Positions 1 through 64,000 of a stretch of DNA of 64,000 nt are shown here, one piece after another. The notes beneath the pieces are model-generated. The model did no database searches. It was given only the letters and a program-made list of their open reading frames with translations, and was not told where the DNA came from. The DNA lies in NCBI RefSeq assembly GCF_022865105.1, contig NZ_JAKNYM010000002.1:1-64000 (forward strand), written 5' to 3'. The stretch comes from Sphingomicrobium astaxanthinifaciens. Its GTDB lineage: Bacteria > Pseudomonadota > Alphaproteobacteria > Sphingomonadales > Sphingomonadaceae. Position 1 is the first letter of the stretch, and every line of letters starts with the position of its first letter. Made by a program: the position numbers and the translations under genes.

Positions 1-77
1 CCGCCGCGCCAAGCGTGGCATCGCTGGTCTGCAGCCCGTCGAGCGCAGGCGCCTCGGGGTTGGCCTCGACCACCGGC
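1..77. repeat. 77-bp direct repeat, copy A (within giant adhesin)
   Basis: Bases 1-77 are identical to 1603-1679. The offset is 1602 bp, exactly 534 codons, so the reading frame is kept. The copy may extend further left, outside the window. It encodes the start of a DUF5801-like unit (EANPEAPALDGLQTSDAT on the minus strand). Confidence 0.9.
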
Positions 78-3000
78 GTATCGTCGTCGACGGTGATCTC
101 GAACGCCCCGTCTGCGGCGACGACGCTGTCGCCGTCGGCGTCGGAGGCCACGATCGCGCTCGACAGGTCGAGGACGAGGTCGTTCTCGGTGTCGTCGCCC
201 GCCTCGCCGTCGAGCGAGGGATGGTCGATCGGCCCGAGCAGCGTGAAGGTGTAGTCGCCGTCGCTGTCGACCTGCAGCGTGAAGATGCGCGCCGACAGGT
301 CGTCGGGGTTGCCGCCGGTATAGGCCACCAGCGTGTCGCCCTGGACCGCATAGTTGACCGTCGCCCCGCCCGAGGTGAGCGCGGGCAGCCCCGAGGTCAC
401 CGCGTTGATGCCGTAGCTCGCCGGGGTATCGGTGCCGGTGTCGAACAGCGAGGCGACGCTGCCGACCACCTGCGTGATCTCGCCCGCGACGTCGTCGGGT
501 CCGCCCGCGATCCCGTCGTCGAGCCCGTCCTCATCGACCGTGCGGCTGATCGTCGCATCGCTGACCGAGGGACCATCGTCCTCGATCACGAACACGCCGC
601 CCGACAGGTCGAGCACGGCGGGAACGTCGTTGGTGTCGTCGTCGCCATCGGTGATGGTCGCCTCGACCCCGAGCGTGCCCGGCGCCAGCTCGAGCGCCAC
701 CGCGTCGTCATTGTCGCCGCTGTTGTCGTGCCAGACATTCTGGCTCTGGCTGAAGGTCACCACGCCGGTCTCGTCGTCCACCGCGATGGTGAAATAGCTG
801 TTGTCGTCGGTGACCAGGTCGATGCTCGCCGCGGTCGAACCGACCACGACCCCGTCGACGAGATAGAGCTGGATCGCCTCGCCCTTGCCGCCCCCGGCGG
901 CCAGCGCGAAGAGCCCCGAATCCACCCCGACATCGCCGCCCACCAGCACCATCTTGTAGCTGACGGTGTTGGGCAGGTCGTTCGACAGGTCGGCCGCGCC
1001 GACCGTGAAGAAGCCCGACACGTCGACCGTCTCGCTGGCATCGCCCGGGCCCGCATTGGGACCGTCGAGGTCGTCGCCCTCGGGGCGCGTCTCGTCGAGC
1101 GCGACGGTGAAGTCGTCGCCCACCTGCTCGACCGAGATCGAAGGCTCGTCATCGGCGAAGCTGATGTCGCCGGTGATGTCGATGGTGTGGCTGTCGCTGT
1201 CGTCGTCCTCGTCGGTCGCGGTCGCGGTCAGCGTGATGACGTTGCTGCCGAGGATCCCCTCGGGCACGTCGCTCTCGTTGGCCGGGATCGCCTCGCCGTC
1301 ATAATGCTCGACCGCGCGGTTCTGCGTGAGCGTCACCACCCCGCTGCCGTCGACCGACAGCGTGAAGGCGACATATTCGGTGCCGTCGAACTCGAAATAG
1401 CCTTCGACCAGCCCGGTCACCGCGTCATAACGCAGGTCGATCGCGACCCCGAATTCGGTGTCGACCAGCCCGGTGCTGTCGGTATCGGGGTTGTAGTTCA
1501 CCCCGAGCGTGTAGACGAGCGCGCTCGCGGCATTGCCGTCCTGCGGCCCGTCGGCGCCGAAGCCGACCGAGAACTGGCCCGAATAGTCCTGGCTGTCCTC
1601 GCCCGCCGCGCCAAGCGTGGCATCGCTGGTCTGCAGCCCGTCGAGCGCAGGCGCCTCGGGGTTGGCCTCGACCACCGGCTTGTCGTCCTCGATGAAGACG
1701 GTGAAGCTGGTGTCGAGATCGTTCGACGGCGTGCCGTCGGTGACCTTCAGCGGCACCGTGAACGAGACCTCGCTCTCGATATTGCCGTCGCCGTCGAAGG
1801 CGGCGTCGCCGCCATTGTGATAGACCGGCTTGTGCAGCGTGACCGTGTAGCTGTCGTCGGCGCTGGTGGTGTCGTCATTATAGTTGATCGCCACCGTGAT
1901 CGCCGGGTCGGTCGGATCGCCGGTATGACCGATCAGCAATTCGGGATCGCTGGTATCCCAGATGATCGCGGTGCCATCAGCGGTGTAGAGCGTCTCCGTC
2001 GGCGCGCCGAGCACATAGTCGAGCGTGGCATCGTCGGGATCGGAGAAGTCGAGATCCCCGGTGAAGCTCGGCAGGTCGGTGTCGTCGCCCGCCGGGTCGT
2101 CGTCGGCGATGCCGTCCTCGAGCCCTTCCTCGGAGACGACCGCGTTGCCGACCTCGCCGACCGGCCCGTCGTCGACCCCGTTGATGGTGATCGTCAGCGT
2201 CGCGACGTCGGTGTCGTCGTCGGCGTCGGAGAGCGTGTAGGTGAAGACCTCTGACAGGGTCTCGCCGTCGTTGAGCGCGATGACATCCCCATAATCGGGA
2301 TCGGTCGGATCGAGCGTGTAGGTATAGGTCCCGTCGGCGTTGATCGTCAGGGTGCCATATTTGCCCTGCACCTCGAGCGACCCGTCGGCCGACCCGAAGT
2401 CGCGGCTGTCGGTGTCGCCCTCGAAGCCGACGATCTGGATGATCTCGTTGGGCACGTCCTCGCTGACATCGTCGGCCCCACCGTCGCCATTGGCCTCGGC
2501 ATCGGTGATGACGTTGCCGGTCGCCGACAGCTGTCCCTCGGTGTCGGTCACCTCGTCGGTGTCGGCCACCGCCTCGACGCCGTCGTCGCCGAAGACGATC
2601 CGGCTGCCCAGGTCGAGGTCGGCGGTATCGGTGTCACGATCCTCGTCGGACACGGTCGCGCGCAGCGTCAGCGCGCCTTCGGCGATCGCCTCGGGCGCAT
2701 CGCTCTCGTTGCCGAACTCGTCGAAGTGCAGGACCGCGCGCAGCTGGGTCACGGTGACGGTGCCGTCGTCGCTCGCCGAGACGGTGAAGACGTCGACCTC
2801 GTCGCTGCCGACCATGACATAGCCGTGGACCACGCCCAGCTCGTCGACGCGCAGCTGCACCTCCTGGCCGGTGGCGGTGTCGAAGATGCCGGTCGCGATG
2901 CCGGTATCGACGATGAGCTCGTAGCTCGTCGCGGCTTCCTCGCTGCCGCCGAAGAAGCCGTCGCCGCCCGCGAAGAATTCGAACGCCCCGGCATAGTTCT

Positions 3001-6000
3001 GACTGTCGGTGCCGGTCGGCACGTCGGCATCGCTGGTCGACAGTTCGATGGCCAGCTCGGCGTCGAAGTCCTCGTTCGCGCTCGCCGCCGGGCTGTCGTC
3101 CTCGACCTCGACCGCGAAGCTGGTTTCGAGCGTGCCGCCGTTGCCGTCGTCGACGGTGAGCGGCACGGTGATGTCGAATTCGCTCTCGATATCGCCGTCG
3201 CCCGCGCCCAGCGTGCCGTGGAACAGCGGCTGGAGCAGGACGACGTCATAGCCGTCGTCGCTCGGGTCGCTGGCATCGGCGCCATAGTCGATGGTGATGG
3301 TGATCACGGCGGGACCGCCCTCGCCGGCGCGCCCGACGAGCTGCTCGGGATCGCTCGTATCCCAGACGATCTCGGTGCCGTCGGCGGTGTAGAGCGGCTG
3401 GTAGCCCTCGACCGCCGAGGGATCGCCCAGCGCATAGCTGAGGACATCGCCGGTATCGCCGTCGGCAAAGCCGAAGCTGCCGCTGGCGGTCGCGCTGTTG
3501 CTGTCGTCGCCCGCGGGGTCGCTGTCGGGCAGCGCGTTCTCGAGCCCCTCCTCGGACACCACCGCGCCGCCCGCCTGCCCGGTCGGCGGCTGGTTCGACC
3601 CGTTGATCGTCACGGTCAGCGTGGCGGTCGCCACGTCGCCGTCGGCATCGCGCAGGTAATAGGTGAAGGTCTCCTCGAGGGTGGCCCCGACCCCGAGCGC
3701 GAGGACCGCGTCATAATTGGCGCCCTCGGTGTCGATCACATAGGTGTAGCTGCCGTCGGCGTTGATGGTCAGCGTGCCATATTGGCCCTCGACCTCCATC
3801 GCGGCGCCGGCGTCGCTGTCGCCGCCGAAACCGTCGACCTGCGCGACCACCGCGCCGTCGGCCCCGACCTGGTCGGCGCCCGGCGCGTCGCTGATGACAT
3901 TGCCCGTGGCGCTGCGGCCGCCGTCGCTGTCGCTCACCTCGGTCGCATCGTCGTTGGCGGTCGGCACGTCGTCGCGCAGCGAGACGACGAAGCTGCCCGT
4001 CGCGCTGTCGCCATCGTCGGCATCGGTCACGACGAAGCCGATCGCGGGCAGGCTGAAGACGTCCTCGATGTCGGGGTCGCCCTCGGCGTCGCTCTGGTCG
4101 GGATGGTCGAGCGGCCCGGCCAGCTCGACGCTGTAATTGTAGGTGACCTCGTTGGTCGCCGCGTTCACGTCGGCGCTGTCGAGGCTGATGGTGAGGAGCG
4201 GTTCGCTCGCGCCCGCCACGGTGCCGGTGATGCTGTGGCCGTCCGCGCTCAGCGCGAACACCACCGCGAGCCCGCCCGAGGTCAGCCCGGCGGCGTTGAG
4301 CGCCTCGACCGTCGCCGCGGTGAAGGCGAAGCTCGCCATCGCGTCGGCCTCGCTCGGCGTATCCTGGTCGTCGCCGAAATCGACGGTGACGCTGCCGCTG
4401 AGGCTGGCCGCGCCGTCGGTCTCGATCGGCTGCGGTGCCACCTGCCCGTCATCGGCATTGGCGCCCGCCAGCGCGTCCTCGTCGGCCGACAGGTCGGCGG
4501 TCGGCCCGACCTGCGGGGTGCTGTCGGGCTCGAGCGCGATGGTCACCGTCGCGACCGCGGCATCGCCGTCGCCATCGACGATCCGATAGTCGAAGCTGAT
4601 CTCGCCCTGTTCGCCCGGCGCGGGGGTGTATCGGAACTGCCCGCCGCCGAGATATTCGAGCGTGCCCTCGCCGGTCAGCGTGCCTTCGACCAGCTCGATC
4701 CCGCTCGCGACTTCGCCCTCGCCCTCGGCGACCGGGTCGCTGTTCGACAGGTCGACCCCGTCGGCGCCCGCGGTGTCGTTGGCGAAGACGTCGATCAGGA
4801 CGGGCTCGCCCTCGTCGAGCTGGTTGACGGGATCATCAACCGCGCTCGGCACGTCGTCGACGATCTGGATGACCAGCGTGCCCTCGACGACGTCATCGTC
4901 GTTGGGGTCGTTGGGATCGTCGGGATCGGTGACGGTGATCGTGAAGACGTCGGTGGTGTCGTCGCCGTCGGTGTTGGTCAGCAGTTCGTAGGTATAGCTG
5001 AGCTGCCCCGCGACCGTATGGTCCACGGTGAGCACGCCGAGCTCGGTCTCGACCACGGTGATCTCGCCGACCGGGATCGGCACGCCGTTGATCTCGATCC
5101 CGCCGCTGATCGCGATCAGCGAGGGCGAATCGCCGTCGAGATAGACGATCACGCCGCTGGTCTTCTCGCCGTCGCCCGCGGCCGCCGAGCCGGGGCTGCC
5201 CCCCGCGCCGTCTTCGATGCCCGACTCGAACACGCGCGTGCCCTCGTCGCCGAGCCCCGGACCGTCACCGTCGGGGTCGGGCTGCGGCACGTCGACGTCG
5301 GGTTCCTCGTCGGGGATGACGATCGAGAGCGTGGCGGTCGATTCGCTGCCGTCGTCGTCGATGATGACGTAGGTGAAGGTGTCGGTCTTGCCGCCGGGGC
5401 CGCCCTCGAAGCGTTCGTAGCTCCAGGCGCCATTGGCCTCGACCGTCAGCGTGCCCCACTCGCCCTCGACGACATAGTCGGTGCCGCTGTGGAAGACGAG
5501 CGAACCGTCGTCGATCACGCCCCACGTCTCGATGCCGTCGGCCCCGGGGATGTCGGCGCTCGCCGATCCCCCGTCCGACCCCTCGCCCGTGAACACGTCG
5601 CCCGAGGCGCTGTCCTGGCCGAGGCCGAGCGTGACGACATCGTCGACCGCGGTCGGCGAATCGTCGAGGATGTTGACGGTCAACGTCGCGGTGTCGCTGT
5701 CCCCATCGGGGTCGGTGACCACCACGGTGAAGACGTCGCTGACGCCGTTGTCCGTATTGTCCGACAGCGTGTAGCTGAAGCTGACGGTGCCATCGCCGAT
5801 CGCGGTGATGGTGAGGATCCCATATTGCCCCGCGATCTGCTGGCCAACCCCGGTCACCACCGTGCCGTTGATCGTCAGCCCGCCATCCTCGATCAGCGTG
5901 CCCCGACTGTCGGGCGAGGAGAAGATGATGGTCCCGGTCGTGGTCTCGCTGTCGGTCGCCGCGGCCGAACCCTCGGGTTCGCCCGCGTCGCGCAGCGTGC

Positions 6001-6547
6001 CGTCGCCCGCGGGCAGCCCGTCCTCGGCCACCTGCGTGACCGCGTCGGGCACCGCGAAGGGCTCCTCGGGGGTGTCGATGTTCACCTCGGGGAGATTGTC
6101 CTCGATCACCCCGACCTCGCGGAATTCGGGCGGGGTGTAGAAGAGCGCGGTCGGCGGCAGCAGGTCGCCCAGGCCGATCCCCGGCCCGAGGTCGGGCACC
6201 GGGATGCCGAAGTTGCCCCCGCTCGAGGGGGTGTCGCCCGCGGCGGGCTGGGGCTCTTCACCGATCAGCAGCGCGGCGAGGGTGGTGGGGGGAACCTCGA
6301 TACCGCCGATGATGAGCTTGGGCACGAACACCGCGCCGCCGGCAATGATCATGACGCTGCCGTCGGGCAGCTCGACCACGAGGTCGCGCCCGACGACGGT
6401 GACGTCATCGAGCTCGACGCCCGCAGGCAGGATGACCGAGCCGCCGGGCCCGGGAGCCACGCGCACCGCGTTCTCGGGCAGCTGCGGCTGCTGTTCGCTG
6501 TCGGCGCCCAGCGCCGCCTGGGTCATCGAAAGATCATCCTGTCGCAT
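1..6547 (-). CDS. Giant VCBS/DUF5801-type repetitive adhesin, N-terminal 2182 codons (partial)
   Basis: The minus-strand frame from ATG at 6547 is open to the left edge, so the C-terminus is outside the window. The start is preceded by an AAGGTGGG ribosome site. The N-terminal 100 residues (VGRDLVVELPDGSVMII, then VFVPKLIIGG) resemble the cytoplasm-proximal modules of large type I secreted proteins. The rest is extremely Asp/Thr/Gly/Val-rich and beta-strand repetitive: VCBS-like units with GTLTINADGSYTY near residues 930 and 1400, and DUF5801-like units beginning EANPEAPALDG near 1625 and 2157. No Cys-rich or hydrophobic signal peptide is seen, as expected for type I secretion. Likely a calcium-binding surface or biofilm adhesin; the secretion signal and any RTX repeats would be in the missing part. 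Confidence 0.85.
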   Translation of the reverse strand, partial: MRQDDLSMTQAALGADSEQQPQLPENAVRVAPGPGGSVILPAGVELDDVTVVGRDLVVELPDGSVMIIAGGAVFVPKLIIGGIEVPPTTLAALLIGEEPQPAAGDTPSSGGNFGIPVPDLGPGIGLGDLLPPTALFYTPPEFREVGVIEDNLPEVNIDTPEEPFAVPDAVTQVAEDGLPAGDGTLRDAGEPEGSAAATDSETTTGTIIFSSPDSRGTLIEDGGLTINGTVVTGVGQQIAGQYGILTITAIGDGTVSFSYTLSDNTDNGVSDVFTVVVTDPDGDSDTATLTVNILDDSPTAVDDVVTLGLGQDSASGDVFTGEGSDGGSASADIPGADGIETWGVIDDGSLVFHSGTDYVVEGEWGTLTVEANGAWSYERFEGGPGGKTDTFTYVIIDDDGSESTATLSIVIPDEEPDVDVPQPDPDGDGPGLGDEGTRVFESGIEDGAGGSPGSAAAGDGEKTSGVIVYLDGDSPSLIAISGGIEINGVPIPVGEITVVETELGVLTVDHTVAGQLSYTYELLTNTDGDDTTDVFTITVTDPDDPNDPNDDDVVEGTLVIQIVDDVPSAVDDPVNQLDEGEPVLIDVFANDTAGADGVDLSNSDPVAEGEGEVASGIELVEGTLTGEGTLEYLGGGQFRYTPAPGEQGEISFDYRIVDGDGDAAVATVTIALEPDSTPQVGPTADLSADEDALAGANADDGQVAPQPIETDGAASLSGSVTVDFGDDQDTPSEADAMASFAFTAATVEALNAAGLTSGGLAVVFALSADGHSITGTVAGASEPLLTISLDSADVNAATNEVTYNYSVELAGPLDHPDQSDAEGDPDIEDVFSLPAIGFVVTDADDGDSATGSFVVSLRDDVPTANDDATEVSDSDGGRSATGNVISDAPGADQVGADGAVVAQVDGFGGDSDAGAAMEVEGQYGTLTINADGSYTYVIDTEGANYDAVLALGVGATLEETFTYYLRDADGDVATATLTVTINGSNQPPTGQAGGAVVSEEGLENALPDSDPAGDDSNSATASGSFGFADGDTGDVLSYALGDPSAVEGYQPLYTADGTEIVWDTSDPEQLVGRAGEGGPAVITITIDYGADASDPSDDGYDVVLLQPLFHGTLGAGDGDIESEFDITVPLTVDDGNGGTLETSFAVEVEDDSPAASANEDFDAELAIELSTSDADVPTGTDSQNYAGAFEFFAGGDGFFGGSEEAATSYELIVDTGIATGIFDTATGQEVQLRVDELGVVHGYVMVGSDEVDVFTVSASDDGTVTVTQLRAVLHFDEFGNESDAPEAIAEGALTLRATVSDEDRDTDTADLDLGSRIVFGDDGVEAVADTDEVTDTEGQLSATGNVITDAEANGDGGADDVSEDVPNEIIQIVGFEGDTDSRDFGSADGSLEVQGKYGTLTINADGTYTYTLDPTDPDYGDVIALNDGETLSEVFTYTLSDADDDTDVATLTITINGVDDGPVGEVGNAVVSEEGLEDGIADDDPAGDDTDLPSFTGDLDFSDPDDATLDYVLGAPTETLYTADGTAIIWDTSDPELLIGHTGDPTDPAITVAINYNDDTTSADDSYTVTLHKPVYHNGGDAAFDGDGNIESEVSFTVPLKVTDGTPSNDLDTSFTVFIEDDKPVVEANPEAPALDGLQTSDATLGAAGEDSQDYSGQFSVGFGADGPQDGNAASALVYTLGVNYNPDTDSTGLVDTEFGVAIDLRYDAVTGLVEGYFEFDGTEYVAFTLSVDGSGVVTLTQNRAVEHYDGEAIPANESDVPEGILGSNVITLTATATDEDDDSDSHTIDITGDISFADDEPSISVEQVGDDFTVALDETRPEGDDLDGPNAGPGDASETVDVSGFFTVGAADLSNDLPNTVSYKMVLVGGDVGVDSGLFALAAGGGKGEAIQLYLVDGVVVGSTAASIDLVTDDNSYFTIAVDDETGVVTFSQSQNVWHDNSGDNDDAVALELAPGTLGVEATITDGDDDTNDVPAVLDLSGGVFVIEDDGPSVSDATISRTVDEDGLDDGIAGGPDDVAGEITQVVGSVASLFDTGTDTPASYGINAVTSGLPALTSGGATVNYAVQGDTLVAYTGGNPDDLSARIFTLQVDSDGDYTFTLLGPIDHPSLDGEAGDDTENDLVLDLSSAIVASDADGDSVVAADGAFEITVDDDTPVVEANPEAPALDGLQTSDATLGAA
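1603..1679. repeat. 77-bp direct repeat, copy B (within giant adhesin)
   Basis: Identical to 1-77. After the shared block the sequences diverge at the right (ggcttg versus ggcgta), so the two repeat units are conserved only in this stretch. Such nucleotide-identical blocks point to recent unit duplication or gene conversion within the adhesin. Confidence 0.9.
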
Positions 6548-6765
6548 TTCGTCCCACCTTCATGCCGTTGCGAGCGGTTGGTCGGACCGCCCCCTGTTGA
6601 TCGGTGGATGCTGGCGTCGCCGTTGAACGGAATTGGTTAACGCACCGACAGCCCACCGCTTCAGATGCCGAAGGAAATCATCATTCGCGAAGCAAAAGCA
6701 AGTCTAGCCCATGCATCGGTGATTCGACTTGGGTCGAACGATGCGAGTAATCGTGAACTCCTACT

Positions 6766-6785
6766 GTTAACCTTCTACGGTTAAC
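6766..6785. promoter_or_regulatory. Inverted repeat GTTAACC-N6-GGTTAAC, candidate operator
   Basis: Perfect 7-bp arms separated by 6 nt, about 220 bp upstream of the adhesin start. The spacing and symmetry are those of a dimeric repressor or activator site; the cognate factor is unknown. Confidence 0.4.
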
Positions 6786-6843
6786 TCGCGACGGAATTTG
6801 CATCCTACTACCTGCCGGCTCGACGGGTCTTCGCCAAATTCAA

Positions 6844-6867
6844 GTCGACCATATATTTTAGGTCGAC
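6844..6867. promoter_or_regulatory. Inverted repeat GTCGACC-N10-GGTCGAC, candidate operator
   Basis: Perfect 7-bp arms around an all-A/T 10-nt spacer (atatatttta), about 300 bp upstream of the adhesin start. The A/T spacer could itself hold a -10-like element. Function is inferred only from symmetry and position. Confidence 0.4.
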
Positions 6868-7119
6868 CGTTTCTAATGAAATCATGACCACGACTTGTAA
6901 AATTGATGCAGGTCAAGCTTTTTAAGTGATGGTAAATCGCTCATTATCCATTTTCATATAATCCGCGGTTAAATTTGGACTTGGAACCACAACCGCGCAT
7001 CGACCGCGATTTTCTTCGCCAGCCGCGTCCCGAAACGACACAAGGGGGTCGCGCGGCGGGTCGGCTGGCCGACACCGGCGCGACTCGTCACGCCGCCGCA
7101 ACCACCGAGTCGCGGCGCC

Positions 7120-8577
7120 TCAGCGCGCGAGCGCGTGGTCGAGCGCGGCGTGCCAGCGGTCGAGTCGCGCGGCGCGCGCGTCGGGCGCCATCGCCGGGGT
7201 GAAGCGGTCGCGCCGCGGCTGCATCGCGCAGGCCTCCTCGAGCGAGGCGAAGCGCCCCGCCCCCACCGCCGCGAGCATGGCCGCGCCGCGCGCGGTGCTC
7301 TCGATGTTCGCGGGGCGCTCGACCCCGATCGCGAGGATGTCGGCGAGGTCCTGCGCGAACCAGTCGTTGCGCGCCATCCCGCCGTCGATCCGCAGGCTGG
7401 TCCACGCCGCCCCGTCGGCGGCAAAGGCGCGCCCCAGGTCGTGCGCGCTCATCGTCACCGCCTCGAGCGCGGCGCGCACCAGGTGCGCGCGCCCGACCCC
7501 GAAGGTCAGGCCGTGGATTGAGCCCGTCAGGTCGGCCCGCCAGTGCGGGGCGCCGAGCCCGGTGAAAGCGGGGATGATCGTCACCCCGCCGCTGTCCTCG
7601 ACGCTGCGCGCGAGCGCTTCGGTCTCCTCGGCATGCTCGACCAGCCCGGCCATGTCGCGCAGCCACTTGACGAGGCTGCCGGCGACGAACACCGCGCCCT
7701 CGAGCGCATAGGCGGCGCTGGTCCCGTCGTGGCTCAGCAGGGTCGAGAGCAGCCGGTGCCGCGAGCGCGCGGGGGTCGCCCCGGTCGGCGCCAGCGCGAA
7801 CAGCCCGGTGCCGAAGGTCGCCTTGGCGCGCCCCGGCGCGAGGCAGGCCTGCCCGATCGTCGCCGCCTGCTGGTCGCCCGCCGACCCGGTCACCGCGATC
7901 GCCCCGCCGAACAGGTCGGTCGTGCCGAGCTCGCCGGCGGTCGGCACGATCTCGGGGAGGGCTTCGCGCGGCACCCCGAAGAGGTCGCACAGCCCGGCAT
8001 CCCAGGCCACCTTCTCGAGATCCATCAGCAGCGTCCGGCTGGCGTTGCTGGCATCGCTGGCGTGGCGCCCGGTGAGCTTGAACAGGAGCCAGGCGTCGAC
8101 CGTCCCGAGCGCGAGCCGCCCGGCCGCGGCGGCCTCGCGCACCGCCGCGTGGTGGTCGAGCAGCCAGCGCATCTTGGTGGCGCTGAAATAGGGATCGAGG
8201 AGCAGCCCGGTCTGCGCCTGGAGTGCTGGCTCGTGCCCCGCTTCGCGCAGCGCGTCACAGGCCGCGGCGGTGCGCCGGTCCTGCCAGACGATCGCGGGCG
8301 CGAGCGGCGCGCCGCTGGTGCGGTCCCACGCCACGACGGTCTCGCGCTGGTTGGCGATCCCGATGGCGCCGACCTTCCCGGGCCCGCCCGCGGCCGCGAC
8401 CGCGGCGGCCATGACCTGCCGGCTGCGGTCCCAGATCAGCTTGGGGTCCTGCTCGACCCAGCCCGGCTGCGGGTAGGTTGCGGGCAGGTCGGCCTGCGCG
8501 ACATGCGCGATTGCGCCGTCGTCGGCGAACAGCAATGCACGGGTCGAGCTCGTGCCTTCGTCGAGAACGAGGATCAT
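7120..8577 (-). CDS. glpK: Glycerol kinase
   Basis: Phosphorylates glycerol to glycerol-3-phosphate in the cytoplasm. The 485-aa product has the FGGY-kinase layout: an N-terminal phosphate loop (DEGTSSTRALLF), GWVEQDPKLIW, the glycerol-contact motif NQRETVVAWD and GSAGDQQAA with the catalytic-site Asp. A C-terminal ATPase lobe contains GGMARNDWFAQDLADI. Length is close to the usual 495-505. No glpF or glpD lies beside it; the next gene upstream is the divergent exporter permease, with 133 bp between starts. Other FGGY sugar kinases are less likely because of the glycerol-specific Arg-Glu pair. Confidence 0.9.
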   Translation of the reverse strand: MILVLDEGTSSTRALLFADDGAIAHVAQADLPATYPQPGWVEQDPKLIWDRSRQVMAAAVAAAGGPGKVGAIGIANQRETVVAWDRTSGAPLAPAIVWQDRRTAAACDALREAGHEPALQAQTGLLLDPYFSATKMRWLLDHHAAVREAAAAGRLALGTVDAWLLFKLTGRHASDASNASRTLLMDLEKVAWDAGLCDLFGVPREALPEIVPTAGELGTTDLFGGAIAVTGSAGDQQAATIGQACLAPGRAKATFGTGLFALAPTGATPARSRHRLLSTLLSHDGTSAAYALEGAVFVAGSLVKWLRDMAGLVEHAEETEALARSVEDSGGVTIIPAFTGLGAPHWRADLTGSIHGLTFGVGRAHLVRAALEAVTMSAHDLGRAFAADGAAWTSLRIDGGMARNDWFAQDLADILAIGVERPANIESTARGAAMLAAVGAGRFASLEEACAMQPRRDRFTPAMAPDARAARLDRWHAALDHALAR

Positions 8578-8710
8578 CGCGCCAGCCTAGCCGAAATCGG
8601 GCCGATCGGAACCCTCGCCCGCCGGCGCGTGGGGCGGCGCCCTTGCCCGCCCCCCGTGCCGGCGCCTATCCTGCGCCCAGACGACCGGCGGGAAGAAGGC
8701 GCCCACCACG

Positions 8711-9848
8711 ATGATCTGGATCGCGATCCGCATGCTCACGGGCGACCGCCAGAAATTCTTCGGGCTGGTCTTCGGCATCGCCTTCTCCACGCTGCTGATC
8801 ACCCAGCAGCTGAACCATCTTCGTCAACCTCCTCGAGCGCGGCGCGAGCGCGGTCTACGATATCCGGACCAACGACCTGTGGGTAATGGACCCGGTCAGC
8901 CGCACCCCCGATGTCGCCTTCCCGATGCCCGCCACCGCGCTCGACGCGGTGCGCGGCGTCGCGGGGGTGGAGTGGGCGGTGCCGCACCTGCGCTCGGGCG
9001 CGACCATCCGCACCCCCGAGGGCGATCTCGAGGGGGTCACCGTGATCGGGGTCGACGACAGCACGCTGATCGGGCAGCCCGCGCGCATGGTCGCCGGCGA
9101 GCGCGAGCGGCTCGCCGCCCCCGACGCGGTCTTCATCGACGACGTCGGGGCGACCCGGCTCTCCCCCCCCGGCGCGCCCTTCCTCGGCACGCGGCTCGAG
9201 CTCAACGATCGCCGCGCCGTCATTCGCGGGGTCACCGACAACATCCCCACCTTCACCAGCCAGGTTACCCTCACCACCCGCTATTCGAACGCGCTCGGCT
9301 ACGTCCCGGGGCAGCGCAACCGGATGAGCTTCATCCTCGTCAAGGCCGCCGACGGGGTCGAGCGGCTAGCGCTGGCGCGCGCGATCGAGGCGCAGACCGG
9401 GCTGCGCGCGCGTACCCGCGAGCAATTCGCGCGCGACGGCATCGACTTCATCATCGAGAATACCGGCATCCCGCTCAATTTCGGGATCACGGTGGGGCTC
9501 GGCTTCATCGTCGGGGTGGCGATCGTCGGGCTCACCTTCAGCCTGTTCATCCGCGACAATGTCCGGCAGTTCGGCGCGCTCAAGGCGATCGGGGTCCACA
9601 ACGGCAAGATCCGCGCGATGGTCGCCGCGCAGGCGGCGCTGGTCGGGCTGGTCGGCTACGGGCTCGGGCTGCTCGGCGCGGCGCTATTCCTCGAGGCCTT
9701 CGCGGGCGAGCCGACCTTCAAGGGCTTCTACACCCCGTGGCAGGTGCCGGTGATCAGCCTCGTCTCGGTGATGCTGATCCTCGCGCTGACCGGCTGAGTG
9801 GCGTTGCGCGGGGTGCTCCGGACCGAGCCCGCGGCGGTGTTGCGATGA
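8711..9848 (+). pseudogene. DevC-like ABC exporter permease, frameshifted and with late stop
   Basis: Two frames together make one FtsX/MacB-type permease. ATG at 8711 reads MIWIAIRMLTGDRQKFFGLV to ITQQL, then leaves the frame at about 8813. Dropping one A there continues in the frame of 8814 as TIFVNLLERGASAVYD and NDLWVMDP, a typical DevC sequence, through three more membrane segments. That frame meets TGA at 9795-9797. Reading through it gives VALRGVLRTEPAAVLR and a stop at 9846-9848 that overlaps the ATPase start as ATGA, the expected operon join. So one insertion and one nonsense change are present. Either could be a sequencing error, but two lesions plus the truncated adaptor downstream favour decay. 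Confidence 0.75.
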
Positions 9849-10564
9849 GCGCGCGCCCCGCGAGCGGCGCCGCGATCGCGGCGCGCGGTATCGTCCGCGA
9901 TTTCGCCGCGGGCAGCCAGTCGATCCGCGTGCTTCACTGCATCGACCTCGATATCCGTCGCGGCGAGCTGACCTACCTAGTCGGCGAATCGGGATCGGGA
10001 AAGACCACGCTGATCTCGATCCTGTGCGGCATCCTGTGGCCAACCGAGGGCAGCGTGCGTGTGTTCGACACCGACCTCTATGCGCTGCCCGACCGCGCCC
10101 TCGTCGACTTCCGGCTGCACCACATCGGCTTCATCTTCCAGCAGTACAACCTCATCCCCGCGATCGACGCGGCGAGCAACGCCGCGGTGCCGCTGATCGC
10201 GCAGGGGCTGGCGCGCGGCGAGGCCCGCGCGCGCGCCATCGCGATGCTCGAGGACCTCAACATCGCCGACCAGGCCGACAAGCTGCCGCACCAGCTGTCG
10301 GGCGGGCAGCAGCAGCGGGTCGCGATCGCCCGCGCGCTCGTCCACCGCCCGCGCCTCGTGGTCTGCGACGAGCCCACCGCCGCGCTCGACGCGCGGTCGG
10401 GACGCCGGGTGATGGACCTGTTGCGCGCGGTCGCGGTCGCGCCCGATCGCGCCTGCATCATCGTCACCCACGACAATCGCGTCTTCGACCTTGCCGACCG
10501 CATCCTCGTCCTCGAAGACGGGTGCATCACCCATGACGGCACCGCGCTGCCGGAGGAGCATTGA
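9845..10564 (+). CDS. ABC exporter ATPase, DevA/MacB/LolD-like
   Basis: A 239-aa nucleotide-binding subunit energising a MacB-type exporter at the inner membrane. Walker A GESGSGKT, Q-loop IFQQYNLIP, signature LSGGQQQR, Walker B LVVCDEPTAALD and the H-loop VTHD are all intact. The start ATG overlaps the original permease stop (ATGA), and its own stop overlaps the next start (TTGA), so three genes were once translationally coupled. The partners on both sides are damaged, so this protein may now lack a transport complex. Confidence 0.85.
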   Translation: MSARPASGAAIAARGIVRDFAAGSQSIRVLHCIDLDIRRGELTYLVGESGSGKTTLISILCGILWPTEGSVRVFDTDLYALPDRALVDFRLHHIGFIFQQYNLIPAIDAASNAAVPLIAQGLARGEARARAIAMLEDLNIADQADKLPHQLSGGQQQRVAIARALVHRPRLVVCDEPTAALDARSGRRVMDLLRAVAVAPDRACIIVTHDNRVFDLADRILVLEDGCITHDGTALPEEH

Positions 10565-10782
10565 CGCGCATGGCCAGGCTGTCCCTTACCCGCCACCTCC
10601 TGCCGGGCATCGCGCTGCTCGGCATCGCCGTCGCGATCTATCTGATCGTCGCCCAGGCGCCCGACCGCTCGATGGACAAGAGCGACGAGACGCCCGCGCG
10701 CGCGACCGGCGCGCTCGCCGACGCGCCGCGGGTCGCTGACGCGGGCTGCGGACCCGGGTTGCTCGGGGGGAGGCGGGGCTAG
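10561..10782 (+). pseudogene. Truncated HlyD/DevB-like membrane fusion protein (N-terminal remnant)
   Basis: Starts at TTG 10561 overlapping the ATPase stop, or ATG 10570. It has a short basic N-terminus, one membrane anchor (LLPGIALLGIAVAIYLIVA) and QAPDRS, as in DevB-type adaptors, then runs only to residue 73 (GLLGGRRG) before a stop. Normal adaptors continue with about 300 residues of barrel-sandwich and coiled-coil domains, absent here because the convergent response regulator begins immediately. I infer deletion of the C-terminal part. A genuine small membrane protein cannot be excluded. Confidence 0.55.
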
Positions 10783-11147
10783 GCGCCCTCGATCGCGATG
10801 CGCAACTCGCTCTCGAGCAGCGCGGGGGTGCAGGGCTTGCTGCAAAAGCGCGCCTCGGGGAAGCGTTCCTGCAGCTGCGCCGGTTCGGCATGGCCCGAGT
10901 GGAAGACGATCGGCACCCCCTCGGCCTTGAGCTGCTCGGCCACCGGGAAGACGTCCTCGCCGTCGAGCTGGACATCGAGGATCGCCGCGTCGGGGTGCGC
11001 GGTGGCGATGGTCGCGAGGCTGTCGGCGACATTCTCGTGCGGGCCGATCACCTCGTAGCCGGCATCCTCGAGGGTATGCTGGAGATCGAGCGCGATCAGG
11101 ATCTCATCCTCTACGACGAGGACCCGGTAGGGGGTTCGGCTCGACAA
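10779..11147 (-). CDS. Single-domain response regulator (receiver only)
   Basis: A 122-aa CheY-like receiver from TTG at 11147. Acidic pocket VVEDE near residues 11-15, phospho-acceptor Asp58 in AILDVQL, switch Ser84 in FHSGHAEP, and Lys104 in FCSKP. There is no output domain. It overlaps the 3' end of the HWE kinase gene by 37 nt, so it is probably that kinase's partner. In this position such receivers usually act as phosphate sinks or shuttle regulators; which one is not visible here. Confidence 0.85.
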   Translation of the reverse strand: MSSRTPYRVLVVEDEILIALDLQHTLEDAGYEVIGPHENVADSLATIATAHPDAAILDVQLDGEDVFPVAEQLKAEGVPIVFHSGHAEPAQLQERFPEARFCSKPCTPALLESELRIAIEGA

Positions 11148-14100
11148 TTGGCTGGAAGGTTCAACGTTAATGTGAACGCCCTCTCGCTACTGGCTTGTTC
11201 GACGCTGGCCTCGAGTTGTCGGGCCGAGACCTCGACCAATGTGGTTCCAAACCCGCTATGCTCCTCGACGTTCCGTGGCGCGCTCAGCTTTTCCTCCCAC
11301 GACAGCGCGACCGCGCCGTCGGCGGCGTCCTGCCAGCGGATCTCCAGCTGCGCCTCGGGGTCGCCGAGCGCGCCATATTTGACCGAGTTGGTGGCCCATT
11401 CGTGGAGCAGGAGCGCCAGCCCCGAGACCGCATTCTGGCGGATCGCCACCGGCGCGCCCGCGATCTCGAGCCCGTCGTGATCGGCAAAGGGGGCGAGCGC
11501 GGCGCGGACGAGCTCGCCAAGCTCGCTGCCCTCGATCCCGCTGGCGTTGGTCAGCGAATGCGCGCGGCCCAGCGCGGCGATCCGCTCGCGCAGCGTGCGC
11601 GCCATGTCGGTAACGCTGTCGTTGGAGCGCGCGGCGAGGCTGATCATCCCGCCGATCACCGCGAACAGGTTCTTCACCCGGTGGTTCATCTCGCGCAGCA
11701 GGAGCTCGCGCATGGCGATCCCCTCGGCTTCGCTGGTGACGTCGAAATAGACCCCCACGAGGCGTTGCGGGGCGCTGCCCTCGACGAGCCGCCCGAGCCC
11801 GCGCAGCGTGCGCTCGGTCCCGTCCGCCTCGCGCACGCGGAAGGTGGCCTGGTAATCGGCCTGCCCGCTCATCGCGCGGCGCAGCGCCGCCTCGACCCGG
11901 TCGCGGTCGTCGGGATGGATCGCGGCGATCAGCTCGTCGATCGGGTGCTGGTCCGCGGGGTCGAGCCCGAACATCCCCTCGACCGCCTCGTCAAGCACGG
12001 TCGCCCCTTCCTCGACCAGATATTCCCACACCCCGATCCCCGACACCTCGAGCGCGAGCTTGAGGCGTTCGCGTTCCTGCGCCAGCTCGGTCTCGAGCGC
12101 CTTGGCCTCGGTGATGTCGGTGAAGACGAGCGTGGCCCCCGACACGCTGCCGTCGAGCACGCGGTAGGGCATCACGCGCAACAGGAAGCAGCGTCCGTCG
12201 CGGGTCGCGATCTGGCGTTCGATGGGGCCATGGCCGTGCACGACCGAACGGGCATCGTCGAGATAGCGGTCGTCCTCCAGCTCGGAGGTCATGTCCTCGA
12301 GCCGCCGCCCGCGGTCGGCGGGCTTGAGGGGGAACAGCTGTTGGGCGGCCTCGGTATAGCTGCGGATGTTGAGGTTGCCGTCGAGGACGACCACCGCGAG
12401 CTGGGTCGATTCGAAGAAGTTGCGCAGGTCGGCGTTGGCCACCGTGAGCTGGTCGACCTTCGACTTCAGCTCGTCGTTGACGGTGGTGAGCTCCTCGTTG
12501 GTCGACTGGAGCTCCTCGTTCATGCTCATCATCTCCTCGTTCGAGGACTTGAGCTCTTCGTTGACCGTCTCGAGTTCCTCGACGGTGCAGCGCAGGCGGT
12601 GACGCGCCAGCCGCAGCTCGTCCTCGAGGATCTGAACCTGCCCGTCGTTGGGGCCCAGTTCGACGAGGTCCTCGTCGAGTTCGGCGCGAAATTCGGCGGT
12701 CTCGCGGAACACCACGAGCAGGTTGCCGTCGGGCAGCGGGTCGGCGATCACGTTGATGCGCTGCGACCCGAACTCGCTGCGCACCTCGACCTCGCGCGCC
12801 ACGATCCGGCTGCGCTCCTCGCGCACCTCGCACAGCAGCGGCACGAGGGTCTCGCGCAGGCCCGGGCGGGCGAGCGAGGTCGCGCTCACATCCCCCGTCG
12901 GGCTGTTGGGAAATTCGAAATAGCGCGACAGCCGGCCATAGCTGCTCTGGATCCGCCCGTCCTCGTGGAGCACCATCGCGGCGGGCGCGTAGCGATCGAC
13001 CAGCCGCTTGAGCGCGGCATCGTCTTCCCAGCCGCGGTCGGGGCGCAGGCGGCGCGCGCGGCGGGCCTGCCGGGTCGCGCGCGTCTCGCTGCCGACCGTG
13101 AGGTGGGTGGGGTAGACGCCGCGCCCGCCCTTGCGCCGGAACAGCCGCGCCTTCTGGTCGACCGGCTGGAAAAGGTCGTCGAACCGCCCGATCGTCTCCG
13201 AGGGACCGAGCATGAGATAGCCACCGGGCACGATCGCGTAGTGGAGCAGCGGGATGACCGCCTGCTGGAGACGGTCGCCGAAATAGATCAGCAGGTTGCG
13301 ACAGCTGACGAGGTCGAGCTTGGAGAAGGGCGCGTCCTTGATGATGCTGTGGTTGGAAAAGCGCACCATGTCGCGGATCCGCGGGCTGACCGTGACATGG
13401 TCGCCGTGGCTGATCGTGTAGCGTTCGCGCAACGGCTCGGGCAGGTCGACCAGCGCGGCGGGGGCATAGCGCGCCTGGCGCCCGATCTCGAGCATCGCCT
13501 CGTCGATGTCGGTGGCGAAGATCTGGACGCTGGCGCCGACCTGCTGCGCCTCGAGCTCGGCGGCGATGAGCATCGCGATGGTATAGGCTTCCTCGCCCGA
13601 CGAGCAGCCGGGCACCCAGACCCTGATCTCCTGCTCGCGCCCGCGCCCCTTGACCAGCGGGCCGATGACCCGCTCGCGCAGCGCGTCGAAATGCTCGCTG
13701 TCGCGATAGAATTTGGTGACGTTGATGAGCAGGTCGCGAAACAGCGTCTCGCACTCGTCGCGGTCCTGCGACAGGAGGTCGACATAGTCGCGCGCGCGCT
13801 CGATCCCCAGGACCTGCAGCCGGCGCGCGATGCGGCGCTCGAGCGTCGAGCGCTTGTAGCCCGCGAAATCGTGGCCGACGGCCTGCTGCAGCGTGTCGCA
13901 CAGATTGTCGATCTCGGCGACGATCTCGCTCGCGCCCTCGTCATAGACGCTCGACCCGCGCAGCCGCTGGAAATAGGCGACGACCTCCTCGACGATGTCG
14001 CTCGGTTCGTGGACGAAATCGACCATCCCGGTGCCGACCGCCGAGAGCGGCATGCCGTCGTAGCGCGCGCTGGTCGGTTCCTGCGCGATCGCGAGCCCGC

Positions 14101-14575
14101 CATGTTCCTTGATCGCGCGCAGCCCGATCGCGCCGTCGCCCCCGGTGCCCGAGAGGATCACCCCGGCGGCGAACTGCTCGCACTCCTCGGCGAGCGAGAT
14201 GAGGAAATCGTCGATCGGGCGCCGCTGGCCGCGGGGCAGGTCGAACGGCTCGAGCTGCAACCGCCCGTCGCGCAGCGCCAGCCCCTTGCCGGGCGGGATG
14301 ATGTAGATATGGTCGGGCTGCGGCTCCTCGCCGCCGGCGACTTGCGCCACCGTCAGCGCGGTCTCGCGCGCGAGCAGCTGCGCCATCAGGCTCTCGTGAT
14401 CGGGGTCGAGATGCTGGACGATGACGAAGGCCATCCCGGTGCGCTGCTTGATCGGGCTGAACATCTCGCGCAGCGCCTCGAGCCCGCCCGCCGACGCGCC
14501 GACCCCGACGACGGGGATGGGGCGCTCGCTCGTGTCGGCCTCGGTCGGATCGGCGGCTGGAGATCGGTCTGCCAT
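11111..14575 (-). CDS. CheB-CheR-PAS-HWE hybrid sensor histidine kinase
   Basis: An 1154-aa cytoplasmic multidomain protein. Residues 18-205 are a CheB methylesterase domain (GVGASAGGLEAL with catalytic Ser28, GTGGDGAIGLRA). About 215-490 is a CheR methyltransferase (RRLQVLG, VWVPGCSSGEEAYT). Then a long coiled coil rich in NEEL repeats (about 640-690), a PAS domain (FFESTQLAVVVLDG) and a second PAS (GIGVWEYLVEEG). The C-terminus is an HWE kinase with phospho-acceptor His965 (REMNHRVKNLF), N-box WATNSVKYGALG, the WEE element and GFGTTLVEV. No transmembrane segments. It lies between the LOV gene and the receiver gene, suggesting one pathway. The CheB/CheR domains may serve sensing rather than receptor methylation. 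Confidence 0.9.
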   Translation of the reverse strand: MADRSPAADPTEADTSERPIPVVGVGASAGGLEALREMFSPIKQRTGMAFVIVQHLDPDHESLMAQLLARETALTVAQVAGGEEPQPDHIYIIPPGKGLALRDGRLQLEPFDLPRGQRRPIDDFLISLAEECEQFAAGVILSGTGGDGAIGLRAIKEHGGLAIAQEPTSARYDGMPLSAVGTGMVDFVHEPSDIVEEVVAYFQRLRGSSVYDEGASEIVAEIDNLCDTLQQAVGHDFAGYKRSTLERRIARRLQVLGIERARDYVDLLSQDRDECETLFRDLLINVTKFYRDSEHFDALRERVIGPLVKGRGREQEIRVWVPGCSSGEEAYTIAMLIAAELEAQQVGASVQIFATDIDEAMLEIGRQARYAPAALVDLPEPLRERYTISHGDHVTVSPRIRDMVRFSNHSIIKDAPFSKLDLVSCRNLLIYFGDRLQQAVIPLLHYAIVPGGYLMLGPSETIGRFDDLFQPVDQKARLFRRKGGRGVYPTHLTVGSETRATRQARRARRLRPDRGWEDDAALKRLVDRYAPAAMVLHEDGRIQSSYGRLSRYFEFPNSPTGDVSATSLARPGLRETLVPLLCEVREERSRIVAREVEVRSEFGSQRINVIADPLPDGNLLVVFRETAEFRAELDEDLVELGPNDGQVQILEDELRLARHRLRCTVEELETVNEELKSSNEEMMSMNEELQSTNEELTTVNDELKSKVDQLTVANADLRNFFESTQLAVVVLDGNLNIRSYTEAAQQLFPLKPADRGRRLEDMTSELEDDRYLDDARSVVHGHGPIERQIATRDGRCFLLRVMPYRVLDGSVSGATLVFTDITEAKALETELAQERERLKLALEVSGIGVWEYLVEEGATVLDEAVEGMFGLDPADQHPIDELIAAIHPDDRDRVEAALRRAMSGQADYQATFRVREADGTERTLRGLGRLVEGSAPQRLVGVYFDVTSEAEGIAMRELLLREMNHRVKNLFAVIGGMISLAARSNDSVTDMARTLRERIAALGRAHSLTNASGIEGSELGELVRAALAPFADHDGLEIAGAPVAIRQNAVSGLALLLHEWATNSVKYGALGDPEAQLEIRWQDAADGAVALSWEEKLSAPRNVEEHSGFGTTLVEVSARQLEASVEQASSERAFTLTLNLPANCRAEPPTGSSS

Positions 14576-14676
14576 GCAAAACGGATAAGGTGCCCTATCG
14601 TAGCTGCCAAGTCTTCACGCGCCAGAGCGGACCAAAGACCGTGTCGCGGCCCGCGACGGCGGTGGTGGCCGGGGCG

Positions 14677-15252
14677 TCAGTAGAGCGTCGAGCCGTGGTC
14701 GAGCTGGGCGACGAGCATCTTGGCCTCGGCGATCGCGCTCGCCGTGTCGGCGAGCGCCGCCACGCTGCCGACCAGCTGCAGGCGATGCGGGTCGAGCGTC
14801 CCGCGGATCCGGTCGGCCGCAGTCCGATAGCGTCCGTCGTACCCGTCGGCCTCCTCGAGGCTCGCGGTGCCGATGTCGAACTGGCTGGCGAACAGGAAAC
14901 GCGGCGTCCCTCGGGCATCGCAGATGCGCGACAGCGTCAGCATGTTGACGAAGGGGGTGCCGTCGGCGCGGAAGTTGACGAGGTTGACCCGGCAGCTGCC
15001 GCGACCGGTGCCGGCGATGAACGCGCGCACCCTGCCGAGCCCCGGCTGGTCGCGCCGGTCGCGCTGGAGAAAGCGGCAGTTGCGCCCGATCACTTCCGCG
15101 CGCGGATAGCCGATCAGCCGGCAGAAGCGGTCGTTGGCGGCGACCAGCGGCTGGTCGTCGTTCGTGGTCGGGGCGAGGGTCAGCGCCAGCGTCGACTGTG
15201 CGATGAAGTCGGCGAGGCTGTTAGGCACGATGCTGGGGGTCGGTGCGCTCAT
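14677..15252 (-). CDS. Short LOV-domain protein (blue-light sensor)
   Basis: A 191-aa protein. I place the start at ATG 15252 because the longer frame upstream (to 15372) reads as low-quality sequence and crosses attL. The LOV core spans about residues 15-125 and carries GRNCRFLQ with adduct-forming Cys59, followed by PFVNMLTLSRI and LFASQFDIG. A helical C-terminal extension (HRLQLVGSVAALADTASAI) is the likely signal-output or dimer helix. There is no kinase domain. The neighbouring CheBR-HWE kinase, 101 bp downstream on the same strand, is the natural partner. FMN binding is expected for the family but not shown here. Confidence 0.85.
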   Translation of the reverse strand: MSAPTPSIVPNSLADFIAQSTLALTLAPTTNDDQPLVAANDRFCRLIGYPRAEVIGRNCRFLQRDRRDQPGLGRVRAFIAGTGRGSCRVNLVNFRADGTPFVNMLTLSRICDARGTPRFLFASQFDIGTASLEEADGYDGRYRTAADRIRGTLDPHRLQLVGSVAALADTASAIAEAKMLVAQLDHGSTLY

Positions 15253-15349
15253 CACCGAGCCAACCGCCGGCCCCCCATGCCAGTTGCACGCCCCCCGCCG
15301 GCGAACGGCGAATCGCGGTCGGGACGGCGCAGCATCGGGGGGAAGGAAA

Positions 15350-15363
15350 TGGCGGAGACGGAG
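15350..15363. repeat. attL, 14-bp copy of the tRNA-Ser 3' end
   Basis: TGGCGGAGACGGAG is identical to 27969-27982, the CCA end of tRNA-Ser. Left of it the DNA is GC-rich core; right of it the composition drops and the integrase begins 156 bp later. This is the expected pattern for integration into a tRNA 3' end. Confidence 0.8.
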
Positions 15364-15482
15364 TCCGCACAACTATTGTTCGCTAGGGTGCGTGGGCGCA
15401 CGAAAAATCCACGTAAAACTGGCATAACTTAGATTTCATGTCCGCTGACGTCCATTGACAGCCCTGCGAACTCAAGACAACT

Positions 15483-15503
15483 TGTGGGAACCATCGTGGG
15501 AAC
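15483..15503 (+). promoter_or_regulatory. Bipartite repeat TGTGGGAAC-N4-GTGGGAAC, copy 1
   Basis: Two GTGGGAAC half-sites 13 bp apart, just upstream of the integrase start. The same arrangement recurs at 20380-20400 (inverted) and 27893-27913. Position near both ends of the island suggests integrase arm-type binding sites. A TTGACA hexamer at 15455-15460 upstream could be a -35 element. Confidence 0.5.
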
Positions 15504-15519
15504 CACGGAAAGGGAAAGC

Positions 15520-16692
15520 ATGGCAGGCGGTTTGACAGCATTGAAGGCGAAGAGCCTCAAAAAGGCTGGACGATATACCGATGGCCGGGGGCTTATGCTC
15601 TACGTGAAGGCTAGTGGGTCCAAGAGTTGGGTGTTGCGCCTCACCATTGACGGAAAGAGGCGGGACATTGGTTTAGGTAGCTTCGATGATGTCTCTCTGG
15701 CGGATGCGCGCGCCAAGGCCGACGAGCTGAGATTGCTAGTAAAGTCTGGCGTTGATCCCACCCGCCTCGACGATCCTGGCAAGGCCGGGGCAGCAATGAC
15801 CTTCCGTGAAGCGGCCAAAGCCGTCCACGAGGAACGAAAGGACGGCTGGAAGAATCCAAAGCATGCTGCCCAGTGGCTCTCCTCACTCGAGGAATACGCA
15901 AACCCATACATCGGCGAAAAATTGGTAGCCGATATCGACGGCCCCTCAATTCGTGATTTGCTGGCCGAAATTTGGCTATCAAAGCCTGAGACCGCAAGGC
16001 GCGTTCGCCAGCGGATAGGCACGGTGCTCGATTGGGCATACGCTCGAGGCCTCAGGAACAGTGAGGCTCCTTTACGATCGATCAGTCGGGGACTGCCACG
16101 CCAGCCAAAAAAGGACAGCCATTTCGCTGCTCTGCCTTACGTCGAGCTTCCCACCCTGATCTGCCAACTTTCTGAGCGGAGCACCGTGGGTAGGCGCGCG
16201 CTGCAATTTTTGATTCTTACTGCTGCCCGCTCGGGTGAGGTTCGTGGGGCGACCTGGCGTGAAATCGACCTTGAGCGAGGCCAATGGAACATACCGGGTG
16301 ACAGGATGAAAATGGGCAAGGACCACAAGGTCCCGCTTACCCCTGCTTCTACGAAAATCCTCATCGAGATGGCTGAAGCGGGCACGCCAGCCGAAGGGAT
16401 CATTTTCCCTGGCCAAAGAGGTCGCCCCATGTCCGACATGACCTTGATGAAAGTTCTCAGGACCGCCCTACCCGGATCGCATACCGTCCACGGATTGCGC
16501 TCCTCGTTTCGGGACTGGGCCGCAGAGCAAACAGATTACCCGGGCGAAGTAGTGGAGGCGGCCCTGGCTCATGCTGTCCAAAACCGAGTAGAAGCCGCCT
16601 ATCGCCGGACAGATTTTTTCGACAAGCGAAAGAGGCTGATGGAGGAATGGGCGTCCTTCTTGTATCGTAGCGACTACAAGGCTGGCCCCTGA
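15520..16692 (+). CDS. int: P4-type tyrosine recombinase/integrase
   Basis: Catalyses site-specific integration and excision at tRNA-Ser. I choose ATG 15520 (390 aa), preceded by AGGGAAAG, over the in-frame GTG at 15484 that lies inside the arm-like repeat. The N-terminus is the DUF4102 arm-binding domain (GRYTDGRGLMLYVKASGSKS, GLGSFDDVSLADAR). A SAM-like core-binding domain follows at about 90-185. The catalytic domain has Arg in TAARSGEVRG, HGLRSSFRDW, LAHAVQNRVE and the nucleophile Tyr in EAAYRRTDFF. All key residues are present, so it is likely active. Confidence 0.93.
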   Translation: MAGGLTALKAKSLKKAGRYTDGRGLMLYVKASGSKSWVLRLTIDGKRRDIGLGSFDDVSLADARAKADELRLLVKSGVDPTRLDDPGKAGAAMTFREAAKAVHEERKDGWKNPKHAAQWLSSLEEYANPYIGEKLVADIDGPSIRDLLAEIWLSKPETARRVRQRIGTVLDWAYARGLRNSEAPLRSISRGLPRQPKKDSHFAALPYVELPTLICQLSERSTVGRRALQFLILTAARSGEVRGATWREIDLERGQWNIPGDRMKMGKDHKVPLTPASTKILIEMAEAGTPAEGIIFPGQRGRPMSDMTLMKVLRTALPGSHTVHGLRSSFRDWAAEQTDYPGEVVEAALAHAVQNRVEAAYRRTDFFDKRKRLMEEWASFLYRSDYKAGP

Positions 16693-16792
16693 CAAAAGTG
16701 CCAAAAGGCCGAACCGGCGAAGCTTTCCTTATAGGGTGCAACTCCTATGCTCGGAGGGAGGCATGGGAGCGAAGGCCTAAAGCGAGGAAGGC

Positions 16793-17374
16793 ATGGGATC
16801 GGATCGTAAGGAAGCCGCTTCAGAACGGCGCGCAAAAGAAGCGAAGAAGGCGTGAAAAGATCTTTTCTATGAAGCGAAGGCTCTTCGTCGCTCGTGGACC
16901 GACCATCCGGATCGAGACACCGTTCTTCGTGAGGGGGGAAACCGCGAGGAGCTCCTTGTGCACCTGGATGCCCAAGACCTGAAGCGCTTGGACGACGATG
17001 ACATCCTGCGGCTAGCTAAGTGGTCTATCGACATCGATGGACACATTCTGCCGCCGGAACTGATTGAGGAGGCGCTTGATCCTGTCGAGGGTCGGGAGGG
17101 GCCTGAGATGCCGTCGGAGCCCCCCTCCCCTGCACTTGCCCCCGAAAGCGCCAAGCCACAAAGCATCGCGCGTGGACGGCCTGCCAGAGGCTTCTGGGAC
17201 GACCTCATCATCGAGACTGCCTATGAAATTCACATGGGATCTTTGAAGCCGAGGAGCATCGCAGACATTGTCGGCTTCATGCAGGATTGGCTCATTTCCA
17301 ATGGCCACGATGCTGGGGACACGACGCTTAAGGAGCGCGCCCGTAAAATCTGGATCCGATTTATCGACGGATAG
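16793..17374 (+). CDS. Hypothetical island protein, functional part probably 16958-17374 (138 aa)
   Basis: I do not recognise this family. GTG at 16958 with GAGGAG ahead of it gives a 138-aa acidic protein (HLDAQDLKRLDDDDILRL, then a Pro-rich linker and GFWDDLIIETAYEIHMGSL, ending RARKIWIRFIDG). The second half resembles small helical DNA-binding or replication-accessory proteins of satellites, but this is only an impression. The same frame is protein-like upstream, from ATG 16793, interrupted by one TGA at 16853-16855. So the gene may have been 193 aa and lost its first part, or simply starts at the GTG. Confidence 0.55.
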
Positions 17375-17484
17375 ATTTTCCGACCTTTTCCGACTGTTAC
17401 CGGCGGCAGGTCCTTCGCTTACTCGCCACCCTTATCCGGCGTTCAAGGCAGCTCATTGGGAGTTGCCGACGCCGGAGAATACAA

Positions 17485-17658
17485 ATGTATCCCATTACCA
17501 TTTCGATCAACGATGCGGCTCAAGCGATGGGCATTGGTCGGACCAAACTCTACGAGCTGATCAACAAGGGCGATGTCACCGCCGTTAAGGTCGGGCGCCG
17601 AACCCTCATCAAAACCTCCAGCATCGAAGCCTTCGTTTCGAATTTGGAGGCCGCATAA
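17485..17658 (+). CDS. AlpA/excisionase-family HTH protein
   Basis: A 57-aa winged-helix protein: MYPITISINDAAQAMGIGRT, then KLYELINKGDVTAVKVGRRT and a helical end. This is the HTH_17/AlpA pattern of excisionases and satellite regulators. Its stop TAA overlaps the primase ATG by one base (TAATG), so it is probably co-translated with it. The likely job is controlling excision or the replication genes downstream, inferred from family and context. Confidence 0.85.
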   Translation: MYPITISINDAAQAMGIGRTKLYELINKGDVTAVKVGRRTLIKTSSIEAFVSNLEAA

Positions 17659-18599
17659 TGTCAGTCATTCGCGATGCAACGGCCCGAAAGCTCGAAACTC
17701 CGATCGCTCAAGTGATCGAACAGTATGTCCCCCTCAAAAAACAAGGCGATCACTACATGGGGCAGTGCCCGTTCCATACAGATCGAACGCCGAGTTTTAT
17801 GGTGCAGGATAATGTTGGGAATTGGGAAGCCGGGCATTTCCACTGCTTCGGATGCGAAGCTCACGGCGACGTCTACGATTTCCTAAAGCGCTACCACGGT
17901 ATCAGCTTCATCGATGCCCTTTATATGCTCGGCGCCGAACCGGAAGTTCCGATGCACGACCTCCCCCCAAAACCCTTCAGGGATGGAGACAAGCGAGCGG
18001 CGGTCGAGCGGATCTGGTCTCACTCATATTCCATAAAGGCCTGTTCTCCCGTGGGTGACTATCTCGCCAGCCGAGGCATCGCGGTCGAAGAGCTTTCTGG
18101 ATTGGAGAACCTCCGTGAGACGAAGCTGCCGTTTCGCGGAGATGGAAAAGAACATCCCGTTCTGATCGCGGGATTGCGCGACGGAAATGGTGATCTCACT
18201 GCAATTCAACGAACATTCTTGACGCCCGAAGGACAGAAGCTTGCCGGCCCGGAAAGTAAGCGCTCGCTTGGCACCGTGCGCGGCAGTGCAGTCAAAATCG
18301 GGGACAGCGTCGAGGAGTTGGTGATTTGCGAAGGCCTTGAGGACGCACTGACTTTGCGCCTTGCCAACCCAAGCGTCAGCGTTTGGGCGGCCGCGGGGGG
18401 AAACATGCTTTGCTCCCTGCCAATTCCGGACGAATGCACCCGCCTCACTATCGCACGGGACAATGACGAGGCTGGCAAATCCGCCGTCGAAGCGTCGGCT
18501 AAAATGTTCTGGCGTGAAGGACGGCAGATTAGCGTGATGGCGCCTTCCCCGGAGTTCAAAGACTTCAATGAGGAACTGCAGGCGAGTCTGGAGCTGTGA
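17658..18599 (+). CDS. CHC2 zinc-finger/TOPRIM primase
   Basis: A 313-aa DnaG-like primase of a satellite element. Residues 35-65 form the zinc finger CPFH and FHCFGCEAHG; HGDVYDFLKRYHGISFIDAL follows as in DnaG. The TOPRIM domain lies at about 215-285, with LVICEGLEDALT (catalytic Glu) and LTIARDNDEAG (acidic motif). There is no helicase domain, which the next gene may supply. The next gene starts within its last codons (GTGA overlap). Confidence 0.9.
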   Translation: MSVIRDATARKLETPIAQVIEQYVPLKKQGDHYMGQCPFHTDRTPSFMVQDNVGNWEAGHFHCFGCEAHGDVYDFLKRYHGISFIDALYMLGAEPEVPMHDLPPKPFRDGDKRAAVERIWSHSYSIKACSPVGDYLASRGIAVEELSGLENLRETKLPFRGDGKEHPVLIAGLRDGNGDLTAIQRTFLTPEGQKLAGPESKRSLGTVRGSAVKIGDSVEELVICEGLEDALTLRLANPSVSVWAAAGGNMLCSLPIPDECTRLTIARDNDEAGKSAVEASAKMFWREGRQISVMAPSPEFKDFNEELQASLEL

Positions 18600-20140
18600 C
18601 AATGCAAGCAATCGCGAAGGCTTACAACGAAGCGGAACAGCTGAAGCAACCTCCGAGCGAAAATTGGGAGCTTCCGGTGTCGTTGCCGTCAACCTTGCCA
18701 GATGTTCCGAGTTTCGACCCCTATCTTCTACCGGCCAACCTACGCCCTTGGATTGTAGACATCTGCGATCGAATGCACTGCCCGCTAGATTTTGCGGCAA
18801 TTCCAGCAATGGTTGCGGTGGGTTCGTTGGTCGGAAAGAGGGTGGGGATCCGCCCGGAGGCGCATACGGACTGGACTGAAGTGGCCAATCTCTGGGGGTG
18901 CATCGTCGGACGTCCTGGCGCGATGAAGAGTCCAGTAATTTCTGAGGTCCTCGGCCCCATCAAACGGCTCGAAGCACGGGCCATGAAACGTAATGAAGAA
19001 GCTCGTGCGGAATTCTCACAACGTGAGGCTATCAACAAACTTCAAAATGAGGAGGCCAAAAAGCGCATTCGTAAGCGGTTTGCAAAGGATGGCGCAAAAA
19101 CATCCGACATCTCTCTCGATGATTTCGAGAGCCTCGAACCTCCCATCGAACAGCGTTTCATGACGACCGACGCTACCGTCGAAAAATTGGGGGTGATTTG
19201 CGCCGACAATCCAAATGGCGTGCTCCTATATCGTGACGAGCTACTGACGATGTTTCAGGATCTAGACCGTGAAGAGAAAGCTGCGTCCCGTGGCTTTTTC
19301 CTTACCGGATGGAGTGGCAGTGACTCCTATACGTTTGATCGAATTGGGCGCGGGACCGTCCGGGTCGAAACAGTGAACTTGTCAGTTATCGGAAGCGCCC
19401 AGCCGCATCGGATCGGAAAGTATCTAAAGGAGTCGCTTCGAACTCATGATGATGGAATGGTTCAGCGGCTTCAGTTGCTTGCCTGGCCAGACCATGACAC
19501 TGCCTGGCGCAGCGCGGATCGTTATCCAAACGTCGAAGCCAAGACCAAAGCGCTCGCGTGCTTTGATCGCCTCGCAGATTTGAAGTGGTCTTCCGTTGGC
19601 GCGGATCGTGACGACTTTGATGATGGTTCCGGCGTTCCATTCCTCCGGTTCGAACAGGAAGCTCTCGAGGAATTTGTCGATTGGCGAATGGAGCTAGAGG
19701 ACCTCGTCCGAGGAGATACGCTGCCGCCTTATCTCGCTGCTCACCTATCGAAGTTCCGTGGTCTTGTGCCTCGTCTCGCTCTGATCTGGCATCTTGCAAG
19801 CGATGGCTTCGGCCCTGTTTCGGTTGAAGCGTGCGGGACTGCTATCGAGTGGGCGGCGTATCTGCGGGCCCATGCCGAACGTGCCTATGATGCGATGTCC
19901 TTGACCAACACAGACACGGCAAACGCCATTCTTCAGAAAATTCGGGCGGGCGACCTTAAAGCAGGTTTCACCGAGCGGGACGTCTACCGCCCAGGGTGGA
20001 GTGGCTTGCGAGATCGCGATGCAAATAAGGCAGCCCTCGCACTTCTAGCTGACCACGACTGGGTCCGACCCAAGCGAGTGGAGACGGGAGGGCGCCCGTC
20101 AACCGAGTGGGACGTTAATCCCAAAATTTCTGGCAATTAG
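18596..20140 (+). CDS. DUF3987 protein, putative replicative helicase-like ATPase
   Basis: A 514-aa protein of the DUF3987 family found next to primases in satellites and integrative elements. GTG 18596 overlaps the primase stop; ATG 18602 is an alternative start. Visible features are LPANLRPWIVDICDRMHCP near the N-terminus, a P-loop-like IVGRPGAMKSPV at about 103-114, an acidic YRDELLTMF at about 205 that could act as Walker B, and FLTGWSGSDSYTFDRIGRG. A C-terminal winged-helix-like region (FTERDVYRPGWSGLRDRDA) may bind DNA. The helicase role is inferred from family and its coupling to the primase. Confidence 0.8.
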   Translation: MTMQAIAKAYNEAEQLKQPPSENWELPVSLPSTLPDVPSFDPYLLPANLRPWIVDICDRMHCPLDFAAIPAMVAVGSLVGKRVGIRPEAHTDWTEVANLWGCIVGRPGAMKSPVISEVLGPIKRLEARAMKRNEEARAEFSQREAINKLQNEEAKKRIRKRFAKDGAKTSDISLDDFESLEPPIEQRFMTTDATVEKLGVICADNPNGVLLYRDELLTMFQDLDREEKAASRGFFLTGWSGSDSYTFDRIGRGTVRVETVNLSVIGSAQPHRIGKYLKESLRTHDDGMVQRLQLLAWPDHDTAWRSADRYPNVEAKTKALACFDRLADLKWSSVGADRDDFDDGSGVPFLRFEQEALEEFVDWRMELEDLVRGDTLPPYLAAHLSKFRGLVPRLALIWHLASDGFGPVSVEACGTAIEWAAYLRAHAERAYDAMSLTNTDTANAILQKIRAGDLKAGFTERDVYRPGWSGLRDRDANKAALALLADHDWVRPKRVETGGRPSTEWDVNPKISGN

Positions 20141-20217
20141 GCTTTCTGTTTCGGAAGGCAGGTCCTCTCATAGTCGAGGCCCCCGCGTCGTCGGGCCTGA
20201 ATGGAACCAAATAGATC

Positions 20218-20253
20218 GATGCCCCCTCCGCCTGCACCACGTGGGGGGGGCAT
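20218..20253 (+). terminator. Hairpin downstream of the DUF3987 gene
   Basis: GATGCCCCC at 20218-20226 pairs perfectly with GGGGGCATC at 20245-20253, with an 18-nt loop that can pair further by wobble. It is 78 bp after the stop of the replication operon. There is no U-tract after it, so intrinsic termination is uncertain. Confidence 0.35.
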
Positions 20254-20379
20254 CGTTACATCCGATCCCTATCGACTGCACTCCGCACGAATATCAGTGA
20301 GGTTGGGCGGAGGGGGCAACCTCCTAACCGAACAGGAGTCCCCTTCACATCCATTTACTTATAGGTGCGCGAGAACGGT

Positions 20380-20400
20380 TTTCCCACTTTAGTTCCCACA
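20380..20400 (-). promoter_or_regulatory. Bipartite repeat TGTGGGAAC-N4-GTGGGAA, copy 2 (inverted)
   Basis: On the minus strand this reads TGTGGGAAC TAAA GTGGGAAAA, the same two half-sites with the same 13-bp spacing as the copies at 15483 and 27893. It is the only copy away from an island end. Confidence 0.5.
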
Positions 20401-20659
20401 GCGGCTAAGACCAGCGCACTCCTCTCGGCTAAGCACTCAACGCTCGTTATTTGTCTGGCCGCAAGGCTCCCTAGGAGGAATAATTGAGAGGCGTCGCCCC
20501 ATGTAGTTGTCGGAACGCCGGTCCGGCGGCTTGGTAGTAATGAAGGCATTTGCCAGACGCTTTGATTGCGGCAACGTTAGGGCGCCGGATGGTCGCCCGC
20601 GCGGGCGAGCTCGACAAGAGCAAGCGTTAGGTCTCCGGGCTGGCGGCGTAGCTGTCACC

Positions 20660-21661
20660 ATGGCAAAGAGTGGTATGGCGCCTTTATCCAGCTACTCCTT
20701 TCAGCAGTTCACGCTTGATGAGCTTCCACTCCGACGAGACACATGGATGATGGAAGAAGTCTATTTCGGCGACTGGGAGGCGGAATGGCTTAAAACCATT
20801 CACGGCGACGCTGAGGCCTCTCCTTATGACGTCGGCTATATCACGCGGGTCAGCATCGAGGAGGTGACGCCTGCAGGAGCGGATATCCGGTGGTATCCCA
20901 ATATCCATGACCGCTTTCATGTTGTGAAGACCTTCCTCCCGCGAGAAGCTTTTGTAGCTGCAGCCTTGGCCTATAAGTTTGAAAAACGGGTCAGCGTCTT
21001 CGTTAAAAGCGAGTGGCTACGGAAGCTGCATCTTCGCTCCAACTCGATCTTTGTCATGATCGACGCAAAGGACATGACGGCTGCAATTAAGGATGGCCTG
21101 ATCACCCACGAGAAGGTCATCGCGCTCCGCGATGCACTGGACGCGTTTGCGGGACGCTATCCCTTCATCTCATTCATATCGTTCGCGGACAGCCTGTTGC
21201 TCAAGACCAACTGGACTGCTGGCATGGTCGATACCGATGTCGAATACACCTATGTGCCAGAAAGACTGCTGGTCCTGTTTCAGCAGCTGCAGACGCTTTA
21301 TAGGGACACGCTGGGCCTCGAAATCTACGCCGTGCTCGCGCAAGGCTCGAACGAATACTATGATGATCCGTTGCTTCATATTTCCGAAGAGAAGAATCAT
21401 ATTTCGCTGAACAGCCTGGGCTTGCCGTTTGCGCAAATCGCTCAGATCGAGGGGGCCGCACGAAAGGCCATTCGTGCCGGGGAGCACCCACCCATGGAGA
21501 TCTACATGGACAGCGACCTATTCCACTCGCTTATGTTCAAGAATTACGAGCGGAAGGATAGCTGGCCGTCAGCACCCTACAAACCGAAAATGATCTCGGA
21601 GCCAGGCAGCTACCATTATGCTATGTGCGACGATCTCCTGGCGTGCTTGAGTCTGCCGTGA
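20660..21661 (+). CDS. Hypothetical protein, unknown family (333 aa)
   Basis: Not recognised. I use ATG 20660 (or 20675) because the open frame further upstream to 20507 is Arg/Gly-rich and non-native looking. No clear ribosome site precedes either start. The protein is soluble, with aromatic-rich segments (YVPERLLVLFQQLQTLYRDT; YSFQQFTLDELPLRRDTWMM). Its centre contains SVFVKSEWLRKL and YPFISFISFADSLLLKTNW. No transmembrane segment, signal peptide or nucleotide-binding motif is evident. It is the first cargo gene after the replication module, so a defence or accessory role is possible but unproven. Confidence 0.65.
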   Translation: MAKSGMAPLSSYSFQQFTLDELPLRRDTWMMEEVYFGDWEAEWLKTIHGDAEASPYDVGYITRVSIEEVTPAGADIRWYPNIHDRFHVVKTFLPREAFVAAALAYKFEKRVSVFVKSEWLRKLHLRSNSIFVMIDAKDMTAAIKDGLITHEKVIALRDALDAFAGRYPFISFISFADSLLLKTNWTAGMVDTDVEYTYVPERLLVLFQQLQTLYRDTLGLEIYAVLAQGSNEYYDDPLLHISEEKNHISLNSLGLPFAQIAQIEGAARKAIRAGEHPPMEIYMDSDLFHSLMFKNYERKDSWPSAPYKPKMISEPGSYHYAMCDDLLACLSLP

Positions 21662-21803
21662 GGGGGGCGACGAGGTGTCACGTGGATCGTCCATTAATGG
21701 CGTCCGTCTGCTTTTCTGCCGCCTCATGCAGTGGATTAAGGTCGAGCATCGTCTGAAGCGGACTCAGCTCAGCCGACCTTTCACGTAAATTAAAATGGTA
21801 GCC

Positions 21804-21891
21804 GGGCGTCTAACGGAATGAATGTTGACGGTATGACAGCTACCTAAAGCATAAATAGACAGTTCGAGACTATCTGGGCGTTTGACGGAAT
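21804..21891. repeat. Paired 16-bp repeats GGGCGTYTRACGGAAT
   Basis: Copies at 21804-21819 and 21876-21891 differ at two positions and are 72 bp apart start to start, in the gap upstream of the small membrane-protein gene. Such spacing could place a DNA-binding protein on one helix face. No cognate regulator is identified. Confidence 0.35.
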
Positions 21892-21928
21892 TCCGCTTCA
21901 CGCTGATATGCCGTCGTGGAGAAACCTC

Positions 21929-22303
21929 ATGGATCAGACAACACTCATCATTTTTATCGCCGTCGGCGCCCTCATCTATTGGCAGATACGAAAGGACGCC
22001 CGGCCTTTGTTGTTAGCTGAGGCTCAAACCTCCCTGAGAAACCTTGCCGATGGACGGAATGGAAAGGTCGCGGCTCGATACAACGCAATGGCGGACGCAA
22101 TCGGTGAGGGTGAAGCCTTCGTAGCCCGAGGAGCCGTGGCGAGTGAGGCCGATCGGAGGCGTGTGAATTGGCAACTCGCCTCGCTAACCAACCCGGAAGT
22201 TTTAGACGCAATCGGCTTGCAGCGAACAGGCAGTCGCCATTGGCACACGCGCCGTGCCGTTGAGGCCCTTTCGTTGTCTGTGTCGCGTCTACCAGTTGTG
22301 TGA
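21929..22303 (+). CDS. Small single-pass membrane protein, unknown
   Basis: A 124-aa product from ATG 21929, preceded by GTGGAGAAA; an in-frame ATG at 21908 is less likely. The N-terminus is a membrane anchor (TTLIIFIAVGALIYWQI) followed by a soluble helical domain of about 100 residues, basic near the C-terminus (RTGSRHWHTRRAVEAL). No family recognised. It is flanked by repeats upstream and a hairpin downstream, so it is probably transcribed alone. Confidence 0.5.
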   Translation: MDQTTLIIFIAVGALIYWQIRKDARPLLLAEAQTSLRNLADGRNGKVAARYNAMADAIGEGEAFVARGAVASEADRRRVNWQLASLTNPEVLDAIGLQRTGSRHWHTRRAVEALSLSVSRLPVV

Positions 22304-22306
22304 TTC

Positions 22307-22332
22307 CGGAAGGATTGGCCTCGTTCCTTCCG
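22307..22332 (+). terminator. Hairpin after the small membrane-protein gene
   Basis: CGGAAGGA at 22307-22314 pairs with TCCTTCCG at 22325-22332 around a 10-nt loop, beginning 4 nt after the stop codon. The stem is perfect over 8 bp. The following bases are only weakly T-rich. Confidence 0.45.
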
Positions 22333-22534
22333 TTGCGTCCAATGCATCACGACAGAACCCTATCAAAGCGCTCCGAAAAAGAACCAAGCAATGCTCGGGC
22401 CCCTGTCGATCACTATACCCATGAAGTTTAAGACCCCGAGTTTCTTCCACCTAGAAAAAATATCGATCTGCTTTAAATTAGAGCCTGGGGCCGCGTAGAA
22501 TGGAGGGTGGCAGTAAGGTGCCACCCTCTCGGTA

Positions 22535-22735
22535 TCAATCACATTGGACAAAAATTTCGGCTTTGTGAGGGCCAGAGTCATCAAAGGTATGTTCAATCCC
22601 CTGAATCACACCGCTGAACGTCTCACTAGGTCCTTTCCTGAAGATTAGATGCTCGCCAACACGAGGCAACACTTCAAACCTGAGAGTTATTTTTCGCGTG
22701 CTTTCAGGTCTTAGAAAATTAACGCTACAATCCAT
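22535..22735 (-). CDS. Small hypothetical protein (66 aa)
   Basis: Starts at ATG 22735 with a good AGGAGAA site. The sequence (ITLRFEVLPRVGEHLIF, then SGVIQGIEHTF) looks like a small beta-barrel fold, but the family is not recognised. Its start faces that of the 112-aa gene on the other strand with only 57 bp between them, so the two probably share a divergent promoter region. Confidence 0.6.
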   Translation of the reverse strand: MDCSVNFLRPESTRKITLRFEVLPRVGEHLIFRKGPSETFSGVIQGIEHTFDDSGPHKAEIFVQCD

Positions 22736-22792
22736 TTAGACATTCTCCTGTGCTGTAGTAAGTTCCAATTTGAGATCGGGGAGACCGGTATT

Positions 22793-23131
22793 TTGCAGCT
22801 TGATGCTAAAAAAAGACACGCAATTTTGTCGCGAGAGTGTGAGGAATTGCAGGACAAAATATACGAACTTCAAAAAGAACTTCGAGAATTGCAGCGTCGC
22901 CGAGAGATCGCCGCATTGAATTACCTCGGTGTCGAGGTCGGTGATGAAGTAAGATTAACTTCCAAACGTTACAAGCATGAAACGTTTGGAGTTGTTCGAG
23001 ACGCGAATATCTGGGCTGCTGGGACATGCGGTGTTTCGCTCGGCAAGCGACCGACTATTTTCATCGCGCAGAAAGATGGGAGCCTGATGCGTGTGTCAGG
23101 ACGCATGTGGGAACCCGCCACCTCCGATTAG
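22793..23131 (+). CDS. Hypothetical coiled-coil protein (112 aa)
   Basis: TTG start at 22793 with GGGGAG ahead of it. Residues 5-45 form a charged coiled coil (ECEELQDKIYELQKELREL), followed by a beta-rich part (VGDEVRLTSKRYKHETFGVV, KRPTIFIAQKDG). The tail resembles small KOW- or SH3-like domains. Divergent from the 66-aa gene. Not recognised; a DNA- or RNA-associated role is only a guess. Confidence 0.6.
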   Translation: MQLDAKKRHAILSRECEELQDKIYELQKELRELQRRREIAALNYLGVEVGDEVRLTSKRYKHETFGVVRDANIWAAGTCGVSLGKRPTIFIAQKDGSLMRVSGRMWEPATSD

Positions 23132-23256
23132 CCGGTTTTTCGCCGGCCGCGCACTATTTCTAGCCCCCAAGATGGATGCGTCTGCGTGCTATCCTTGTCG
23201 AATTTAACCCATGCGTTTGAGGCTCAACTCCTCCTCAGTCGGTCAGGTGATGCGTG

Positions 23257-24231
23257 TTATACCCCCGGCGCCTGAGGTATCTCTTCTGCACCTGAGACAA
23301 AGAAATGATGCTGTTGACTCTCATTCAAATAATTAGCGAATGCGATTCGGGAATCCGCGAGAGATTTATAGTAAGTTCGAAATGCCGATGAGATTTGATT
23401 TGCCCGGGCTCTGGTTGGCGGCACCGGGATCTCGATTTCCAGATAGCGAGCGCCAACATCCTCACGGTTTGTTTGCATGAAGATTATCCGACGCCATTGG
23501 TTACGCACAACTTTCAAAGAAAGTGCCCAAAGAAGATAGAATGGATCGAAATCTGCCTCTGGCCCTGGCCGAAGGACAATGACCTCTTTCGTCATCACCA
23601 CTCTCTCCTGTCCCGGCAAGAGAATGCAAAAATCGCCGATGTTCTTGGACGTCCGCTCTGGGCAAACTAAATCAAATGCCTCCAAACCAGAGTGACTGCC
23701 TTTCCAAAACTTCTGAGCAACTGAAAGAGGTATCCGGTTGGTTGGGTTAATGTTCACCAGTCCGGCACGCAGGTCAGATACCTTGATATATGGCACATCG
23801 CCAATCCGTTCGTCCGCTGAAGGGGAACCATGCCCATTCCGGACGGTAAGCATTCCACGCTCAATGAGTGACCCAATCGTATCGGTCTTAAAACCGTCAA
23901 ACTGAGGGTCCTTCATGGCCTCGCGAAACTGCTCCTGATAGCGCTGATCGTAATAGACTGGAACGGCACAATGGAGATCTATTTTCGAATTAGGAATAAA
24001 GTTCAGCGTCTCGGTCTTTTCGCCACCTGCCAACGCAAGCGCATCGCGCTTTAGTTTGTCATCTATCGCGTCAACAGCAGCGCCGGTTTCAGGATCGACC
24101 TCTTGGACACGCTTCCCAGTGTGGGGATCGATGATCGGCAGAAGGCGTCCGCCTTTGGTTAGCCCGCATGTCGATGCAGTCGAAACCATGATCGCTTCAT
24201 CTGAGAACCAGCTTGGCTTGTGGATGCTCAC
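23257..24231 (-). CDS. Type I-like DNA specificity (S) subunit, single target-recognition domain
   Basis: Directs the preceding methylase-nuclease to its DNA target. The start is GTG 24231, overlapping the methylase stop as GTGA; the open frame upstream of it is a shadow of the methylase. The 324-aa product has an N-terminal region (PIIDPHTGKRVQEVDPETGA), then a target-recognition domain with VPYIKVSDLRAGLVN, NRIPLSVAQKF and EVIVLRPG, and a C-terminal helical segment (ARANQISSAFRTYYKSLADS). Classical HsdS has two such domains in about 400-450 aa; BcgIB-type subunits are about 340 aa. So it probably works as a dimer or in a type IIB-like complex. Confidence 0.75.
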   Translation of the reverse strand: MSIHKPSWFSDEAIMVSTASTCGLTKGGRLLPIIDPHTGKRVQEVDPETGAAVDAIDDKLKRDALALAGGEKTETLNFIPNSKIDLHCAVPVYYDQRYQEQFREAMKDPQFDGFKTDTIGSLIERGMLTVRNGHGSPSADERIGDVPYIKVSDLRAGLVNINPTNRIPLSVAQKFWKGSHSGLEAFDLVCPERTSKNIGDFCILLPGQERVVMTKEVIVLRPGPEADFDPFYLLWALSLKVVRNQWRRIIFMQTNREDVGARYLEIEIPVPPTRARANQISSAFRTYYKSLADSRIAFANYLNESQQHHFFVSGAEEIPQAPGV

Positions 24232-25937
24232 TTGATTTTTCCTTTCCCGACCAAAGCTTTGCTGCTCTTCTTTGGAATTGAAGAGGAATCGAAGTCCGCT
24301 TCTACGTGTCCGATTTTCTCGAAAATATAGAAATTCGTTTTCGCGCGACAGAATTCTTCGAATGCCTCCATAGGAATGTTTAGCATTCCTCTTAACGCCA
24401 GCCGATCTTTGAGCCAGAATGGCAGCCATCGATAAGAGTGACTAAAGAAGTAGGTTTCTGGAAGAACTATTCCGATTCTACCCCCAACACGCAATAGTCT
24501 ATAGCATTGTTCAAGATATACTAATCCTATCTCTAAGTCAGCGAAGTCTTTGGGGCCCTTCATTGCAGCATATGTAGAGATAGAGTATCCAGCAGCGCGG
24601 CAGTCAGCAGCTTTAACCTTGAGGCTGGATCCAAAAGGTGGGTTAGTGATAGCAACCGTGAATTGCTCGAGCCCATGTTTCTCTGAGGTCGAACCTAATT
24701 CTTGGCTCAACTTAGGGTATTTCGTTGGCCATTGATTGGTTCGAACGGCATCGCCGAGAAGAACGTGCGTGGAGCCATCTCTCATCGCCACCATCGTAGC
24801 TTTTGTTAGTTTGACACCAATGTCGTCCTTATCCACGCCATAGAGGTTGTCGTTAGCCCATTTAACAAGGTGATAGGCTTCGTCCTCGTTGGGGAACTCC
24901 CGCTGAGCAACCTGCCTTAGAGCCTCGACTACAAAGGCACCAGAACCGCACGCTGGATCAATGACCTTGTCTGAGGAGGTCACTTCCATCGCCATAACCG
25001 CCGGCCGAACGACTCTGAGCGGCGTTAGATATTGCCCCTCACCGCTCTTCAGAGCCGACGTTCGGAAGATTTGGAATGCCTTGGCGAGCAAATCAACGTC
25101 ATCGCCAAGAATACGATACGGGCTTAATTCGGCTACAACGGCAAAGATGGTCTCATCGCTCAGGAATAGCTCTTCTCTATCCGAGGCATTAAAGATTCGC
25201 GTCCTCTGCTTGTGATAATACTCCCTGTAATCTTCCCTTACTCTAGCCGCAGTGAGTGCAACTTTGGTCATTGCGTCGCCAAGGATCCTGAAGCGCACAG
25301 CCTTGTCTCGGTTTGCTGAGCGGCTCGCCACAGCATCGCTGTCTAGCTTAACCAGTAGTATATGCAGCAATTCACGGAGCTGATCTTCACGCCTAACTAC
25401 GTGTGGATCTGAAACCACCACAGTTGCGACCAGTCGCTTAAGAGCTCCTGAGAGCTCGGCTTCGGTAGGTAAACGCATCGTATCCCACGAGGGCGGGACA
25501 TCTGGCGGCTGCGTCATGTCATCGCTAGGATGAGGAAGTGCCGCGTTCTCAACAAATACCCAGTCCGACTGATGACGCTTGTAGACCGCTAAAGTCTGGC
25601 TGCCGTTAGTCCAAAAACCCATCTTGGCCATCGGCTCGTTGCTTAGGTAGCGGATCAACTGAGACCGTCCCGCATCGATGTCAGGAGCTTTGAATTCAAA
25701 GACTACCTGTAGGGCAAACCATTCCCCACTCTCGTCGGCAAACGCGACTAAATCGGCGGACCCGCAGGTGGCGTATTTCTGTCCACGCTCGCGCTTCGTC
25801 AGGTCATGTGGCGTGTCAGGCACTTGCCACTCAGGCTTCCAGCGGAGCTGCGCCTCTTTCCATCCGAGCTCTTGCAAATCTTTGATAACTCGCTGTCTGA
25901 CAGCTTCTTCAGGTTTAACAGGTTTTAGGATGGTCAT
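24228..25937 (-). CDS. N6-adenine DNA methylase with N-terminal HsdR-like nuclease domain
   Basis: A 569-aa fusion. Residues 50-120 hold a PD-(D/E)XK-like core: ADLVAF and then VVFEFKAP (Asp...Glu-x-Lys), as in HsdR N-terminal domains, followed by RSQLIRYLSNEP. The central and C-terminal parts are an HsdM-like methylase: KAFQIFRT, GQYLTPLRVV, the SAM motif DPACGSGAFVVEAL, the catalytic NPPF and GIVLPETYFFSH. Length is below the 637 aa of BcgIA but the layout is alike, suggesting restriction and modification in one chain. Start ATG 25937 lies within the 97-aa gene by 23 nt. A methylase-only role with a vestigial nuclease is the alternative. Confidence 0.8.
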   Translation of the reverse strand: MTILKPVKPEEAVRQRVIKDLQELGWKEAQLRWKPEWQVPDTPHDLTKRERGQKYATCGSADLVAFADESGEWFALQVVFEFKAPDIDAGRSQLIRYLSNEPMAKMGFWTNGSQTLAVYKRHQSDWVFVENAALPHPSDDMTQPPDVPPSWDTMRLPTEAELSGALKRLVATVVVSDPHVVRREDQLRELLHILLVKLDSDAVASRSANRDKAVRFRILGDAMTKVALTAARVREDYREYYHKQRTRIFNASDREELFLSDETIFAVVAELSPYRILGDDVDLLAKAFQIFRTSALKSGEGQYLTPLRVVRPAVMAMEVTSSDKVIDPACGSGAFVVEALRQVAQREFPNEDEAYHLVKWANDNLYGVDKDDIGVKLTKATMVAMRDGSTHVLLGDAVRTNQWPTKYPKLSQELGSTSEKHGLEQFTVAITNPPFGSSLKVKAADCRAAGYSISTYAAMKGPKDFADLEIGLVYLEQCYRLLRVGGRIGIVLPETYFFSHSYRWLPFWLKDRLALRGMLNIPMEAFEEFCRAKTNFYIFEKIGHVEADFDSSSIPKKSSKALVGKGKIK

Positions 25938-26208
25938 TTTGTCTCTCGATGCTTGAGATCAGTGGATACCTCAAATTTTCTAAAAAACCGACGATGAGGG
26001 GATCTGGTGGAGACAAAATTTCTGATCTTTCCACAAATTTGAGAGCATGCATTCCCTGCCACATTGTTCGACCATAGATTTGTTCATCTTCATTGAGCGA
26101 GCGCGGCTCAGTTGGGTAACCAACAAGGCTCTTCGTCCGATACGGAAATGCCGACTGACCGAATTTGATGTGCGCCGTCAATGAGCGAGGCGACCACGGT
26201 ATTCGCAT
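25915..26208 (-). CDS. Unknown 97-aa protein inside the restriction operon
   Basis: Not recognised. It begins 13 nt after the SRA-HNH stop and ends 23 nt inside the methylase gene, so it is translated within the operon. The sequence (SLTAHIKFGQSAFPYRTKSL, then IYGRTMWQGMHALKFVE and LIVGFLENLRYPLI) looks like a compact mixed alpha/beta domain without metal or nucleotide motifs. A structural, inhibitory or control function within the restriction system is possible from position alone. Confidence 0.55.
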   Translation of the reverse strand: MRIPWSPRSLTAHIKFGQSAFPYRTKSLVGYPTEPRSLNEDEQIYGRTMWQGMHALKFVERSEILSPPDPLIVGFLENLRYPLISSIERQNDHPKTC

Positions 26209-26221
26209 GATGGATAACGGG

Positions 26222-27067
26222 TTATTCTGAGCGCCACAAATTACGATGATATTCCAAGTGCTTCTGGTTCAATTGGTGCCTAGGGATCGTGCGAAGTTTA
26301 CCGTCGATTCCGTCGATTCCGTCGATCAGATAGGCCTCGTCAATCGTGAAGCCGCCAGCGTCAAAAAGCACATGATGATTGGGGCATAGGCAAAGCAGAT
26401 TGTCTTCAGTATCCGGTCCATTGTGTGGCTTGCCAAGCGGGCGGATATGGGCACCTTCCGCGTATAAACCACCGATGCATTCCAGGGTAATACCGCATAC
26501 CTGGCAACAATAGCCGTGCCATCCTTTGACACGACGGCTCATGGCTGTGTCACGAACGATCCGCTGAACCGTCACTGCCGAACGGGTGACAACCTTGGAT
26601 GAGGTTATCCTGTCAGGCAACTCATCTGGAGCTAGAGCTTCCAATCTGAAGCGGCAGATCTGAAAACCGTCTCGGCCTTCTTCACGCCAATAACGGCCAA
26701 CTCGGTATGTTCCATCGTAGCGGAAGCCAGAATGGGGAGCGAACTCATTATGCCTTCCACCGCGGATGACGCGAACGGGCAGTCCACGCAGGTGGCTGGT
26801 TACAAGCGCTTTGTTTTGTTTAACGAAATGCTGATCCGCAACCTGCCGACCGGTGTTCGGATCCCGGCCGCCGGAACCCGTATAAATAACGAACTCGCCA
26901 AAATCTTCGTCATCTGGATACCCGCCAGATAGAACGATTGATTCTGCGCCTTCGGCCGCCCTGCCTACGATGCCTGCCTGGAGAGCGCGATGGACACCAG
27001 CATCATACAGTGAACGTCGACTCTCAAATTCAGTGCCTACCGCGACTTGGTCCAAATGCCCTATCAA
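26222..27067 (-). CDS. SRA(YDG)-HNH modification-dependent endonuclease
   Basis: A 281-aa restriction protein expected to recognise modified cytosine through its SRA domain and cut with an HNH domain. Start TTG 27067 sits 6 nt after GAGGAG and overlaps the Nudix stop (TTGA); the longer open frame to 27169 is a Nudix shadow. SRA spans about residues 5-160: GTEFESRRSLYDAGVHR, SGGYPDDEDFGEFVIYTG and the YDG motif in FRYDGTYRV. The HNH domain at about 200-270 has CCQVCG, AEGAHIRPL, DNLLCLCPNHHVLFD. Known relatives with this order are TagI- and ScoMcrA-type enzymes. Exact modification specificity cannot be read from sequence. Confidence 0.88.
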   Translation of the reverse strand: MIGHLDQVAVGTEFESRRSLYDAGVHRALQAGIVGRAAEGAESIVLSGGYPDDEDFGEFVIYTGSGGRDPNTGRQVADQHFVKQNKALVTSHLRGLPVRVIRGGRHNEFAPHSGFRYDGTYRVGRYWREEGRDGFQICRFRLEALAPDELPDRITSSKVVTRSAVTVQRIVRDTAMSRRVKGWHGYCCQVCGITLECIGGLYAEGAHIRPLGKPHNGPDTEDNLLCLCPNHHVLFDAGGFTIDEAYLIDGIDGIDGKLRTIPRHQLNQKHLEYHRNLWRSE

Positions 27068-27468
27068 GACTTGCTCCTCGTGGCTTTCGCGCGCTTCCGG
27101 ATCCGTTTGGCGATAGGGATGTCGGCGGGCGCCAGATTCAACTCCATAAGCTCTTCTGGGGCTTTCCAAGCGAACTGGTCATGCACTGTGAGGATGAAGT
27201 TGGTGCCGTGAATTGCGACCTCAATTCCAATTAGTGAGACTGCTCCGCCAGGGTAATTGTATTCTGAGACGGTTAAGACCTCTCCGGCGGTCGAAGTTAC
27301 GCCCAATTCTTCTTGAAGCTCGCGCTCAATGCACGTTTTGACGTCTTCCCCTGGTTCAAGTTTGCCGCCAGGAAACTCCCAATATCCGGCCAATTTCTGT
27401 CCAGGCGCCCGCCGTGTGACAAGGACTTTTCCTTCTCTAAACGCGATAGCTGCTGCGACGCTTTTCAA
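27064..27468 (-). CDS. NudG-like Nudix (CTP/modified-dCTP) pyrophosphohydrolase
   Basis: A 134-aa Nudix hydrolase, TTG start 27468 after GGGGGAAG. The Nudix box is complete: GGKLEPGEDVKTCIERELQE followed by ELGV. AGYWEFPGG and the late LAPADIPI motif match the NudG/CTP-pyrophosphohydrolase branch more than MutT. E. coli NudG hydrolyses 5-methyl-dCTP and other modified pyrimidine nucleotides. First gene of the five-gene defence operon, overlapping the SRA-HNH start by TTGA. I infer it may clear modified dCTPs that would otherwise make host DNA a substrate for the SRA-HNH enzyme. Confidence 0.85.
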   Translation of the reverse strand: MKSVAAAIAFREGKVLVTRRAPGQKLAGYWEFPGGKLEPGEDVKTCIERELQEELGVTSTAGEVLTVSEYNYPGGAVSLIGIEVAIHGTNFILTVHDQFAWKAPEELMELNLAPADIPIAKRIRKRAKATRSKS

Positions 27469-27609
27469 CTACTTCCCCCGAACGCACCTGCCAGTTCAGT
27501 GAGCCGAGAACTCGAACTCAGGCGAGTATCGTATAGGTGCCATCGCAAGGAAGCCACCACTTGTTCTGGCGCTCGTCTCATCTGGCGCCGAGCGCCTTCG
27601 GATTGTTAA

Positions 27610-27628
27610 GGCAATTTGCCTAATTGCC
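27610..27628. promoter_or_regulatory. Inverted repeat GGCAATT-N5-AATTGCC, candidate operator of the defence operon
   Basis: Perfect 7-bp arms, about 140 bp upstream of the Nudix start. AGGCAA-T-TTGCCT overlaps it at 27609-27621, and GGCAAT recurs at 27648. A second inverted repeat GACAGA-N8-TCTGTC lies at 27641-27660. No C-protein gene is obvious in the operon, so the regulator is unknown. Confidence 0.4.
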
Positions 27629-27892
27629 GCGAAGATGCCTGACAGAGGCAATCTTCTGTCGGTTTTGTCAGCGGCGCTATGATACGCTCCGTGTAAAATC
27701 AGTCGAGCGAGAGAAAGCAGATCAGGGCGCATCAGGCTCTTGATTTTTCCGCTGTCACAAATTTCCGGCGGAACTGGGCCAATCTATACGCAGTCGCAAT
27801 CGTTTGGCTAATCATGGACGACTCATGAGGTGCGACCTTAGGCAGTCATCCTCTCCTCAATTCGCCATCGATCGCTGACAATCGGGCCACTT

Positions 27893-27913
27893 TGTGGGAA
27901 CGACCGTGGGAAC
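27893..27913 (+). promoter_or_regulatory. Bipartite repeat TGTGGGAAC-N4-GTGGGAAC, copy 3
   Basis: Same half-sites and spacing as copy 1 at the integrase, in the same orientation, 56 bp inside the right att site. Best explained as an integrase arm-binding site in attR. Confidence 0.5.
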
Positions 27914-27968
27914 GCCGCAAATGAGGATCGCACTTTTATAGTATTTTCAGGGACTTGCCTGGGCGGGC

Positions 27969-27982
27969 TGGCGGAGACGGAG
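27969..27982. repeat. attR, 14-bp repeat in the tRNA-Ser 3' end
   Basis: TGGCGGAGACGGAG, identical to 15350-15363. It covers the CCA end and acceptor strand of the tRNA. The match stops at base 27983 (g versus t). Confidence 0.8.
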
Positions 27983-28061
27983 GGATTCGAACCCTCGATA
28001 CAGGGATTACCCGTATGACGCTTTAGCAAAGCGTTGGTTTCAGCCACTCACCCACGTCTCC
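27969..28061 (-). tRNA. tRNA-Ser(GCU)
   Basis: A 93-nt class II tRNA on the minus strand. The acceptor stem GGAGACG pairs with CGTCTCC, the anticodon stem ACGCT/AGCGT encloses loop TTGCTAA with anticodon GCT, a long variable arm follows, the T-arm has GGTTCGAATCC, and CCA is encoded. It reads AGC/AGU codons. Its 3' end is the island attachment site, and integration left the tRNA intact. Confidence 0.95.
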
Positions 28062-28230
28062 GCACGCCCAGCAAGCCGGGGGCTGAAGGCAGGCCTCTAG
28101 CGAGCTTCGCGGCCGAGTTCAACCGCCCTTTGCCCCCGCGCCGCGATGGGGGGAGCCTTTTTTGCGAGCGAACCGTTGGCGCCCTGACGAGACGGGCCAC
28201 GAGGCCCCCGACCACGACCAAGAGGACGAG

Positions 28231-29001
28231 ATGGCCGACGACGCCCCCGCCCGCGACCGCGACCGCGCGGTCGATGCACCGACCGGCAATGCGCTGCTCG
28301 ACATGATGCCGCGCCGGTGGCGCACGCTGTTCCACGAGCGCGGCGAGACCGTCGACCTGTCCAGCGGGGCGCTGCTGTTCGTTAGCGGTCGCGACATCGA
28401 TCGTTCCTACTTCCCGCTGCAACCGATGATGGTCTCGCTGCTCGTCGAGGTCGACGACCGGCGCCGTGTCGAGGTGGCGACCATCGGGCGCGAGGGCGCG
28501 ATCGGGGGCATCGTCAGCTGCGGCGACCTGCCCGCCTATACCCGCGCCGAGGTGCAGGTCGCGGGGCGCCTTCTCGCGGTGCCGATGACCACGGTCGAGG
28601 AGGCCAAGCGCGACGATCTGGTGGTGCGCGACCTGTTCTGCCGCTACGCCGACGCGCTGCTCGCGCAGATCATGCAGTCGGTCGCCTGCAACACCTTCCA
28701 CCCAATCGAGGCGCGCGCGGCGCGCTGGCTGCTGACCGCGCAGGATCGCGCCGGCGACCAGCTCGCGCTCACGCAGGGCGCGCTCGCCGCGCTGCTCGGG
28801 GTCCAGCGCACCAGCGTCAACGCGGTCGCGCGCCAGCTGCAGGACGAAGGGCTGATCCATTACCGCCGCGGCATCGTCACCGTCACCGACCGCGCCGAAC
28901 TCGAGCACCGCGCGTGCGAATGCTATGCCGCGGTGCGTCGCCATTTCGACCGCGTGCTCGGCGATGAGCAGGCGTCGTGGATCGAGGCCTGCCGCGACTA
29001 A
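28231..29001 (+). CDS. Crp/Fnr-family transcriptional regulator
   Basis: A 256-aa regulator from ATG 28231 (GAGGACGAG upstream); an in-frame TTG at 28162 is less likely. An N-terminal cyclic-nucleotide-binding-like barrel (SSGALLFVSGRDIDRSYFPL, VEVATIGREGAIGGIVS) is followed by a dimer helix and a C-terminal winged helix (ALAALLGVQRTSVNAVARQL). No Fnr-type Cys cluster is seen, so it is not an O2-sensing Fnr. The signal and targets are unknown. First core gene to the right of the tRNA. Confidence 0.85.
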   Translation: MADDAPARDRDRAVDAPTGNALLDMMPRRWRTLFHERGETVDLSSGALLFVSGRDIDRSYFPLQPMMVSLLVEVDDRRRVEVATIGREGAIGGIVSCGDLPAYTRAEVQVAGRLLAVPMTTVEEAKRDDLVVRDLFCRYADALLAQIMQSVACNTFHPIEARAARWLLTAQDRAGDQLALTQGALAALLGVQRTSVNAVARQLQDEGLIHYRRGIVTVTDRAELEHRACECYAAVRRHFDRVLGDEQASWIEACRD

Positions 29002-29006
29002 CTAGC

Positions 29007-30041
29007 TCAGGCGAGCCGCCAGCGCATGCGCCCGCCCGCGCGATAGGGCACGATCGGCTCGCCGCCGCCCTCGAGGCTTGCGGGCACTGCCGTCTCGACC
29101 CGCTCGAGCGTGATCCGCTCCTCGTTGGCCGGCAGGCGGTAGAACCGCGGGCCGTCGAGGCTGGCAAAGGCCTCGAGGCGATCGAGCGCGCCTTCCTCCT
29201 CGAACACCTCGGCATAGGCCTCGAGCGCGAACGGCGCGTTGAAGATCCCCGCGCAGCCGCAGGCGCTTTCCTTGGCGCTTTTGGCGTGCGGCGCGCTGTC
29301 GGTGCCGAGGAAGAACTTGCCCGAGCCTCCCGTCGCCGCCTTGCGCACCGCGAGCCGATGCTCCTCGCGCTTGGCCACGGGCAGGCAATAGGCGTGCGGG
29401 TTGATCCCGCCCTTGAAGATGGCGTTGCGGTTGATCTGGAGGTGCTGCGGGGTGATCGTCGCGGCGATCCGCTCGCTGCCCCCGGCCACGAACTCGGCGG
29501 CATCCTTCGTCGTGATATGTTCGAACACGAAGCGGAGCGCTCGGTGGCGCTTAAGCAGCGGGATCGCCACCTCGTCGATGAAGCGCGCCTCGCGGTCGAA
29601 GATGTCGACCTCGTCGTGGGTCACCTCGCCATGCGCGAGCAGCGGCATGCCGATCTCTTCCATCCGCGCCACCACCGCGTCGATCTTGCGGATGTCGGTA
29701 ACCCCGCTCGAGCTGTTGGTCGTCGCCCCCGCGGGGTAGAGCTTTGCCGCGACCCAGGTCCCGTCGGCAAAGCCCGCGGCGATCTCGTCGGGATCGGTGT
29801 CGTCGGTGAGATAGGCGGTCATCAGCGGGGTGAAGTCCATGCCTTCGGGCAGCGCGGCGAGGATCCGCTCGCGATAGGCCGCCGCCGCCTTGGCGGTGGT
29901 CACCGGGGGGCTGAGGTTGGGCATCACGATGGCGCGCGCGAACTGGCGCGCGGTGTAGGGCAGCACGGCGGCCATCATCGCGCCGTCGCGCAGGTGCAGG
30001 TGCCAGTCGTCGGGGCGGCGGATGGTGAGGCGCGTCGTCAT
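29007..30041 (-). CDS. pyrC: Dihydroorotase
   Basis: Zinc enzyme of pyrimidine biosynthesis converting carbamoyl-aspartate to dihydroorotate. The 344-aa product matches the type II (E. coli-like) class: metal ligands in DWHLHLRDG, the carboxylated-Lys region [28 protein letters not shown] and the catalytic Asp in GTDSAPH. Length is typical. It converges with the Crp-family gene, 5 nt between stops. Confidence 0.95.
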
Positions 30042-30082
30042 GGCGCTTGCCTTAGGGGCCGGGGCTTCCTAGCTCAAGCGCC

Positions 30083-30781
30083 ATGCCCGCCACCCAGCTT
30101 GCCGATCGCACCCTCCTGCGCCTCTCGGGCGACGACCCGCGCGGCTTCCTCGACAGCCTCGTCACCAACCGCATCGCCGACCCGGGCCCGACCTGGGCCG
30201 GGCTCCTCACCCCGCAGGGCAAGGCGCTGTTCGACTTCTTCCTGTGGGTCGACGGCGACGACATGCTGGTCGATGTCGAGGCCGAGGCGGCCGCGGACCT
30301 TGCCAAGCGGCTCACCATGTACCGCCTGCGCCGCAAGATCGACATCGCCCCCGACGACCGCCTTGCGGTCCACTGGTCGCCCGCGGGCGAGGAGGGCCAC
30401 CCCGACCCGCGCCAGCCCGCCATGGGCCGCCGCTGGCTCGGCCCCGCGAGCGAACCCGCACGCGGCTATGACGCGCACCGGCTGCGTCTCAACATCTGCG
30501 AAGGCCGCGCCGAACTCGGCGACCTCCTCTGGCTCGAGGCCAATGCCGCCGAGTTGAACGGTGTCGCCTTCGACAAGGGCTGCTTCGTCGGGCAGGAGAA
30601 TACCGCACGGATGAACTGGCGCGCCAAGATCAACCGCCGCCTGTTCGTGGTCGAGGGCGAGCATGAAAAGGCGCGCGCCCATTATCCCGACCTCGGGCTC
30701 TCGGTCGTCCATGCGCGCAAGGACGATGTGCCCGACCGCGCGCTGATGCCCGACTGGCTCGCCGAGGCGCTCGCCCGGTGA
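30083..30781 (+). CDS. ygfZ: YgfZ/CAF17-type folate-binding Fe-S cluster maturation protein
   Basis: Assists repair or insertion of 4Fe-4S clusters using folate. The 232-aa product starts ATPase-like N-terminal domain sequence TLLRLSGDDPRGFLDSLVTN and carries the family signature KGCFVGQE near residues 171-178. It diverges from pyrC (41 bp between starts). Its stop overlaps the TonB-receptor GTG start, so the two are co-translated. Confidence 0.88.
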   Translation: MPATQLADRTLLRLSGDDPRGFLDSLVTNRIADPGPTWAGLLTPQGKALFDFFLWVDGDDMLVDVEAEAAADLAKRLTMYRLRRKIDIAPDDRLAVHWSPAGEEGHPDPRQPAMGRRWLGPASEPARGYDAHRLRLNICEGRAELGDLLWLEANAAELNGVAFDKGCFVGQENTARMNWRAKINRRLFVVEGEHEKARAHYPDLGLSVVHARKDDVPDRALMPDWLAEALAR

Positions 30782-32742
30782 TCGCCGCGCTGCTCGCCCT
30801 CCAGCCCGCCATCGTCGTCACCGGCGAGCCGCTCGCCCCCGACGCCCCCGTCGCCGCGATCGTCCTCGACCAAGACGATGCCGCCACCCTCGCCAGCGGG
30901 CGCAGCGAGGAGCTGCTCACCCGCGCCCCCAACCTCTCGACCTTCCGCCGCGCCGATGCGCGCTCGGTCCACCCCACCAGCCAGGGGCTGATCCTGCGCG
31001 GGCTCGGCGGCAATGCGGCGAGCCGGGTGGCGCTGACCATCGACGGGGTGCCGCAGGCCGATCCCTTCGGCGGCTGGACCAACTTCGCCGCGATCGACCC
31101 CGTCGCGCTGCGCCGCCTCGCCATCCGCTACGGCGCCGACAGCGAGCCCGGCGCGGTCGCGGGCAGCATCGCCATCGACACCCTCGCGCAAAGCCCGCGC
31201 ACCCTCCGCGCCGCCTGGGGCGGGGGCGACAGCTGGGACCTGTCTAATGCCGGCCATCTGAAGATCGGCGAGGGCTTCCTCCAGACCATGTCGAGCTTTC
31301 GCGAGGACGATCGGCTGATCCCCATCCTCCCCGCCGACCGCGGCGCCGCCGACCGCCGCGCGCAGGCCGAGCAGCGCGCCGGCCGCTGGCGCTTCGTCCA
31401 CCCCCTCGTCGGGATCGAGGCGCAGGCGGGCCTCGCCTTTTTCGCCGACGAGCGCGACCGCGGGTTCGATGGCAGCGACAGCAAGGCGACCGGGCGCGAC
31501 CTGTCGCTGCGGCTGGTCGAACGCGACGGGCCGCTTCCCTTCGAACTGACCGGCTGGTGGCAGGACCGCGACTTTCGCACCCGCTTCGCCGCATTGGACG
31601 ACGCGCGCGCCACCACCCGCGTCGTGCTCGACCAATATGACGTCCCCGCGACCGGGCTCGGGGTCGAGGGCCAGGTCGCGCTGGGCGCGCTCTCGCTCGG
31701 CGCCGGATGGCGGCGCAGCGAGGCGAGCGTGGCCGAACGCTTCTTTTTCGTCGACGCCTCCCCGACGCGCGAACGCCGCGCCGGCGGCGCCGCGCGCATC
31801 GTCGGCCTGCATGCCGGCTATGCCGACACCGCTGGTGACGTCGATCTCGACCTGTCGGGGCGGCTCGACTGGTGGCGGCTAGGCGAGGGGTTCCGCACCG
31901 TCTTCGCGCTCGCCGACGAGACGCGCCTCGAGGACAGCCTCTTCGCCCCGCGCGACGGCGCAGCCTGGTCGGCGCGCGCCAGCCTCGCGCATGAAATCGG
32001 CAACACCACCCTCTTCGCCACCGCGCATCGCGGCTGGCGGCTCCCCACCTTGAACGAGCTCTACCGCCCCTTCCGCGTCGGTGCCGATGCGACCGCGGCC
32101 AACGAAGCGCTCGATCCCGAGACCAGCCACGGGCTCGACCTCGGTGCACGCTGGGCCAGCGGCGCGTTCGACCTCGGCGCCACGCTCTTCTGGCAGCGGC
32201 TCGACGAGGCGGTCACCAACGTCCCGCTCGCCACCGGTCCCGGGCAATTCCCCGGCGTCGGTTTCGTCTCGGGCGCGGGCGTGTATGCGCAGCGCCGCAA
32301 CGTCGACGCGATCACCAGCCGTGGCATCGAAATCGACGCGGGCTGGTCGAGTGGCGAGGTTGACATGCGGCTGCTCTACGGCTTCGCCGACGCGCGGCTC
32401 GACGCTTCGGGCGATGCCGCCGCCTTCGACGGCAACCGCCCGGTTCAAGCGCCGCGCCATTCGGGCAGCCTGACGGGCGGCTGGGGCCGCGACGGGCACC
32501 GCCTCCAGCTCACCGCCCGCCTCGACGGCGCGCGCTTCGACGATCTCGCCAACGAAGAAAGGCTGGATGCCGCGCTCAGCCTCGATGCCCATGCACGCAT
32601 CGCCGCGCACGCCAAGCTCGCCTTCGAGCTACGCGCCGAAAATCTCACCGATGCGGAAGTGCTGACCGGCTTCGCCAGCGACGGCGCCCGCGAACGGGCG
32701 CGCGGTCGAAGCTTTTGGTTGGGAGTCGTCTTCACCCCCTAG
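30778..32742 (+). CDS. TonB-dependent outer-membrane receptor
   Basis: A 654-aa receptor with GTG start 30778 overlapping the ygfZ stop. A very short signal-like N-terminus (MIAALLALQPA) leads directly into a TonB-box-like IVVTGEP. The plug domain follows (LLTRAPNLSTFRRADARSVH, LILRGLGGNAASRVALTIDG), then a beta-barrel with alternating aromatic strands ending SFWLGVVFTP. The substrate is not evident; no siderophore or vitamin gene is adjacent. The short leader is unusual, though the upstream coupling supports the start. Confidence 0.85.
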   Translation: MIAALLALQPAIVVTGEPLAPDAPVAAIVLDQDDAATLASGRSEELLTRAPNLSTFRRADARSVHPTSQGLILRGLGGNAASRVALTIDGVPQADPFGGWTNFAAIDPVALRRLAIRYGADSEPGAVAGSIAIDTLAQSPRTLRAAWGGGDSWDLSNAGHLKIGEGFLQTMSSFREDDRLIPILPADRGAADRRAQAEQRAGRWRFVHPLVGIEAQAGLAFFADERDRGFDGSDSKATGRDLSLRLVERDGPLPFELTGWWQDRDFRTRFAALDDARATTRVVLDQYDVPATGLGVEGQVALGALSLGAGWRRSEASVAERFFFVDASPTRERRAGGAARIVGLHAGYADTAGDVDLDLSGRLDWWRLGEGFRTVFALADETRLEDSLFAPRDGAAWSARASLAHEIGNTTLFATAHRGWRLPTLNELYRPFRVGADATAANEALDPETSHGLDLGARWASGAFDLGATLFWQRLDEAVTNVPLATGPGQFPGVGFVSGAGVYAQRRNVDAITSRGIEIDAGWSSGEVDMRLLYGFADARLDASGDAAAFDGNRPVQAPRHSGSLTGGWGRDGHRLQLTARLDGARFDDLANEERLDAALSLDAHARIAAHAKLAFELRAENLTDAEVLTGFASDGARERARGRSFWLGVVFTP

Positions 32743-33155
32743 GGGTTGGCGACCGGCAGCCCGGCATCCTTCCAGGCATTGAAGCCGCCGTCCATGTGGG
32801 CGACCGTTTCGCCGCGATGCTCGGCCAGCATGGTCGCCGCCTCGAGCGAGCGGCGGCCCGAACGGCAGTAGAGCACCACCAGCTCTCCATCCAAGGCGGC
32901 GGGATCGAACTGGCCAAGCGGCATCAATCGCGCCCCCGGCACATGCCCCTCGGCCCATTCCTCGGGCGTACGCACGTCGATGAAGGTCGGCGCTTCGGGC
33001 GCCGCGCGCATCGCCGCCGCTTCGGCTGCCGACAGCGCCACCACCGACGCCGCGGCCTGCGCCTCGGCCGGCGACGGCGACGCCTCGCGCGTCCCCTGCC
33101 CCTCCCCGCACGCGGCGAGGATGAGGCAGGGAAGGGCGAGGCGCCAGTTCGCCAT
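32739..33155 (-). CDS. Rhodanese-domain lipoprotein
   Basis: A 138-aa exported protein from ATG 33155. The signal peptide MANWRLALPCLILAAC ends in a lipobox (LAAC), so it is probably anchored to the periplasmic face of a membrane. The rhodanese domain has FIDVRTPEEWAEGHVPGA and the active-site loop VVLYCRSGRRS with the catalytic Cys. Likely a sulfur transferase or redox-sensing protein. It overlaps the 3' end of the TonB-receptor gene by 4 bp and lies just downstream of acnA. Confidence 0.85.
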   Translation of the reverse strand: MANWRLALPCLILAACGEGQGTREASPSPAEAQAAASVVALSAAEAAAMRAAPEAPTFIDVRTPEEWAEGHVPGARLMPLGQFDPAALDGELVVLYCRSGRRSLEAATMLAEHRGETVAHMDGGFNAWKDAGLPVANP

Positions 33156-33156
33156 G

Positions 33157-35829
<2,673 letters not shown>

Positions 35830-36049
35830 GGAGGCTCCTCTTGGGGTTCGAATCCGGTGCGCGCGCGTGGGCGTGCGCGAAATGCTCGCGCGCCCTAGCA
35901 CCATGCATCGCAAGAGGCAAAGCGCCGCGGCCGCCTCGCCCCCCGGCGCGCGCCGGCGCGAGGCGGGGGTTCGACCAACGGTCCCCGGCGCGCGACAAGG
36001 ATCGAGTCGCGCCCTGTCGGCGCCCGCGCCGCTGTTGTATAAGCGCCCC

Positions 36050-36238
36050 ATGGTTCCAAAGGACGGCGACTATTTCGCGGTGCAAGCCGCGCTCGCGCGG
36101 CAGCGCGCCAGTGCCAAGGCGGGCGGCCGCGACAGCCGCGTCGCCGGGCATCTCGCGCTCGCCTATGCCGCGCTGGCCCGCGCCAAGAGCGAACGGGCGA
36201 GCGCGCCGCGCGGCGACGAGGCCGGCCCTATGGGCTAG
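36050..36238 (+). CDS. Small hypothetical protein (62 aa)
   Basis: ATG 36050 to a stop at 36238, divergent from acnA by about 220 bp. The sequence ([20 protein letters not shown], then [19 protein letters not shown]) is an Ala/Arg-rich helical protein like short conserved proteins seen in sphingomonads. A TTGTATAA stretch just upstream could be a -10 element. The call is moderate because GC-rich DNA yields many such frames. Confidence 0.45.
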
Positions 36239-36759
36239 TCGATCCGCTCGAGCAGGGCTTCCTGCTCGGCCAGCTTCTCGGCCGAAAAGCGCGCCACCGG
36301 GCGCAGCGTCGCCGACCCCCCGCGCACCGCATAATCCTCGTGGAAACGGCGCATCAGCGGCACCATCTGCTGCTGCTGCTCGAGATAGGCGGCGTCGAAA
36401 TCGCGCGCGCTCTTCAGCGCCGCGAGCAGCGCGCGGTGCTGCGCAGTCATCTCATTGTCGGGCAGCGCGTTGACCCGCCGCCCGGCATAAGAAAGCTGCC
36501 CGCCGATCCCCTCGCCATTGGCGACCTGCAGCGCCGCGAGCGCGCGGACCTCGGGATCGCGGCTGCGTGCCTGCGCCAGCCGCCCCGCCTCGATCGCATA
36601 GAGCGCGGCCGAGGCGGCGACGTCCACGAACCGCGTCGCGGTCAGCACCGCCGCGCCCGCGCCGGCGGCACCGGCGGGCACCGCCGGCGCGGCCCCGCGA
36701 CCCGAGGCGCAACCCGCCACCAGCAGCGCGCCCACGCCCACCATCAGCCATCTGTTCAT
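36235..36759 (-). CDS. DUF4142 lipoprotein, paralogue 1
   Basis: A 174-aa exported protein with signal peptide MNRWLMVGVGALLVAGC ending in a lipobox. The rest is the DUF4142 four-helix bundle (FVDVAASAALYAIEAGRLAQ, ALLAALKSARDFDAAYLEQQ, MRRFHEDYAVRGG). Function of the family is poorly known; envelope stress has been suggested. It is a tandem paralogue of the next gene on the same strand, 99 bp away. Confidence 0.85.
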   Translation of the reverse strand: MNRWLMVGVGALLVAGCASGRGAAPAVPAGAAGAGAAVLTATRFVDVAASAALYAIEAGRLAQARSRDPEVRALAALQVANGEGIGGQLSYAGRRVNALPDNEMTAQHRALLAALKSARDFDAAYLEQQQQMVPLMRRFHEDYAVRGGSATLRPVARFSAEKLAEQEALLERID

Positions 36760-36858
36760 CGCCCTCGCCTCCTCGCCGCGGCGCGGACCGCTCGGCCCGC
36801 GCCTGGTTCACGCGCCCGCATCCTACCGCGAGCGGCGGCGACGACAAGGGACGAGGCG

Positions 36859-37395
36859 CTAGTCGAGCCGCGCGAGCGCCAGCTGCTGCGCCGCCATCTT
36901 GCGCGCGCTGAACTGGGCGACCGGGCGCAGCGTCGCCGAGCCGCCGCGCACCGCATAATCCTCGTGGAAGGCGCGCATCGTCGGCACCAGCTGCTGCTGC
37001 TGGGCGAGGTACAGCGCATCGAAATTGCGCGCGCGCTTGAGCGCGTCGAGCATGCGCTGGTGTTCGGGCGTCAGCACGTTGTCGGGCAACGCGTTGACCC
37101 GGCGCCCCGCCCACGACAGCTGCCCGCCGATCCCGAACCCGCCGTCCTTCTGGAGCTTCGCGAGCGAGCGCAGCCGGGGGTTGCGGGCGCGGCGCTCGGC
37201 CAGCTTGGCCGCCTCGACCGCGTAGAGCGCCGCCGAGGCGGCGACGTCGACGAAGCGGTGCGGCGAGGGTGCCGCGCGCTTGGCCGCCGCGCTGGCGGCG
37301 GCGGCGGGCGCCACCGGACCGGCCCCGACCATGGCGCCGAGCGACGCGACGAGCAACAGGCTCCCGGAGAGCCCGAGAAACTTTCGATTAACCAC
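36859..37395 (-). CDS. DUF4142 exported protein, paralogue 2
   Basis: A 178-aa protein with a cleavable signal peptide (FLGLSGSLLLVASLGAMVGA, AAAA region) but no lipobox, so it is probably soluble in the periplasm, unlike paralogue 1. The DUF4142 part is closely similar to paralogue 1, with 17 residues identical around HEDYAVRGGSATLRPVA. Upstream gene of the pair, so likely cotranscribed with it. Confidence 0.85.
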   Translation of the reverse strand: MVNRKFLGLSGSLLLVASLGAMVGAGPVAPAAAASAAAKRAAPSPHRFVDVAASAALYAVEAAKLAERRARNPRLRSLAKLQKDGGFGIGGQLSWAGRRVNALPDNVLTPEHQRMLDALKRARNFDALYLAQQQQLVPTMRAFHEDYAVRGGSATLRPVAQFSARKMAAQQLALARLD

Positions 37396-37644
37396 GATTT
37401 CCCCACCCCGATGTTAACCGCGGCGGTTCGTTCCGCCCCGGCGTGCGTTCCATTCTGACACAGTGGCGGAGCGGGGAGCGGGGCTCAACGGGGGCGTGCG
37501 CGGCTCGTCGCAGCCACGGTTCGGCCGGGCGTTAAACGCCCCGGGCGCGCCGGGTTAAGCGCGCCCTAACGCGCCCTAACGCGGACGGGCGCGGGTGGGC
37601 GACGGGGGTCGGGACGGGCGACGGGCGCCGCCCGCCAAGGGCTC

Positions 37645-39036
37645 CTAGCGCCCGATCATCGTCTCGGGACGCACCACCTTGTCGAAGGTCTCGGCATCGA
37701 CCAGCCCGAGCTCGAGCCCCGCCTCCTTGAGCGTCTGCCCGGTCTTGTGCGCATGCTTGGCGATCGCGGCGGCATCGTCATAGCCGATCACCGGCGCCAG
37801 CGCGGTGACGAGCATGAGTGAACGGTCGACCAGCTCCTTGATCCGCTCTTCATTGGCCTCGATCCCGTCGACGCAGCGTTCGGCGAAGCTCACCATCCCG
37901 GTCGCGAGCAGGTCGATCGACCGCAGCACGTTGGCGCCGATCAGCGGCATGAAGACGTTGAGTTCGAAATGCCCCTGCGCGCCGCCGATGGTGACCGCGG
38001 TCTGGTTGCCCATGACCTGCGCGGCGACCATCGTGAGCATCTCGTTCTGGGTCGGGTTGACCTTGCCCGGCATGATCGAGGAGCCCGGCTCGTTGGCGGG
38101 CAGCGAGAGTTCGCCCAGCCCCGAGCGCGGCCCCGAGCCGAGGAAGCGGATGTCGTTGGCGATCTTGTTGAGCGCCACCGCGAGGCTGTTGAGCGCGCCG
38201 TGGAAGAAGACCAGCCCGTCCTTGGCGGCGAGCTCGGCGAACTTGTTGGGCGCGCTCTCGAAGCGGGTGCCCGCGATGTCGCTGATCGCGCTCGCCATGT
38301 CCTCGGCCCAGTTGGCGGGCGCGTTGAGCCCGGTGCCGACCGCGGTGCCGCCGATCGCCAGCTTCCTGAGGTTGCCGTCCATCGCCCCCGCGATCCGCGC
38401 CTTGGCGGCGACGAGCTGCGCGACATAGCCCGAGAATTCCTGCCCCAGCGTGAGCGGGGTGGCGTCCTGCGTATGCGTGCGCCCGATCTTGACGATATGG
38501 TCGAAGTCGCGCGCCTTGCGCTCGAGCGCCGCGGTGAGACGGTCGAGCGCGGGCAGCAGCTCCTGCTCGGTCGCCAGCACCGCCGAGACGTGCAGCGCGG
38601 TGGGGAAGCTGTCGTTCGAGCTTTGCGACTTGTTGACATGGTCGTTGGGATGCACCGGCGCCTTGCCCCCGCGCTGGCCCGACAACGCCTCGTTGGCGAT
38701 CCCCGCGATCACCTCGTTGACGTTCATGTTGGTCTGGGTACCCGACCCCGTCTGCCAGATGGTCAGCGGGAATTCGCTGTCCCGCTCGCCCTTGATGATC
38801 GACTGCGCGGCCGCCTCCATCGCGTCGGCGAGTTTCTCGTCGAGCCCGTGCCGGCGATTGACCCGCGCCGCCGCCTGTTTGACGATCGCCTGCGCCTTGA
38901 CGATGCCGATCGGCATGCGCTCGCGCTCGGCGAAGGGGAAGTTCTGCAGGCTGCGCTGCGTCTGCGCGCCCCAATAGGCCTCGGCCGGGACGTCGATCTC
39001 GCCGATGCTGTCGCTTTCGATACGGGTGTTGCTCAT
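37645..39036 (-). CDS. fumC: Fumarate hydratase, class II
   Basis: Iron-independent fumarase interconverting fumarate and malate. The 463-aa product has the superfamily signature [11 protein letters not shown], the substrate-site [26 protein letters not shown] and [17 protein letters not shown]. Length is typical. Aspartase is excluded by the overall match to FumC motifs. Downstream lies a 249-bp GC-rich gap with tandem GCGCCCTAAC copies at about 37563-37582. Confidence 0.95.
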
Positions 39037-39083
39037 GCTGCTCTCCGATTGACTTTTGCGCGCCCGCTACCCCAAGGCGGGCC

Positions 39084-39554
39084 ATGGAGTCGAGACCGCA
39101 ACCTCAGCCCGCGGGGCTCGTCGGCTGGCGCGAATGGGTTGCGCTGCCGGGGCTCGGCGTGCCCGCGATCAAGGCCAAGATCGACACCGGGGCGAAAACC
39201 AGCGCGATCCACGCCTGGGACGTGCGCCATTTCACCCGCGACGGGGTCGAGCATGTCCGCTTCAAGCTGCACCCCGAACAGAAGAACGACGCCCACGAGA
39301 TCGCCTGCGAATGCCCGCTGCTCGATACCCGCGTCGTCACCTCGTCCAACGGGATGAGGCAGCGGCGGTTCGTCATCGTCACCGACCTGGCCATGGGCGA
39401 GCAGACCTACCCGATCGAACTGACGCTCACCAACCGCGATACGATGGGGTTTCGGCTGCTGATCGGGCGGCAGGCACTCAACGGGCGCTGGGTCGTTGAC
39501 CCGGCAAGGTCGTATCTGACCCGTGACAAACCGAAGAAGAAGGTGACCCGATGA
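39084..39554 (+). CDS. Retropepsin-like protein (RimK-associated, DUF785)
   Basis: A 156-aa protein annotated in many genomes as an ATP-dependent zinc protease, but the motif [12 protein letters not shown] is that of a retropepsin-like aspartic fold. Further conserved parts are [17 protein letters not shown] and [11 protein letters not shown]. Its stop overlaps the rimK start as ATGA. Given the family's frequent pairing with RimK, it may process or trim glutamylated proteins; that role is inferred. Confidence 0.8.
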
Positions 39555-40456
39555 AGATCGCGCTGATGTGCCGCAACGCCAAGCTCTATTCGCACCAGCG
39601 GCTCGTCGAGGCGGCGAGGGAACGGGGGCACGAGATCGACATCATCGATCACCTGCGCTGCTACATCAACATCACCTCCAACCGCCCCACCATCCGCTAC
39701 AAGGGCGAGGACCTGCCCAAATATGACGCGGTCATCCCGCGCATCGGCGCGAGCGTGACTTTCTACGGCACCGCGGTGCTGCGCCAGTTCGAGATGATGG
39801 GGGTGTTCCCCTTGAACGAGAGCGTGGCGATCAGCCGCTCGCGCGACAAGCTGCGCTCGATGCAACTGCTCGCGCGCAAGGGGGTCGGGCTGCCCGTCAC
39901 CGTCTTCGCGCACCAGACCAGCCGCGCCGAGGAAATCATCGAGATGGCGGGGGGCGCCCCCGTCGTCGTCAAGCTGCTCGAGGGGACGCAGGGGATCGGC
40001 GTCGTGCTCGGCGAGACGCAGAAGGCGGCCGAATCGATCATCCAGGCCTTCGCCGGGGTCGGCACCAACATCCTCACCCAGCAGTTCATCAAGGAAGCGG
40101 GCGGCTCGGACATCCGCTGCTTCGTCATCGGCGAGAAGGTCGTGGCGGCGATGAAGCGCACCGGCAAGGAAGGCGATTTTCGCTCCAACCTCCACCGCGG
40201 CGGCACCGCCGAGCCGGTCAAGATCACCGCGATCGAGCGCAAGACGGCGACGCTGGCGGCCAAGACGATGGGGCTGCGCGTGTGCGGGGTCGACCTGCTG
40301 CGCGGCAGCCAGGGCCCGGTGGTGATGGAGGTCAATTCGTCGCCCGGGCTCGAGGGGCTCGAGAAATCGACCGAGATCGACGTCGCGGGCAAGATCATCG
40401 AATATCTGGAGAAGACCTACAAGGAAGGTCGGACCGGCACGCGCGGCCGCGGCTAG
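39551..40456 (+). CDS. rimK: Ribosomal protein S6 glutamate ligase family, RimK
   Basis: ATP-grasp ligase that adds glutamate to the C-terminus of S6 in E. coli. The 301-aa product has the RimK N-terminus ([20 protein letters not shown]), [30 protein letters not shown]-binding [22 protein letters not shown] and the Mg site [15 protein letters not shown]. Coupled to the retropepsin-like gene. The actual substrate in this organism is not shown by sequence. Confidence 0.92.
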
Positions 40457-40463
40457 GCCGCGC

Positions 40464-40796
40464 CTAGCGCTCGCCGAACAGCTCGCGCTCGATGCCGCGC
40501 GTGCTGCGCTGCTGGACGACGATGGCGGCGAGCAGGAAGGGCAGCGCCGCGACCAGCGCCTCCGGCTCCGACATTTCGAACCGGCGCCGCAGGCCGATCA
40601 TGACGAAGATGCCGATGGTCGTGAGCGGGAAGGACACCCATGCCCGCTGAAGATAGGCCCGGTGGCTTGCGCGCGCGGGGTCGAGCCCCGCGGCCTCGGC
40701 GCGTTCGCGCATCCGGTGCAGCTTGCGCGCGTCCCAGCGCAGCGCGATCAGCGGCGGGATCGCGAGCGCGAACATGAACGCCGCCAGCACGCTCAT
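40464..40796 (-). CDS. Small integral membrane protein, unknown
   Basis: A 110-aa protein with three hydrophobic stretches: LAAFMFALAIPPLIAL near the start, FPLTTIGIFVMIGL in the middle and ALVAALPFLLAAIVV near the end. Between the first two is a basic helix (RKLHRMRERAEAAGLDPARA). No family recognised. It lies 3 bp downstream of sspB on the same strand, so it is probably cotranscribed. Confidence 0.65.
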   Translation of the reverse strand: MSVLAAFMFALAIPPLIALRWDARKLHRMRERAEAAGLDPARASHRAYLQRAWVSFPLTTIGIFVMIGLRRRFEMSEPEALVAALPFLLAAIVVQQRSTRGIERELFGER

Positions 40797-40799
40797 GCG

Positions 40800-41285
40800 C
40801 TATTTCTTCTTGGTGAAGTCCACCGCGACGACGTTGGAACCGTCCTCGACCGGAGCGCCCTTGGGGCCGCCGTCGCCATTGTCGCCGTCGTCGCCCGTGT
40901 CGATCTCGCTCTCTTCGCTCGCCTGGAACTTGAGGCTGAATTCGACCGCCGGATCGACGAAGTCGGTGACCGCGGCGAAGGGGATGCGCAGCGTCGAGGG
41001 CACCCCGCCGAAGCTCAGCCCCACCGAGAAGCCGTCGTCGGTGACCTCGAGGTCCCAGAAGCGATGCTGGATGACGATCGTCATTTCCTCGGGGAAGCGC
41101 TCGGTCAGGTGCGCGGGGATGTCGACCCCGGGATGGCGCGTGCGGAAGGTGATGTAGAAATGGTGACCGCCGGGCAGCCCGCCCTGCGCGGCCACGCTCG
41201 ACAGCACCCGACCGACCACCGCGCGCAACGCGTCCTGGACGATCTCGTCATAGGGAATCAGGCTTTCGGGCGTCTCGTCGCTCAT
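40800..41285 (-). CDS. sspB: ClpXP adaptor SspB, alphaproteobacterial type
   Basis: Delivers ssrA-tagged and other substrates to ClpXP. The 161-aa product starts at ATG 41285; the frame upstream to 41351 is not used. The N-terminal tag-binding domain includes YDEIVQDALRAVVGRVL, HFYITFRT, IVIQHRFWDLEV and SVGLSFGGVPSTLRIPF. A flexible acidic linker (EIDTGDDGDNGDGG) leads to a basic ClpX-binding tail (VVAVDFTKKK), the expected layout of the alpha-type adaptor. Confidence 0.92.
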   Translation of the reverse strand: MSDETPESLIPYDEIVQDALRAVVGRVLSSVAAQGGLPGGHHFYITFRTRHPGVDIPAHLTERFPEEMTIVIQHRFWDLEVTDDGFSVGLSFGGVPSTLRIPFAAVTDFVDPAVEFSLKFQASEESEIDTGDDGDNGDGGPKGAPVEDGSNVVAVDFTKKK

Positions 41286-41353
41286 GGCTTGCCTCGTGAA
41301 CCCGCTTGCGCGATGGGTCAAGGGATACGCTAGCCAGGGAGAGCCCCGCACCC

Positions 41354-41731
41354 ATGCCGATCGATGCCACCAAGCCCTATGACGACGACAATGTCTTCGC
41401 CAAGATCCTGCGCGGCGAACTGCCCTGCCACAAGGAAGCCGAGACCCAGCACAGCTTCGCCTTCCACGACATCAACCCGCTGGCGGCGCACCACATCCTC
41501 GTCATCCCCAAGGGACGCTATGTCAGCTGGGACGACTTCACCGCCAAGGCATCGGACGCCGAAATCCTCGATTTCACCCGCCTCGTCGGCAAGATCGCGC
41601 GCGACCGCGGGATGGAACAGCAGGGCTATCGCCTGCTCGCCAACGTGGGGCAGCGCGCGGGGCAGGAAGTCGGGCACCTGCACGTCCACCTGTTCGCGGG
41701 CGAGCCGCTGGGGCCGATGCTCTGCAAGTAG
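41354..41731 (+). CDS. HIT-family nucleotide hydrolase/transferase (HinT-like)
   Basis: A 125-aa protein from ATG 41354, divergent from sspB (68 bp apart). It has the histidine triad HLHVHLF near the C-terminus, FAFHDINPLAAHHILVIPKG and a Gln-rich QRAGQEVG just before the triad, as in HinT phosphoramidases. Length is normal. Confidence 0.9.
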   Translation: MPIDATKPYDDDNVFAKILRGELPCHKEAETQHSFAFHDINPLAAHHILVIPKGRYVSWDDFTAKASDAEILDFTRLVGKIARDRGMEQQGYRLLANVGQRAGQEVGHLHVHLFAGEPLGPMLCK

Positions 41732-41823
41732 CGTGCGGGGGCGCCCTCGTGCCTTTTCCCTAGGCGAAGGCGGCCAGAGGCGTTACCCCATCGGCACGCA
41801 GTGATTTTTCCGGGGAGGGTTTG

Positions 41824-43266
41824 ATGGTTTCCAAGGGAGCCGCGATGGGCAGCGCATCGGCCAAGGAAGGCTGGTCGAGCCGCGGTGCGTTCATTCTCGC
41901 CGCCGTCGGCGCGGCGGTCGGGCTGGGCAACATCTGGCGCTTCCCCGCGCTCGCGGGCGAGAGCGGGGGCGGTGCCTTCGTCCTCGTCTACATCGCCTTC
42001 GTCGCGCTGCTCGGGCTGCCGCTGGTGCTCGCCGAGATCACCATCGGCCGGATCGGCCAGACCGACGCGGTCGGCTCGATCAAGGAGGTCGCCAAGCGCA
42101 GCCAGGCCAGCGGCGGCTGGTCGGCCTTCGGCGGGATCGGCGCGATCGCCGCCTTCCTCATCCTCTCCTTCTACTCGGTCGTCGCCGGCTGGGTGCTGTA
42201 TTACGCCAGCGTGATGGGCGGCGAACTGGTCGCCGCGATCGGCCGCGGCGACCCGCTCGGGGGCGCCTTCGCGGGCGAAAGCGTCGACCAGATCCAGAGC
42301 CGGATGGGCGACCTGTTCGGCAATCCCTGGCTGCTGCTGGGCATGCACGCCGGCTTCATGGGGGTGACCTGGTTCATCGTCAGCCGCGGCGTCCATGCCG
42401 GGATCGAGAAGGCGGCGACCTACCTCATGCCCGCCTTCTTCGTGCTGCTGATCGGCATCACCATCTACGGCGCCTTCGAGGGCAATTTCTCGGAGGCCAC
42501 CGCCTTCCTCTTCACCGCCGACTTCTCCAAGCTCACCCCGCAGGTGATCAATGCCGCGCTGGGGCAGGCGCTCTTCTCGCTCTCGCTCGGGGTCGCGGGG
42601 CTGATCACCTACGGCAGTTACATCCGCCGCTCTGGCGGGCTCGGGGGCACCTCGGCCACGATCGCGCTGGCCGACACCATGGTGGCGATGGTCGCGGGCC
42701 TGATGATCTTCCCGATCGTGTTCGCCGCAGGGCTCGACCCGGCGGGCGGCCCCACGCTGGTGTTCCAGGCGCTGCCCGTCGCCTTCCAGGCGATGCCCGG
42801 GGGGGCGCTCATCGGCTTCCTCTTCTTCCTCCTCATCTTCGTGGCCGCGCTAACCAGCTCGATCTCGCTGCTCGAGGTGCCGACGGCCTACGGCAAGGGC
42901 GAGATGCGCTGGACCCGCTTCGTCTCGGCGAGCATCTTCGCGCTGGGCGCCTTCATTCTCGGGATCGCGAGCCTGCTCGGCTACAACGTCTGGGCCGGGG
43001 TGAGCCCGCTCGGCTTCTGGTCGATCTTCGAGGGGCTCGATATCCTCGACACGATCGACGGGTTCACCGGGCGCGTGATGCTGCCGCTCGGGGTCATGCT
43101 GCTTTCGATCTTCATCGGCTGGAAGGCCGATGCCAAGATGCTGCAGGCCTCGACCGGGCTGTCCAACACCACCTTCCGGCTGTGGCGTTTCCTCGTCGCC
43201 TGGGTGTGCCCGATCGCGGTCGGGCTGGTGCTCCTGTTCGGGCTGTTCCCGGGGCTGCTCGGCTGA
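41824..43266 (+). CDS. Sodium-dependent transporter, NSS (SLC6/LeuT) family
   Basis: A 480-aa inner-membrane symporter with about 11-12 helices. TM1 has the sodium-site signature AAVGAAVGLGNIWRFP and AGESGGGAFVLVY. TM6-7 regions carry FSLSLGVAGLITYGSY and ALTSSISLLEV. GGGGAGGG-like ribosome site (GGGGAGGG) precedes ATG 41824. The substrate is probably an amino acid or small amine but cannot be assigned. The next gene is an APC-family permease on the same strand. Confidence 0.88.
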   Translation: MVSKGAAMGSASAKEGWSSRGAFILAAVGAAVGLGNIWRFPALAGESGGGAFVLVYIAFVALLGLPLVLAEITIGRIGQTDAVGSIKEVAKRSQASGGWSAFGGIGAIAAFLILSFYSVVAGWVLYYASVMGGELVAAIGRGDPLGGAFAGESVDQIQSRMGDLFGNPWLLLGMHAGFMGVTWFIVSRGVHAGIEKAATYLMPAFFVLLIGITIYGAFEGNFSEATAFLFTADFSKLTPQVINAALGQALFSLSLGVAGLITYGSYIRRSGGLGGTSATIALADTMVAMVAGLMIFPIVFAAGLDPAGGPTLVFQALPVAFQAMPGGALIGFLFFLLIFVAALTSSISLLEVPTAYGKGEMRWTRFVSASIFALGAFILGIASLLGYNVWAGVSPLGFWSIFEGLDILDTIDGFTGRVMLPLGVMLLSIFIGWKADAKMLQASTGLSNTTFRLWRFLVAWVCPIAVGLVLLFGLFPGLLG

Positions 43267-43314
43267 ACGATTTCATTTTGCGCTCGGGGCGAGTGCGGAT
43301 AAGTTGTTCCCGCT

Positions 43315-43340
43315 CCCGGTGACCGCTTGGGGTCACCGGG
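43315..43340 (+). terminator. Strong hairpin between the two transporter genes
   Basis: CCCGGTGACC at 43315-43324 pairs perfectly with GGTCACCGGG at 43331-43340 around a 6-nt loop, 49 nt after the NSS stop. No U-tract follows. It could be a Rho-assisted terminator or 3'-end stabiliser for the NSS transcript, or part of the leader of the next gene. Confidence 0.5.
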
Positions 43341-43354
43341 GGTGGAGACCACCC
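43340..43354 (+). promoter_or_regulatory. Hairpin covering the ribosome site of the APC permease gene
   Basis: GGGTGG and CCACCC form a 6-bp stem with an AGA loop, ending 4 nt before ATG 43359. The only purine-rich Shine-Dalgarno candidate (GGTGGAG) is inside this stem-loop. The hairpin at 43315 shares base 43340, so the two may compete. This suggests translational control, which is inferred. Confidence 0.4.
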
Positions 43355-43358
43355 GTCA

Positions 43359-44963
43359 ATGATTCTCGGTCGTGTCAAACCGCTCGACGCCATCCTGGCG
43401 ACGGCGGAAAAGAAGGCGCTGCACCGCTCGCTCGGCGCGCTCCAGCTCACCCTGTTCGGGGTCGGGTGCATCATCGGCACCGGCATCTTCGTCCTCACCT
43501 CGGCGGGGGCGCAGAAGGCCGGCCCCGGGCTCATGCTCGCCTTCGTCATCGCGGGCCTCGTCTGCCTCGTCGCGGCGCTGTGCTACGCCGAGATCGCCTC
43601 GACCATCCCGGTCGCGGGTTCGGCCTATACCTATAGCTATGCGACGATGGGCGAATTCCTCGCCTGGACGGTGGGCTGGGCGCTGGTGCTCGAATATGCG
43701 ATCGCCGCCGCCGCCGTGTCGGTCGGCTGGTCGGGCTATTTCGCGGGCACCATACTCAACGAGTTCTTCGGCGTCACCTTGCCACCCTTCCTCGCCGCGG
43801 GGCCGCTCGCGCTCGGCGGCCAGCCGGGCGGGCTCGTCAACCTGCCTGCCGCGCTGATCGCGCTGCTCGTGACCTGGCTGCTGATGCTCGGCACCAACGA
43901 GAGCGCCAAGGTCAACGCCGCGCTGGTGGCGATCAAGGTCAGCGCGCTGACCGCCTTCATCGTGCTGACCGTGCCCGAGGTCGAGCTCGCCAGGTTCAAC
44001 CCGTTCCTGCCCGCCGGGCTGTTCGGCGGCATCGGTGCCGGCGTCGGCGCGGTCGGCGCAGCGGCGACGATCTTCTTCGCCTATGTCGGCTTCGACGCGG
44101 TCTCGACCGCCGCCGAAGAGACCAGGAACCCCCAGCGCAACGTGCCGATCGGGTTGGTCGGCAGCCTGCTCATCTGCACGATCTTCTATGTCCTCGTCGC
44201 CGCCGGGGCGATCGGCACCATCGGCGGCCAGCCGATCATGGGCCCGGGCGGCGTGCCCTTCCCCGCCGGGTCGGAGGAGCTCGCGCGCCAGTGCGCCAGC
44301 GCGGCGCACGCCGCCAAGCTCGTATGCTCGGACGAGGCGCTCGCCCACGTGCTGCGCGAGATAGGCTATTCGCGGATCGGCAACATCCTCGGGGTCGCGG
44401 CCTTCCTCGCGCTGCCCTCGGTGATCCTTGTCCTGCTGTTCGCGCAAACCCGGATCTTCTTCGTCATGAGCCGCGACGGGCTGCTGCCCGAGGTGCTGTC
44501 GCGGGTGCACCCGAAGTGGAAGACCCCGCACGTGGTGACCGCGATCACCGGCCTGGTGGTGGCGATCGGCGCCGCCTTCTTCCCGGTAGGGCAGCTCGCC
44601 GACATCGCCAACGCCGGCACGCTCTATGCCTTCCTGATGGTAGCGGTGGCGGTGATGGTCCTGCGGCGCACCGACCCCCATCGCCCGCGCAGTTTCCGCA
44701 CCCCGATGCTATGGCTGGTCGGGCCCGCGACGATCTTCGGCTGCGGTTTCCTGTTCCTCAACCTGCCGCGCGAGGCGATGCTGGTGCTGCCGGCATGGAC
44801 CGCCATCGGCATCCTCGTCTACGCGCTCTACGGCTATCGCAAGAGCCATCTCGGGCGCGGGCTGGTCGAGGTCCACGAGCCCGAGATCCACGATCTCGAG
44901 CCCGCGATCCCGGGGGTGGACGAGCGCGATCCGCTCGATCCGCCGCGCGCACCGATCGTCTGA
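43359..44963 (+). CDS. APC-superfamily amino acid permease (cationic amino acid type)
   Basis: A 534-aa transporter with about 12 membrane helices. The APC signature GVGCIIGTGIFVLTSAGA forms TM1, TM6 has FFAYVGFDAVSTAAEETRNP, and TM8-9 has LLFAQTRIFFVMSRDGLLP. The length and the intracellular loop fit the CAT/YfnA branch. Likely proton-coupled uptake of amino acids; the substrate is not determinable. The C-terminal tail is acidic and soluble. Confidence 0.9.
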   Translation: MILGRVKPLDAILATAEKKALHRSLGALQLTLFGVGCIIGTGIFVLTSAGAQKAGPGLMLAFVIAGLVCLVAALCYAEIASTIPVAGSAYTYSYATMGEFLAWTVGWALVLEYAIAAAAVSVGWSGYFAGTILNEFFGVTLPPFLAAGPLALGGQPGGLVNLPAALIALLVTWLLMLGTNESAKVNAALVAIKVSALTAFIVLTVPEVELARFNPFLPAGLFGGIGAGVGAVGAAATIFFAYVGFDAVSTAAEETRNPQRNVPIGLVGSLLICTIFYVLVAAGAIGTIGGQPIMGPGGVPFPAGSEELARQCASAAHAAKLVCSDEALAHVLREIGYSRIGNILGVAAFLALPSVILVLLFAQTRIFFVMSRDGLLPEVLSRVHPKWKTPHVVTAITGLVVAIGAAFFPVGQLADIANAGTLYAFLMVAVAVMVLRRTDPHRPRSFRTPMLWLVGPATIFGCGFLFLNLPREAMLVLPAWTAIGILVYALYGYRKSHLGRGLVEVHEPEIHDLEPAIPGVDERDPLDPPRAPIV

Positions 44964-44975
44964 CGTGGAGCCGGG

Positions 44976-45974
44976 CTAGCCGAGCTTCTTGGCGACCAGC
45001 GTACGCAAATCCTCCTCGGGGCGCGCGCCATAATGCTGGATCACCTCGCCCGCCGCGATCGCGCCCATCTTGAGGCACGCCTCGAGGTCGCGCTCCTGCG
45101 CCATCCCGGCGAGGAACCCGGCCGCGAACAGGTCGCCCGCCCCGGTGGTGTCGACGAGCTCGCGAATCGGCTGCGCACCGACCCGAGCGCGGTGCCCGTC
45201 CTCGACCGCGATCGCGCCCTTCTCCGAGCGGGTGACGACCAGCAGCGGCACCTTGGGGGCGATCCACTCGACCGCCTCGTCGAAGTCGCTCTTGCGCGAC
45301 AGCGCCTTGGCCTCCGCCTCGTTGGCGAAGAGGATGTCGATCCGCCCCTCGTCGAGCAGCCGCACGAAATCCTCGCGGTGGCGATCGATGCAGAAGGTGT
45401 CGGACAGGGTGAAGGCGACCTTGCGCCCGGCGCCGCGCGCCGCGTCGATCGCCTTCTCCATCGCCGCGCGCGGCCCCGGCGGGTCCCACAGATAGCCCTC
45501 GAGATAGAGGATGCCCGCGTCGGCGATCGCCGTGTCGGGGATCGCGCTGGCGGGCAATTCCTGCGCGGCGCCGAGGAAGGTGTTCATGGTGCGCTGCGCG
45601 TCGGGGGTGACGAGGATCAGGCAGCGCGCGGTGGCGGCCTGCGTGTCGGCCGAGGGCGGGACGAGGAACTCGACCCCGGCGGCCTCGATGTCATGCTTGT
45701 AGATGGCGCCGAGCTGGTCGTCGGCGACCTGCCCGATGAAGCCCGCCTTGACCCCGAGCGCGGCGATCCCCGCGGCGGTGTTGCCCGCCGACCCGCCCGA
45801 GACCTCGCGCCCCGCGCCCATCAGCGCGTAGAGCCGCTCGGCCTCCGCCTCGTCGATGAGCCGCATCGCGCCCTTGTCGAGCTCCTGACTCTTGAGGAAA
45901 TCGTCGCTCGCGTCGGCGATGACGTCGACGATCGCATTGCCGATCGCGAGGACGTCGAGGCGGGGCTTGGTCAT
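44976..45974 (-). CDS. PfkB-family carbohydrate/adenosine kinase
   Basis: A 332-aa kinase from ATG 45974. The N-terminal pattern LDVLAIGNAIVDVIADA, the GGSAGNTAAGIAALG motif, and the C-terminal signature DTTGAGDLFAAGFLAGMA with the catalytic Asp are intact. Among PfkB enzymes the form AIGNAIVDV plus GGSAGNT is common in adenosine-kinase-annotated alphaproteobacterial proteins. Substrate is therefore probably adenosine or a related nucleoside, but this is inferred. Confidence 0.85.
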   Translation of the reverse strand: MTKPRLDVLAIGNAIVDVIADASDDFLKSQELDKGAMRLIDEAEAERLYALMGAGREVSGGSAGNTAAGIAALGVKAGFIGQVADDQLGAIYKHDIEAAGVEFLVPPSADTQAATARCLILVTPDAQRTMNTFLGAAQELPASAIPDTAIADAGILYLEGYLWDPPGPRAAMEKAIDAARGAGRKVAFTLSDTFCIDRHREDFVRLLDEGRIDILFANEAEAKALSRKSDFDEAVEWIAPKVPLLVVTRSEKGAIAVEDGHRARVGAQPIRELVDTTGAGDLFAAGFLAGMAQERDLEACLKMGAIAAGEVIQHYGARPEEDLRTLVAKKLG

Positions 45975-46098
45975 GGGTCTGCCTTGTTCCAAAGTGGGTT
46001 GGCAGCGCCCCTATGCGCTGGCCCGCCAAACCGCAAGGGGAAGGCGGCTGGTCGGAGCACGCTTGCCTTTGCGCGAAAGCCGTGGATAGCCTCGCGCC

Positions 46099-46485
46099 AT
46101 GACGCCTCACGCCCCTGCCCCGCTGCTTGCCCTTGCCCTCGCCGCGCTGGCGTTGGCGGGCTGCGGGTCGCGCGCCACCTCGGCGGCGCCGCCCACCCCC
46201 TCGGCCAACTATTCGCTGGTCGCCGCCACCACCCCCGCCAGCGCGGGGCTGCTCCTCGGCGCGGGCGCCGCGGTGCTGCTCGGGCGGTTCGGCGCCCCCG
46301 CGCTGCAAGTGGCCGAGGGCGACAGCCTGATGCTGCAATGGCGCACGCCGGGCTGCACGCTCGACGCCTACCTCTATCCCGACCGGCGCGGCGGCGCGGA
46401 GACCGCGCATGTCGAGGCGCGCGGCCCCGACGGCAAGGCCGTAGACCGCGAGGCCTGCATCCGCGCGATCGAGCGCGCGCGCTAG
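46099..46485 (+). CDS. Small hypothetical lipoprotein
   Basis: A 128-aa exported protein with signal peptide ending LALAGC, a lipobox. After a Pro/Ser/Ala-rich linker there is a small domain with two Cys (RTPGCTLDAYLYPDRRGG, DREACIRAI) that could form a disulfide. Not recognised. Its stop overlaps the queG stop by 4 bp in convergent orientation. Confidence 0.7.
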   Translation: MTPHAPAPLLALALAALALAGCGSRATSAAPPTPSANYSLVAATTPASAGLLLGAGAAVLLGRFGAPALQVAEGDSLMLQWRTPGCTLDAYLYPDRRGGAETAHVEARGPDGKAVDREACIRAIERAR

Positions 46486-47513
46486 CGCAGGCGTTCGCGC
46501 GCCCAGCGCGCCGCGTCGGCCACCACCGGGTCGGGGTCGCGGGTCAGCCGCTCGACCTGCGGGGCCAGCGCGCGATCCCCCGAATTGCCCGCCGCGATCA
46601 GGCAGTTGCGGACCAGCCGCCCGCGGCCGATCCGCTTGATCGGCGAGCCCGCGAACAGCTCGCGAAAGCCGGCATCGTCGAGCTGGAGGAGGTCGGCGAG
46701 CTGCGGGGCGACCAGCTCGGGGCGGGGGCGGAATTTCTCATGCCCCTGCTCGGCCCCGGCGAAGCGGTTCCAAGGGCACGCCGCGAGACAGTCGTCGCAG
46801 CCGTAGATACGGTTGCCCATCGCCGTGCGATAGGCCTCGGGGATCGGCCCCGGATGTTCGATCGTCAGGTAGGAGATGCACTTGCGCGCATCGATCCGGT
46901 GGGGCGCGGTGATCGCCCCCGTCGGGCAGGCGGCGATGCAGGCGGTGCAGCTGCCGCAATGCGCACTGGCGGGCGCCGAGGGCTCGAGCTCGAGCGTGGT
47001 GTAGATGATGCCGAGGAACAGCCAGTTGCCGTGGCTGCGGCTGAGCAGGTTGGTGTGCTTGCCCTGCCAGCCCAGTCCGGCGGCGGCGGCGAGCGGCTTT
47101 TCCATCACCGGCGCGGTGTCGACGAACACCTTCACCTCGCACGGCGCTTCGGCGACCAGCCAGCGCGCCAGCGCCTTCAACTTCTGCTTGACCAGCTTGT
47201 GGTAGTCGGCGCCCTGCGCATAGACGCTGATCCGCCCGCGGGTCGGCTCGGCCTCGAGCCAGCGCGGGTCGCGCGCCGGCGCATAGCTGAGCCCTAGCGC
47301 GATCACGCTCCGCGCCTCGGGCCACAGCGCCTTGACCCCGACGCGGTGGTGGAGCCGTTCCTCCATCCACCCCATCTCGCCGTGCCGCCCCTCGGCGATG
47401 AAGCCGCGCAGCTCCTCGCCGGCGGCATCGGCGGCATCGGCGCGCGCGAACCCGCAGGCGGCAAAGCCGAGCGCGGCGGCCTCATCGTGGATGCGGGATT
47501 CGAGACTTGCCAT
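46482..47513 (-). CDS. queG: Epoxyqueuosine reductase
   Basis: Last step of queuosine tRNA modification: reduces epoxyqueuosine with cobalamin and two 4Fe-4S clusters. The 343-aa product starts at ATG 47513. Ferredoxin motifs are CGSCTACIAACPTGAI and CDDCLAACPWN. YAQGADYHKLVKQKL and AGLGWQGKHTNLLSRSHG match QueG. A C-terminal HEAT-like repeat (RLVRNCLIAAGNSGD) is present. Length is typical. Confidence 0.95.
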   Translation of the reverse strand: MASLESRIHDEAAALGFAACGFARADAADAAGEELRGFIAEGRHGEMGWMEERLHHRVGVKALWPEARSVIALGLSYAPARDPRWLEAEPTRGRISVYAQGADYHKLVKQKLKALARWLVAEAPCEVKVFVDTAPVMEKPLAAAAGLGWQGKHTNLLSRSHGNWLFLGIIYTTLELEPSAPASAHCGSCTACIAACPTGAITAPHRIDARKCISYLTIEHPGPIPEAYRTAMGNRIYGCDDCLAACPWNRFAGAEQGHEKFRPRPELVAPQLADLLQLDDAGFRELFAGSPIKRIGRGRLVRNCLIAAGNSGDRALAPQVERLTRDPDPVVADAARWARERLR

Positions 47514-47542
47514 CAGGGCCACAGCCTCTACCAAATCAGGCC

Positions 47543-48484
47543 ATGAACGCCACCGTCCTTGCCGCCGAAGCGAACGACCTCGTCAAGACCTTCGATGGCA
47601 AGACCGCAGTCGATGGCGCCAGCCTGTCGGTCCCCGCCGGGGCGATCTACGGCTTCCTCGGCCCCAACGGCGCGGGCAAGACCACTACCTTGCGGATGAT
47701 GCTCGGCATCATCGACCCCGACGAGGGGCGGCGCACCCTGCTCGGCAACCCGCACCCGCTCAAGGTTGCTCACGATGTCGGCTACCTCCCCGAAGAACGC
47801 GGCCTCTACCCCGCGATGACCGCGCGCGAGGCGATCGCCTTCATGGGGGCGCTGCGCGGGCTGCCGCTGCCCACGGGGCGCGAGCGCGCGACGCAGCTGC
47901 TCGAGGGACATGGGCTGGCCGACTGGACGCACCAGCCGATCCGCTCGCTCTCGAAGGGGATGGCGCAGACCGTCCAGCTGCTGGGCACCATCGTCCACCG
48001 CCCCCGCCTCGTCGTGCTCGACGAGCCCTTCTCGGGGCTCGACGCCATCAACCAGGGCAAGCTGGAGGAACTCATCCGTCGCCTCGCCTCGGAGGGCACC
48101 ACCGTCATCTTCTCGACCCATGTCATCGCCCACGCCGAGCGATTGTGCGAGAAGGTCGCGATCATCGCGCATGGCCGGATCGCCTTCGAGGGCGGGGTCG
48201 ACGAGGCGCGCAACCGGCTGCGCCCGATCGTCCACCTGCGCACGCGCGAGCCCGACGGGCCGTGGCGCGCCGACCTGCCCGCCGCCGCGCACCGGTCGGG
48301 GTGCGAGTTCCGCTTCGAACTGCCCGACAGCGGCCCCGAGCGCATGCTCAGGAGCCTGATCGACCATGGCGCCGGGATCGACACGCTGTCGATCGAGCGC
48401 CCCGGGCTGCACGACGCCTTCGTGGCGATCGCGGGCGAGGCGGTGGCGGCGCAGATGAAGACCGGCGGGGCGCCCGGGCAATGA
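47543..48484 (+). CDS. ABC-2 type exporter ATPase (NatA-like)
   Basis: A 313-aa ATPase from ATG 47543. Walker A GPNGAGKTTT, signature variant LSKGM, Walker B LVVLDEPFSGLD, and H-loop STHV are present; LSKGM in place of LSGGQ is common in NatA-like exporters. A C-terminal extension of about 90 residues follows the ATPase fold. Its stop overlaps the permease ATG (ATGA). Likely energises export of sodium or a drug-like substrate; substrate is unknown. Confidence 0.88.
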   Translation: MNATVLAAEANDLVKTFDGKTAVDGASLSVPAGAIYGFLGPNGAGKTTTLRMMLGIIDPDEGRRTLLGNPHPLKVAHDVGYLPEERGLYPAMTAREAIAFMGALRGLPLPTGRERATQLLEGHGLADWTHQPIRSLSKGMAQTVQLLGTIVHRPRLVVLDEPFSGLDAINQGKLEELIRRLASEGTTVIFSTHVIAHAERLCEKVAIIAHGRIAFEGGVDEARNRLRPIVHLRTREPDGPWRADLPAAAHRSGCEFRFELPDSGPERMLRSLIDHGAGIDTLSIERPGLHDAFVAIAGEAVAAQMKTGGAPGQ

Positions 48485-49707
48485 GGGAACTGCTCCGCGC
48501 CGCCTGGGTGATCGGCCGTCGCGACTATATCGCCACGGTGCTGTCGAAGACCTTCCTCTTCTTCCTCATCGGCCCGCTGTTCCCCGTCGCGATCGGCGTC
48601 CTCTTCGCGGGGGTGGGATCGAACATCGCCGATCGCGAGGTCGACCGCATCGTCGCGGTGGTGGCCAGCGAGGAGGACATGGCCGCGCTCGAGGCGGCGC
48701 GCGAACGGCTCGCGCCGCTGGCCCCCGGGGGCGGGTTCGTGATGCTCGAGCGGGTCGCCCCCGCGCCCGACGCGGCGGCCCAGCGCGAGGCGCTGCTCGG
48801 CCGCACCGAGCGGCCCATCCTCGGCGTGCTCGAGGGGGGGCTCGAGGCGCCCCGCTTCACCGGCACGCTCGACGAGCGCAGCGCCAGCGTGCGCCAGCTG
48901 GTCGCCTTCATCGACGATGCGCGCCGCGCCGAGGCGGTCGGCGGGCTGCCCGACGCCACCGGCCCCGCGCTCGCGGTCGAGACGCGCCGGCGGTCGGCCT
49001 CGAGCGTGAGCTTCGCGCGCCAGATCACCGCGCGGATGGGGCAGCTGCTCCTCTTCTTCATCACCATCCTGCTCGCCGGCATGCTGCTCAGCCAGATGCT
49101 CGAGGAGAAATCGAACAAGGCGATCGAGGTGCTCGCCTCGGCGGTCCCGGTCGACAGCATCTTCATCGGCAAGCTGTTCGCGATGCTCGCCATCTCGCTT
49201 ACCGGGATCATCGTCTGGATCGCGACCATTCTCGCCGCGCTCTACATCTGGGGCGGGGGCGATTTCTCGCTGGTCCCGCCACCCCCCGCGGTGGGGTGGC
49301 CCGTCTTCCTCCTGCTCGGGCTCGTCTATTTCGCCACCAGTTACCTCTTGCTCGGCGCGGCCTTCCTCGGCATCGGCGCGCAGGCCTCGACGGTACGGCA
49401 AGTGCAGACGCTGTCGATGCCCATCACCATGGTCCAGGTGGTGATCTTCCTCGGCGCCCAGCTCGGGGTCGGCGAGCCCGAGGGGGCCAAGGCGATCGCC
49501 GCCGCAATCTTCCCCTTCACCAGCCCGTTCGCGATGATCGCGCGCGCCGCCGAGGTCGAGGCGCTGTGGCCGCACCTCCTCGCCGTCCTGTGGCAGGCGC
49601 TGTGGGTCGCGCTCATCCTCAAGTTCGCGGCGAGCATCTTTCGCAAGAGCGTCCTCAAGTCGGGCAAGCCGTTCCGCTGGCCCTGGCGCCGCCGCGCCGC
49701 GCGCTAG
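48481..49707 (+). CDS. ABC-2 type exporter permease (NatB-like)
   Basis: A 408-aa membrane subunit. One N-terminal membrane helix (TFLFFLIGPLFPVAIGVLFA) is followed by a large periplasmic domain of about 150 residues and five C-terminal helices, beginning MGQLLLFFITILLAGMLLSQ with the conserved MLEEKSNKAIEVLAS just after it. That is the NatB layout. Coupled by ATGA to the ATPase gene. Confidence 0.88.
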   Translation: MRELLRAAWVIGRRDYIATVLSKTFLFFLIGPLFPVAIGVLFAGVGSNIADREVDRIVAVVASEEDMAALEAARERLAPLAPGGGFVMLERVAPAPDAAAQREALLGRTERPILGVLEGGLEAPRFTGTLDERSASVRQLVAFIDDARRAEAVGGLPDATGPALAVETRRRSASSVSFARQITARMGQLLLFFITILLAGMLLSQMLEEKSNKAIEVLASAVPVDSIFIGKLFAMLAISLTGIIVWIATILAALYIWGGGDFSLVPPPPAVGWPVFLLLGLVYFATSYLLLGAAFLGIGAQASTVRQVQTLSMPITMVQVVIFLGAQLGVGEPEGAKAIAAAIFPFTSPFAMIARAAEVEALWPHLLAVLWQALWVALILKFAASIFRKSVLKSGKPFRWPWRRRAAR

Positions 49708-49711
49708 TCGA

Positions 49712-50092
49712 TCAGCCCGGCGGCGCCGGGCCGAGCTGCTCCCACAGCTCGATCTTGATGCCGTCGGGATCGAGCAGCCAGGCGAACTTGCCATAGACCT
49801 CGTCCTGGCGGCCGAGGATCTCCACCCCCTTGCCCTCGAGCTCGGCCTGGAAGGCATCGAGGTCGTCGACCCGCAGGTTGATCATGAAGGGCATCGTGCC
49901 CGGGTCGAGATAGTCGCTGTCCTCGGGAAAACTCGACAGCAGGCTGAAGGGATCGTCGTGCGGCTCGTCGCCCCAGCGCAGGACCGGGCCATATTCGCCG
50001 CTGATGCCGAGCACCTCCTTGTACCATCTGGTGCTGGCCGCGACGTCCTTGCGCTTGACGAAGACGCCGCCCAGTCCCGTGATTCGTGCCAT
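49712..50092 (-). CDS. VOC/glyoxalase-like dioxygenase-superfamily protein
   Basis: A 126-aa protein of paired beta-alpha-beta-beta-beta units: ITGLGGVFVKRKDVAASTRW and YKEVLGI in the first, LRVDDLDAFQAELEGKGVEI and AWLLDPDGIKIELWEQ in the second. The late Glu in KIELWE is a usual metal ligand. Substrate is unknown. It converges with the ABC permease gene. Confidence 0.85.
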   Translation of the reverse strand: MARITGLGGVFVKRKDVAASTRWYKEVLGISGEYGPVLRWGDEPHDDPFSLLSSFPEDSDYLDPGTMPFMINLRVDDLDAFQAELEGKGVEILGRQDEVYGKFAWLLDPDGIKIELWEQLGPAPPG

Positions 50093-50134
50093 TTCGCTTC
50101 CCCTGCCGTGTCATGACGGGCATAGCATGGCGGC

Positions 50135-51475
50135 ATGGCGGGGGGGAGCATCGACAGCCGGGTCATCTGGGCCATCGCGATCCCCGCGATGATCACCAAC
50201 GTGGCGACCGCGCTGATCGGGGTCGCCGACCTGTGGATCGTCGGGCGGCTCGGCAGCGCCCCCCCGCAGGGCGCGGTCGACATCGGCGCGCGGCTGTTCG
50301 CGCTGCTCTTCACCGTCATGAATTTCCTCAAGACCGGGACCACCGGGATGGTCGCGCAGGCGGGCGCGCGCTCGGGCCCGCGCGAGCAGGCGGCGACCCT
50401 GCTGCGCGGCATCGCGGTCGCGCTGGTCATCGCCTTCACGCTGCTCGCGCTCAAGCCCATCCTCCTGCCGCTCCTCCTTGCCGCCCTCGGCGCCGAGGGC
50501 GCGGTGCTGGAGGCGGCGAACATCTATGCGGGCATCCGCTACTGGTCGGCCCCCGGCGTGCTCGTGAATCTCGCGCTCATCGGCTATCTCGTCGGCCAGC
50601 GCCGGATGAAGGCCGTGCTCGTCATCGAGGTCGGCTACAATCTGCTCAACGTCGCGCTCGGGCTGTTCTTCGTGCTCCGGCTCGACATGGGCATCGCCGG
50701 GATCGGCTGGTCGAGCCTGATCGCCGAATATGCCAAGCTCGCGGTCACCGCGGCGATCGTCCTGTCGGGCGGCGGCGCCGCGCTGCTGCGCGCCGCGACG
50801 CGCGACCGCGTGCTGGTTCGCGACAAGCTCCAGCCCTTCCTGTCGGTCAATCGCGACCTCTTCCTGCGCACCGTCATCCTCTCGATCGCGCTCGCCGCGC
50901 TGACCCGGATCGGCGCCGAGCGCGGCCCGGTGATCCTCGCCGCCAACGCGATCCTGTTCCAGTTCTTCCTCTTCTCGGCGCTCTTCCTCGACGGGTTCGA
51001 AAATGCCGCGCAGGTGCTCAATGGCGAGGCCAAGGGCGCCGCCGACCGGGTCCGCTTCGAGCGGCTGACCCGCGCGATCCTGCTGCGCGGGATCGCCGCC
51101 GCCGCGCTGGTCAGCCTGTTCTTCGGCGCCTTCGCGGTGCCGCTGATCAAGAGTTTCGCCGCCACCCCCGAAGTCGCCGCCGCCGCGATGTTCGTTTCGC
51201 CCTGGCTCGTACTGATGCCCTTCGCGGGGGTGGCGAGCTTCATCTACGACGGGGTCTATGTCGGGGCCTCGTGGACCCGCGCGTTGCTGCTCACGATGGT
51301 CGGCGGCACGCTGGTCTACGCGCTCAGCCTGTGGGCGACCTGGAGCCTCGGCAACCATGGGCTGTGGCTCAGCTTCACCCTGTTCCTCGCCGCCCGCGCG
51401 CTGTTCCAGCGGCTCGCGCTGCCGCGGCTGACCCGCCGGATCGACCACGACCCCACCTTGGAGAAACAATCATGA
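50135..51475 (+). CDS. MATE-family efflux transporter (DinF-like)
   Basis: A 446-aa inner-membrane antiporter with twelve helices in two related halves (WAIAIPAMITNVATALIGVA; RTVILSIALAALTRIGAERG). Family features include the gap between halves near residue 225 and RLDMGIAGIGWSSLIAEY. Likely drug/H+ or drug/Na+ export. Its stop overlaps the next start (ATGA), so the DUF7010 protein is co-translated. Confidence 0.9.
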   Translation: MAGGSIDSRVIWAIAIPAMITNVATALIGVADLWIVGRLGSAPPQGAVDIGARLFALLFTVMNFLKTGTTGMVAQAGARSGPREQAATLLRGIAVALVIAFTLLALKPILLPLLLAALGAEGAVLEAANIYAGIRYWSAPGVLVNLALIGYLVGQRRMKAVLVIEVGYNLLNVALGLFFVLRLDMGIAGIGWSSLIAEYAKLAVTAAIVLSGGGAALLRAATRDRVLVRDKLQPFLSVNRDLFLRTVILSIALAALTRIGAERGPVILAANAILFQFFLFSALFLDGFENAAQVLNGEAKGAADRVRFERLTRAILLRGIAAAALVSLFFGAFAVPLIKSFAATPEVAAAAMFVSPWLVLMPFAGVASFIYDGVYVGASWTRALLLTMVGGTLVYALSLWATWSLGNHGLWLSFTLFLAARALFQRLALPRLTRRIDHDPTLEKQS

Positions 51476-52020
51476 TCATTGCCGTTGCCCAAGCCGACCT
51501 TCGCCGCGCCTTCGTCGGCGGCGGGCCGGGGCTCATCGTCTCGGGGCTCTGCTGGCTCGCCGCCGGCCTCGTCGCGCAGGCGAAGGGGGTGCCGACCGGC
51601 TATGCGGTGCTGTTCGTCACCGGCATGTTCATCTTCCCGAGCGCGCTGTTGCTCTGCCGCTTCCTGTTCGGCCGCGCGCCCGCCGCCAAGGACAACCCGC
51701 TGGGCCGCGTCGCGCTCGAAAGCACGTTCGCGATGATCGCGGGGATCGTCATCGCCCACCTCTTCCTCGGCAGTCGCCCCGACTATGTTTTCCCGCTGGT
51801 CGCCATCGCGGTCGGCACCCATTTCCTTGCCTTCCGCACCGCTTATGGCGACGCGCGCTTCTGGGGGCTGGCGGGGATCGTCACCGCCATCGGCGGCTAT
51901 GCCATCTGGGGCAACGGGCTGTCCGCGCTGACGGTGGCGCTGCTGGTCGCCGCGAGCGAGATCCTTTTCGGCCTGTGGCTGCTCGCCAGCCCGCGCGGGG
52001 AGCGCGCGCCCTCGCGCTAG
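51472..52020 (+). CDS. DUF7010-like integral membrane protein
   Basis: A 182-aa protein with about six hydrophobic helices (LIVSGLCWLAAGLVAQ, YAVLFVTGMFIFPSALLLC, LVAIAVGTHFLAFRTAYGD). The pattern fits DUF7010, a family of unknown function. Coupled to the MATE gene, so it may assist or modulate it, which is inferred from position. Confidence 0.7.
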   Translation: MIIAVAQADLRRAFVGGGPGLIVSGLCWLAAGLVAQAKGVPTGYAVLFVTGMFIFPSALLLCRFLFGRAPAAKDNPLGRVALESTFAMIAGIVIAHLFLGSRPDYVFPLVAIAVGTHFLAFRTAYGDARFWGLAGIVTAIGGYAIWGNGLSALTVALLVAASEILFGLWLLASPRGERAPSR

Positions 52021-52030
52021 CGCCGCGGCG

Positions 52031-52834
52031 CTAGTGGACGAAGCGCGCGACCACGTCGCGATAGCTGCGCGAGACCTTCACCTCGGTATCCGAACCGAGG
52101 ACGAGGAAGCATTCGCCATTGGTGTGCGGTTTGACCTGCTTGACCTTCTCGAGGTTGACGATGGTCGAGCGGTGGACGCGCTGGAACTTGCGCGGGTCGA
52201 GCCGCTTCTCGAGGTCCTTCATCGTCTCGCGCAGGATCAGCGTGTTGTCGCCGGTCTGGATGCACATATAGTCGCCCGCCGCGTCGATCCGCTCGATATC
52301 CTCGACATCGACGCGGAAGATCTGCCCCTGGTCGCGGATGTTGATGACGCTCTCGAAGCGGCTCGCCGCGGGGGCCGCGCTGTCCTGCGTCGACAGTTCG
52401 CTGGCCGCCTCGGGAGCATGTTCGTGGAGCGCCTCTTCGAGCTGCTTGGCCTTGCGCGCCGCGTTCTTCTCGGCGAGCCGGTTGCGCACCCGGTCGAGCG
52501 TCTCGGCGAGGCGGTCCTCCTCGACCGGCTTGACCAGATAGTCGACCGCCTTGGCCTCGAACGCCTTCACCGCATGGTCCGAATAAGCGGTGACGAAGAC
52601 GAACAGCGGGGGTTCGACCTCCATCAGCCCCGAGATCACCGAGAAGCCGTCGAACCCGGGCATCTGGATGTCGAGAAAGACGAGGTCGGGCTTGAGGGTC
52701 TTGGTCTGGCGGATCGCCTCGCGCCCGTTGCTGGCGGTGCCGACGACCTCGACGTCGTCATGCGCCTCAAGCCGCAGTTGCAGCCCCTGCGTGGCCAGCG
52801 GTTCGTCATCGACCAAAAGCGTACGGATCGTCAT
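52031..52834 (-). CDS. LytTR-family response regulator
   Basis: A 267-aa regulator. The receiver (about 1-120) has LLVDDEPLA, phospho-acceptor Asp in LVFLDIQMPG and Lys in YLVKPVEED. The LytTR DNA-binding domain (about 165-267) has VEDIERIDAAGDYMCIQTG and FQRVHRSTIVNLEKVKQV. Its start overlaps the sensor kinase stop (ATGA), so it is the partner of the LytS-type kinase upstream. Targets unknown. Confidence 0.93.
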   Translation of the reverse strand: MTIRTLLVDDEPLATQGLQLRLEAHDDVEVVGTASNGREAIRQTKTLKPDLVFLDIQMPGFDGFSVISGLMEVEPPLFVFVTAYSDHAVKAFEAKAVDYLVKPVEEDRLAETLDRVRNRLAEKNAARKAKQLEEALHEHAPEAASELSTQDSAAPAASRFESVINIRDQGQIFRVDVEDIERIDAAGDYMCIQTGDNTLILRETMKDLEKRLDPRKFQRVHRSTIVNLEKVKQVKPHTNGECFLVLGSDTEVKVSRSYRDVVARFVH

Positions 52835-54063
52835 GCTTCATCTTTCTTCACGAAGGGTATGTGGAGGATAACGCTAAAGCCCCCCTTTTCGTTCGTTCTG
52901 GTCTCGAAACTACCCGCGTCGCCATAGGCCTGCGCGAGCCGTTCGCTGGTGTTGGCGAGCCCCACCCCGGTCGACTGGCTGTCGCTGACCACCGCGCCGC
53001 CGGCCCCCGAATCGGCCACCTCGATCCGCACCCGGTCGCCCTCGCGCCGCGCGGTGATCCAGATATCGGCGCCATGCTCGGCGGGGGTGACCGCATATTT
53101 GATCGCATTCTCGATCAGCGGCTGGAGGATGAGGCTCGGTACCGGCACCCCGGCGGCCTCGGCCTCGATCCGGAAATGCGGCTTGAGCCGTTCCTCGAAG
53201 CGCATCTTCTCGATCTCGAGATAGAGCTTGAGCGTGTCGATCTCCTTGGCCAGCGGGACCTGCGCGGTGGGCTCGTTGGCCAGCGTGTAGCGCAGGAAGC
53301 TCGACAAGCGCGCGAGCATCGCGTTGGCGCGCTCGCGCTCGGCGAGCAGCACCAGCGTGGAAATGCTGTTGAGCGTGTTGAACAGGAAATGCGGGTTGAG
53401 CTGGTAGCGCAGCATCGCCAGCTGCGCCGAGGAGGCCTGGCTCTCGAGCGCGCGGCGCTGGTCGATCTGCTCCTCGAGCAGCAGGTAGTAGTTGATCCCG
53501 TAATAGAGCGCGGTCCACGCCGCCAGCAGCGAGAAATCGAGCACCAGCGCGCCGAGGAACTGCGTCCCGCGCGGCTCGAAGCTGGCGTTGACGAAGGTCG
53601 AGATGCTCCACGTCTCGAGGAAGCTGAATAGCACCGAGGTCAGCACCACCGTAACGATGCTCAGCAGCATGGTGATCGCCGCCTGCAGCTTGATCAGCCG
53701 CTTGTAGAGCGCCGCCATCAGCAGCGTGAGCGAATAGCCCGTGGCGGTGATGATCAGGCAGTGGAAGAGGAAGACGATCGGCTCGAAGCCGTTCACCACG
53801 CCGGTCAGGTAGCGCAGCATCAGGTAGCCCGACCAGCCGAAGCTCTGGAGCAGCCAGAAGGCGCGGTTCTTGTCCTGGAAGAAGGGCCGGTCGAGCCCGA
53901 CCGCGCCGATCACCGGCCCCTCGGAGCGGCCCGCCGCGGCATGGTCGCCCGCCGTGCGCGCGATGCGCTCGACCGACGCCCCGCCGCCGAGACGTTCCCG
54001 CCGCGCGGGGCGACCCGCCGGCTGCTCCTTCAGCCCCGATACAGGCTCGCTCGCCAAATTCAT
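52831..54063 (-). CDS. LytS-type sensor histidine kinase
   Basis: A 410-aa membrane kinase with four hydrophobic segments at about 80-215 (FEPIVFLFHCLIITATGY, AAITMLLSIVTVVLTSVLF). The His_kinase domain carries the acceptor His in LNPHFLFNTLNSIS, and the ATPase domain has LILQPLIENAIKYAV and GVGLANTSERL. No large periplasmic sensor is present, so it probably senses within the membrane. Forms an operon with the LytTR regulator. Confidence 0.9.
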   Translation of the reverse strand: MNLASEPVSGLKEQPAGRPARRERLGGGASVERIARTAGDHAAAGRSEGPVIGAVGLDRPFFQDKNRAFWLLQSFGWSGYLMLRYLTGVVNGFEPIVFLFHCLIITATGYSLTLLMAALYKRLIKLQAAITMLLSIVTVVLTSVLFSFLETWSISTFVNASFEPRGTQFLGALVLDFSLLAAWTALYYGINYYLLLEEQIDQRRALESQASSAQLAMLRYQLNPHFLFNTLNSISTLVLLAERERANAMLARLSSFLRYTLANEPTAQVPLAKEIDTLKLYLEIEKMRFEERLKPHFRIEAEAAGVPVPSLILQPLIENAIKYAVTPAEHGADIWITARREGDRVRIEVADSGAGGAVVSDSQSTGVGLANTSERLAQAYGDAGSFETRTNEKGGFSVILHIPFVKKDEA

Positions 54064-54168
54064 GCTCCGTGGTTGCGCCCGCGCAACATAAGGCGCAATG
54101 CAGCGTCTTCATAGAGGCGCGGCGCGTGAGGTGGTCGCACGGTTCGAACGGTCTGGCAGGAGTTTCGC

Positions 54169-56100
54169 ATGTTTCGTCTCGCGTTTGTCGCTATGGGCCT
54201 GGTCATGCTCACCGGTTGCTCGACCAAGGACAATGGCGCTGCCACGACCAGCGAACCCGCCGCGATCGCGCCGATCCTCGACCGCGCCGACGCGCGCGAC
54301 CAGCACAGCTACGCCCGCCCGCTCGAGGCCCGCGTCTACCATGTCGCGCTCGACCTCGATGTCGATTTCGCCGCCGAGCGCGTGGCCGGCAGCGCCACGC
54401 TCGACATCGAGGCGGCGGAGGATGCCCGCGAGATCGTGCTCGACAGCCGCAACCTCACCATCCGCTCGATCACCGCCCCCGACGGCAGCGCGCTCGACTA
54501 TTCGGTCGGCGAGGGCAGCGAGGAGCTGGGGCAGCCGATCACCGTCGAGCTGGCGGGCCACGAGCGGATCGTGATCGACTATGTCAGCGCCCCCGACAGC
54601 GACGCGCTGCAGTTCCTCAGCCCCGCGCAGACCGCGGGCAAGGTGCATCCCTATCTGTTCAGCCAGGGCCAATCGATCCTCAACCGGTCGTGGATCCCAA
54701 CGCAGGACAGCCCCGGCATCCGCCAGACCTGGGAAGCGCGCATCCGCGTGCCCAACCCGCTCACCGCGGTGATGAGCGCGCCGAGCGCGGGCGATCCCGT
54801 GCCCGACGGTCCCGACCACCGCATCTTCTCCTTTGCGATGGACAAGTCGGTCCCGCCCTATCTCATCGCCATCGCGGTCGGCGATATCGTATTCCGGCCG
54901 CTCGGCCTGCGCACCGGGGTGTGGACCGAACCGGCGATGCTCGACGCGGCGGCGGCCGAACTGGCCGATACCGAGCGCATGATCACCGCCTCCGAACAGC
55001 TGTTCGGTCCCTATCGCTGGGGGCGGTACGACATGATCGTCCTGCCCCCCTCCTTCCCCTTCGGCGGGATGGAGAACCCGACGCTGACCTTCCTTACCCC
55101 GACCTTCATCGCCGGCGACAAGTCGCTGACCGCGCTGATCGCGCACGAGCTCGCGCACAGCTGGTCGGGCAATCTGGCGACCAACGCGACCTGGGCCGAT
55201 TTCTGGCTCAACGAGGGGATGACCGTCTATGCCGAGCAGCGGATCGTCGAGGCGGTCTATGGCGAGGAGGCCTATGACCAGGCGGTGAGCCTGTCGCTCG
55301 ATGCCACCGACGGCGCCCTCGCCGAGCTCGAGAGGCGCGACCAGGTGCTCGCGGTCGACCTTGCCGGGCGCCACCCCGACGACGGCTTCACCGACATTCC
55401 CTACGACAAGGGCGCCGCCTTCCTGCGCACGCTCGAGGCCGAGGTCGGGCGCGAGCGCTTCGACGCCTTCCTGCGCCGCTGGTTCGACGACCATGCCTTC
55501 GAACCGGTCACCAGCTCGATGTTCTTCGAGGCGGTCGCCGAACAGCTGTTCGACGGCGACGAGGCCAAGATCGCCAGCTTCGGGCTGCGCGAATGGATCT
55601 ACGAGCCCGGGCTCCCCGAGAATGTCGCGCGCGGCAACCCCGAGGCCTTCGCCGAGGTCGATGCGGCGGTGGTCGAGTTCGACGGCGGCGGCGATCCCGC
55701 GGCGCTCGGCTGGGCCGACTGGAACACCGCCGAGCGGCTGCGCTTCCTCGGCAAGATCGACACCGACTTGTCGGACGAACGCCTCGCCGCGCTCGACCGC
55801 GCCTTCGGGCTGTCGGCCACGGGCAACAACGAGATCCTCTTCCTCTGGCTCAAGCTGGCGATCGCCAACCGCTACGATCCGGCGGTCGATCGGCTGACCC
55901 GCTTCCTGACCAGCCAGGGGCGCCGCAAGTTCGTGCGCCCGCTTTTCGTCGCGCTCGCCGCCGACGAGGAGTGGGGCCTGACGATCGCGCGCCGCATCTA
56001 CCCGCGCGCGCGCCCGCTCTACCATCCGGTGACCTTCCAGGACCTCGACCAGATGGGGCTCGACGCCGCGCGAACCGGATCGGAATCAACGCAAAGTTAA
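54169..56100 (+). CDS. M1-family zinc aminopeptidase lipoprotein (LTA4-hydrolase-like)
   Basis: A 643-aa exported peptidase. The signal peptide ends LTGC, a lipobox, so it is probably a periplasmic lipoprotein. The exopeptidase motif GGMEN is at residues 299-303. Zinc ligands are His326, His330 (HELAHSW) and Glu349 (WLNEG). A C-terminal helical domain similar to leukotriene-A4 hydrolase follows (LGWADWNTAERLRFLGKI). All catalytic residues are present. It diverges from the LytS gene. Confidence 0.93.
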   Translation: MFRLAFVAMGLVMLTGCSTKDNGAATTSEPAAIAPILDRADARDQHSYARPLEARVYHVALDLDVDFAAERVAGSATLDIEAAEDAREIVLDSRNLTIRSITAPDGSALDYSVGEGSEELGQPITVELAGHERIVIDYVSAPDSDALQFLSPAQTAGKVHPYLFSQGQSILNRSWIPTQDSPGIRQTWEARIRVPNPLTAVMSAPSAGDPVPDGPDHRIFSFAMDKSVPPYLIAIAVGDIVFRPLGLRTGVWTEPAMLDAAAAELADTERMITASEQLFGPYRWGRYDMIVLPPSFPFGGMENPTLTFLTPTFIAGDKSLTALIAHELAHSWSGNLATNATWADFWLNEGMTVYAEQRIVEAVYGEEAYDQAVSLSLDATDGALAELERRDQVLAVDLAGRHPDDGFTDIPYDKGAAFLRTLEAEVGRERFDAFLRRWFDDHAFEPVTSSMFFEAVAEQLFDGDEAKIASFGLREWIYEPGLPENVARGNPEAFAEVDAAVVEFDGGGDPAALGWADWNTAERLRFLGKIDTDLSDERLAALDRAFGLSATGNNEILFLWLKLAIANRYDPAVDRLTRFLTSQGRRKFVRPLFVALAADEEWGLTIARRIYPRARPLYHPVTFQDLDQMGLDAARTGSESTQS

Positions 56101-56172
56101 CCACGCCCTTAACCCGGTCGTAACCAGCCCCGGTCTAGGTCTGGCGCTCATTCAGAGGAGCGCGCGAGTCGA

Positions 56173-58506
56173 ATGTACCAGGCCCCCGACCGTTACAAGC
56201 GGATGATCTCGGCCAAGCTGCCTGACGGCGCCTCGCTCGGCGTCGCGCAGGGCGTGCGCGACGACCAGGCGTCCACCCCCTTGCGCGACGTGCAGCTGAT
56301 CAGCCGTGCCCAGCTCGCGCCCTTCTTCGCCGCCGCCAATATCCTCGCCGCGCTCCTGTTCGCCGCCTCGATGCATTCGAGCATCGACCTCTTGCTGATG
56401 ATCGGCTGGATCCTCGCCGTGGGGGCGGTCAACGTCGCCATGACGATGCTCGCGCGGCGGCAGGCGATCACCCATATCGGGCGCTCGGGACGCCGAGTGC
56501 CGCACTGGCTGATGCTGTCCGACGTCGCGTTGCGCGCGGCCGTCTGGCTGGCGCTGCCGATGATGGTGTTCGCCGGCCTCTCGCCCTCCGACCAGATCAT
56601 CGCCGCCTCGGTCATCGCCGGGCTCGGGGTCGCCGCGCTGGGCCTCGTCGCGGTCCCGACCGCGGCGATGACGTGGATGACCGTCTTCGTCACCGCGCTG
56701 TGCGTCAACCTCTTCATCGGGCGCCAGACCGTGCCGTTCGAGCATATGGTCGCGATCATCTTCGTGATCGGCGTGGCGATGGCCGGGGTGATGACGGTGG
56801 CGCGCTGGGCCTTCCACCAGCTCAAGACCAACGCCGATGTCGGCTCGCAGTCGGAAAGCGCCTCGCTTCTCCTCCAGGAATATGAAAAGCGCGGGGTCGG
56901 CTGGCTGTGGCAAGTCGACGAGGAAAACCGCGTCACCTACCTGTCGAGCCGGATGGTCGCGCTGATCGGGCGCCCGTCGTCGGCGATCATCGGCCATTCG
57001 CTGCCCGCGCTGCTCGGCGGGCAGAAGGAGTTCGGCGACGTCCTGTTCGAACACAAGCCCTTCCAGAACCTCGAGATGCAGCTCGAGACGTCGCACGGCA
57101 CGCGCTGGATCAGCCTCGCGGGCGATCCGATCATCGACCATGCCGGGCGCTTCGCGGGCTTTCGCGGGGTCGGCAGCGACATCACCGAGGTGCGCCGCCA
57201 GCAGGAACGGCTCACTCACCTAGCCAATGTCGACGTGCTCTCGGGGCTGCCCAATCGCGGCCGCGTGCGCCAGCTCGCGGGCGAGGCGTTGCGGCAGGCG
57301 ACCAGCTCGAACGTGCCCTGCGCGGTGATGTTCCTCGACCTCGACGGGTTCAAGCCGGTCAACGACACCTTCGGCCATCCCAAGGGCGATGCGGTGCTGC
57401 AGGCGGTCGCCAAGCGGCTGGTCGACGAGGTCGGCGACATGGGCCATGTCGGTCGCATGGGGGGCGATGAATTCGCCGTCATCGTCACCGACGCGCAGAG
57501 CCGCAAGGGCGTGCAGGCGCTCGCCGAGCGCATCATCGCCTCGGTCGCCGAACCCTATATGATCGACCAGATCGAGATCCGCATCGGCGTCTCGATCGGC
57601 TGCGCCTTCGGCCCCATTGACGGCGCTACCGTCGACGACCTCATCCTCAAGGCCGACCTTGCGCTCTACGAGGCCAAGAACGCGGGCCGCGGGGTCGCCA
57701 AATATTTCTCCTCCGAACTGATGAGCGAGCAGGAAGACCGCGTCCGGCTCGAGAGCGACCTGCGCGCCGCGATCGCCTCGAAACAGTTCCACCTCCTCTA
57801 CCAGCCGCTCGTCTCGGCCAAGGACCAGAAGCTGATCGGCTTCGAGGCGCTGATCCGCTGGAACCACCCGCAGCGCGGGCTCGTGCCGCCCCCGGTCTTC
57901 ATCCCGATCGCCGAGGAATGCGGGCTGATGATGGAAATCGGCCAGTGGGTCATCGAGGAAGCGTGCAAGACGCTGGCGCAATGGCCCGAACCGATCACCG
58001 TCGCGGTCAACGTCAGCCCCAAGCAGATCCAGATGCCCTCCCTGCCCCAGCTCGTCAGCCAGGCGCTGGCGCGGCACAAGGTCCCCGGCAACCGCCTCGA
58101 GCTCGAGGTCACCGAGGGCATCTTCCTCGGCAACAATTCGGCCACCCTCGAGATCCTCCAGCGCCTGCGCCAATTGGGCGTCGGCATCGCGCTCGACGAC
58201 TTCGGCACCGGCTACTCCTCGATCGGCTATTTGAACAAGGCGGTGTTCCACAAGCTGAAGATCGACGGCAGCTTCGTGCGCGAGGCGGGCACCCGCGAGG
58301 AAAATGTCGCGATCATCAAGTCGATCGTCCAGCTCGCCAAGTCGTTCCGCATGAACGTCACCGCCGAGGGGGTCGAGACCGCCGAGGACTTCGAGCGCAT
58401 GCGCAACCTCGGGGTCGATACCATCCAGGGCTATCTGTTCGGCCGCCCGCTCACCTACGAACGCGCCAACCAGATGGTCGTCGGCCTCTCGCGCAAGGTC
58501 GGTTGA
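56173..58506 (+). CDS. PAS-GGDEF-EAL cyclic-di-GMP turnover protein
   Basis: A 777-aa inner-membrane protein. Five or six hydrophobic helices occupy about 50-215, then a PAS domain (GVGWLWQVDEENRVTYLSSR), a GGDEF domain with the intact motif at 430-434, and an EAL domain with Glu558-Ala-Leu and DDFGTGYSS. Both catalytic signatures look complete, so it may act as synthase, phosphodiesterase or both. No RxxD inhibitory site is seen at the usual place just before GGDEF. It is a plausible regulator of adhesin or motility output. Confidence 0.93.
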   Translation: MYQAPDRYKRMISAKLPDGASLGVAQGVRDDQASTPLRDVQLISRAQLAPFFAAANILAALLFAASMHSSIDLLLMIGWILAVGAVNVAMTMLARRQAITHIGRSGRRVPHWLMLSDVALRAAVWLALPMMVFAGLSPSDQIIAASVIAGLGVAALGLVAVPTAAMTWMTVFVTALCVNLFIGRQTVPFEHMVAIIFVIGVAMAGVMTVARWAFHQLKTNADVGSQSESASLLLQEYEKRGVGWLWQVDEENRVTYLSSRMVALIGRPSSAIIGHSLPALLGGQKEFGDVLFEHKPFQNLEMQLETSHGTRWISLAGDPIIDHAGRFAGFRGVGSDITEVRRQQERLTHLANVDVLSGLPNRGRVRQLAGEALRQATSSNVPCAVMFLDLDGFKPVNDTFGHPKGDAVLQAVAKRLVDEVGDMGHVGRMGGDEFAVIVTDAQSRKGVQALAERIIASVAEPYMIDQIEIRIGVSIGCAFGPIDGATVDDLILKADLALYEAKNAGRGVAKYFSSELMSEQEDRVRLESDLRAAIASKQFHLLYQPLVSAKDQKLIGFEALIRWNHPQRGLVPPPVFIPIAEECGLMMEIGQWVIEEACKTLAQWPEPITVAVNVSPKQIQMPSLPQLVSQALARHKVPGNRLELEVTEGIFLGNNSATLEILQRLRQLGVGIALDDFGTGYSSIGYLNKAVFHKLKIDGSFVREAGTREENVAIIKSIVQLAKSFRMNVTAEGVETAEDFERMRNLGVDTIQGYLFGRPLTYERANQMVVGLSRKVG

Positions 58507-58531
58507 GCGTTCACGGTCGGCCGGGCGCGCG

Positions 58532-60943
58532 CTAGCGCACCAGCTGGCAGAGCGCGTCCTCGAGCGCATCGGGCGAGAAGGGCTTGACCAGGATCGGCGC
58601 CGCGGGCGCGACCGCGCGGATCGTCTCGGTCTCGCTGTAGCCCGAGATGAACAGGATCGGCTGGTCGGGGGCCCGCGCGAGGATTCGCGCCGCCACCTCC
58701 GCGCCCGACAGTCCGGGCATCGCGAAATCGATCAGCGCGACGTCGAACCGCCCGGGCTCGAACGCGTCGCACCCCGACGGGCCGTCGCCCGCCACCACGA
58801 CGCGCGCGCCGCAATCCTCGAGCGTCTGCTCGATGAACCCGCGCACGTCGCGGTCATCGTCGATCACCAGGATCGAGCGCCCTGCGATCGAGTGCGCGCT
58901 GGGCCCACTCACGGCGGGATCGCGGGCGGTATCGGCGGGCGCGTCGGCGAAGCGGAAGTAGAGCTTGACGGTCGTGCCCTCGCCGAGGGCGCTGTCGATC
59001 CGCGCGGCGCCGCCCGACTGGCGCACCATCCCGTAGACCATCGACAGCCCGAGCCCGGTGCCCTTGCCGACCTCCTTGGTGGTGAAGAAGGGCTCGAACG
59101 CCTTCTGCACGGTGCGCGGCGCCATCCCGGTGCCGGTATCGCTCACCCCCAGCTCGAGATAGTCGCCGGGCACCGCCTCGCCGTCGTCGTCGATGCGGGC
59201 AGTGCGCGTCGCCAGCGTGAGCCGCCCGCCGGTCGCCATCGCGTCGCGCGCGTTGATCGCCAGGTTGAGCAGCGCCACCTCGAGCTGGGTCGGGTCGGCG
59301 AGGATCTGCGCATCGCTGTCCTCGATCTCCCAATGCACCTCGTACCGCCCCCCCATCGCGTTGGCGATCAGCGGCCCGACCTCGCGCAGCACGTCGCCGA
59401 TCCGCACCGGGCGGACCTCGAGCTTCTGGACCCGGCTGAAGGTCAGCAGCTGGCCGGTCAGCCGCGCGCCGCGCTGCGCGGCCGCGAGCGCATTGTCGGC
59501 ATAGCGCTTGAGCTTCTCGTCCTCGACCCGCTTGGCGATGAGGTCGAGCCCGCCGAGCACCACCGTCAGGAGGTTGTTGAAGTCGTGCGCGATGCCGCCG
59601 GTCAGCTGCCCGAGCGCCTCCATCTTCTGCGACTGGCGCAGCTGGCTCTCGGCCGCCTTGAGCGCGGTCACGTCGCGCGCCTCGCCGACCAGATACTGGG
59701 GGCGCCCCTCGGCGTCGCGGACCGGGCGGACGGTCAGCAGGTGGGTCGCGTGCGCGGTCGTCAGGTCGAGGTCGATCTCGGCGCGCGCCTCCTCGCCGCG
59801 CGCGGCCGCCTCGATCAGCCGGCGCATGACCCCTGCATTGCCCGGATGATCGGCGACCGGGGGCAGCTCCCACGCCGGCCGGTCGCTCTGCAACGCGGCC
59901 TCGCCCAGCGCCTTGCGCGCGGCGCGGTTCATGTCGATGTAGCGCCCGTCGAGCCCGATCAGCGCGACCATGTCGAGCGTGTCGAACACCGCCTGGAAGC
60001 GCAATTCCTTCGACGCCAGCTCGCCCCGCTGGTCGGCCACCTCGCGGCGCAGCCGGCTCTCCGCCTCCTTGCTCGCGCTGATATCGGTCGCGGTCCCGAT
60101 ATAGCCGTCGTTGTTACCGGCGGCATCGACCCGAGGCTGGATCTGCGCGGCGAGCCAGCGATACGCGCCGTCGTGGCGCCGGATGCGCGCGCAGAAGGAG
60201 AAGGCGCCCCCCGCCTTGAGCCCCTCGACCAGCGCCGCGCGCAGCGTCTCCTCGTCGTCGGGATGCACGAGGTCGGTCCAGTCGAGCGCCGCGGCGGCCT
60301 CGCGGTCGCAGCCGACGAAATCGGCATAGGCCTGGTTGATGAAGTCGCGGCGCCCTTCGCGATCGGTGACCCAGATCGGCACCGGCGCGCTGTCGGCGAT
60401 GCGCCGGAACCGGTGTTCGCTCTCGCGCAGCGCCCGCTCGGCGCCGCGCTGTCCGGTCACGTCGTTGATGATGAGGATGATGCCGCGCACCTCCCCGTCG
60501 CTGCCGACATGGGGGATATATTCGGCCTGCGTCGTCAGCCGGCCGCGGCGCGGATGCTCATATTCGGCGGCGAAATATTGCGCCTCGCCCGCCAGCGCGC
60601 GCTCGAGCATCGGGCGCCGCGCGGCATAGCTTCGCGGTCCCATCATCGCCGCGACCTGCTGCCCGATGATGGCCTCGCGCGGGCGCCCGAGCCAGCGCGC
60701 CAGCGGCGCGTTGAGGAAGCGGTAGCGCAGCTTGGTGTCGCAATAGGCGATCATCACCGGCAGCGCATCGGCGATCGCGACGATGCCGTCGAAGTCGATC
60801 GTGTCGGGCAAGTTGGCGACGAGCGACCTGAGTTCGTGCCCGACGTCTTGCGCGCGGCTCGGCCCGTCCCGCTTGGCGCGGCGAGCGGCATCCGACTCCC
60901 CCGTGGGCGAGGCGGGCGACTCGTGTTCCCCCATTCGCTCCAT
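58532..60943 (-). CDS. Hybrid PAS sensor histidine kinase with receiver
   Basis: An 803-aa cytoplasmic hybrid kinase with three PAS-type domains (about 50-165, 180-300, 320-435). HisKA follows with His453 in GGIAHDFNNLL, then an HATPase (LLNLAINARDAM, GKGTGLGLSMVYG) and a C-terminal receiver with Asp739 (LIDFAMPG) and Lys in LVKPFSP. No transmembrane segment or DNA-binding domain. It is convergent with the GGDEF-EAL gene; output partner unknown. Confidence 0.92.
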   Translation of the reverse strand: MERMGEHESPASPTGESDAARRAKRDGPSRAQDVGHELRSLVANLPDTIDFDGIVAIADALPVMIAYCDTKLRYRFLNAPLARWLGRPREAIIGQQVAAMMGPRSYAARRPMLERALAGEAQYFAAEYEHPRRGRLTTQAEYIPHVGSDGEVRGIILIINDVTGQRGAERALRESEHRFRRIADSAPVPIWVTDREGRRDFINQAYADFVGCDREAAAALDWTDLVHPDDEETLRAALVEGLKAGGAFSFCARIRRHDGAYRWLAAQIQPRVDAAGNNDGYIGTATDISASKEAESRLRREVADQRGELASKELRFQAVFDTLDMVALIGLDGRYIDMNRAARKALGEAALQSDRPAWELPPVADHPGNAGVMRRLIEAAARGEEARAEIDLDLTTAHATHLLTVRPVRDAEGRPQYLVGEARDVTALKAAESQLRQSQKMEALGQLTGGIAHDFNNLLTVVLGGLDLIAKRVEDEKLKRYADNALAAAQRGARLTGQLLTFSRVQKLEVRPVRIGDVLREVGPLIANAMGGRYEVHWEIEDSDAQILADPTQLEVALLNLAINARDAMATGGRLTLATRTARIDDDGEAVPGDYLELGVSDTGTGMAPRTVQKAFEPFFTTKEVGKGTGLGLSMVYGMVRQSGGAARIDSALGEGTTVKLYFRFADAPADTARDPAVSGPSAHSIAGRSILVIDDDRDVRGFIEQTLEDCGARVVVAGDGPSGCDAFEPGRFDVALIDFAMPGLSGAEVAARILARAPDQPILFISGYSETETIRAVAPAAPILVKPFSPDALEDALCQLVR

Positions 60944-61124
60944 CGTCCGAGCCTAGCCGAATCCCCGCGCGAATCGATAGCGGTTTTTGGAACGCAACCG
61001 TTACGATTTTGCAAAGGTGGCCCGCGGGGCTGCAACAATAGGGTCAAACGCCGATGCTAAGGCGGTGCCGGATCATCAGACTTCACCCTTGGATCGAGCA
61101 TCACCGGCGACGCAGGAGGGAAGG

Positions 61125-63200
61125 ATGAACATCGCGACGCGTTGGATCGGCGGCGGCCTGTTGCTGGCGGCCGCGAGCACGGCGGGCGGGCAGCAGCCCG
61201 CGCGGCTGGCGGGGCAGGCCGCCGAACTCGAGGCGCCGGCGGTCAACCGCGCCGCCATCCCGCCGCAGGCGGTGGTCCTGCGCGCCGACAACCCGGCGGC
61301 GCTGCTGCGACGCCTGCCCGTGCAACGGCGGCTCGACCTCGACGCGGTGCGCGCGCAGCCGGTGATCGCGCTCGAACAGGGCGAGGCCGACCTGTCCCCG
61401 GTGCTCGCCAACCCGGCCTCGCCGGTCAATATCGCCGCGCGCCTGCGGCAGCAGCCGCAACTCGCCACGGTGAAGGCCGACGTGCTCGAGGTCGCGGAAA
61501 TCCCGCAGGGGCTCGTCGTCCGCCAGTTCCTCGCCTACGAGGTCGGGCTCGGTAGCTGCACCGACCCGGCGCGGCGCCGCGCGCTCGAGGCGCTCGAGAT
61601 CGCCTGTTTCGATGCCACCACCCCGGCGGCGCGCGCCGACGCGCTGGCCGACCCCGACAGCCCCCGCTACCTCGCCGATCCGCGGCGGCGCGCCCGTGCG
61701 CAGGCACAGGCCGACGCGACACGCGCGCGCCAGCAGGCGGCGATCGACCGCGACCTTGCGCAGCTGCGCGCGATGCTCGCCGACCCCGGCCAGCGCGCCG
61801 CGATCGAGGCGGAGATCGGCAGCGCGCAGGCGGCGCGGCTCGCCGCGCTCGACGACGCGGCGCTCGAAGCCGAGCTGGTCAACGCCGCCGAGGTGGCGAT
61901 CGAGGAGGTGATGTTCGTGCCGCAGGTCGAGCCGCGGCGGCTCGATTTTCGCCATCGCGCCGACTTCGGGCGCACCGGCTCGCCGCAGGCGGCCGAGGCC
62001 GAGCTGCGCGCGCGCGACCTCGCGCCGCCACCGGGAGCGCGCGGGCCGGACGCGCTGCGCGCGCCGCCGTCGCGGCCCGGATCGGTCGGCGATATCGCCG
62101 CCGGGCCGCAACTCGATATCAGCGAGGATATCGCGCTGCCGCCCAAGGCCTATCTCACGGGCTTCACGCTGGGCCGGCAACATGAATGGAGCCGGCGCGT
62201 GTCGATCACCATCAAATGGTGCCTGATCGGCTGCAAGCGCACCTACTATCTCGAGCCCTATGCGGGATTCGGCTATGGCATCGGGCTGCGCCTGCCGCTG
62301 CGGGTCGAGGGCACCTACCGCTATCGGCACCAGGACGGGCAGGAACGCGCCTGGCTGGTGCCCGCCTTCGCGCCGTTCGACGGCTCGGCCGCGCAATATG
62401 GCGAGGTCGGCCTGCCGCAGGCCAAGCGCTACGGCGGGCAGGAACTGGTGGCCGAGGCGGACGGCTATGCCGGGTTCCTCTACAAATTGCCCGCGGGCAT
62501 CGACGGCAACGTCGGCGCCGAGGTCGCCCTCGACCTCACCGACCGCCTGCCCCAGCCCTTTCGCGACGGCCAGTTCACCCCGCCCGCGCCCGGCAGTTCG
62601 ACGCCCGAGGTGGGGCGCACCATGAGCGATGTCGACCTGATCGCGGGCCGCGCCAATTTTCACGTGGTCGGGGCGCGGATCCATCCCGCGGTCAAGTTCG
62701 CGCTGGCCAGCAACGGCATCGCCTTCAAGCTGCGCGATCACCTGACCGGGACCGACCAGTGGATGACGACCCCGGGGCAGCCCTATCCGCTCAGCCTCGA
62801 CAGCGGCCATCGCAGCCGCTTCTCGATCGGCGATCCGGTCTATGACCTCGCCTTCGTCATGACCCCGGGGATCGAGGGGCGGGTGTTCGTCGATGTCGCG
62901 CGCTGGTCGCACGTCTGGAAATGGCCCGTCTGGTTCCCGCAACTGTCGGTCAAGCTCCCGCCCACCGGGGTGCAGTTCGGGTGCCACGCGCAGACCGTGT
63001 GCAGCAACGCGCACGAGGTCCGAGCCGCTTATTGGGAGCCGCCCGCGCGCATGCCGACGGCGCAGGACGATCCGCCCGCGGCCCCGACCCGCGCCACCGT
63101 GCCCACGCGCGCCGAGCCGCGGCCCGAACGCGCCGAGCCGCGGCGGACGATCATGCAGGCGCCCCCGCCGCCGCCCGAGGGCCGCGACGAGGACGACTAG
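61125..63200 (+). CDS. Large exported protein of unknown function (691 aa)
   Basis: Starts at ATG 61125 after a strong AGGAGGGAAGG. A signal peptide (WIGGGLLLAAASTAGG) suggests export. Residues 180-290 are an Ala/Arg-rich helical, coiled-coil-like part. The C-terminal half is beta-rich with aromatics (YLEPYAGFGYGIGLRLPL, VGARIHPAVKFALASNGIAF). Four Cys near 360 and 625 could form disulfides. The tail is Pro/Arg-rich. No family recognised; an outer-membrane or surface-associated role is a guess. Confidence 0.75.
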   Translation: MNIATRWIGGGLLLAAASTAGGQQPARLAGQAAELEAPAVNRAAIPPQAVVLRADNPAALLRRLPVQRRLDLDAVRAQPVIALEQGEADLSPVLANPASPVNIAARLRQQPQLATVKADVLEVAEIPQGLVVRQFLAYEVGLGSCTDPARRRALEALEIACFDATTPAARADALADPDSPRYLADPRRRARAQAQADATRARQQAAIDRDLAQLRAMLADPGQRAAIEAEIGSAQAARLAALDDAALEAELVNAAEVAIEEVMFVPQVEPRRLDFRHRADFGRTGSPQAAEAELRARDLAPPPGARGPDALRAPPSRPGSVGDIAAGPQLDISEDIALPPKAYLTGFTLGRQHEWSRRVSITIKWCLIGCKRTYYLEPYAGFGYGIGLRLPLRVEGTYRYRHQDGQERAWLVPAFAPFDGSAAQYGEVGLPQAKRYGGQELVAEADGYAGFLYKLPAGIDGNVGAEVALDLTDRLPQPFRDGQFTPPAPGSSTPEVGRTMSDVDLIAGRANFHVVGARIHPAVKFALASNGIAFKLRDHLTGTDQWMTTPGQPYPLSLDSGHRSRFSIGDPVYDLAFVMTPGIEGRVFVDVARWSHVWKWPVWFPQLSVKLPPTGVQFGCHAQTVCSNAHEVRAAYWEPPARMPTAQDDPPAAPTRATVPTRAEPRPERAEPRRTIMQAPPPPPEGRDEDD

Positions 63201-63228
63201 CGCACGATCGCTCTAGCGCGCGGTCGGT

Positions 63229-64000
63229 CTAGCGCGCGGGCTGGCGCGGGCGACCGGCGCCGCCGCGCGCGCGCTTGGGGGCGCCGCCGGGCGCGCGCTG
63301 GCCGCGATGCCCGCCGGGCTTGCCGCCATGGCGCTGCTGCCCCTCGCCGCGCGCGCCGCCGTCGCCGCCGCCATGCGCCTTCTTGCGGAAGGGCTTGCGT
63401 TCGCCCTCGCCCTCGGCGCGCTGGCGCTGCGGGTGGCGCGGCTTGACCGCATGCTTGGGGCCGCGCTGGCGACGCTGCGGGGGACGGCTGTTGACCCCGT
63501 CGCCCTGCTCCTCGCCCATCGGCGTCCAGCGCCCCTGCGTCGCGCCGCGCGCGGCGGGCTTGGGCAGGTCGGCGGCCTGCTGGTTGAAATTGTCGGGCAG
63601 CCGTGCGGGCGCGAGCTTGACCCCGGTCAGCCGCTCGATGTCGCGCAGATAGGCCTTCTCGTCGGGGGCGCAGAAGCTGATCGCCTCGCCCTCGCGTCCC
63701 GCCCGCGCGGTGCGCCCGATGCGGTGGACATATTGCTCGGGCACGTTGGGCAGCTCGAAGTTGAAGACGTGGCTCACCCCCGGCACGTCGATCCCGCGCG
63801 CGGCGATGTCGGTCGCCACGAGGATGCGCAGCTTGCCCTCACGGAAGCCGTTGAGCGCGGCGGTGCGCTGCCCCTGGCTCTTGTTGCCGTGGATCGCGGC
63901 CGCCTCGACCCCCGCACCGACGAGATGCCGGACGACGCGGTCGGCGCCATGCTTGGTGCGGGTGAAGACGAGCGCGCGGTCGATGCTGTTGTCACGCAGC
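63229..64000 (-). CDS. DEAD-box RNA helicase, C-terminal part (partial)
   Basis: The N-terminus lies outside the window. The visible 257 codons begin in the second RecA-like domain ([34 protein letters not shown]). They include motif V ([11 protein letters not shown]) and motif VI ([13 protein letters not shown]). A long basic Gly/Arg/Lys/His-rich tail of about 130 residues ends RPRQPAR. This tail is typical of RhlE-like helicases that bind structured RNA. Confidence 0.92.

Follow-up and report, generated by a model that had tools for sequence, protein, structure and literature searches.

A NudG-like Nudix gene coupled to a TagI-family SRA-HNH gene in a putative integrative island of Sphingomicrobium astaxanthinifaciens

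Described relatives and composition of the locus

Modification-dependent restriction enzymes are usually regarded as needing no partner, as the host is without the modified base. TagI, ScoA3IV and TbiR51I, in which an SRA domain is followed by an HNH domain, are the closest described relatives of one enzyme of the present locus. In the available text on TagI the flipped-base pocket is formed by Tyr55, Asp58 and Tyr67 and the HNH region contains Asn245, His254 and Asp258; its authors note that the lack of toxicity to the host appears surprising and account for it by a host lacking C5-methylases (PMC6212794). A second relative is the RM + S group of type IIB restriction enzymes, represented by BcgI and BsaXI. 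Finally, in Streptococcus, SauUSI homologues have MutT homologues as neighbours (Bell et al. 2020, PMC7641849, Fig. 9 legend), an adjacency that the legend tags 'DNA repair' and that section 11, within the text available, leaves without explanation.

The window analysed here, a stretch of 64,000 nucleotides, contains five open frames on the minus strand (23257-27468), encoding a Nudix hydrolase, an SRA-HNH endonuclease, a 97-aa frame, an RM fusion and an S subunit, which together would make up the defence genes carried by a putative integrative island:

27064..27468, minus strand: Nudix hydrolase, NudG/MutT-like, 134 aa, TTG start; member of the restriction-associated branch
26222..27067, minus strand: SRA-HNH endonuclease of the TagI family, 281 aa, TTG start
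25915..26208, minus strand: 97-aa open frame, its gene status backed by length alone
24228..25937, minus strand: RM fusion, PD-(D/E)XK nuclease with N6-adenine-type methylase, 569 aa
23257..24231, minus strand: S (specificity) subunit, 324 aa, GTG start; one TRD region recognisable by eye
15484..16692, plus strand: tyrosine integrase of the putative island
17658..18599, plus strand: CHC2/Toprim primase of the putative island
18596..20140, plus strand: DUF3987 helicase-like protein of the putative island
15350..15363, plus strand: first copy of a 14-bp direct repeat; putative attachment site on the integrase side
27969..27982, plus strand: second copy of the 14-bp direct repeat, at the 3' end of tRNA-Ser
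27969..28061, minus strand: tRNA-Ser (GCT), putative integration target

Re-reading of the sequence gave the gene order, the strand and the four joins of the original prediction: a TTGA overlap between Nudix and SRA-HNH, a 13-nt gap before the 97-aa frame, an overlap of 23 nt between this frame and RM, and a GTGA overlap between RM and S. The domains then named were also recovered (NUDIX, SAD_SRA, HNH_2 and N6_Mtase, with HSDR_N_2 below the Pfam cut-off). The joins are as claimed; that they make one transcription and translation unit of all five frames is less well supported, the 97-aa frame being weak as a gene. A search for relatives of this frame found none, its GC is flat by codon position, and its codon score is near the bottom of the range, with about 5% of windows taken from eight genes nearby scoring lower. 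An open run as long arose in only 63 of 2000 shuffles, so that length alone mildly favours a gene. We lean towards its not being one, in which case 284 nt would separate SRA-HNH from RM. Promoter and terminator scans gave sites no more numerous than in shuffled sequence. In the five congeners tried for an empty site (5/5) the tRNA side matches and the left flank does not; hence the left border of the island rests on the 14-bp repeat and the integrase.

The Nudix branch and its predicted reader-nuclease neighbours

The SRA-HNH protein contains SAD_SRA (2.6e-44) and then HNH_2 (5.3e-13), the domain order of the TagI family, and matches TagI at 1.1e-73. It keeps in the alignment 7/7 of the TagI residues considered, Y50, D53 and Y62 in the pocket and H207, N223, H232 and D236 in the HNH region, TagI His229 being deduced from the Ala228 directly upstream that is named in the available text (PMC6212794). 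As originally predicted, it is to judge from sequence a type IV-like enzyme, here assigned to the TagI family, and its cleavage is predicted to depend on 5mC or 5hmC. No C5-methylase was found in the one host genome (0/1), with the family matched in 10/14 controls, and in this the host is like that argued for TagI. The locus differs from TagI, ScoA3IV and TbiR51I in the coupling of the same two domains to an overlapping Nudix gene; in three other canonical SRA-HNH loci no relative of the window's Nudix, of RM or of S was detected (0/3). Locus L034 has a gene of another Nudix kind, NudF-like by eye, at a distance of about 1.3 kb and in the opposite orientation. Literature searches on SRA-HNH coupled to Nudix found no paper.

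The Nudix protein matches NUDIX at 2.7e-19, with a Nudix box intact by eye, and its closest solved structure is 2rrk, a CTP pyrophosphohydrolase (5.6e-22), which is tabulated in the available text of PMC5389931 as the E. coli 5-methyl-dCTP pyrophosphatase. Its score against the NCBIfam NudG model NF007834 (94.5 bits) is under the equivalog cut-off of 156, and against MutT TIGR00586 it is likewise under the cut-off; it was not filed as NudG, and may still work in a NudG-like way. The PADLOC label PDC-S07 (138.5 bits) was dropped as a sign of defence, since the same model matches 162/200 genomes at 1e-20 and the label is no evidence of it.

The association of this Nudix with nucleases was examined by searches blind to neighbours, the flanks being tested over 1.5 kb with 11 nuclease queries at 41 loci. 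Among 296 genomes, all three top Nudix relatives (E 1e-31 or better, well clear of the others) adjoin a predicted reader-nuclease, as against none of the eight weaker matches. A second search of 164 genomes, an overlapping sample, gave 2/2 for close relatives, hence 5/5 in total, from four genomes; Fisher's test yields p 0.0008, a rough value that pools the results of both searches. Four of these five overlap an SRA-like-HNH gene on their 3' side, by 8 nt in three and by about 14 in L107, where the gene is cut by the contig, and the fifth follows a GIY-YIG gene. The branch also occurs in fusions, HNH-Nudix (L043) and Nudix-Vsr (L044). Loci L093 and L095 were found by an HNH query, and both are close to L040. 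Distant branch members (L109, L110, L111 and L121) precede enzymes which, from their architecture, we take to be of SauUSI type. The Streptococcus loci of Bell et al. are alike in placing a NudG/MutT-like Nudix beside a SauUSI-type enzyme; the available text of that paper makes no connection with other reader-nucleases (PMC7641849).

In a tree of the Nudix proteins, whose rows were labelled with the neighbours already known, 17 rows labelled as associated and four others fall on one side with support 98/95, the opposite side being made up of 33 rows that are MutT-like or unpaired. The tree took 35 of the 38 control loci, three having no Nudix alignment over 100 residues. One of these four others, L065, had been entered as a control and was later found to precede a SauUSI-like gene; three branch members of one genus have no such nuclease nearby by the 11 queries. 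Klebsiella NudG, whose branch is long, was placed on the opposite side.

Nucleases with predicted modified-base readers repeatedly accompany the Nudix branch, as neighbours or as fusion partners. The join of a Nudix with such a nuclease, found elsewhere as well, was not singled out in the original prediction. The tie runs one way, as most SRA-like-HNH genes examined are without Nudix: 3/13 plasmid records carrying them have one, all from Priestia, or 4/14 counting the Paenibacillus fusion. In the plasmid Nudix sample, 11 hand-chosen records of 72 that pass over most of the NudG records of E. coli and Klebsiella, the proportion of 9/11 is indicative only. By eye no reader-nuclease was seen in the one phage record examined of 17. 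Assignment of the reader domains is weak. Matches to EVE and RAMA lie under the Pfam cut-offs, L039 has its EVE-like part named from 31.5% identity to L041, and the SRA-like domain was recognised from a profile match at 1.4e-4 (52%). One Aerococcus SRA-like-HNH gene adjoins a C5-methylase, which makes a plain 5mC trigger a poor fit there. Among the papers inspected in literature searches on the general pattern none described it, which does not show absence.

A proposed nucleotide-pool antidote and competing readings

We favour, with a probability of about 0.6, a defence cargo made of two independent modules, the Nudix and SRA-HNH pair with the Nudix as antidote acting on the nucleotide pool, and a type IIB-like RM + S. 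The TTGA-coupled pair would be a modification-dependent restriction pair. In incoming DNA, by analogy with TagI, SRA-HNH would flip out 5-methyl- or 5-hydroxymethyl-cytosine, with the HNH domain cutting nearby. The Nudix would hydrolyse 5-modified dCTP, so that replication and salvage do not bring the trigger base into host DNA, and it would thereby take, at the level of the pool, the place that the methylase has in ordinary restriction systems. We infer here the Nudix substrate, the cleavage and the protective role. The model predicts higher toxicity of SRA-HNH without the Nudix.

Extension of this role to the whole NudG-like branch is more tentative, and we would give it somewhat less than even odds. 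Across bacteria the branch would be the self-protection part of modification-dependent restriction, removing 5-methyl- and 5-hydroxymethyl-dCTP, and would have been recruited several times, next to SRA-HNH, SRA-like-HNH, EVE-like-HNH, GIY-YIG and SauUSI-type enzymes and in HNH and Vsr fusions. If so, type IV restriction would have an antidote after all, directed at the nucleotide pool instead of DNA. Such a dedicated partner, if real, would help to explain how these enzymes enter new hosts and outlast infections in which the cell is flooded with modified nucleotides. The pairing may show how bacteria protect themselves from modified-cytosine nucleases, and the branch could serve annotators as a marker for further modified-base nucleases.

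The Nudix might instead belong to the attack, destroying phage 5-hydroxymethyl-dCTP so that phage DNA made in part with plain cytosine is open to RM + S and modified DNA is cut by SRA-HNH. NudG as the closest solved structure and the adjoining RM + S are in keeping with it, and the pairing with several reader-nucleases fits it and self-protection equally well. However, the other Nudix pairs examined show by eye no such RM + S in the displayed stretch, and phage pools, being large, may be more than a minor host enzyme can drain; we consider the proposal unlikely. Nor do we think it probable that the Nudix is a general repair enzyme or pool cleaner (of 8-oxo-dGTP or similar) which accompanies nucleases and limits the mutagenic or oxidative consequences of DNA damage. 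Its similarity to MutT (TIGR00586, 80.9 bits for a cut-off of 97.9) and the 'DNA repair' tag of such genes in the available text of Bell et al. (PMC7641849) speak for that role, but MutT-like genes as such are not found near these nucleases (0/8 weaker matches; 1/30 best PDC-S07 loci, namely L065), and what the nucleases share is predicted modified-base readers and not a nuclease fold.

The RM and S unit

RM + S resembles an N6-adenine restriction-modification system, in line with the modification-protected system originally proposed. RM matches N6_Mtase (1.1e-17) and HSDR_N_2 (1.7e-4; 22.1 bits, under Pfam's 25), and contains PD-(D/E)XK residues D62, E81 and K83 and methylase motifs DPACGSG and NPPF; these residues and motif letters, the S of GSG excepted, are invariant in 18 aligned sequences. 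Its best solved relative is RM.BsaXI (7.6e-16, methylase part); its own structure model is poor (pLDDT 57). S has no Pfam match and matches PADLOC Specificity_I at 2e-5; its structure model (pLDDT 73) retrieves HsdS folds and the BsaXI S chain at low TM (0.29-0.43 by query length).

S adjoins RM in 21/22 loci, the 22nd (L029) being cut by its contig; L021 and L022 come from the same assembly, on separate contigs. The spacing is -4 to +6 nt in 17 of the 18 loci measured, and the 18th has a broken RM. The alignments (18 sequences for RM, 19 for S) exclude the distant L006, L007 and L036, and also L012, L022, L027 and L029, which are cut, duplicate or frameshifted; that of RM further excludes L010, with the broken RM. 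The only other family common to at least three RM loci is integrase-like, in three; no helicase-like family is common to at least three of these neighbourhoods, which fits the lack of an ATPase in type IIB. An RM fusion with PD-(D/E)XK and N6-adenine motifs and a separate S with HsdS fold in the same operon are likewise type IIB characters. RM + S is a conserved two-gene unit, type IIB-like, alike to BcgI and BsaXI in the fusion and the separate S gene; it differs in the length of RM (569 aa, 916 in BsaXI) and in an S of 324 aa with one recognisable TRD. RM also matches the MAD2 profile NF047738 over 437 residues (8.8e-45). Membership in MADS was rejected, the score being 153 bits for a cut-off of 720 and only RM (mad2, 8e-24) and S (mad5, 0.0016) of the five proteins resembling mad genes.

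The two modules can coexist, as originally argued, because a type IV-like enzyme stands alongside an N6-adenine-type system, and the genome search for C5-methylases agrees. That all five genes are one co-evolved system against unmodified and modified phage DNA, the earlier view, has the common strand and tight joins in its favour and is nevertheless rejected as very improbable, since SRA-HNH or the 97-aa frame accompanies RM in 0/22 loci and SRA-HNH of this kind (E <= 1e-15) occurs in 0/21 RM-bearing genomes, a search with no positive within it whose profile matched elsewhere. The check proposed with that view, a search for the ordered set in other genomes, was run on RM loci, RM-bearing genomes and SRA-HNH loci, and the set is not kept together. 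Close relatives of RM and SRA-HNH, the only ones searched for in viral contigs, were absent there.

In the favoured two-module reading, and by analogy with BcgI and BsaXI, the S-guided fusion would methylate host adenine at its site and cut unmodified sites. Type IIB systems of this group have two TRDs in S for a bipartite site and cut on both sides of it. Here one TRD-like region was recognised by eye in the alignment of S and in its structure model, with the N-terminal 100 residues left unassigned. The TRD region is the most conserved part of the family (mean pairwise identity 0.74). It is unusual for a restriction-modification family to vary least in the part that recognises its site, and one may ask why the target stays unchanged.

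Two modules at one end of a putative island

The open frames on the minus strand of the window that the original prediction had joined in a single operon are present, with the order and the joins described there:

27064-27468, minus strand: Nudix hydrolase
26222-27067, minus strand: SRA-HNH nuclease
25915-26208, minus strand: frame of 97 aa
24228-25937, minus strand: RM fusion (nuclease and methylase)
23257-24231, minus strand: S subunit

They occupy one end of a putative integrative island, which also holds a tyrosine integrase (15484-16692), a CHC2/Toprim primase and a DUF3987 protein. A 14-bp repeat has one copy by the integrase (15350) and the other at the 3' end of tRNA-Ser (27969). When the empty site was sought in congeners, the tRNA side was matched and the left flank had no match in all five tried. 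The region separating the replication genes from the defence cargo encodes a 384-aa protein (20507-21661) without Pfam or PHROGs match.

The proposal that the five genes combine a modification-dependent nuclease and a modification-protected system in one unit was not supported. The RM protein was used to scan genome contigs, yielding 22 loci (identity 62-88%, with the L029 match spanning just 100 residues; one assembly contributed two contigs, L021 and L022), in which all five window proteins were looked for by script. Neither SRA-HNH nor the 97-aa frame occurs in any of them, and the single system is replaced by two modules: module A (Nudix and SRA-HNH), a new form of type IV-like restriction in which a Nudix accompanies the nuclease, and module B (RM and S), a further example of an already known kind of R-M system. 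Weak Nudix matches were seen in two RM loci, on the other strand in L014 and about 8 kb away in L022.

We lean towards the 97-aa frame not being a gene. Family, plasmid and locus searches match nothing but itself, its GC by codon position is flat, and only about 5% of the windows taken from eight genes nearby have a lower codon score; an equally long open run in only 63 of 2000 shuffles counts towards a gene.

The RM and S genes

The RM loci come from proteobacteria, Geobacter, actinomycetes and a Candidatus Eremiobacteraeota bin. S directly follows RM in 21 of the 22, the remaining contig stopping inside RM. Of 18 loci in which the distance between the two genes was measured, 17 have -4 to +6 nt; RM is broken in the other one. 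No variation was seen among 18 RM sequences at nuclease residues D62, E81 and K83 or in the DPACG and NPPF motifs of the methylase. The best solved relative of RM is RM.BsaXI (7.6e-16, methylase part only); a search with a structure model of S (pLDDT 73) had HsdS structures as its top hits, at low TM-scores, and the BsaXI S chain came 27th. The type IIB 'RM + S' group, as outlined in PMC11997821, has this layout.

Within module B, conservation peaks in the TRD region of S: its mean pairwise identity is 0.74 (lowest 0.64), the methylase having 0.72 and the nuclease 0.67. The relatives were found via RM, so this conservation of S was not selected for. In distant relatives S is at 53% versus 43% for RM (Corynebacterium) and at 43-51% versus 37% (Thermus), while locus L036 is mixed (S 40 and 59%, RM 43%). 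Conservation of the TRD across several phyla (window 23257-25937, loci L008-L028) runs opposite to the diversification that S subunits usually show.

SRA-HNH and the close relatives of its Nudix partner

SRA-HNH matches TagI across almost its full length (1.1e-73) and, in the alignment, keeps all base-pocket and active-site residues given for TagI in the available portion of PMC6212794, where TagI is described as cutting 5mC and 5hmC DNA and as toxic in Dcm+ E. coli. A C5-methylase is absent from the window's genome; the family was detected in 10 of 14 control genomes. Nucleases of this kind are rare (at 1e-30, 2 of 397 other genomes in the phylum sample and 0 of 295 in the order sample; one plasmid record at a cover of at least 80%), and none of these three other loci carries a relative of the window's Nudix. 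One of them, L034, has a NudF-type-looking Nudix gene about 1.3 kb off on the other strand.

The PADLOC label PDC-S07 on the Nudix means little, because the model hits 162 of 200 genomes (1e-20); this candidate-defence model matches MutT-like genes, and its calls are not to be counted as defence systems. When 296 genomes of an order sample were searched blind with just the Nudix, three relatives stood well clear of all other hits: L059 (61%), L060 (58%) and L061 (48%). A five-sequence profile in an overlapping family sample of 164 genomes added L107 (73%) and L108. All five, from four genomes, adjoin a nuclease gene; such a gene within 1.5 kb was found for none of the eight weaker matches of the first search. 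In L059, L060 and L108 the Nudix overlaps the HNH gene behind it by 8 nt, in L107, where the contig breaks off, it shares about 14 nt with the start of a gene of the same family, and in L061 it comes after a GIY-YIG gene. The HNH part of the paired proteins is nearest to EcoKMcrA and their N-terminal domain resembles SRA; the profile match having only E 1.4e-4 and probability 52%, 'SRA-like' is a moderate claim.

The GIY-YIG (T5orf172) protein of L061 (5540-6547) carries a weak RAMA match, the Nudix of the same branch beginning 6 nt later, and L059 has a similar-looking gene about 3 kb from its Nudix-HNH pair. In L107 a gene that by eye looks like a PD-(D/E)XK nuclease (599-1141) shares 4 nt with the Nudix 5' end, and a gene at 5 kb distance (5807-6874) is related (42%) to the HNH portion of the Paenibacillus fusion listed below.

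Distant Nudix members and the possible role of the Nudix

Plasmid records with a Nudix match numbered 72; in 9 of 11 hand-chosen ones the Nudix either neighbours or forms a fusion with a nuclease, base-reader or R-M gene, those of S. parapaucimobilis and Klebsiella being without such a neighbour.

Nudix associations in hand-chosen plasmid records
Sphingomonas daechungensis: with EVE-like-HNH protein
Priestia: with SRA-like-HNH, 4-nt overlap
Paenibacillus: HNH-Nudix fusion
Collinsella aerofaciens (L044, 4986-5975): with Vsr mismatch endonuclease in one 329-aa protein
Selenomonas: adjoins EVE-like gene
S. aureus: fragmented copy directly 5' of PLD-helicase enzyme, SauUSI type
Two lactobacilli: directly 5' of SauUSI-type PLD-helicase enzymes, DUF3427 found in these
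Lactobacillus amylolyticus: before Eco57I-like methylase

The Nudix tree splits (98/95) into a side with the 17 rows labelled associated plus four more, and a side with 33 rows that are MutT-like or unpaired. One of the four, the control entry L065, turned out to have a SauUSI-like neighbour; the remaining three, of one genus, are without such a nuclease neighbour.

An enzyme cutting modified DNA would have no methylase as host shield, and the danger would be modified bases entering host DNA, for instance through salvage of degraded phage DNA. By removing 5-methyl- or 5-hydroxymethyl-dCTP the Nudix would guard the host at the level of the pool, which is most likely how module A works. The guard model fits the finding that one Nudix branch is common to enzymes united by a predicted reader of modified bases rather than by their nuclease fold. 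A Nudix acting in attack, draining the nucleotide pool of the phage, would fit the genomics almost as well. The nearest solved structure to the window's Nudix is NudG (2rrk), listed as a 5-methyl-dCTP pyrophosphatase in a section of PMC5389931; the window's protein falls below the NudG cut-off, and Klebsiella NudG, on a long branch, lies on the other side of the tree from the associated rows. The tie is also one-sided, the Nudix being found in only 3 of 13 plasmid records with SRA-like-HNH looked at, all Priestia, and the phage record that was examined (1 of 17) has no such nuclease by eye. On an Aerococcus urinaeequi plasmid (L097, 17-3822) the SRA-like-HNH gene adjoins a C5-methylase and a MutH/Sau3AI-type nuclease, and the methylase speaks against simple 5mC-triggered cutting by this enzyme.

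A figure legend in Bell et al. 2020 (PMC7641849) mentions Streptococcus MutT homologues that adjoin homologues of SauUSI; for the general pattern of Nudix/MutT with modified-base nucleases no other paper was found, judged by titles and abstract openings in mostly open-access literature. In Tepidibacter hydrothermalis (L094, 2569-3831) a 420-aa protein has an extra N-terminal domain, without Pfam match and EVE-like by eye, before its SRA-like-HNH part.
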